IMG/VR virus record: IMGVR_UViG_3300044530_000787
Span: 1 to 22,838 of that record
Length of the DNA: 22,838 bases
Strand: one strand, 5' to 3'
Origin: a virus
This document shows positions 1 through 22,838 of this stretch, piece by piece. The notes under the pieces were generated by a model. The model saw nothing but the letters and a program-made list of their open reading frames with translations, was not told the origin of the DNA and did not search any database. A program made the position numbers and the translations under genes. Position 1 is the first letter of the stretch; every line of letters starts with the position of its first letter.

Positions 1-129
1 GTCACCTTGTTGTTCACGTGATTTAATTCTATTCATATATATCTGATATTCATTTTTATTTGTATTTACAATAGCGTTTGATCTTATATCTCTTACAAGT
101 GAACTATGGCCTTCAACTTTAATTTTCAT
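1..129 (-). CDS. Small conserved phage protein, C-terminus beyond window (partial)
   Basis: An open frame begins with ATG at 129-127 and runs off the left edge after 43 codons without a stop. It begins MKIKVEGHSSLVRDIRSNAI and goes on to an N-T-N-K segment and a basic stretch. The start is one base after the stop of the 2028-residue structural gene, so it is probably co-transcribed with the baseplate block. From memory, short proteins with a similar GHSxLVRD...NT pattern sit beside structural genes in marine T4-like phages; no function is known to me. It is too short for the full length to be judged. Confidence 0.7.
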   Translation of the reverse strand, partial: MKIKVEGHSSLVRDIRSNAIVNTNKNEYQIYMNRIKSREQQGD

Positions 130-130
130 A

Positions 131-3100
131 TTATGCTGCTAAAGCTATTCCTCTTAAATCTCTAATAATTGGAGGATAAGAAGAAATACTACCTTTCATA
201 ACTATTTTAATTTGAAATGCCGTAAATGTGTTTAAGCCTGAAGCTGAATATTTGTATTCTTTAAATACACCATCTTGTTCAGCAGGAGTAACAGTTATAT
301 CTTCTGAACCATCACCATTAAATGCTATCCAAGATAAATCATTAATATTTCTTACTTCTTCAGCACCTGTAAGTCTAAAGAAAACTAGAACTTCTGAACT
401 TGATCTTACGTTTTGAGTTAATCTAACATCCAAAGCAGTAGATTCATTTTCTAAAGTAATTGGTCTTGTTACATAAACAGCTGCTGATGATGTGCCTGTA
501 GGACTTGTATCATCTATAAAGTTTGGTGTATTAGCTGATGTAGGATTATTTAATCTATTTTGCACAGCAACCATACTTGTGCGCTTAACGTCTAACACTG
601 GTGATATTTTTGTATTTGTAGTTGTTAATGTAAGATTTAAAAATAAAGATTTACTTTCACTGTTCATTTCATTTGATGCATTAATAGAACTAGCAACCAT
701 TTGAGGTGCAGTAAAATAAATGTTATCATCAGGAACTACACTAATAGCATTTGATGCTGTTAATAAAGAAAATTCAGATTCAGAACCGTGTATTGATTTA
801 CCAGTTGTTGTTCTTATATTATAATTCATAGAAGTGCCTGGTACCGTCATTACACTTAAATTTAAACAAGCAACATCAAATAATCTATTTTCAGTTGCTG
901 TTACAGTTGTGCCACCAATATCTCCCGTAGCAGTGGCCGTACCAGCTGTTGTAATATCATAACTATCTAAAGTTATATTTGAAATACTTGTGTATGTGCC
1001 GTTAATTTGTGCTGATGTTATACCATTGTAAGTACCTGCTGCCACTCCAGCAATTGTAACGTTATTGTTTACACCGTGCATTCCGTGATTTTTATGGAAT
1101 ACTCTTATTACTCCTGAAGTATTTGTTGTTCTTAAAGGATTGTTCTGTAAAGTTTTTGTTGGTAAACTGTCATTAACAAGTGTAACTGTGCCTGTAACAT
1201 TTTCAAATTCTGCACGATTAATTTTAAATTTTATATCTTCTTCTTGGTCGGCCGTCCAAGTTGAACCGTTTTGTGATTTAAAGAAAACACCGGCATAAGG
1301 GTTTTCAGATATTGTTCTGTTTGAACCTATTTGTGTATCTCCTAATCTTGCAACAAAGGCATTATAACTATTACAATTACTTAATAAACAAAAACTGTAT
1401 TCTGTTTTTTCTTGTAAATAAACAGGAGAAGGAAATGTAAATTTTGTAGCTGTTGTAGCATCATCACTTATGCTTACTGAACTTGGATTTAATACAACTT
1501 CACCAAACGGTACAATTGTACGTGAAGGATAACCATTTACAACTTCTCTTATTTGCATTGTAATAGGAATATTTTCGTCTTTAGATTGGAAAAAACACTC
1601 TATAGATGTTACGAAAACACCAGCAGTATCATCAATTAAAAATGTTTGTGCAATAGGATCAACCCAACCTACAATTTCTTCAGTTGTTCTTGTTGATGTT
1701 CTTGTTATGCTTCTGGTATCATTTACATCTTGTCTTACTAATAATGGTTCTCTTGTTGATACAATAGTATTTTGTACTGTTTCTAAAGATCCTCTAGCTA
1801 TATAATCTGCTTCAGCAGAAGTTTCAACATCTGTTGATGAATTTGTAACTGAACTTGTTAATCTAAAAACACGTTGACCTGTTCTCCATCTAGGGTTGTT
1901 ATCATTATTAGGATCAGGAATAGCAAAAGTACCTGATACGGCACCGTTTGCATTTGTTACCATATTTCCTCCCAAAGAACCACCTGTAGGTGTGATGTAT
2001 GATGTAATATCTACGTTATCAAAATAAGCATAAACTCTAGTATTAGGTTTCATTCTTGTAGCGGTAAAATTAATTGTTCTACTTCTTATAAAAGGTATAA
2101 ATGCTATATTTAATACTTTATCACCTAATGCTGTTCTTACAACTTGAGGAACTAAAACGGATCTAATTCCTGTTCTTGATTGTCCTATGTCTTGCGTAGT
2201 TGTTGTTGTGACATCAGCTAACACAGGTCTAGGTACTCTACCAAAAATTTCTCTTTGATTTGTTATTGTTGTTCCTGTTTCAGGTTTACCTTGCCAAAAA
2301 TCTTGCCATTCATTCCACACAGTTCCTATTTCTACTTGATCTAAATTAGGATTTCCTAAAGTAGTAACCAACGTATCAAAGGCTCCTGTTTGATTAACTA
2401 ATAAATCAGGAACTCTATTTGTTTCTTTCCATTCGTCACCTGGAGGGTCTAGTGTAACTGAACCTGCCCAAGTGAATACGTTAAAAGGATTTACATTTAC
2501 ATATTTACTTGCATAAGGTTGATTTATTATTGTAGTTTCAGTGTAGGGTAATGTAATTAAATCTCCTGTTTTTTGATAATTGGCGGCTGTTCTATCAGCT
2601 GCTAATATTGTTGTACCATCATCATCTGCTTCAATTAATTGTACAGATTGAGAATTGTGCATTGGTCTCACAAATCCACCTGCCATATCCATAGAAACTT
2701 TATAATCTAAATTTCCTACATCTCCTATTCCGTGTCCTGTAAAATTATCTACAATAAATCCGTTTTTAAATCTATCAAATCCTTCAGCATCTTGTATTTG
2801 TAAAGATTGCGCTTGTGTTTCTAATAAAGATAATTGTGTGTAGTATTCTACGTTTTCAATTCTTTTTTCTAAACGGCCAATATCTCTCATAGTATATCGT
2901 TTATTATCTTGTTTATCAATAACTATATCGTTTGTATCTAAAGTGTAAGCTCCTAAAAATACGGTATATAAGTGCATAGCATTTTCAAGCCCTTTTGGAA
3001 TTTGTGGAGTTATATTACTAGCACCTTTAATTACTTTAAAATTGCCATCTTTATCTAAAAATATTTTATCAATTCTAGGTAAATAAAACTCTAAATCTGT

Positions 3101-6100
3101 AGTAACATCTGAATTGAATTGCACAATATCAACTGTTGAATTTCCCGTACCACTATATTGTCTATCTTGTATTGAACTTATAACTGTAGATGCATCATCT
3201 ACTCTAGGTCTAAAATCTAAACAATCTCTTAAATCAAATTTTATACCTGTTGTATCAGAATTATATGTTGGTATATCTTCATAGTCTATTACACCAGAAT
3301 ATGAATCAACATCAAAATAATCTCCTGAACCGTGTGAAAAGAAATCAAAATTAATTAATAATCTTCCGGTTGGTGCAATTGCACCTGTTTTTAATTTAAT
3401 TCTACCTATATCATAAAAATTATCTCTTTGACCTGTGTCTAATTCAAATCTTGATGTAACATTTGTATCACTAGTTGTAGCTGGCGTACTAAAGTTTGCG
3501 GCCATAAAAACAGAATTAATTTTAAATACGTCTGCTTTTGCTAATCCTATTACGCCTTGTTGTATTACTGCTTGAGAAGAAATAGCAACTGTTTGATTGA
3601 TGTTTAATGTTTTTGTTTTTGAACTTGCAACACCTCTTTGAACTGTTGCTAAAATTTTAACTTTATGTCCTGCATAATTAGCACCAAAATCTAAAGTTAA
3701 TGTTTTTCCTGTTGGTGAACCACCTCTTACGAATGTAGAAAATCCTTCGTGATTATTTCCTGATAAACTTAATACGTTTCCTACGGCGCCTGAAGGACCT
3801 GCACCTAATGTCATAATAGAAACTGAAAAATCTTTTTCTGTTAGAGCAGGAAATGTTTCATTTGTGCCGGCTGTAATTGTCACGTCACCATTTGCTGATA
3901 ATGTACCTGTAAAGTGTCGTCTTACGTTAAAGTTTGTATCTGTAACACTACCATTAGCTGTAGTTTTTAATGTTTTAATTCTTTTATTAGGTAATTTAAA
4001 TATTGAAATATTTTTATTTGAACCTTGTAATTTACCACGATTTCTAAATGCAACTGTTTTAGTAGAAACATCAGAACCACCAACTGCTGTCAATAATTGT
4101 AAACTTGTATTTGAGGAAATAGATTCTACTATTCTAGTAATTGTATCACCGGCATCATCAGTAAATGAAATTGAATCGCCAATTTTTAATTCAGTTAAAA
4201 ATAAAGTACCAAATCCTGTTACTGTTGTTCCACTGTTTGCAACTGATATAGAACCAAATATAGGATATCTTTCTCCATATGTTGTATCTATAGCAACGTC
4301 TGCCGTATAAGTAGGCGAACCTGCCATACCAACTTGTTTAACTTGTGTGAAATCAAAAGTTTGAACACCTTTAAATCCGTATCTTTCATTTTGTATAACT
4401 GCCGTTGCAGCTGAAGAAGTACCTGTAATTGTTTCTCCTTCTATAAATGTACCTGTTATATTATTTAAAACTGTAACACCGTGTGCGGCCGTAGGCGCTG
4501 AACTGAAAGAAGTTACGTTTACTGGAGTTGTTCCAGCAGCATCAAATAATTGAAAAGTATTTGTTGTAGGATTTTTAACTGTAAATACTGTGCCTGGTGT
4601 ATATGCAACAGAATCAATAACAAAAGAACCACCTGTTAAAGTGATTTGCATTCCTTCTTTAAATGAGTGTGAGTTTAATGTTACAACTCCAGGACTTGCA
4701 ACTGTAATACTTGAAACTGCTGCCGATTTTGTATTAGATATAGATTGAACAAAACCAAAAGCTCCTGATGTGCCACCTGTTACTTTTTCTCCGTTAGAAA
4801 AAGCAGGCGCTGTTTTTACGTTTAAATGTGTAAACATTTCTACATCAAATAAAAAATGTTTATAAACTGCACTTGTTAAGGCTGAACTAGAAAATGTGTT
4901 TGCACTGGCCGTTCCGTTGTTTAATTCAAAGCCTCTTGACTTAGCACGACCAATTTGTGGTATGGTAACATCTATTGTTGATTGTTGTGTACCTCTTGTG
5001 ACTGTAAATGTATCAAATAGATTAACATTTTTAAATGCTTCAACATCACCAGAAACAAATCCAATATCAGGTGAACCGAATACGTTTGTAACGTTTACAA
5101 AATTTTCTACATCAAATCTTGTATTAAAATTATTTTCTGTACCAAAATCTCTAGCTTTATCTATATCAACAAAAGTTGTTCCTATAGTTTCAATTTCATA
5201 ACCTTTTACATATGCTTTTCCAGGAGATAAACCTGCAGCTAATTTTGTTTCAACACCACCATTACCTGATGTGTAAATACCTCTATTATTTCCTGATATT
5301 AAATGTTCTCTTATATCTAAATCAAATTCTTTTACCGTGTAATCTCCAGATTCATCAAACGTTCTTCTTGCTAGTGTATCTTCTAATACAGCATATTCTG
5401 TTGAACGAACTTGGTTTTGTCTAATACCATTTGATAATCTTAATAATTCTACAAAGTCGGCATCATCTGTTGATGTGATTGTTTTTTTAGATAACGTTAA
5501 ATCTATTTTGAATCTGTGAGCACCTGGTGCATTTACGTTTGATGAACCTTGAGCATTATCAACTAAGGTAACATCTTCGTTAGAAGTAACAAAAGATTCA
5601 ACAACTGTTAAACCTATTCTATAACTTGGTGTATTTGTATATTTGTCAAGTATTAATGTTTGTTCTAATACTGAAACGTGAAAACCATTTATGTAATAAA
5701 CTCCTGCAGCTATACTAGCAGCAGAACCAGTTGCTGTTGAATTTACAACAGCAGTTGCTAAAACTGTTGCAACACCTACTGTTCTGGCTTGTATTGTTTC
5801 ACCATTAGTAAAAGAAAAAGATGTATTGTTTGTTCCTGTTTTAGTATATTTTACATATAAAGTATCTGGATCTGTACCGTCTGTTACAACAGCGTTGACA
5901 CAAATACCTCTAACACCTGATGTAACACCTGTTAATTCTTTACCAATATATTCAGCAACTGTAGCAAATGTTTTAGATGTAAGTTTTACAGCATAGTAAT
6001 CTAAATCAAAAGCAATTTCTCCTGGAAGAACCATTGCACCTTTTTCAAAAAGATGGTCTGATATTCTTTCAATTTGATTTTGAAGAATTGACTGTGATTG

Positions 6101-6217
6101 TGTTAACTCTCTAGCCTGTACTGCGAATGCTGGTCTAAAAAGAACTCTATGGAATTTCTTTGACTCAGCGTAGTCATCAAAGTAAGGTGAGAGGTTAAAG
6201 TCTGTTGGACTTGGCAT
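131..6217 (-). CDS. Giant virion structural protein, DUF4815-type
   Basis: This 2028-residue protein is probably a baseplate-attached or fibre component of the virion. Residues about 1-85 match the start of the DUF4815 family found in large structural proteins of marine T4-like phages: an NLSPYFDDY segment, then KKFHRVLFRPAFAVQARELT, then a QNQIERISDHLFEKGAMV helix. The family C-terminal region is also visible: a KPNTRVYAYFDN segment near residue 1390, and near 1520-1600 a QTFLIDD...FFQSKDENIPITMQIRE...GYPSRT block. Between them lie repeats of a G-E-x-I-x-G-x-TSxAxA type (for example TFIEGETITGTSSAATAV), also present in the gp7 and gp8 homologues here. A strong AGGGAGA ribosome site precedes the ATG, 8 bases after the gp8 stop. 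No enzymatic motif is seen. The family assignment is secure; the position in the virion is inferred. Confidence 0.88.
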   Translation of the reverse strand: MPSPTDFNLSPYFDDYAESKKFHRVLFRPAFAVQARELTQSQSILQNQIERISDHLFEKGAMVLPGEIAFDLDYYAVKLTSKTFATVAEYIGKELTGVTSGVRGICVNAVVTDGTDPDTLYVKYTKTGTNNTSFSFTNGETIQARTVGVATVLATAVVNSTATGSAASIAAGVYYINGFHVSVLEQTLILDKYTNTPSYRIGLTVVESFVTSNEDVTLVDNAQGSSNVNAPGAHRFKIDLTLSKKTITSTDDADFVELLRLSNGIRQNQVRSTEYAVLEDTLARRTFDESGDYTVKEFDLDIREHLISGNNRGIYTSGNGGVETKLAAGLSPGKAYVKGYEIETIGTTFVDIDKARDFGTENNFNTRFDVENFVNVTNVFGSPDIGFVSGDVEAFKNVNLFDTFTVTRGTQQSTIDVTIPQIGRAKSRGFELNNGTASANTFSSSALTSAVYKHFLFDVEMFTHLNVKTAPAFSNGEKVTGGTSGAFGFVQSISNTKSAAVSSITVASPGVVTLNSHSFKEGMQITLTGGSFVIDSVAYTPGTVFTVKNPTTNTFQLFDAAGTTPVNVTSFSSAPTAAHGVTVLNNITGTFIEGETITGTSSAATAVIQNERYGFKGVQTFDFTQVKQVGMAGSPTYTADVAIDTTYGERYPIFGSISVANSGTTVTGFGTLFLTELKIGDSISFTDDAGDTITRIVESISSNTSLQLLTAVGGSDVSTKTVAFRNRGKLQGSNKNISIFKLPNKRIKTLKTTANGSVTDTNFNVRRHFTGTLSANGDVTITAGTNETFPALTEKDFSVSIMTLGAGPSGAVGNVLSLSGNNHEGFSTFVRGGSPTGKTLTLDFGANYAGHKVKILATVQRGVASSKTKTLNINQTVAISSQAVIQQGVIGLAKADVFKINSVFMAANFSTPATTSDTNVTSRFELDTGQRDNFYDIGRIKLKTGAIAPTGRLLINFDFFSHGSGDYFDVDSYSGVIDYEDIPTYNSDTTGIKFDLRDCLDFRPRVDDASTVISSIQDRQYSGTGNSTVDIVQFNSDVTTDLEFYLPRIDKIFLDKDGNFKVIKGASNITPQIPKGLENAMHLYTVFLGAYTLDTNDIVIDKQDNKRYTMRDIGRLEKRIENVEYYTQLSLLETQAQSLQIQDAEGFDRFKNGFIVDNFTGHGIGDVGNLDYKVSMDMAGGFVRPMHNSQSVQLIEADDDGTTILAADRTAANYQKTGDLITLPYTETTIINQPYASKYVNVNPFNVFTWAGSVTLDPPGDEWKETNRVPDLLVNQTGAFDTLVTTLGNPNLDQVEIGTVWNEWQDFWQGKPETGTTITNQREIFGRVPRPVLADVTTTTTQDIGQSRTGIRSVLVPQVVRTALGDKVLNIAFIPFIRSRTINFTATRMKPNTRVYAYFDNVDITSYITPTGGSLGGNMVTNANGAVSGTFAIPDPNNDNNPRWRTGQRVFRLTSSVTNSSTDVETSAEADYIARGSLETVQNTIVSTREPLLVRQDVNDTRSITRTSTRTTEEIVGWVDPIAQTFLIDDTAGVFVTSIECFFQSKDENIPITMQIREVVNGYPSRTIVPFGEVVLNPSSVSISDDATTATKFTFPSPVYLQEKTEYSFCLLSNCNSYNAFVARLGDTQIGSNRTISENPYAGVFFKSQNGSTWTADQEEDIKFKINRAEFENVTGTVTLVNDSLPTKTLQNNPLRTTNTSGVIRVFHKNHGMHGVNNNVTIAGVAAGTYNGITSAQINGTYTSISNITLDSYDITTAGTATATGDIGGTTVTATENRLFDVACLNLSVMTVPGTSMNYNIRTTTGKSIHGSESEFSLLTASNAISVVPDDNIYFTAPQMVASSINASNEMNSESKSLFLNLTLTTTNTKISPVLDVKRTSMVAVQNRLNNPTSANTPNFIDDTSPTGTSSAAVYVTRPITLENESTALDVRLTQNVRSSSEVLVFFRLTGAEEVRNINDLSWIAFNGDGSEDITVTPAEQDGVFKEYKYSASGLNTFTAFQIKIVMKGSISSYPPIIRDLRGIALAA

Positions 6218-6225
6218 AAATCTCC

Positions 6226-7695
6226 CTAAAACTCAATTACTAATTTAATATTTTCAGTTTGATCTGAAGCTCTCGTTATTGGTGCTCTGTTTTCAATATA
6301 TAAAACGTCACCTTTATGTCTATCTAATTCTGTATCTTTATAACCATTTGTAAATGTAATTTGGTCAGCAGTTTCACTTGCTGTTGCACTTGGTGTGCCT
6401 GTAGCACCTGAAGTTTGGCCTGTAATAATATTTACTCCTGAGAATGCTGTTCTATTACCTAAAGAACTAATTCCTTCGTCATTAAATCTTGTTTGTATGT
6501 AATGTAATATTCTATTTGTAGCGTCCCATTCAACAACTTTACCTACAGCACCTGTTGTTGATTGATTAATTTCTTCATCAACTGCAAAAGTTCCTGGTGT
6601 AGGAGAAGCAGCAAATCTCACTGCTTTTGTTCCTCTTAATGTTGAAGCAGAAGCTAAAGAACCACCTGAAAATGGATTTCTGATTAAAACAATTCTTCTA
6701 AAATCGTTTTCTGCTGTAAAGTCACCTGTGTTTGCGGCTTCTGTTCCTTCTAAACTTACATTTAACATTACAAAGAATCCACCTAATTCTGATACGGCAT
6801 TAAAACCGTGGCCACCTTTTGGTGGAATAATTACATCTATTTCTGATCCTGTTAAACTTGTTGCACCAGCAGAAACTATATCTGCATTTCTTATATAAGC
6901 AATTGTATAACCTGAACCAGCATTTGTAACTGTTACTGCTGTTACAACACCTCCTGATACTACAGCAGAAATTGTTCCGCCTGTGCCATCGCCTCTTATT
7001 GAAATGCCTGTAAATGTTCCGTTTGTACCACCTGTACCTCCAGATTTAATTTTTACTGTGCTGATTGCGCCATCAACGGCAGCTGAAGATATTGTAGCAT
7101 CTGTAGCAACGGCCATAAAATCTGTTGATAAAAAATTTGCTTGTTGTGTTGCTGTTAAAGTGTACATATATTTCCACTTATACCCATCAGCAGTTGTTAA
7201 AATAGATGTAGATGTACCAGTTGGTTCTGTAGTTGAAGCTGCATTACCATTATTATCTAAACATTTGTAAACGTTTCTTGCTGTAGTTAATACATAGAAC
7301 GTTGCATCAAATAAAGTTGTTGCACCACTGTTTGCTGTTTGTGCTGTTGTTGTGCCTGTAATACGATTGCCATAATCGTGTCTGTAATAATCATAAACTG
7401 TAGTTGTAGTCCAGTTTCTTCGTGGTATTACGAAAGATACATCTGAAGATGCAAGTTTTTTTACACCAAGCAAATCATCAAACGTATTAAATTCTTCTAT
7501 GACACTGTCAACAGGTGTAATTGGAGCACCATCTGTGCCTTGATTTTCTGTTCTTAAATCACCTCTTGTTTGTGTAGCAAACGCTTGAGGTCTACCAACA
7601 CCTAGATAATAGGTCTCTGGTGAGGCTTCTGAAAACGACTCACTAAATTGTTCAGCGTTGTTGATTCTAAACTTATTTGTTATAATTGCTGGCAT
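6226..7695 (-). CDS. gp8: Baseplate wedge subunit gp8 homologue
   Basis: This 489-residue homologue of T4 gp8, a dimeric wedge protein bridging gp7, gp6 and gp10, is recognised by segments in the same order as in T4: IITNKFR near residue 5, a GVGRPQAF block (T4 GRSEPW), PVDSV at 61, FVIPRRNW at 88-95 (T4 VIPRRDW), YKCLD at 143, TTADGYKWKYMYTL at 167-180 (T4 GDGYVWEYLFEI), and a C-terminus GDVLYIENRAPIT...DQTENIKL (T4 GEMIYMENRPPI...DQTEEINI). T4 gp8 has 334 residues; the extra length here is inserted glycine/threonine-rich beta repeats at about 210-265 and 365-440, including GSGYT and GQTSGATG motifs. It lies between the fibre-like gene and the giant structural gene and has its own late promoter box at 7717-7724. 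Confidence 0.92.
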   Translation of the reverse strand: MPAIITNKFRINNAEQFSESFSEASPETYYLGVGRPQAFATQTRGDLRTENQGTDGAPITPVDSVIEEFNTFDDLLGVKKLASSDVSFVIPRRNWTTTTVYDYYRHDYGNRITGTTTAQTANSGATTLFDATFYVLTTARNVYKCLDNNGNAASTTEPTGTSTSILTTADGYKWKYMYTLTATQQANFLSTDFMAVATDATISSAAVDGAISTVKIKSGGTGGTNGTFTGISIRGDGTGGTISAVVSGGVVTAVTVTNAGSGYTIAYIRNADIVSAGATSLTGSEIDVIIPPKGGHGFNAVSELGGFFVMLNVSLEGTEAANTGDFTAENDFRRIVLIRNPFSGGSLASASTLRGTKAVRFAASPTPGTFAVDEEINQSTTGAVGKVVEWDATNRILHYIQTRFNDEGISSLGNRTAFSGVNIITGQTSGATGTPSATASETADQITFTNGYKDTELDRHKGDVLYIENRAPITRASDQTENIKLVIEF

Positions 7696-7716
7696 ATTCT
7701 TTATTTTCTTTTGTTA

Positions 7717-7724
7717 TATTTATA
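7717..7724 (-). promoter_or_regulatory. T4-type late promoter box upstream of gp8
   Basis: An exact TATAAATA on the minus strand lies 21 bases before the gp8 start. In T4 this octamer spans about -13 to -6, so the transcript would begin near 7711 and have a leader of about 16 nt. That leader has only a purine-rich AAAGAAAATAAAG in place of a good ribosome site. The box lies in the gap between the fibre-like gene and gp8. Confidence 0.75.
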
Positions 7725-7732
7725 CAACATTT

Positions 7733-9448
7733 TTATAAGTACCTTACTATAATAGCTGCCGATCCTGCTGGTGCTGTTGCGAAAGTTAATGTTGTTCCTG
7801 ATATAGTATAATCTGATGTTGGTCTTAAACAAGAACCGTTAACAAAAACCAATAAATCATTTACGTTTCTACCACTATTGATTGTTAATGTTGTAGTTGA
7901 ACCATCACCTGTGGCCGTTTCTGTTATATTTCCTATAACTATTTTGCCTGCCATTGATGAATGGTTTTGACATACATAATATATTGTTGTGCTTAAATTA
8001 GAAGGAACTTCGTAGTATAAAATACCACTCACTTTAAGTAGAGCAGAAGCACCAGTTGTTATCGCACCTGTTAATGATACGTGAGTTAAACCTGTTGTGT
8101 AAGCATTACCTGAACTATATGCTCCTGAAACTGTTTGTAAATGAAAAGGATGGCCAGTGACATTATTTAATCTAAAAGCATATGTTTGTCCTGGTCTGAA
8201 ATATAAAGTAGGATTGTTTCCTGAATAATGTGAGTTAAATTGATATGAACTAAAACCACTATTTGTTACATCTATTAATGCGGCCGTTTTAATTAAATCT
8301 CCTGTGCCTGGTACAAATTTACCACTTGCACTCACCCAAACTAAACCTTGTTGGTCTGATGGAGCTTGTGTAACTAAATCAACGTCTGTAAATAAATTAA
8401 TACTAGAGTTTTCGTTTGCAATTTCGTTCCAACCACCACTGTCAGCAAAATATGCTTTTGCTGTACCTGTTACTACGGCTAATGCACCTTGATATGTTGT
8501 AGCATCTGGTCTAGCGCCAGTAGATGCAAAGTTAAATCTTAATTTATTTCCTGAACTTGTTAAATCAATTGTGTTTGCTGAACCTGTTAAAGAAAGGCCA
8601 GCGATAGAAGTTGTTGTTCCTCCTAATGATGTTGAAGTTGAACCTAATGTTATAGTTGAATTTGCTAACTGAGCATTTGAAACTCCGCCACTTTTAATTG
8701 TTACATCTCCTGTTGAAACTAAAAAACTTGCAGTGTTAAATGTAGCAACACCTGCATTTGCTGAAGTTGCTAATTCAGCAGAAATAGTTAATGAACTTGC
8801 ACCCACTATAGTATTGATTCCTTCGCCTGCTAAAAATTCTAATTTACCACCTAAAGCTACAGAATTTTGAGTTGATGATTCATCTGTAAATCTTATATAA
8901 GGAAGTGCTAAATTTGCATTTGTGATTCCTGCTGAACCATTTAAATTTGTATTTGTAAGGCCTGATATTGTATTACTTGAAGCAACAATAGTTTTGTTAG
9001 ATAATGTGTTTATAGATGTTGATGTAACAACAGTATTATCTAATTGTATATTAATTGTATCGCCTTGACTTACTGTAGTTGTAATGCCATCATTACTTTT
9101 AATTTTTAAAGTGCCACCTAATGCAATAGAAATAGCAGAAGAAGAATCATCTCTTATACTAAAACTTGAATTTGTTAAAGAAGAATTACCAATGTTAGAT
9201 AGTGTGTTACTTGCACCACTGATTGTTTTATTTGTTAAAGCAACCGAGTTAGTACTTGTAACGATTGCCGTTGCACCTGATAATAAATTTAATTCTGTAG
9301 GTGTAGCAGTAAGTGTAATTGCTGTACCATTACCTAATGCTGTATAGATTTCATTAAAGTTATCATTAACAATTATTGCACCAGAACGCAGGTTTGTACC
9401 TGTTCCATCGTTTGCTACTGCACCTATATTAATTGTCTGTTTAGCCAT
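7733..9448 (-). CDS. Fibre-like baseplate protein with gp9/gp10-type N-terminus and cupredoxin-like domain
   Basis: This 571-residue virion protein has four regions. Residues 1-40 (QTINIGAVANDGTGTNLRSG, then a VNDNFNEIYTALG helix) match the N-terminal attachment domain of T4 gp10 and resemble that of gp9. Residues 40-390 are Ser/Thr/Asn-rich repeats typical of a trimeric fibre, with a doublet SIALGGTLKI...GI (108-122) and SVALGGKLEF...GI (196-211). Residues about 405-507 resemble a plastocyanin-like fold: TLYFRPGQTYAFRL, HPFHLQ with H433 and H436, and YYVCQNHSSMAG with C493, H496 and M499 as possible copper ligands. Residues about 510-571 form a fibre end domain seen in many marine phage proteins (NDLLVFVNGSCLRPTSDYTI). 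It sits between gp7 and gp8 with a late promoter box at 9466-9473. Copper binding is inferred; the C-x2-H-x2-M spacing is shorter than plastocyanin's C-x2-H-x4-M. Confidence 0.85.
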   Translation of the reverse strand: MAKQTINIGAVANDGTGTNLRSGAIIVNDNFNEIYTALGNGTAITLTATPTELNLLSGATAIVTSTNSVALTNKTISGASNTLSNIGNSSLTNSSFSIRDDSSSAISIALGGTLKIKSNDGITTTVSQGDTINIQLDNTVVTSTSINTLSNKTIVASSNTISGLTNTNLNGSAGITNANLALPYIRFTDESSTQNSVALGGKLEFLAGEGINTIVGASSLTISAELATSANAGVATFNTASFLVSTGDVTIKSGGVSNAQLANSTITLGSTSTSLGGTTTSIAGLSLTGSANTIDLTSSGNKLRFNFASTGARPDATTYQGALAVVTGTAKAYFADSGGWNEIANENSSINLFTDVDLVTQAPSDQQGLVWVSASGKFVPGTGDLIKTAALIDVTNSGFSSYQFNSHYSGNNPTLYFRPGQTYAFRLNNVTGHPFHLQTVSGAYSSGNAYTTGLTHVSLTGAITTGASALLKVSGILYYEVPSNLSTTIYYVCQNHSSMAGKIVIGNITETATGDGSTTTLTINSGRNVNDLLVFVNGSCLRPTSDYTISGTTLTFATAPAGSAAIIVRYL

Positions 9449-9465
9449 TGATTAATCTTTCTCTA

Positions 9466-9473
9466 TATTTATA
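9466..9473 (-). promoter_or_regulatory. T4-type late promoter box upstream of the fibre-like gene
   Basis: An exact TATAAATA on the minus strand sits in the 31-base gap after the gp7 stop, 17 bases before the ATG at 9448. The predicted +1 is near 9460, giving a leader of about 12 nt with a weak GAGAAAGA ribosome site. Confidence 0.75.
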
Positions 9474-9479
9474 ATCATT

Positions 9480-12083
9480 TTAAGGCGTTGTGTCATCAAA
9501 AGTTATAGGGTTACCATCTGTGTCAATTGTTTGGTCAAATTTTGTAGGAGTATTATCAAATTGATTAAATGGTGAAATTATAAATATTTCTGACGGCATA
9601 GTCAATTTAGTTTTAATAAATCTGCCTAATTCCGTTGAACAAAAGAGAAATGTATTATCTTGACCATCTAAAGATGATTGTGTTCCAAAAGTAACGTTAT
9701 TACCTAATTCTTCTATTGAATAATTTGTTCCTGATTGTCTAATAAATGATTTTAATATTTCTCTATTGATTGTTGAATATCTAGGGCCAGCGTAGGCAAA
9801 TCCGTGAGATATATTAACACCATCAAAAACACCTCTTAATCTTGATAGATATGCTATGTTTATAGGAGCTCTTGTTAAAGTAATATCTCTTGTTGTTGAA
9901 CTAAAAGGAGAAATTGTACTTGTATTTAAATCAGCTGCCGTTCCTACATTCGGAGTTGCTCTTAAAGATGTACCATCATCCACTGTACCTAATCTTCTAC
10001 CAAAAATTGTAGTAAATAAAGTATTAACAATTGAGAAGAATGGATCGTCAATTACGCCTGTATTTGCACCTGTAATTGGTGTAGATATACGAGCGTTCAA
10101 TCTTGATTCAACATTTACTTGACCTTCAAAATAAAAACCAGAAGTGTGCATAGTTTTTTTGAAATCATCTCGCCAATCAACAATAGAACGGCCTACTTTT
10201 ATTACATAAGAAAAATCTTGATAGTATAAACTATCTTGTATGTTCATTGTGTTTTCAGAAAGAAAACCATCTTCATTTATAAATCTACCATCTAAATCTG
10301 CAACAGCCCCTACAGCCAATGTAGCAGTAGCAAAATCAAATTTTTTAATTGTTGCTGAACCACTTAAACTATTTACCGTATCATTAACATTAATTGTTCC
10401 TGAATTATTTTTTAAAGATAATAATCCTCTAGCTGCGTTAAAACTTACAACTGTGGCCGTAACACTACCTGATATTGTTACAGTTGTATTTGCAATAAAT
10501 GTTCCTGTAACTCCGGTAACAATACAATTTTTAAAAAAGTTAAGAGTAGGAGGAGAAGGAGCTAATTGGTGATTTATTCCTAATTCTACTATTTTTAAAT
10601 CTAATACTTTTCCTACTTCATCACCATAAGCTTTTAATATGGCATTTTGACCTGCTGATGTAATAGATACAGTTGGTAATGTAGTATAACCTGAACCTTT
10701 ATCGTATAAAAATATATCTGTTATATCTCCAATATCTGTTCCAGATTCTTGTACAAATTTATTACCAAAATAAGTATCATCTTGCATTGTGGCATCTTCT
10801 AATACAATGTGATCTTCTGTTGTGCTTGTACTATCTTCAGGTATAAATCCTCCGTTAACAACAGAAATAAATCCTGCAACTCCTGCTCCATTTGTGCCAG
10901 TATTAACAAAAACTAAATCATCACCTATAGAATATCCAGCACCTGCATTATCTATTATTATTTCTGTAATACTACCTGAACCTATGTTATTAGTTTGAAT
11001 TATAGCACCATCACCGCCACCTGTTACTGTTACCGATTCAGTTGAAGTGTGTAATGATCCATCGTTTGTAATTATTTTTGTAGTAGGAATTCCTGAAATT
11101 GTAGCTTCAATCAATAAATCGTCTGTGTCGTTTAAAGTTCCTGTTATATTTTCTCCAACTGTAAAATTTCCTACAATACTATCTGAACTTAAAACAAACT
11201 CAGATATAAGAGTAGAACCAATTAAAAACTTGGTTACACTTTCTACTATTGCTATTGTATTTGAAGTTGAACCTGTAATTGTTCTGCCCACTAAGTTAGA
11301 TGTATCTCCTGCTACAGTAATAGCTCTTAAAACTTTATTTGTTGTAAATTTACCATCAGATACTCTTAAAATTTGTTCACGTGGATAAAATGTTTCTGAT
11401 ATTTCATCAAAAAGTAATCTAAAAAATACCTCGTGGCCACTTTTTGTACCTTTTGACTTATATAATGATTTAATATTTTTAATTAAATTTCTTTTATTAA
11501 CATTAGAATTTAAATTTTCAGGTAAAGTAGTTAAAAATTCATTTCTAAAGTTACTTAAAAAATTAGATATAACTTTATCAGGATCTCTAAAGTTTAATAA
11601 CTCTTGTATATTGTTTACTGGATTTGGTTTGTAATTATTAATTACAGCACTTGCATTAGAAGATGAACCTAATATAGTTTCTCCTTTGATAAATTTATCT
11701 TGTGATATAATAAATAATCTACTGTTATTTAAATCTTCTGATAATATTGTAGATGTTGCTTTAGAAGTTTGACCAACAATCGTTTCACCTCTTGTAAATT
11801 TACCAAACGTAGAACTTTCTAAAAGTATTTTATCGCCTTCATCTAAAGCTGTTCTATCAGAATCAATACGAGAGCCATCTAATATTAATTCATTCTGTTG
11901 GTTTGTTTGAGTTTCTAATTGAATGCCGTCTGTAGTTTGAATTGATGTAACTGCTAACTCGGCAGCTTCCATAAATGAATAATATGTTTTTAAAAATTGT
12001 AAAAATTTAGGATGGTCGTCAAGTACAAAATCAGGTACTTGTGAACCTATAAGGTTTGAAAGTTTATCTTTAAATATAGCCAT
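9480..12083 (-). CDS. gp7: Baseplate wedge protein gp7 homologue (equivalent to the C-terminal part of T4 gp7)
   Basis: This 867-residue wedge protein follows gp6 as in T4. Its N-terminus (VPDFVLDDHPKFLQFLKTYY, residues 16-35) aligns by eye with the late part of T4 gp7 (DSNFEAFCEAYIQYL). A block near 198-240 (NLIKNIKSLYKSKGTKSGHE, then FFRLLFDE) aligns with T4 YSTKGIEASYKFLFKVLYNE. A third block near 615-650 (SYVIKVGRSIVDWRDDFKK, then MHTSGFYFEG) aligns with T4 SYYVMKIKSNLPSSRWKSD and its following HPVGFGF. The protein therefore covers the T4 C-terminal core and lacks T4's long N-terminal part. Inserts carry G-E-x-I-x-G-x-S repeats (for example KFIKGETILGSSSNASAVI) and GSGYTTLPTVSI-type motifs. 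No strong ribosome site is seen; the start is 5 bases beyond the gp6 stop, so coupling is likely. Confidence 0.82.
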   Translation of the reverse strand: MAIFKDKLSNLIGSQVPDFVLDDHPKFLQFLKTYYSFMEAAELAVTSIQTTDGIQLETQTNQQNELILDGSRIDSDRTALDEGDKILLESSTFGKFTRGETIVGQTSKATSTILSEDLNNSRLFIISQDKFIKGETILGSSSNASAVINNYKPNPVNNIQELLNFRDPDKVISNFLSNFRNEFLTTLPENLNSNVNKRNLIKNIKSLYKSKGTKSGHEVFFRLLFDEISETFYPREQILRVSDGKFTTNKVLRAITVAGDTSNLVGRTITGSTSNTIAIVESVTKFLIGSTLISEFVLSSDSIVGNFTVGENITGTLNDTDDLLIEATISGIPTTKIITNDGSLHTSTESVTVTGGGDGAIIQTNNIGSGSITEIIIDNAGAGYSIGDDLVFVNTGTNGAGVAGFISVVNGGFIPEDSTSTTEDHIVLEDATMQDDTYFGNKFVQESGTDIGDITDIFLYDKGSGYTTLPTVSITSAGQNAILKAYGDEVGKVLDLKIVELGINHQLAPSPPTLNFFKNCIVTGVTGTFIANTTVTISGSVTATVVSFNAARGLLSLKNNSGTINVNDTVNSLSGSATIKKFDFATATLAVGAVADLDGRFINEDGFLSENTMNIQDSLYYQDFSYVIKVGRSIVDWRDDFKKTMHTSGFYFEGQVNVESRLNARISTPITGANTGVIDDPFFSIVNTLFTTIFGRRLGTVDDGTSLRATPNVGTAADLNTSTISPFSSTTRDITLTRAPINIAYLSRLRGVFDGVNISHGFAYAGPRYSTINREILKSFIRQSGTNYSIEELGNNVTFGTQSSLDGQDNTFLFCSTELGRFIKTKLTMPSEIFIISPFNQFDNTPTKFDQTIDTDGNPITFDDTTP

Positions 12084-12088
12084 AAAAA

Positions 12089-13945
12089 TTAATAGCTAGT
12101 TGAAGTTGAGTAACCTACTCCTGCATCAGCTGAACCACCTATAAAAGTATCCACTTCTACGGTAACATTTGAATTTTCAACATCAATCTCTACAATTTGA
12201 TCTCTTACTGGTACAACATCATTTGAATTTGGTTTAACAATTAATTCTATAACTGTTGAAGCTTCGCCTCTTATATTTTCTACTGAAGTTATATTTAAAG
12301 AATTTAAAGTAATTTGTCCTGTTGTATAATTGATTGTGCCTTGTGTATTGATAGCATATGTTCTTACAGAACCTACTAATCTATATCTTCTTACGTTACC
12401 TGCACCATCGTCATCTAAAAAATAAACGTTTGTTGTGTCACCACTTACTTTAAATCCTGATGACTCTAAAATACCACCTTGTGAAGCATTGTAACCTGAC
12501 ACAGGATTATATAATGCGTTTCTAAAGTATATGTTATATTTCGTAGATGAACTTAGAGTAGGTGTAAATGTTTTTTTAATTTTTATTGTTGTTATATTTG
12601 ATACTATGCTTGTATCTGCATTGTCAATTAAACCTAATAGTTTTGAATATCTGAATATGCCATCAAATTTTTGTAAAGTGTTTGTGTTGTAATCAGTAAT
12701 AGTACTCAACACATCTGATTTTAAAGTTGCAGCTGATTTTGTAGTTAATCTTGAATCATATTTTACATTGCTTGTAATTAAAACAGAAGTTGTTTCAGGA
12801 TCCACAATAACTGGCCTTACTGAAGCAACATTAAATGGCCTTAATGATGACACTATACTTGCTTTAGTAGAAGTTGTTAACGTAGAACCACTGGCCGCTT
12901 TGATTGCAATTTTAACTGTACCATAAACAGGAGTTTCATCATCTTCTCCACCCCAAGCACTTACTGATAGAGCATTAGGATAAATTGATTTTACAATTGT
13001 TTCATAATCTGAAGTTGTAACGGCACGATTTTGTGTGGCATAACCTAAAGGTGCATTGAAACGAATTGACTCTTTTGATTCAGCTGCATTACCACCTTGC
13101 GATACAGAATTAGTTGTAATTGTAATATCAGAAAATCCACCGATAGTTGTTGCTAAAGTAAATGTAGAAGCTCCATTTGATTCATCTCTATTTGTAACAA
13201 TGTATTCTAAAATTACTATATTGCCTGTTGAAACGGCCGCACCTAAAACACCATCACCAAAATAAACTTCAAATTTACCATCATCTACTTCTTGTAAAAA
13301 ATAAACTTTAGATGTATCTGTAACACTATTAAAACCACCTGCTAAAGAGTAAATGTTTGTAGTTGTATTTGTAGAACTTTCTTGTACTGATACTTTGAGT
13401 GTTGTTGTATCGGCATTTGCATTTTGAATTATAAATTTTTGGTCTGGATCTTCTTTGTCAACAGTATATCTAAATGTAACTAAAGTACCTTCGTAAATAT
13501 CTACATCTGAAAAATTAAATACACCATTTGTAGGTGTAATTGTATAATCTTCGTTTGTTAAATATTGATAACCTACTCCTGAAACTGTAGTTGTAAATAT
13601 TGTTCCTTTTGGCATTGTTAAAGTTGAGCCTGTCGCATCATTTACTTCAATATCTATACTTGCTACTGGTGATCTTACTGATGATGGTGTGTAGTTTAAC
13701 ATTTTTGCTAACGATACAATATTTTTTCGTATGTCAGCACTGTCTAAGTACATTTCGTTTGCTAACATATTAGCATTGAAGCCTAGATAGTGTGTGTTAT
13801 ATGCTAGTACATCTAAAAGTATAGAAAAGCCTGAACCTTCAAAATTATAATCTTGAAATTCTGTTTGACTTTGTAAAAATGTTTTTAAATTTGCTTTTAT
13901 ACTGTCAAAATCAAAATCTGATACTTCTAATTTGTTACTTGCCAT
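12089..13945 (-). CDS. gp6: Baseplate wedge subunit gp6 homologue
   Basis: This 618-residue protein matches T4 gp6 (660 residues), whose dimers form the inner iris of the baseplate. Residues about 12-90 carry the signature IKANLKTFLQSQTEFQDYNF, EGSGFSILLDVLAYNTHYL and a MYLDSADIRKNIVSLA helix, equivalent to T4 IKQNLIEWLNGQNEFLDYDF and LLAYNTLYI. Further on come FEVYFGDGVLGAAV (T4 TEFYFGEGEI), ILEYIVTNRDESNGASTF (T4 VIEYISTNGADANGAVGF) and NRAVTTSDYETIVKSIYPN (T4 RCVTATDYDTFVSERFG). The ATG follows the gp25 stop by one base, so translation is probably coupled. No internal promoter is seen. Confidence 0.95.
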   Translation of the reverse strand: MASNKLEVSDFDFDSIKANLKTFLQSQTEFQDYNFEGSGFSILLDVLAYNTHYLGFNANMLANEMYLDSADIRKNIVSLAKMLNYTPSSVRSPVASIDIEVNDATGSTLTMPKGTIFTTTVSGVGYQYLTNEDYTITPTNGVFNFSDVDIYEGTLVTFRYTVDKEDPDQKFIIQNANADTTTLKVSVQESSTNTTTNIYSLAGGFNSVTDTSKVYFLQEVDDGKFEVYFGDGVLGAAVSTGNIVILEYIVTNRDESNGASTFTLATTIGGFSDITITTNSVSQGGNAAESKESIRFNAPLGYATQNRAVTTSDYETIVKSIYPNALSVSAWGGEDDETPVYGTVKIAIKAASGSTLTTSTKASIVSSLRPFNVASVRPVIVDPETTSVLITSNVKYDSRLTTKSAATLKSDVLSTITDYNTNTLQKFDGIFRYSKLLGLIDNADTSIVSNITTIKIKKTFTPTLSSSTKYNIYFRNALYNPVSGYNASQGGILESSGFKVSGDTTNVYFLDDDGAGNVRRYRLVGSVRTYAINTQGTINYTTGQITLNSLNITSVENIRGEASTVIELIVKPNSNDVVPVRDQIVEIDVENSNVTVEVDTFIGGSADAGVGYSTSTSY

Positions 13946-13946
13946 C

Positions 13947-14372
13947 TTATCTTAGTCTTTCTAAAAATGTTTGTACTTCTATCAGATCATTTGAACCAAT
14001 AACGTAAAAATAAATTCTTAAATCATATGAATTGCTATCAATATTCGGATTTGATACTATTTGAACTAATTTAATTCTTGGTTCAAAATTAATCAAAACT
14101 TCTTGTACTTTTCTTTGTAAATTCAATGCAGTTAGAGGCGTCATTGGCTCAAACAACATTGCTCTTACACTTGAACCTATTTCTGGATGAAAAGGCCTAT
14201 CAAAGTGTGATGTATTAATTAAATTTCTTACACTTCTCTTAACAGCTTCAATATCAGTTAATTTATTTACATCATTTGTTACCGAATTACGACCAAAATC
14301 TAAATCTAAATCTCTATATTGTTTTGTGGCTCTTTTACTTTTGTTTAAAGAACCAGCATCGTAGTTTGGCAT
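13947..14372 (-). CDS. gp25: Baseplate wedge subunit gp25 (GPW/gp25 family)
   Basis: This 141-residue protein belongs to the gp25 family, which joins the wedge core to the sheath-initiating region near the tail tube. The conserved block is LTDIEAVKRSVRNLINT (38-54), then RPFHPEIGSSVRAMLFEPM (59-77), followed by an NLQRKV helix and a beta strand SYDLRIYFYV. T4 gp25 has the corresponding motif RVYLPEYGSDIHKYLFEP. The gene begins 13 bases after the PAAR stop, and the gap is almost filled by an exact TATAAATA late box whose predicted +1 is the A of this ATG. No ribosome site fits between box and start. Confidence 0.93.
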   Translation of the reverse strand: MPNYDAGSLNKSKRATKQYRDLDLDFGRNSVTNDVNKLTDIEAVKRSVRNLINTSHFDRPFHPEIGSSVRAMLFEPMTPLTALNLQRKVQEVLINFEPRIKLVQIVSNPNIDSNSYDLRIYFYVIGSNDLIEVQTFLERLR

Positions 14373-14377
14373 ATGTA

Positions 14378-14385
14378 TATTTATA
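14378..14385 (-). promoter_or_regulatory. T4-type late promoter box immediately before gp25
   Basis: An exact TATAAATA on the minus strand is separated from the gp25 ATG by only 5 bases. With the T4 spacing (box at -13 to -6) transcription would start on the A of the ATG and give a leaderless mRNA. Confidence 0.7.
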
Positions 14386-14649
14386 TTAATTTACTGAAAC
14401 ATTATCAGAACCACTAATAATATCGCCACAAGATGCTGAATCACCTGCTCTACACACTCCGATACCATTTACAAATACATTTGCTGATCCTTCTGACATA
14501 GGTGGTGATGGACTATGTGGTGGCAATCCGTGTCCTGCAACTCTATCGCCAATTCTAACAACTCCAAAACTATTTACAAAAACATTTTCACTTCCTTCAA
14601 TTGCAACGCCGCCGGCAGCGTCTGTATCTTTACGTGCAACGCCTGGCAT
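14386..14649 (-). CDS. gp5.4: PAAR-repeat spike tip protein (T4 gp5.4-like)
   Basis: This 87-residue PAAR-type protein would cap the gp5 spike and sharpen it, with a metal ion at the apex. It shows the two-fold PAAR pattern: VARKDTD near the start, then SENVFVNSFGVVRIGDRVAG (residues 20-39) with the following HGLPPHSPSPP, and a second SANVFVNGIGVCRAGD unit (about 54-69), ending SGDIISGS-like DNVSVN. The length is typical. Its ATG overlaps the stop of the preceding 49-residue gene (TAATG), so translation is probably coupled. H40, H45 and the cysteines C65 and C73 are candidate metal ligands. Confidence 0.9.
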   Translation of the reverse strand: MPGVARKDTDAAGGVAIEGSENVFVNSFGVVRIGDRVAGHGLPPHSPSPPMSEGSANVFVNGIGVCRAGDSASCGDIISGSDNVSVN

Positions 14650-14798
14650 TATCTTCCTTGGCCTCTATACTTCTTATAACTTCGTCTTTTGTGTTTATTC
14701 ATCATAGAAGAGCTCGTATAACCTCTACCGATACTTGTATATTTCGGTTTTCTATTTGATTTTTTCGTATTTGTGTTGCCTACAGTTTTTTTCGCCAT
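14649..14798 (-). CDS. Small basic protein (49 residues), unknown
   Basis: ATG at 14798-14796 opens a 49-codon frame ending TAA at 14651-14649, overlapping the PAAR start by one base. The protein is strongly basic: it starts MAKKTVGNTNTKKSNRKPK, has a serine-rich YTSSSMM centre and ends RRSYKKYRGQGR. The overlap and strand suggest it is co-expressed with PAAR and gp25. A nucleic-acid or virion-internal role would fit the charge, but I do not recognise the family. Upstream, ACTAAATA at 14807-14814 is a two-mismatch version of the late box. Confidence 0.7.
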   Translation of the reverse strand: MAKKTVGNTNTKKSNRKPKYTSIGRGYTSSSMMNKHKRRSYKKYRGQGR

Positions 14799-14999
14799 AT
14801 ATTTACTATTTAGTGTGATTCTTTATCAAAAATATTGATTTTTTTTGAAAAAAACACAAGAACAAACGTAGTCCGGCAAAAAATAGTTATTAAGTTATTG
14901 ATTTTACTGCTTTATTTCTTTGAAACCGTGTCGCTTTTCGCTTGTTTTGTTGATTTATCTATGTTATATTATATGTATATTAACAATTATAATAATAAT
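14799..14999. other. Divergent intergenic region, 201 bp
   Basis: This separates the minus-strand baseplate block from the plus-strand small-gene cluster. It contains a weak late-like box (ACTAAATA, minus, 14807-14814), A/T runs around 14836-14865, and at its right end AT-rich promoter-like sequence facing the 78-residue gene. A frame continues upstream of 15000 in the plus direction (ATG at 14835), but its composition looks non-coding. Confidence 0.5.
14942..14993 (+). promoter_or_regulatory. Possible promoter(s) for the 78-residue gene
   Basis: Two readings are possible. TTGTTT (14942-14947)-N17-TATATT (14965-14970) is a moderate sigma70-like pair. TATAAT at 14988-14993 is followed by 6 bases and then the ATG at 15000, the same spacing as the two clear leaderless promoters here, but it lacks a good -35. 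The AT-richness makes chance matches likely. Confidence 0.35.
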
Positions 15000-15236
15000 A
15001 TGACAAAATATAACGTAACTTATACTGTGTACTTTGAGAGTGACATCAAAAACATAGATACGGCTATTATGGCCGATAATGAAGATGAGGCAATTAAGTT
15101 TTCTAAAAAAAAACTAGAAAAATATCTTGAAAAAAGAAATGATTTTGAAGGTTTTGAACTTGATGATATAAAAGAATACGATACTGTATTTCATTCTGCT
15201 AAACTTAACGGTTTTTATGAATACAAACCTTCTTAA
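15000..15236 (+). CDS. Small acidic/lysine-rich protein (78 residues), unknown
   Basis: I chose the ATG at 15000 over the longer frame from 14835, because the 55 extra residues translate AT-rich intergenic DNA and do not resemble a domain. The protein begins MTKYNVTYTVYFESDIKNID. A helix follows (DNEDEAIKFSKKKLEKYLEK, residues about 28-47) and then alternating acidic and aromatic residues. The start resembles small alpha-beta phage proteins in which a strand is followed by a DEAIxxAKxxL helix, but no function can be assigned. It is followed at once by two small membrane protein genes. No ribosome site is seen before the ATG. Confidence 0.7.
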   Translation: MTKYNVTYTVYFESDIKNIDTAIMADNEDEAIKFSKKKLEKYLEKRNDFEGFELDDIKEYDTVFHSAKLNGFYEYKPS

Positions 15237-15237
15237 T

Positions 15238-15363
15238 ATGAATAAAGATGATATAAAAAGTCTATTGGTAGCCGCTGCTATCGTAGCATTTGGTTATGTG
15301 TTAATGTTCGGATTTTATTACTTCGCTGATTACATAGGAATATATGAAAGCCTTAGATACTAA
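15238..15363 (+). CDS. Small membrane protein (41 residues)
   Basis: ATG at 15238 follows the previous stop by one base. The frame encodes MNKDDIKSLLVAAAIVAFGY followed by VLMFGFYYFADYIGIY and a short polar end. It has one clear membrane segment (about residues 8-30) with a charged N-terminus. It overlaps the next gene by 20 nt, which supports a translated, coupled cluster. The function is unknown. Confidence 0.65.
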   Translation: MNKDDIKSLLVAAAIVAFGYVLMFGFYYFADYIGIYESLRY

Positions 15364-15574
15364 TTTAAAGTGGTTAGCGACGGCCGTTCTGGTTGCTGCT
15401 ACAGCACTGACATCACTTAACATTTATCCTTTGGGACCAATACTATATTTAATTGGTGGATTACTTTGGCTAGTGGTAAGTATAATGTGGAAAGAACCTG
15501 CATTAATTGTAACCAATCTTACTTTAGCATCTGTCAATGCGATTGGATTAATTTATAATTTATTAATAAAATAG
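15344..15574 (+). CDS. Small integral membrane protein (76 residues)
   Basis: The protein begins MKALDTNLKWLATAVLVAAT and has three hydrophobic segments, at about residues 10-25, 28-48 and 54-73. The middle segment contains IYPLGPILYLIGGLLW, and WKEPALIV lies in the last loop. From memory, similar two- or three-helix proteins with a DTNLKWLG...NIYPLGP start occur in marine phage genomes; no role is established to my knowledge. It overlaps the 41-residue gene and is followed, after a GGAGA ribosome site, by the 66-residue gene. A GCG-ACG-GCC run contributes one of the GGCC sites noted for this genome. Confidence 0.75.
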   Translation: MKALDTNLKWLATAVLVAATALTSLNIYPLGPILYLIGGLLWLVVSIMWKEPALIVTNLTLASVNAIGLIYNLLIK

Positions 15575-15584
15575 GAGAGAAACT

Positions 15585-15785
15585 ATGACAATAAAAACAG
15601 AAACAGTAAGAGAATTTATACTAAGAGGTGGTAAGTTAGAAGTTTTACCTGCTCAAAAGGTAGTATATAAACAATTTTGTAGAGCTAAAACTGCATATCT
15701 ATGTGGTAGAATTAAAATGCGAAATGATCCTAAAAATAGTGGTTATGTTATGCAACCAAATTTTTTTAAAAATAAAGTAGTATAA
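15585..15785 (+). CDS. Small basic protein (66 residues), unknown
   Basis: A good AGGAGAG ribosome site lies just before the ATG at 15585. The protein starts MTIKTETVREFILRGGKLEV and contains LPAQKVVYKQFCRAK and two cysteines, with a basic, asparagine-rich end. The VREFILRGGKLEVLPA pattern resembles short phage proteins of unknown function. It shares one base with the following ATG (TAATG), so the next gene is probably translationally coupled. Confidence 0.7.
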   Translation: MTIKTETVREFILRGGKLEVLPAQKVVYKQFCRAKTAYLCGRIKMRNDPKNSGYVMQPNFFKNKVV

Positions 15786-15943
15786 TGGAAAAACCAGTAA
15801 TTAAAGACATTAACTATACAGGCTCCTTTGGTAAATGTTATCTTGTAAAGTATAAAGGCTTTTCTAATGTAATGTTAAAAGAAGAAATTGCTGATTGGTG
15901 CGAAGAAGTTGACCAAATAAAAGAAGAATTACAGTCTACCTAA
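15785..15943 (+). CDS. Small protein (52 residues), unknown
   Basis: ATG at 15785 overlaps the previous stop by one base. The frame encodes MEKPVIKDINYTGSFGKCYL, then VKYKGFSNVMLKEEIADWCE and an acidic/lysine helix ending in S-T. Its 3' end overlaps the 3' end of the convergent epimerase gene by 15 nt (15929-15943). No family is recognised. Coupling to the upstream gene supports that it is real. Confidence 0.65.
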   Translation: MEKPVIKDINYTGSFGKCYLVKYKGFSNVMLKEEIADWCEEVDQIKEELQST

Positions 15944-16693
15944 TTTTAATACTTTATCTAAGTCTAAATTTCTTAAAAAAACCCATACTGACATTGTAGG
16001 TTCCCACCCTAATTTTTTCAATTCACTATTATCGCTGGCATTACTTTCAGCCTCACAAGGGTCGCCTTTTCTTAATGGCACTTTAAATCCAGCTTCTTCT
16101 ATTACTTCTTTTACACTATATAAATGACCAGAACTTACTTCATAAGTTTTGTTTTTATCTTTCAATCCTAACTTAACAAATAATAATATAGCGTTGACTA
16201 CATCATCAATGTAAATAAAATCTCTTTTATGATTTGTTTTATATTTTACAGTACCATTTACTATATAATCAAATAACATTCCTTTACGTGGAGTTTCTCC
16301 GTATGTAGTGGCAAATCTTAAACCGACTTGGCCAGGATGTGCGGCCTCTTCCATCATTAACTTACTTTTACCATATGGCGATTTAGTCCAGTTATGTACA
16401 GAAGAACTAGAAGCGTATAAACAAGGTATATTTTTTTCGTTACAAAGATTAAATATTCTTTTACTGTAATCTACGTTTGTAATAAAATAAGGTGCAGGAT
16501 TTTTAACACTATCTCTTACATTGGCCTTTGCAGCCAAATGAATTACAAAATCCTCATCACCATTCAATGTAAAATCTTTGATGTCTTTGTTAAGAGATAA
16601 ATCGTAACAAACTAGTTGATGTTTTTTTCTAAGTAATCTTTTTTTTAAATTACTACCTATAAAACCTTCACTGCCTGTTAGTACTATTTTCAT
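15929..16693 (-). CDS. NAD-dependent epimerase/dehydratase (extended SDR)
   Basis: This 254-residue member of the extended short-chain dehydrogenase family normally converts nucleotide sugars. The Rossmann glycine motif is TGSEGFIGSNL (residues 6-16). HLAAKANV is at 52-59, the serine-rich strand LYASSSSVH at 92-100, and the catalytic tyrosine and lysine are in YGKSK (Y107, K111). GLRFATTYGE (124-133) and RDFIYIDDVV (158-167) are the usual later motifs. At 254 residues it is shorter than typical UDP-glucose 4-epimerases (about 310-340), mainly in the middle and C-terminus. The substrate cannot be read from sequence. Its start lies inside the end of an upstream 58-residue gene (26-nt overlap). 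A role in modifying sugars for capsule or surface glycans is inferred. Confidence 0.88.
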   Translation of the reverse strand: MKIVLTGSEGFIGSNLKKRLLRKKHQLVCYDLSLNKDIKDFTLNGDEDFVIHLAAKANVRDSVKNPAPYFITNVDYSKRIFNLCNEKNIPCLYASSSSVHNWTKSPYGKSKLMMEEAAHPGQVGLRFATTYGETPRKGMLFDYIVNGTVKYKTNHKRDFIYIDDVVNAILLFVKLGLKDKNKTYEVSSGHLYSVKEVIEEAGFKVPLRKGDPCEAESNASDNSELKKLGWEPTMSVWVFLRNLDLDKVLKLGRL

Positions 16694-16844
16694 ATATAAT
16701 CCAAGGATAATAAAAAGCCGTTACCAAATCAATTTGTTTATAGGTAATATTCCAAACACATTCCATCCACTCACGTTCATAATTATATTCTTGGAAGTTA
16801 CCTGCATTATAGTTATGTAAACTATTTGTTCTGTCTGTGTGCAT
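16668..16844 (-). CDS. Small protein (58 residues), unknown, overlapping the epimerase start
   Basis: ATG at 16844-16842 opens a frame ending TGA at 16670-16668. The protein starts MHTDRTNSLHNYNAGNFQEY and continues NYEREWMECVWNITYKQID to an aromatic segment (AFYYPWIIY). It overlaps the epimerase gene by 26 nt in a different frame. An exact late box (16854-16861, minus) precedes it, with a predicted leader of only about 4 nt. The tryptophan-rich content argues against random translation of AT-rich DNA. No family is recognised. Confidence 0.6.
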   Translation of the reverse strand: MHTDRTNSLHNYNAGNFQEYNYEREWMECVWNITYKQIDLVTAFYYPWIIYENSTNRQ

Positions 16845-16853
16845 TTATAATAT

Positions 16854-16867
16854 TATTTATATAAATA
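16854..16867. promoter_or_regulatory. Palindromic, bidirectional late promoter
   Basis: TATTTATATAAATA is a perfect 14-bp palindrome that contains an exact TATAAATA on each strand: 16860-16867 on the plus strand and 16854-16861 on the minus strand. The plus copy faces the 49-residue gene at 16895 (predicted leader of about 22 nt with AAGGAGA). The minus copy faces the 58-residue gene and the epimerase. Confidence 0.7.
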
Positions 16868-16894
16868 CTTCTGCCAATTAAACAAGGAGAAGCA

Positions 16895-17044
16895 ATGGCT
16901 AAGAAAAAAAAAATAGTTACTCCTGAAGATATAATTGAGTCCATAAGAGATAAGCAAACTGAAATTGACGATTTATTACTAGACCTAGAAGAAAGCATTA
17001 CGTCACAAGTTGACGAGGATGTGGACGAGGACGAAGAAGAATAG
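16895..17044 (+). CDS. Small charge-segregated protein (49 residues)
   Basis: A strong AAGGAGA ribosome site (16884-16890) and an exact late box precede the ATG. The protein has a basic start (MAKKKKIV), a helix TPEDIIESIRDKQTEIDDLL with further LDLEES, and a very acidic end (DEDVDEDEEE). This looks like a short helical protein with a highly acidic tail; an interaction or chaperone-like role is possible but unproven. A 9-bp hairpin follows the stop, making this a compact one-gene late unit. The family is unknown. Confidence 0.75.
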   Translation: MAKKKKIVTPEDIIESIRDKQTEIDDLLLDLEESITSQVDEDVDEDEEE

Positions 17045-17057
17045 TATCTATATTTCA

Positions 17058-17081
17058 GGTGCCTAGAAATAACTAGGCACC
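17058..17081 (+). terminator. Hairpin, probable terminator
   Basis: A perfect 9-bp stem, GGTGCCTAG paired with CTAGGCACC, has a 6-base AAATAA loop. It begins 13 bases after the stop of the 49-residue gene and is followed by CTTTGATT, a poor T-run, so it may be a weak intrinsic terminator or an mRNA 3'-end stabiliser. Confidence 0.65.
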
Positions 17082-17105
17082 CTTTGATTCACAAACAAAG
17101 GACGT

Positions 17106-17234
17106 ATGGAAAAATACATAGGCGTTATATTACTTGGCATCATTGTTGGTGGTTTAACCTATATCTATTTCTCAATACGTATCAATCCAAAACCATACTT
17201 TAAAAAAAATAAAAAGCCTAAAAAGAGAAGATAA
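17106..17234 (+). CDS. Small single-pass membrane protein (42 residues)
   Basis: An AAAGGA ribosome site lies 5 bases before the ATG. The protein begins MEKYIGVILLGIIVGGLTYI and has one membrane helix (about residues 4-24) followed by a basic tail (NPKPYFKKNKKPKKRR). The positive-inside rule suggests the tail is cytoplasmic. Its stop lies within the late-like box preceding the 507-residue gene. The function is unknown. Confidence 0.7.
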   Translation: MEKYIGVILLGIIVGGLTYIYFSIRINPKPYFKKNKKPKKRR

Positions 17235-17237
17235 ATA
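17230..17237 (+). promoter_or_regulatory. Late-like promoter box before the 507-residue gene
   Basis: GATAAATA differs from the late consensus at one position and is followed by 5 bases and the ATG at 17243. The predicted +1 is that A, as for gp25 and the 136-residue gene. A second ATG at 17239 is in another frame. Confidence 0.45.
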
Positions 17238-17242
17238 TATGG

Positions 17243-18766
17243 ATGCAAGTATTTTGTATTCGTGTAGGTAATAAATTAAGCCAATTATATGAAGAATATT
17301 TAAGAAATAAACTTCTTGATTATAATTTTAATTGCATAAGAGAACCTTACAATAAAAAAATTTTACATCAGTGGAATAAATTATATCTAATGAACTTGGA
17401 TATAAATGAACCTATATGTGTTATTAATCCTGATATTCTATTACTAAACGACTATAAACAACTTTTTAATTACCCTATAAAACAAGGACAATTTATTGCA
17501 ACATCTAAATGGTGGGAAAATAATAAACAATATAACATAGATAATTGTTTTTATAAATTTTATCCTAAAGATTGTAAATACATTTATAATAAATTTATAT
17601 CAAATATAGATAATTATACAGACGAATACAAATCAAACAAATTTACTTTTGAAATACAAGATGGTGAACAATATTTTATAGAGGATAATATAAAAAAAAA
17701 ATTAAAATTAATTACAGTGCCTAATGAATGGTCTGGTAGATGTTTGCCTGGAAAAGATAAAAATAAAGAATTTGATAACAACATAAAAATAGTAAGTTTT
17801 AAAAACTATTATGATGATCCACTTACTATTAAAAAACCACATCAATGGAAACATTACAAATTATACAACACTGATAACTATGAAGATACTTTTTATATAT
17901 CAGATTATAAAGATTCAACTAAAAACATATCAGAAAATTTATATGCCAATAATTTTTTTATTAAAGATAATGCAAAACATATACTAGAAGATTTTACATT
18001 TTATGAATTTACATTAAAAGAATTAGGTTTACCAAGTGCTGACGTTATACTAAAAGGTGTAAAAGCCATAGAAGAAAAAGTAGGATTAGAAGGTTGGAAA
18101 ATAAATGGTGGTGAAAACAAAGGTATATATGAAGGATTTTCTTTAACATATAATAAAGATTACTTTGATAAAGATGTTTCAGTATATCATCAAACTTGGG
18201 GCCATAAGTTACAGAAACAAATTTTTAGTGGTAGAGTAGATTTAGGTAAACATAATAATCAAAAGAATAACTATTATGACACGTTTGGTTTTAGAAATAT
18301 GCACGATATAATCTATGACAATTTTAAAGAATTAATAGATAGATTAAATATGCCTTTATTAAGAAGCCGTGTTGCATATCTCTGGCATCATAATGACATA
18401 TATGATAATTTTTTAGACAATTGGCACGTAGATGAACCATCTTTTGAAATGTTAAGAATTAATATACCTTTACAAACAAGACCTGAATTTCAAATACGTA
18501 TAAAAGGTTCAGATTGGCACGGTAATACTTTTGAAATGGAAAAACATTTAGAAGTAGGTAAAGTTTATATATGGAATACAAACATACCACACGCCTATGG
18601 TTCAGTACACGGTGCACCAGAGGATTTTGAAAGAATACATTTGGTTCTTGGATTATCTACTTATTTTGATTATAATAAAGAAAAAGATTGTTTTATTAAA
18701 AACAAAAACTATGGTATGAAAATGAAAGACATTGTTTCTCAAAAATTGTTTGTTAAAACCACTTGA
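17243..18766 (+). CDS. Two-domain protein: glycosyltransferase-like N-half and Asp/Asn-hydroxylase-like 2OG-Fe(II) oxygenase C-half
   Basis: This 507-residue protein has two parts. Residues about 1-215 resemble short GT-A-like phage glycosyltransferases: a CVINPDILLLND strand (59-70) with a possible metal-binding aspartate, a hydrophobic FIATSKWW, and KIVSFKNYYDDP followed by KPHQWKHY (182-205). Residues about 290-475 carry the facial triad and 2OG-binding arginine of the Asp/Asn beta-hydroxylase type: NWHVDEP with H395 and D397, the distal histidine in NIPHAYGS (H450), and R464 in FERIHLVLGL. The C-half call is the firmer one. Together these could build and oxidise a glycan or modify a protein, but no substrate is readable. 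Codon use is very AT-rich, more so than the neighbouring nuclease gene. Its stop overlaps the -35 element of the next promoter. Confidence 0.75.
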   Translation: MQVFCIRVGNKLSQLYEEYLRNKLLDYNFNCIREPYNKKILHQWNKLYLMNLDINEPICVINPDILLLNDYKQLFNYPIKQGQFIATSKWWENNKQYNIDNCFYKFYPKDCKYIYNKFISNIDNYTDEYKSNKFTFEIQDGEQYFIEDNIKKKLKLITVPNEWSGRCLPGKDKNKEFDNNIKIVSFKNYYDDPLTIKKPHQWKHYKLYNTDNYEDTFYISDYKDSTKNISENLYANNFFIKDNAKHILEDFTFYEFTLKELGLPSADVILKGVKAIEEKVGLEGWKINGGENKGIYEGFSLTYNKDYFDKDVSVYHQTWGHKLQKQIFSGRVDLGKHNNQKNNYYDTFGFRNMHDIIYDNFKELIDRLNMPLLRSRVAYLWHHNDIYDNFLDNWHVDEPSFEMLRINIPLQTRPEFQIRIKGSDWHGNTFEMEKHLEVGKVYIWNTNIPHAYGSVHGAPEDFERIHLVLGLSTYFDYNKEKDCFIKNKNYGMKMKDIVSQKLFVKTT

Positions 18767-18791
18767 CAAAACACATTAAATAGTATATATT
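18763..18791 (+). promoter_or_regulatory. Sigma70-type promoter, leaderless, for the secreted nuclease
   Basis: TTGACA (18763-18768), 17 bases, TATATT (18786-18791), then 6 bases and the ATG at 18798. With the usual -10 spacing, transcription would begin on the A of the ATG. The -35 overlaps the stop of the 507-residue gene. Confidence 0.8.
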
Positions 18792-18797
18792 AGATAT

Positions 18798-19229
18798 ATG
18801 AGAATATTATTATTGATATTAATGTTTCTACCCTCTTTGGCGCTGGCGAAGGAAGTAGAAATGAAAGTGTATGATTATAAATTAACAAGAGTATTAGATG
18901 GTGATACTGTAGGTTTTGAAGCGAAATTTCTACCAGATCCACTTAAAAAAGAATTACTAATTCGTGTTTATGGTGTTGATACACCAGAAAAAGGACACCG
19001 TGCTCAATGTCCACAAGAAAACACAAAGGGTTTAGCTGCAACTGAATTTACAAAGACTACAATTGCGAATGGTAAAAAAATACAAGTTGCCATTGCCACT
19101 TGGGATAAGTTTGGTGGTCGTGTATTAGGTGATGTATTAATTGATGGCAAATCATTACGTGTTGCATTAATCAAAAACGGTTATGCACGAGAATATTATG
19201 GCCTTGCAAAAGAGTCGTGGTGTAATTAA
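18798..19229 (+). CDS. Secreted thermonuclease (staphylococcal nuclease family)
   Basis: This 143-residue Ca2+-dependent nuclease of the SNase family has an N-terminal signal peptide (MRILLLILMFLPSLALA, cleavage likely after A17), so it should act outside the cytoplasm. The active-site residues are all present: DGDTV with D36 (SNase D21), R56 (R35), D61 and E64 in VYGVDTPE (D40, E43) and R108 in DKFGGRVLG (R87). C71 and C142 could form a disulfide in the periplasm. The start is fixed by the signal peptide and by a sigma70 promoter only 6 bases upstream. It overlaps the next gene by one base (TAATG). Possible roles are scavenging extracellular or periplasmic DNA for nucleotides, or attacking competing DNA; both are inference. 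Confidence 0.92.
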   Translation: MRILLLILMFLPSLALAKEVEMKVYDYKLTRVLDGDTVGFEAKFLPDPLKKELLIRVYGVDTPEKGHRAQCPQENTKGLAATEFTKTTIANGKKIQVAIATWDKFGGRVLGDVLIDGKSLRVALIKNGYAREYYGLAKESWCN

Positions 19230-19804
19230 TGAAGAACATACGTATTATAAAAGAGAATATAGACGTATCAGGTATTGTAAAACAATTAGAACAACATCCT
19301 GAAGATTGGGGAAATGTGGGCCGTATGAAAGGCACCGATCGCCAAGACCCTCATACACGTTTAGTTACAGCAGGTGTACTTCAATTAGTAATGGGAGGTA
19401 TTTCAAAACCTGGTGAGTTTATTGGTGACACAGAAATATGTGTGCCCACTGAAGCCGCTTCAAGACACACCGAGATCCAACGATTCCTGGCCGAAAATAA
19501 CTTTGGTAGAAGATTAGGCCGTTGCGCTTTTCTTAAAACACCTATTGGTGAAATCACAGGCAAACATATAGATGAAGGAAAGTATTATCTCACAAAAGAC
19601 CGTTATCATTTGAGTATCACAGGCACTTATCGTTACAGTGTTTGGGACCACGGTGATTTAGAATTTACGAAAGAAGAAGTGATTATAGAACCAGGTACTT
19701 TCTTCTGGTTCAACAATAAGAAAAACCATATGGCCGAGAATATAGGAAATTGTGAGAGAATTGCTTTTATATTTGACGTACCAATGTCGCCAACAAATCC
19801 TTAG
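19229..19804 (+). CDS. Aspartyl/asparaginyl beta-hydroxylase-like 2OG-Fe(II) oxygenase
   Basis: This 191-residue protein has the conserved C-terminal core of the Asp/Asn beta-hydroxylase family. Iron ligands are H113 and D115 in GKHIDEG and H167 in KKNHMAEN. RYHLSITG (125-132) and the EPGTFFWFNN turn (154-163) are family hallmarks, and R177 in CERIAFIFDV would bind 2-oxoglutarate. Residues 1-95 are not recognised. The ATG overlaps the nuclease stop by one base, so both are translated from the same sigma70-driven transcript. Its stop overlaps the stop of the convergent 136-residue gene by four bases. It could hydroxylate a host or phage protein; the target is unknown. It uses more G+C-rich codons than the 507-residue gene. 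Confidence 0.85.
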   Translation: MKNIRIIKENIDVSGIVKQLEQHPEDWGNVGRMKGTDRQDPHTRLVTAGVLQLVMGGISKPGEFIGDTEICVPTEAASRHTEIQRFLAENNFGRRLGRCAFLKTPIGEITGKHIDEGKYYLTKDRYHLSITGTYRYSVWDHGDLEFTKEEVIIEPGTFFWFNNKKNHMAENIGNCERIAFIFDVPMSPTNP

Positions 19805-20211
19805 ATTATATAAGGTTTTAATATTTCAACGACTTCGTCAAACGATTTAGATTTAATCGATAGTTTGAATATACTACGAGTTTTTCCGTCCGATAGATAT
19901 GTTTGAGAAGCACGTTCATCAATCAACGCACATTCATACATTGTACTCTTATCATTAATTGTAAGATTAACCGGTTCACCTAACGCAACTATATTAATTG
20001 AACACTGTCCATCAGTAACAGGATCACCTCTATTGTGATCTGATAACCAAGATATAGTTCCTGATACACCTAATTTTTGTATTACGTTTTCAATTATATT
20101 GGCCGTAGGGTTTGCTAATTGTTCTTTAAAAGGAAGCTTTAATTTCTTAATATAAACTTTATTTGCGTTCTGTTTTAAAGATACTGTACTTGATGATCTG
20201 ACTATACCCAT
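19801..20211 (-). CDS. Unknown late protein (136 residues)
   Basis: The protein starts MGIVRSSSTVSLKQNANKVY. A helix follows (PTANIIENVIQKLGVSG), then SWLSDHNRGDPVTDGQCSIN and alternating beta strands ending in a helix (FDEVVEILKPYII). No enzymatic or membrane signature is seen, and I do not recognise the family. An exact late box 5 bases upstream indicates late expression, so a virion or assembly role is plausible. It lies downstream of the zinc-finger gene, whose stop falls inside that box. It converges on the 191-residue oxygenase gene, with stop codons overlapping in TTAG. Confidence 0.8.
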   Translation of the reverse strand: MGIVRSSSTVSLKQNANKVYIKKLKLPFKEQLANPTANIIENVIQKLGVSGTISWLSDHNRGDPVTDGQCSINIVALGEPVNLTINDKSTMYECALIDERASQTYLSDGKTRSIFKLSIKSKSFDEVVEILKPYII

Positions 20212-20216
20212 ATGTT

Positions 20217-20224
20217 TATTTATA
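20217..20224 (-). promoter_or_regulatory. T4-type late promoter box immediately before the 136-residue gene
   Basis: An exact TATAAATA on the minus strand is followed by 5 bases and the ATG at 20211. The predicted +1 is the A of the ATG. The box includes the stop codon of the zinc-finger gene. Confidence 0.7.
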
Positions 20225-20399
20225 TGCTTTCTTTGTATATGAATTGTTTACCACAATAAAAACAAACTGCTCTAGTCTGGCCATCCTTATATTCCTTTAG
20301 TGTATAATAGACCAAAGGATGAGTTGCCTCTTGTTGCACTTCATCATAACCATCACAAGAAACCTCGTGTGTATTTGTATATAAGATTGTTTTAATCAT
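20220..20399 (-). CDS. CHCC zinc-finger protein (NDUFS6/zf-CHCC-like), 59 residues
   Basis: ATG at 20399 opens a 59-codon frame ending TAA at 20222-20220. The protein has the zf-CHCC pattern: VSCDGYDE with C15, THPLVYYTL with H27, then AVCFYCGKQFIY with C46 and C49. That family (V-x-C-D-G...GHP-x-VY...CPYCG) includes the mitochondrial complex I subunit NDUFS6 and short alphaproteobacterial proteins, where it binds one zinc. The 3' end of the 2OG oxygenase gene overlaps its start by 8 nt, so the two are probably co-translated. What a phage copy does is unknown: interference with host respiratory complex assembly and a general metal-binding role are both possible. Confidence 0.8.
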   Translation of the reverse strand: MIKTILYTNTHEVSCDGYDEVQQEATHPLVYYTLKEYKDGQTRAVCFYCGKQFIYKESI

Positions 20400-20952
20400 T
20401 TATAATTAAATGTTTCATTGATTGTACAAACTCTTCCCAGGTTCTTTCTTCATATTTTGGTCTAATTGATATAGCATAACGACTTTCTGTAGTATGATTA
20501 TTATAACCTGTATGTGGTACTGAAGCATTAACAAGATAGGCACAATTATTTTCCATAGGGTATATTTTATCCGGTAATGATTTTGTTTCTATGTCTATAC
20601 GTGGCCGACCTGCAACGTCATATACAAGTGGTTTAAGTGTATAATTCTTTGGATTGTCCCAATACTTCATACCACCATTCCCACCGTGTACCCAATTGAT
20701 ACCGTAAATTTTAGGACCTCCACGACCATCAATATGTATTACTTCATCTCTACTTCTATTTGGCCTCTTTTTAAAAGCAAGACCAAAACCATCCTTCCAA
20801 TTATATTCATTAAAATTAAATTTATTTACATCAAATACTGTATTCAAATTTCTAATATCGGTAACCAATGAGTTCATATGAAATTTTATATCATAACCTG
20901 GCCGTAGATAGTGTTCTACCTTAGGTAGATTTAATTTATAGACATATTCCAT
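20392..20952 (-). CDS. 2OG-Fe(II) oxygenase-like protein (186 residues)
   Basis: From the ATG at 20952 this encodes 186 residues beginning MEYVYKLNLPKVEHYL. A longer in-frame start at 21024 exists, but its 24 extra codons lie over a separate 33-residue membrane gene read in another frame, so I reject it. The oxygenase triad is H73 and D75 in VIHIDGRG, H147 in SVPHTGYN and R158 in TESRYAISIRP, with GINWVHGG and MKYWDNP between. Similar small proteins occur in marine T4-like phages from memory. The substrate is unknown; hydroxylation of a protein or small molecule is inferred. It is the second gene after a strong sigma70 promoter at 21072-21100 and runs into the CHCC gene. Confidence 0.75.
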   Translation of the reverse strand: MEYVYKLNLPKVEHYLRPGYDIKFHMNSLVTDIRNLNTVFDVNKFNFNEYNWKDGFGLAFKKRPNRSRDEVIHIDGRGGPKIYGINWVHGGNGGMKYWDNPKNYTLKPLVYDVAGRPRIDIETKSLPDKIYPMENNCAYLVNASVPHTGYNNHTTESRYAISIRPKYEERTWEEFVQSMKHLIIND

Positions 20953-20963
20953 ATAATTATAAC

Positions 20964-21065
20964 TTAGATATAACCGTAAACCAAACAAAACAAATAGGTG
21001 GCCAGTGAAGTACCACCAATCCATAGTATATCAGACCATATTGCTTTTTTATTCCACTTAGACAT
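20964..21065 (-). CDS. Very small membrane protein (33 residues)
   Basis: ATG at 21065-21063 starts MSKWNKKAIWSDILWIGGTS and continues LATYLFCLVYGYI to TAA at 20966-20964. The result is a basic N-terminus followed by one membrane helix (about residues 12-32). A near-perfect sigma70 promoter lies 6 bases before the ATG, which makes this frame the natural first gene of the unit and argues against the overlapping longer start of the oxygenase. Its stop is 11 bases before the oxygenase ATG. The function is unknown. Confidence 0.75.
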   Translation of the reverse strand: MSKWNKKAIWSDILWIGGTSLATYLFCLVYGYI

Positions 21066-21071
21066 AGGCCT

Positions 21072-21100
21072 ATTATATATCAAACCTGGAACAGTGTCAA
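21072..21100 (-). promoter_or_regulatory. Consensus sigma70 promoter, leaderless
   Basis: On the minus strand, TTGACA (21100-21095), exactly 17 bases, TATAAT (21077-21072), then 6 bases and the ATG at 21065. Both hexamers match the consensus fully, and the predicted +1 is the A of the ATG. It drives the membrane protein, oxygenase and CHCC genes toward the left. Confidence 0.88.
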
Positions 21101-21228
21101 GCTACCAGGAAATTTTTTGATGCTCTTTAAGTGAGAGATTCTGGCCAGCTGATATGGGCCATTATTACCTTGTCTTGATGTTATTGCATTTATAGATTAC
21201 GATTGCTTTCCAGTTCCACCACTGGCCT
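21101..21228. other. Spacer between gp5 and the oxygenase unit
   Basis: No convincing gene is seen; the longest minus frame with a ribosome site encodes only 11 residues. It contains two short inverted repeats: CCAGT/ACTGG (21210-21225, 6-base loop) just after the gp5 stop, and TGGCC/GGCCA (21142-21161). Neither is followed by a T-run on the minus strand. Three GGCC sites lie here. Confidence 0.5.
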
Positions 21229-22326
21229 TTATGGGTTTAAATCAATCGTTGAACCACGTACAATCACTGTGCCTGTAGTGTTTTCTGTTGTGTTGCCTTC
21301 TACGTTCTGTACCAGATTGCCTGCTACATCTATCGTTAGAGAACCACCTACCTTTAAATTCGTATCGCCGCCACTATTTAAATTTAAACGGCCAGTCAAT
21401 GTGTGTAAATTAATATCACCATTATCCACCTGTATGTTTACATTGGCACCTGGCCCTATCTGTATATCGTAGTGGTTATTCGTTTGGCCATTCTTATTAA
21501 TATATAACTTGTAACGGCCATTTATGGTCAGGTCGTTATTCTCCTGTACGTAGGTAGATCGGCCGCCGTCTATTATACTGTAATGGTCACCTTTGGTTAT
21601 ATTCGTTAATGTACCATCGGCCGAAATTTCACTTGATGTACCTGAACGGTGGCGGATATGGATTCGTTCCGCATTTGGCGTATCGTCAAACTCTTGTATA
21701 TGGCCAGACTCGGTCTCATATACGTGGTTATATGGATAAACTGCATTATAAGGTATGGCCGGCTGATCCCAGGTTGTGCCATCGCTGGCCTGTGTAATAT
21801 AACCTGATGCTGTTGCCACTGAATTATAATCGGCCGTTGCAATACCTGTGATACGTGTTGCTCTACGGATTGTTAATGCTAAACTTGGATTGATTTCATT
21901 ACCATCCGAATCCTTTGAATTAACGGCCAGTCTATTTACATCTGGTTCGTTTTTGTATTTCGGATAAACCTCGTTTGGATCATTAAATCCTTTTCTACTA
22001 TCGGCCAGATTGGTTGGTCGGCCAGGTAAACTACCTAATATAACTGGCTCTTGACGATATTGCCCATCACGAAAAAACCCAAACACCCAACTTCCTTCAA
22101 GTAAACCGGTCGCCGACTGGCCAATACCTGAAACGCCGCTGGCCGTGATTGGTAAAACACACAATGCCCACGGTAGATCGGCCGTTGGTAGAATTGATTT
22201 GTTTTCTGTATGTTGACCAAGTATTCGTACTCGTAAACGGCCAGTTTTGAGTGGGTCTGAACGATCTTCAACGACGCCAGAGAACCAGAGAAAACCTCCA
22301 AGTCCCATAAAGTTTTCGTTATTCAT
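21229..22326 (-). CDS. gp5: Baseplate hub/tail spike protein gp5 homologue without lysozyme domain
   Basis: This 365-residue homologue of T4 gp5 forms the trimeric central spike. Residues 12-100 form the OB-fold: WFSGVVEDRSDPLKTGRLRV (14-33; T4 WFVGVVEDRMDPLKLGRVRV), LPWALCVLPITASGVSGIGQ (51-70) and VFGFFRDG. The T4 lysozyme domain (EEGLRLKVYWDTEG region) is absent, as in T4-like cyanophages. The conserved junction follows at 197-220: YPYNHVYETESGHIQEFDD with TPNAER (T4 YPYVHTMETESGHIQEFDDT). The C-terminal part (about 230-365) is the repetitive beta-helix spike (NVNIQVDNGDINLHTLTGRL, then NTTENTTGTVIV), which the PAAR protein should cap. The gene is visibly richer in G+C than the others and has 17 GGCC sites. 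A weak ACGAGAG ribosome site precedes the start. Confidence 0.95.
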   Translation of the reverse strand: MNNENFMGLGGFLWFSGVVEDRSDPLKTGRLRVRILGQHTENKSILPTADLPWALCVLPITASGVSGIGQSATGLLEGSWVFGFFRDGQYRQEPVILGSLPGRPTNLADSRKGFNDPNEVYPKYKNEPDVNRLAVNSKDSDGNEINPSLALTIRRATRITGIATADYNSVATASGYITQASDGTTWDQPAIPYNAVYPYNHVYETESGHIQEFDDTPNAERIHIRHRSGTSSEISADGTLTNITKGDHYSIIDGGRSTYVQENNDLTINGRYKLYINKNGQTNNHYDIQIGPGANVNIQVDNGDINLHTLTGRLNLNSGGDTNLKVGGSLTIDVAGNLVQNVEGNTTENTTGTVIVRGSTIDLNP

Positions 22327-22375
22327 TGTTTACTCTCGTTAGAGCGCCTGATAATAACACAACAGCATACGTCAT
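22319..22375 (-). CDS. Possible 18-residue peptide overlapping the gp5 start
   Basis: ATG at 22375 encodes MTYAVVLLSGALTRVNNE and stops at 22321-22319, eight bases into gp5 in another frame. An AGGAAATAG sequence lies upstream. It may act as a coupling leader for gp5 or be chance. Confidence 0.3.
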   Translation of the reverse strand: MTYAVVLLSGALTRVNNE

Positions 22376-22395
22376 AAATTTCTATTTCCTATTCT

Positions 22396-22554
22396 CTACG
22401 CAGGCCAGCTGGCCACCAAAAAGAATATACAAAACACAATGGCACCGTAATAAATCCATATACTATTAGACAAGGAGTGCGCTAGCACGACTTTATCATA
22501 GAGGTGGCCGATACCCTCGTATATTGCTTTTATCATATCTATTAGTTTATTCAT
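22396..22554 (-). CDS. Small membrane protein (52 residues)
   Basis: ATG at 22554 overlaps the previous stop in ATGA, implying coupled translation. The protein starts MNKLIDMIKAIYEGIGHLYD, continues through a polar segment (VVLAHSLSNS) and ends in a hydrophobic helix (IWIYYGAIVFCIFFLVASW, residues about 32-50). Position between late signals and gp5 suggests co-expression with structural genes. A small membrane protein here could be a lysis accessory or a phage-specific membrane factor; nothing in the sequence decides this. Confidence 0.65.
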   Translation of the reverse strand: MNKLIDMIKAIYEGIGHLYDKVVLAHSLSNSIWIYYGAIVFCIFFLVASWPA

Positions 22555-22652
22555 TTTTTATTCTTACACTTACATCTTTTACCAAAGAGCCATTCTTTAA
22601 TATGTTTCAATGTATCTTTGACACCTATAAAGTTAAATTCACTTATGTTCAT
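22551..22652 (-). CDS. Very small basic protein (33 residues)
   Basis: ATG at 22652 is preceded by an AAAGGGA ribosome site and a CATAAATA late-like box at 22668-22675. The protein is MNISEFNFIGVKDTLKHIKE followed by WLFGKRCKCKNKK, ending in TGA overlapping the next ATG (ATGA). The CKC in a lysine-rich tail is the only notable motif. The function is unknown. Confidence 0.6.
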   Translation of the reverse strand: MNISEFNFIGVKDTLKHIKEWLFGKRCKCKNKK

Positions 22653-22667
22653 AGTTCCCTTTCTACA

Positions 22668-22675
22668 TATTTATG
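22668..22675 (-). promoter_or_regulatory. Late-like promoter box upstream of the gp5 unit
   Basis: CATAAATA on the minus strand has one mismatch to TATAAATA. The predicted +1 is near 22662, leaving a leader of about 10 nt with AAAGGGA before the ATG at 22652. It would drive the 33- and 52-residue genes and gp5. Confidence 0.5.
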
Positions 22676-22735
22676 GTGCGGTACCCTCTTGGTTGTTGTA
22701 AGGTGGCCAGCGTCCATATAGTTATAATATTACAT

Positions 22736-22766
22736 AGCCGTCGGAGCGGCGGTCTCGGAGGCGATC
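22736..22766. repeat. GC-rich element with imperfect direct repeat
   Basis: TCGGAGCGG (22741-22749) and TCGGAGGCG (22755-22763) form an imperfect tandem repeat about 14 bases apart within roughly 30 bases of very high G+C. GCCG/CGGC around 22737-22750 can form a short hairpin. It lies just downstream of a minus-strand stop codon, so it may act as an mRNA 3' structure. There is no T-run. Confidence 0.45.
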
Positions 22767-22769
22767 TGA

Positions 22770-22838
22770 TTAACCAAAGAATTTGCCTCCAAGTCCTTCT
22801 ATTACTTGTTTATCAAATTCGTATATGTCTATGATACC
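22770..22838 (-). CDS. C-terminal end of an unidentified gene (partial)
   Basis: A minus-strand frame enters from the right edge and ends TAA at 22772-22770. The visible 22 residues read GIIDIYEFDKQVIEGLGGKF followed by FG. The GLGGKFFG end is not diagnostic to me. By T4 synteny another head or tail gene would be expected upstream of gp5, but the fragment is too short to name. Confidence 0.6.
   Translation of the reverse strand, partial: GIIDIYEFDKQVIEGLGGKFFG

Follow-up and report, generated by a model that had tools for sequence, protein, structure and literature searches.

A fused gene beside the baseplate genes of a T4-type phage

The window, i.e., the whole stretch of 22,838 nucleotides that was analysed (IMG/VR virus record IMGVR_UViG_3300044530_000787), contains T4-type baseplate genes encoding gp6, gp25, gp8 as well as gp10- and gp5-like proteins. 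As gp6 is 70.5% identical to that of Pelagibacter phage Mosig EXVC030M and 58% identical to that of HTVC008M, the window is, judged by its sequence, a fragment of a pelagimyophage-like T4-type myovirus close to Mosig. Mosig itself encodes PF05118 hydroxylases along with small GT-A proteins. The structural region of pelagimyophages holds a large hypervariable host-recognition cluster; GT8 is their best-represented glycosyltransferase family, and their core proteins include an Asp/Asn beta-hydroxylase (PMC7029224).

A single open frame on the plus strand (positions 17243-18766) encodes a protein of 507 amino acids, in which an N-terminal half resembling GT-A glycosyltransferases (residues 1-205; 17243-17857) is followed by a 2-oxoglutarate (2OG)/Fe(II) oxygenase domain (residues 226-507; 17918-18763). 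The two halves are separated by a short junction (residues 206-225; 17858-17917), at which the end of the glycosyltransferase family meets the start of stand-alone oxygenase ORFs in the alignments. The divergent neighbour on the minus strand (15929-16693) is an NAD-dependent nucleotide-sugar epimerase (PF01370, E 2e-21), which is kept in two related contigs, L001 (4486-5226) and L005 (4390-5154). Two short open frames rich in A and T lie in the interval between epimerase and fusion (16690-17242), together with a hairpin at 17058-17081 that resembles a terminator.

Downstream of the fusion, a PF05118-like hydroxylase of 191 amino acids is encoded on the plus strand (19229-19804; PF05118 E 0.0026, below the cut-off), and a corresponding gene also lies by the fusion in L001 (7556-8125). 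Between these two genes the window carries a gene for a secreted-looking staphylococcal-nuclease-like protein (18798-19229, plus strand; PF00565, E 2.1e-11), which is missing from the corresponding point in L001. A further ORF of 210 amino acids on the minus strand (20392-21024) has an H-x-D motif (IHIDG) and later PHTGYN...SRYAISIR and may represent a third 2OG/Fe oxygenase within 4 kb; searches of Pfam, PHROG and NCBIfam returned no match for it. At the same place, L001 has two other oxygenase-like genes (8537-9746, minus strand), one of which belongs to PF13759 (2OG-FeII_Oxy_5, E 2.6e-19). As different oxygenase-like genes occupy this position in the window and in L001, oxygenases seem to be exchanged in this island even among close relatives.

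The fused protein is conserved and under purifying selection

The sequence-only reading of the locus had proposed that one polypeptide joins the two halves, and this was confirmed. The independent contig L001 (IMGVR 3300021091) encodes the same protein of 507 amino acids with 86% identity, collinear and without gaps, and the fusion is thus not an assembly accident. The third contig, L005, encodes the N-half as far as the contig end, which lies inside the N-half. Two complete fused sequences are known, and the frame is intact in all three contigs. Only in the window and L001 did the profiles of both halves match within one ORF. Nei-Gojobori comparison of the window with L001 yielded dN/dS values of 0.24 for the N-half and 0.15 for the C-half, and a codon-level comparison of amino acids 1-130 with L005 yielded 0.17-0.19. 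Both halves are under purifying selection, with an N-half dN/dS of 0.17-0.24. Together, the L001 orthologue, the N-half of L005 and the low dN/dS values demonstrate that the gene and both of its halves are real and constrained.

Searches with the whole protein found no useful relative in Pfam, NCBIfam, PDB sequences or 50,697 cultured phage records, and the best PHROG match (E 0.003) was to families of unknown function; IMG/VR yielded L001 as the one full-length relative.

The C-half has the fold and active-site residues of an Asp/Asn-hydroxylase-type oxygenase

Modelled separately by AlphaFold from family alignments, the C-half gave a confident structure (pLDDT 89.6, pTM 0.90). The best structural match was the caprazamycin beta-hydroxylase Cpz10 (PMC9814697), which superimposed with a Z score of 16.0 over 164 of 168 residues (2.2 A, 18% identity); AspH superimposed with Z 12.0. 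Viral Asp/Asn/Pro hydroxylases were the top named viral matches, and PLOD-type structures were not among the structural matches listed, which does not argue against such matches. The proposed active site was found intact at the residues named in the earlier reading: the putative iron ligands H395-V-D397 (18425-18433) and H450 (18590-18592) and the presumed 2OG-binding arginine R464 (18632-18634), all on the plus strand, were invariant in 32 of 32 relatives.

Comparison of the C-family profile with PF05118-type proteins gave a probability of 97.6 (E 3e-12), with HxD, H and R in register. The gathering score of PF05118 was not reached by the fusion or its C-half, neither of which matched this or any other 2OG-family Pfam model, and relatives reached E 0.016; the C-half is a distant relative of the PF05118 proteins that lies outside the Pfam model. 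As had been suggested, the C-half is thus by predicted fold and active-site residues an Asp/Asn-hydroxylase-type 2OG oxygenase, for which hydroxylase activity is predicted.

A GT-A domain without the usual catalytic signature forms the N-half

The separate AlphaFold model of the N-half, also obtained from family alignments, reached a pLDDT of 80.4 and a pTM of 0.82, and the fold search returned GT-A proteins as the earlier reading had anticipated. LgtC superimposed with Z 13.7 over 193 amino acids (3.4 A), further matches were WbbM, glycogenin, UGGT and the PBCV-1 capsid glycosyltransferase, and the Foldseek matches included LH3 chains and BoGT6a (4cjb, 4ayl). The N-family profile aligned with phage GT-A proteins (probability 95, E 2.6e-8), placing the NPD/DID position on their DLD. 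PF01501, the Pfam model for GT8, did not match in the window, L001 or the stand-alone N-half relatives tested. Fold and family show that the N-half is derived from a glycosyltransferase of the GT8-like GT-A type. Since stand-alone proteins form a GT-A family to which it belongs (family A5), it is not simply an ordinary substrate-binding extension of the oxygenase.

In GT8 enzymes, the DxD motif and a C-terminal histidine provide the metal ligands, and an N-x-G stretch lines the donor site. These sites were compared between 26 stand-alone and three fused sequences, of which L005 ends before the last site. All three differ in the fused lineage. The DxD position is occupied by N62-P63-D64 (17426-17434) in 3/3 fused proteins versus DID in 26/26 stand-alone proteins; D100-N101-C102 (17540-17548) stands in 3/3 fused proteins in place of the family NGG (26/26); and V184-S185-F186 (17792-17800) is found in both complete fused proteins versus V/I-H-F in all 26 stand-alone ones. 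In addition, about 27 profile positions upstream of the VSF strand are absent from both complete fused proteins, the profile match breaking at model positions 176 and 204 (at approximately 17765-17770; all plus strand). Part of the invariance of DID stems from the retrieval pattern, since many matches had to contain [ND][PI]D to be found, while that of NGG and VHF is independent of it. The QWNK, GEQ and KPHxW regions are largely retained in the fused N-halves, as is D64. Among 75 family-invariant positions, 23 are changed and 50 are kept in the window protein, and the chance that the three named motif residues all fall among the changed ones is 0.026, which is only a moderate excess.

The motifs NPD (62-64) and KPHQWKHY (from residue 198) had been taken as GT-A features; both are present within a GT-A fold, but NPD departs from the family DID. 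Compared with its stand-alone relatives, the glycosyltransferase half of the fused lineage has seemingly lost the usual donor- and metal-binding signature. With DxD, NGG and the C-terminal histidine replaced by NPD, DNC and serine, canonical metal-dependent sugar transfer by the fusion appears unlikely. The suggestion that a single polypeptide combines sugar transfer with oxidation is thus unsupported as it was put, and the motif losses make an active sugar transferase in the fusion less likely; as for the epimerase, which had been proposed to supply a nucleotide sugar, the observation is that it is a conserved neighbour. The motif losses are no proof of inactivity, since the GT6 enzyme BoGT6a is a GT-A enzyme that is active without DXD and without metal (PMC3961637).

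The two families also occur as separate, adjacent genes

Two-sequence alignments (A1/A2) used as search queries recovered only L001 and L005, the conserved stretches picked from them being uninformative. For the C-half, an alignment (A3) was therefore devised in which rows 3-5 were artificial sequences, with variation introduced outside four guessed motifs. Its sole role was to steer the pattern search: tblastn against the real window protein confirmed each match, and the artificial rows were used nowhere else. The N-half family was searched with a real four-sequence alignment of N-halves. Both families consist of separate phage proteins: N-half relatives of about 233 amino acids occurred in 304 stretches and C-half relatives of about 275-300 amino acids in 105 stretches (second scan), the best 80 loci being kept in each case.

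The split orthologues that the earlier reading had proposed to look for were indeed found. In 21 non-redundant C-family loci, an oxygenase gene is directly followed by an N-family glycosyltransferase gene, with the ends usually overlapping; this order is opposite to that of the fusion, in which the glycosyltransferase comes first. Among the best 80 of the 304 N-family loci, 11 were directly preceded by a C-family oxygenase and another 15 by a different ORF that resembles the C-half only in part or weakly; the examples of the latter that were inspected have an HxD...H pattern, and one reaches PF05118. The occurrence of the halves as separate but neighbouring genes in related phages suggests that they act jointly in decorating a phage or host molecule.

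In the oxygenase tree, the tandem members formed one clade (SH-aLRT 99 with 75 rows; 100/99 with 32 rows), which in the 75-row tree also includes two members whose glycosyltransferase gene lies slightly further off and one without such a gene. The fused C-half fell into a separate supported clade (97 with 75 rows; 99/97 with 32 rows). The other members of this clade have no adjoining N-family gene, and three have one about 3.4 kb away on the opposite strand. As the fused oxygenase lies outside the tandem clade, the families probably came together on two or more occasions, which is the simplest explanation of the tree; one ancient linkage with later losses and a reversal of the gene order would also be compatible with it.

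A cellular origin was considered and rejected. Of five loci in bacterial assemblies, four are distant (30-33%) and lack a gene of the glycosyltransferase family; the fifth, in a Flavobacteriales MAG contig (L140), has the phage-type tandem pair and is near-identical to viral contigs. Upstream of many N-family glycosyltransferase genes lies an ORF of 428-488 amino acids without Pfam match, which represents an uncharacterised partner family (e.g., L061, 4563-6026, and L090, 4724-6007; plus strand). A third kind of glycosyltransferase-oxygenase pairing occurs in L010 (4510-7608, plus strand), where a C-family oxygenase directly follows a GT34-type gene (PF05637, E 8.7e-22) and precedes a nitroreductase gene (PF00881).

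Possible function of the fused protein

We favour, at roughly even probability, an interpretation in which the fusion is a two-domain phage tailoring enzyme consisting of an active hydroxylase that is guided by a repurposed, probably non-catalytic GT-A domain. The C-half would act as a 2OG/Fe(II) hydroxylase of the Cpz10/AspH type, and the N-half may bind or position a glycan, a nucleotide-sugar or a (glyco)protein for hydroxylation. The gene lies in a modification island that adjoins the baseplate genes of this pelagiphage-like myovirus of T4 type, and the enzyme may be directed at a structural protein of the phage, a glycan on the host surface or a small metabolite that carries a sugar. Among these candidates a protein- or peptide-linked side chain would be favoured, as the enzymes with the closest solved folds act by beta-hydroxylation of amino-acid side chains. 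In the balance that leaves this interpretation about evenly poised, the oxygenase fold with its invariant HxD...H...R, the GT-A fold with its motif losses and the deletion of about 27 positions, and the purifying selection speak for it, as do the tandem pairing in 21 non-redundant loci and the solved precedent of the accessory GT-A domain of LH3. On the other side of the same balance stand the activity of BoGT6a without DXD, the retention of GEQ, D64 and KPHxW, the availability of only two complete fused sequences, the merely moderate excess in joint motif loss (0.026) and the partly retrieval-made invariance of DID.

The nearest architectural precedents would be the collagen-modifying LH3 (PLOD3) and mimivirus L230, which likewise have one or more GT-A domains N-terminal to a 2OG/Fe hydroxylase on a single chain. 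The middle GT-A domain of LH3 has been interpreted as a domain that no longer catalyses and works as an accessory element beside the hydroxylase (PMC6082870), and the Foldseek search with the N-half returned chains of LH3. The fusion differs in being a bacteriophage protein with only one GT-A domain, which is without DXD, and the nearest solved folds to its C-half are Cpz10 and AspH; sequence similarity to either was not detected, and collagen-like Gly-X-Y runs that might form a neighbouring substrate were absent from the ORFs examined. The C-half shares its fold over nearly the whole Cpz10 chain and the HxD...H...R pattern with the PF05118 fold group, but differs in its low identity to Cpz10, its score below the Pfam cut-off, its long N-terminal extension and the fused GT-A domain. 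The N-half likewise shares the GT-A fold over about 190-200 residues with GT8-type enzymes (LgtC, glycogenin and the catalytic domain of UGGT), but lacks DxD, NGG, the C-terminal histidine and a PF01501 match. The combination of GT-A domain and 2OG hydroxylase is already known from LH3 and L230. In marine myophages, numerous 2OG oxygenases and glycosyltransferases without an assigned role are encoded close to the structural genes. Fusion and recurrent tandem pairing place one class of oxygenase and one of glycosyltransferase in a common pathway, providing a testable hydroxylation/glycosylation system. A glycosyltransferase fold apparently repurposed as the non-catalytic partner of a hydroxylase would parallel the accessory domain of LH3 in animals.

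It is possible, though somewhat unlikely, that the fusion is truly bifunctional like LH3 and L230: the C-half would hydroxylate a residue or a carbon of a sugar, and the new hydroxyl would then be glycosylated by the N-half, acting as a metal-independent GT-A enzyme. L230 performs both hydroxylation and glycosylation (PMC9546862), the N-half is under constraint, the tandem pairs link an intact glycosyltransferase to the same oxygenase family, and BoGT6a, a GT-A enzyme with altered DXD (PMC3961637), is itself among the structural matches. However, BoGT6a is not fused to an oxygenase and has NXN where the fusion has NPD, and in the fusion three separate motifs and a loop are altered, i.e., more than DXD alone, with no metal-replacing basic residues shown. 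The extended version, in which the fusion is a phage counterpart of LH3/L230 with a metal-independent GT-A domain and the split oxygenase-glycosyltransferase operons of marine phages carry out the same hydroxylate-then-glycosylate reaction with canonical glycosyltransferases, is unlikely.

The islands around C-family genes in other phages contain genes for radical SAM proteins, nitroreductases, an AMP-ligase, methyltransferases, GNATs, other glycosyltransferases and other putative 2OG oxygenases, several of these names resulting from reading of the sequences without a family match. Their content points to a tailoring pathway and fits a protein, glycan or small-molecule substrate alike. It might accordingly be proposed that the oxygenase acts on a sugar, a lipid-linked glycan or a small metabolite instead of proteins, in a natural-product-like pathway in which the glycosyltransferase half is only a sensor of nucleotide-sugars or glycans. 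Cpz10 indeed acts on a nucleoside-antibiotic intermediate (PMC9814697), and LPS-related glycosyltransferases are common in pelagimyophages (PMC7029224). We nevertheless regard this as quite improbable, as no intermediate or product is known and the location of the island among virion structural genes equally fits a virion target. Finally, that the N-half is functionless and decaying after a chance fusion, so that the oxygenase alone matters, would agree with the motif losses and the deletion but is very improbable given its low dN/dS, the frame intact in three contigs, the family-invariant positions kept and the confidently predicted fold.

In three further loci (L158, 4732-8732; L160, 4771-7589; L166, 4738-7544), a C-family oxygenase heads an island of radical SAM-like, TauD-like and GNAT-like genes. 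These islands adjoin tail-fibre-like ORFs of marine phages, the names again being based on reading of the sequences.

Follow-up and report, generated by a model that had tools for sequence, protein, structure and literature searches.

In described organisms, the closest counterparts of the protein reported here are small zinc-binding accessory subunits of respiratory complex I. The Paracoccus denitrificans subunit, as described in PMC11522691, binds zinc, has no counterpart of the N-terminal domain found in mitochondria, makes most of its contacts with NDUFS1 and NDUFS8 and stabilises the N-module; its Asp48 helps to bridge calcium to NDUFS8. The mitochondrial subunit NDUFS6, reviewed in PMC8762328, has an extra N-terminal domain and acts late in assembly, at the N-module step in eukaryotes, and in Yarrowia the loss of NDUFS6 or of one zinc ligand disturbs cluster N4. 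We describe a homologue of the NDUFS6 zinc domain, about as long as the minimal alphaproteobacterial subunit, in a viral contig. The window, meaning the whole stretch of DNA that was analysed, is a 22,838-base IMG/VR record of the class linear, which is often a fragment.

The zf-CHCC gene and its neighbourhood

An earlier note, made from the letters alone, had picked out a 59-residue frame with C15, H27, C46 and C49, read it as a zf-CHCC protein resembling NDUFS6 that could interact with host respiration, and taken it as something that would support an alphaproteobacterial host. Translation confirms the coordinates and the residues of the frame (Table 1). The strand, which the note left unstated, is the minus strand; on the plus strand a stop codon interrupts the reading of the same interval in the matching frame. 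The zf-CHCC signature is recovered by the Pfam model PF10276 with 35.9 bits (E 7.3e-9) against a curated cut-off of 27, and neither a missing zf-CHCC match nor unrelated zinc ribbons as nearest relatives, the outcomes named beforehand as speaking against the reading, was found. PF10276 is matched by all 44 distinct phage proteins, the window's included (E up to 0.01), and in all 44 the residues C15, H27, C46 and C49 occur in order without exception, together with the invariant positions G17, P28, Y31, Y32 and Y48. PHROGs and NCBIfam gave no match for the window protein.

The 59-residue frame is a real gene and more than a chance pattern, because the Pfam match is joined by two further lines of evidence. 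A cellular NDUFS6-type profile made of four fragments scores the window protein at 17.1 bits, compared with a maximum of 9.6 among shuffles of its own residues (2000 made, 1862 scored). In addition, dN/dS is below 1 in all eight pairs formed with relatives of the window gene (0.09-0.44), and the gene is under purifying selection.

Table 1. Positions of the zf-CHCC gene and neighbouring features in the window
Feature	Position	Strand	Remarks
Protein of Asp/Arg hydroxylase or 2-oxoglutarate oxygenase character	17243..18766		putative, by motif reading
Staphylococcal-nuclease-like protein	18798..19229		PF00565, phrog_452; hydrophobic, signal-peptide-like N-terminus
phrog_32420 protein	19229..19804	(+)	sub-threshold Asp_Arg_Hydrox match; convergent
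136-aa protein, no assigned function	19801..20211	(-)	starts 8 bases past the zf-CHCC stop
zf-CHCC (NDUFS6-type) gene	20220..20399	(-)	59 aa; C15, H27, C46, C49, presumed zinc ligands by family membership
210-aa protein just upstream	20392..21024	(-)	final 8 bases overlap the start of zf-CHCC
T4 gp5-like baseplate hub protein	21229..22326	(-)	borders the variable slot; anchor for slot counts

Among 50,697 phage records, Megablast matches the window to a single one, Pelagibacter phage Mosig, over 22% of the window at 73.9% identity, and the gp5-like protein is 57.5% identical to that of Mosig. The window is a T4-like contig from an uncultured marine phage, probably with a SAR11 host. A hint of the alphaproteobacterial host proposed in the earlier note thus exists, but it comes from the rest of the window and its nearest isolate. 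The zf-CHCC gene itself is weaker evidence, since the tree described below groups the phage proteins with a gamma type, though a grouping with SAR11-like proteins is not rejected. The Pfam model finds no zf-CHCC in the whole records of Mosig and HTVC008M, nor does the phage profile in Mosig.

Because the zf-CHCC gene overlaps the gene before it and is followed by a gap of only 8 bases, it may form one transcript with the 210-aa and 136-aa genes, and the overlap makes translational coupling possible. The 210-aa protein, which matches nothing in Pfam, PHROGs or NCBIfam, is perhaps an Fe(II)/2-oxoglutarate oxygenase, judging from an HxD...H...R pattern. Homologues of the 136-aa protein lie near zf-CHCC in four other loci (L001, L003, L004 and L005), directly adjacent in L001 only. 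In relatives, whether they carry zf-CHCC or lack it, the phrog_32420 protein marks the far end of the slot. Next to the zf-CHCC gene, Pfam and PHROGs recognise no respiratory gene in the window, which counts against a role in complex I.

Three proteins of putative Asp/Arg hydroxylase or 2-oxoglutarate oxygenase character lie close together in this region; a Pfam match, below threshold, exists only for the phrog_32420 protein, and the other two (17243..18766 and the 210-aa protein) are motif readings. Where relatives encode the staphylococcal-nuclease-like protein, its identity is 78-100%.

Predicted fold and sequence relatives

The resemblance to NDUFS6 proposed in the earlier note is borne out by profile matches to PDB chains and by the predicted fold. 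A profile built from twelve phage sequences, with the window protein among them, places NDUFS6 chains of mitochondrial complex I on top (best E 1.7e-4). The Paracoccus subunit of 62 residues comes next (E 0.0074), then two NMR structures of short alphaproteobacterial proteins (E 0.067 and 0.11), and Hsp33 (one at E 0.018) and other zinc proteins appear in weaker rows. Wherever the zf-CHCC matches of this search have a named role, they are complex I subunits.

The AlphaFold2 model of the window protein, built from an alignment of 44 phage sequences, has a mean pLDDT of 92.2. Every one of Foldseek ranks 1-18 is a chain from a complex I or supercomplex entry (probability 0.99-1.00, E 1.4e-3 to 6e-2). 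The chains also named in the PDB profile search are NDUFS6-type, and we take the remaining ones to be so too; zinc subunits of cytochrome oxidase come after them. By VIA, the best match is the Paracoccus subunit (8qby chain R; Z 7.6, rmsd 3.0, 54 of 59 residues aligned), and bovine mitochondrial NDUFS6 (7qsd chain R) reaches Z 5.8 over 51 residues, the predicted likeness being to its C-terminal zinc domain. A Z below 8 could by itself mean a common arrangement, and the weight therefore rests on the consistency of the family. A shallower model from 13 sequences has pLDDT 82, VIA Z 4.2 and no significant Foldseek match. The window protein is accordingly predicted to have the fold of the NDUFS6 zinc domain.

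The same results bear on whether an unrelated zinc ribbon, or a CxxC/H pattern that arose by chance, has been mistaken for a family member. The protein is short, a single-sequence search against PDB chains gives weak matches only (best E 0.004), and the 44-sequence model has no Foldseek match below E 0.001, as is to be expected for a protein of this length. Set against the Pfam score, the family match in 44 of 44 proteins, dN/dS, the shuffle control and the joint Foldseek and VIA results, such an explanation is hardly credible.

The window protein and the Paracoccus subunit share the four Cys/His positions and the absence of an N-terminal domain, but they are only 24-26% identical, the spacing is C-x11-H in the phage-encoded protein and C-x9-H in Paracoccus, and the position of Asp48 is occupied by Gly50. 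Among phages the spacing ranges from 3 to 11. In contrast, all 31 SAR11-like proteins and 55 of the 67 in the mainly alphaproteobacterial set have C-x8-H, within a CDGGxxxLGHP loop that is usual, not universal, in alphaproteobacteria and absent from the window protein. Asp is present at the Asp48 position in only 23/48 phage, 20/67 mainly alphaproteobacterial and 1/31 SAR11-like sequences, and the calcium-bridging residue is therefore not generally required.

Two other motifs were compared between the phage proteins and the cellular groups. The HPxV[YF][YF] motif is found in 31/31 SAR11-like, 5/67 other mostly alphaproteobacterial and 0/17 gamma-type distinct sequences, and in 47/48 phage sequences, a share biased by the scan that yielded most phage members, which sought a [TD]HP[LK]VYYT or C[FH]YCG stretch. 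The proline of CPYC, present in 57 of the 67 mainly alphaproteobacterial proteins, is absent from all phage (48), SAR11-like (31) and gamma-type (17) sequences. The zf-CHCC proteins of the probable SAR11 order (such as L130 and L364-L383) thus share HPxV[YF][YF] and a non-proline CxYC with the phage proteins; unlike these, they have a CDGGxxxLGHP-type loop of fixed length, lie on host contigs and take a separate place in the tree. The gamma type (CSDNGQHPLVY..CxYCGQ) shares HPLVY and CxYCG with the phages, but has C-x5-H, VYI in place of VYY and an rlmB-like neighbour in the three loci read. In these loci (L160, L161 and L166) the distinct gamma-type gene, with CSDNGQHPLVY, lies beside a gene named rlmB-like from its translation.

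In a maximum-likelihood tree of 131 rows and 54 columns, whose bootstrap had not settled, phages group with the gamma type (99/86), apart from SAR11-like proteins, and gamma-type proteins fall among the phage proteins. Constraining phages and SAR11-like proteins to group together, on the same 54 columns, lowers the log likelihood by 6.8 units, and the AU test does not reject it (p 0.394).

These features raise the question of whether the zf-CHCC fold has been re-used as a small adaptor for another protein or a nucleic acid, unrelated to respiration. A loop length unlike that of the cellular subunits, the grouping with a type whose gene adjoins an rlmB-like gene and the lack of recognised respiratory neighbours all point that way. 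NDUFS6, however, leads both the fold and the profile matches, and the zf-CHCC profile matches of named role are complex I subunits, so that we regard re-use as an adaptor as somewhat unlikely.

Occurrence in viral contigs

Within IMG/VR, a first protein scan yielded 12 loci and an alignment scan 13. Among the contigs behind the first 12 loci, 11 are Pfam-positive; the miss is G006, though locus L006 has an intact 56-aa copy. Anchoring on gp5 covered the best 80 of 524 matching loci, of which 53 have at least 1 kb downstream, and zf-CHCC is present in seven of these 53 (L194, L196, L197, L207, L229, L237 and L252). L196 and L252 encode an identical zf-CHCC protein, and of the seven carriers only L229 was new relative to the first 13 contigs. 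In L190-L193, the four loci nearest in gp5 (87-92%), the 3.8-4.0 kb downstream contain no zf-CHCC, and the same two borders enclose other genes. Because only seven of the 53 loci carry the gene and the four with the nearest gp5 do not, zf-CHCC is an accessory gene in these phages.

Once the divergent L229 protein was included, the search reached a wider family of 60 + 12 loci on 69 IMG/VR contigs after merging, with contigs up to 342 kb and profile matches in all 70 loci from L270 to L339. The phage status of these contigs rests on IMG/VR and on a PHROGs spot check, in which four of nine neighbour proteins matched (PAAR, tail-fibre-like, DnaB-like helicase and one of unknown function). Occurrence in uncultured viral contigs is therefore wide but patchy. 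One zf-CHCC gene (L311) lies in a very long viral contig, which measures 342,607 bases as assembled.

Phage libraries show almost no trace of this viral zf-CHCC branch. In the 50,697 phage records, from which records very near the window may have been left out, tblastn queries with the window protein and two members of the wider family brought up no credible relative; matches in 26 Gordonia phage records (E 9, 34%) were put down to chance. PHROGs searched with the 44 members gave one marginal match (E 0.0083), and in BFVD no structure matched the fold at E 0.001 or better. Viral scans that started from the SAR11-like protein L130 (39 stretches) or from four fragments of cellular or mitochondrial origin (23 stretches) yielded no confirmed member, and neither did a scan of bacterial genomes with the phage alignment (52 pattern-matching stretches). 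Titles and abstract starts of the open-licence PMC literature revealed no phage zf-CHCC or phage NDUFS6 gene, and the auxiliary metabolic gene section of a study of pelagimyophages (PMC7029224) does not mention one. The zf-CHCC family is thus known, and its phage branch was not found in the literature or viral libraries searched.

The genes around zf-CHCC raise the possibility of another function, that of an iron-sulphur helper serving phage or host iron-sulphur enzymes. In some contigs zf-CHCC has radical SAM genes and an A-type iron-sulphur carrier in its vicinity, and the review cited above raises an assembly-factor past of NDUFS6 (PMC8762328). The radical SAM linkage, suggested by neighbour clustering, proved not to exceed chance: 14 of 26 contigs have no radical SAM gene at all, and in the 12 that do, zf-CHCC lies within 2 kb of one in four, where 3.0 are expected. 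The carrier is found in gp5 loci where zf-CHCC was not seen as well, some of these loci being cut short, and its linkage was likewise set aside. Since the radical SAM linkage is no better than chance, the iron-sulphur helper has lost its main support and is very unlikely.

Both gene types nevertheless recur in these contigs. A-type carrier genes lie near the baseplate slot or zf-CHCC in L274 (7703-8029, PF01521) and, by tblastn, in L275, L284, L288, L302 and L308; tblastn also detects them in gp5 loci L205, L209, L212, L213, L215, L236, L261, L265-L267 and L269, where zf-CHCC was not seen. The contigs of L292, L304, L311 and L313 have 7 to 17 radical SAM matches each.

The probable host enzyme and a possible role in complex I

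In the class of a Ruegeria genome (Alphaproteobacteria), 305 of 385 genomes encode zf-CHCC. The phage profile, run against 51 small zf-CHCC-positive genomes, gave 32 matches at E up to 1, the best in G176 (43.1 bits). The second best, G219 at 41.3 bits, may come from a different order than G176, a point against the reading favoured below. Among 398 genomes drawn from the phylum, the profile matches 75 (E up to 0.01), with a top score of 35.8 bits, below that of G176. G176 belongs to the same order as G045, which is probably the SAR11 order because its genomes measure 0.9-1.6 Mb and four of its loci have 29-32% G+C. In this order zf-CHCC is present in 75 of 80 genomes and NDUFA12, a mitochondrial-type accessory subunit, in 36 of 40, so the host group probably has an enzyme that such a protein could bind.

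We tentatively read the protein as a phage counterpart of the complex I subunit in its zinc-domain-only form. It would bind zinc, would be made during infection and would sit on the mitochondrial-type complex I of the host, at the NuoG/NuoI (NDUFS1/NDUFS8) surface used by the host zf-CHCC subunit. By replacing that subunit or competing with it, the phage protein may keep up or tune NADH oxidation in the infected cell. Support of the enzyme seems likelier than a block, although the preference for support over dampening is a guess. Weighed against docking at complex I are the altered C-to-H loop, the gamma-type tree grouping, Gly50 and the accessory status of the gene.

The same surface could also be used in the opposite sense, as a decoy: the phage protein would take the NDUFS6 site, block attachment of the N-module and shut down host NADH oxidation. 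The same predicted fold with an altered loop beside the zinc site would suit this possibility, as would the action of NDUFS6 at the N-module assembly step in eukaryotes (PMC8762328). A phage in need of ATP would presumably gain little by stopping respiration, however, and we consider a decoy quite unlikely.

The more general proposal, that marine T4-like phages, SAR11 phages included, carry their own complex I accessory subunit to control host NADH oxidation during infection, is doubtful at present. Should the protein act on complex I, phages would have a very small instrument for the energy metabolism of a host group among the ocean's most abundant bacteria. Its gene would serve respiratory control and be of a kind that the cultured-phage records searched did not show, and it would offer a simple test case for the viral remodelling of a respiratory enzyme. 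Even without a role in complex I, the protein extends into viruses a family in which the members seen here with a name are complex I subunits.
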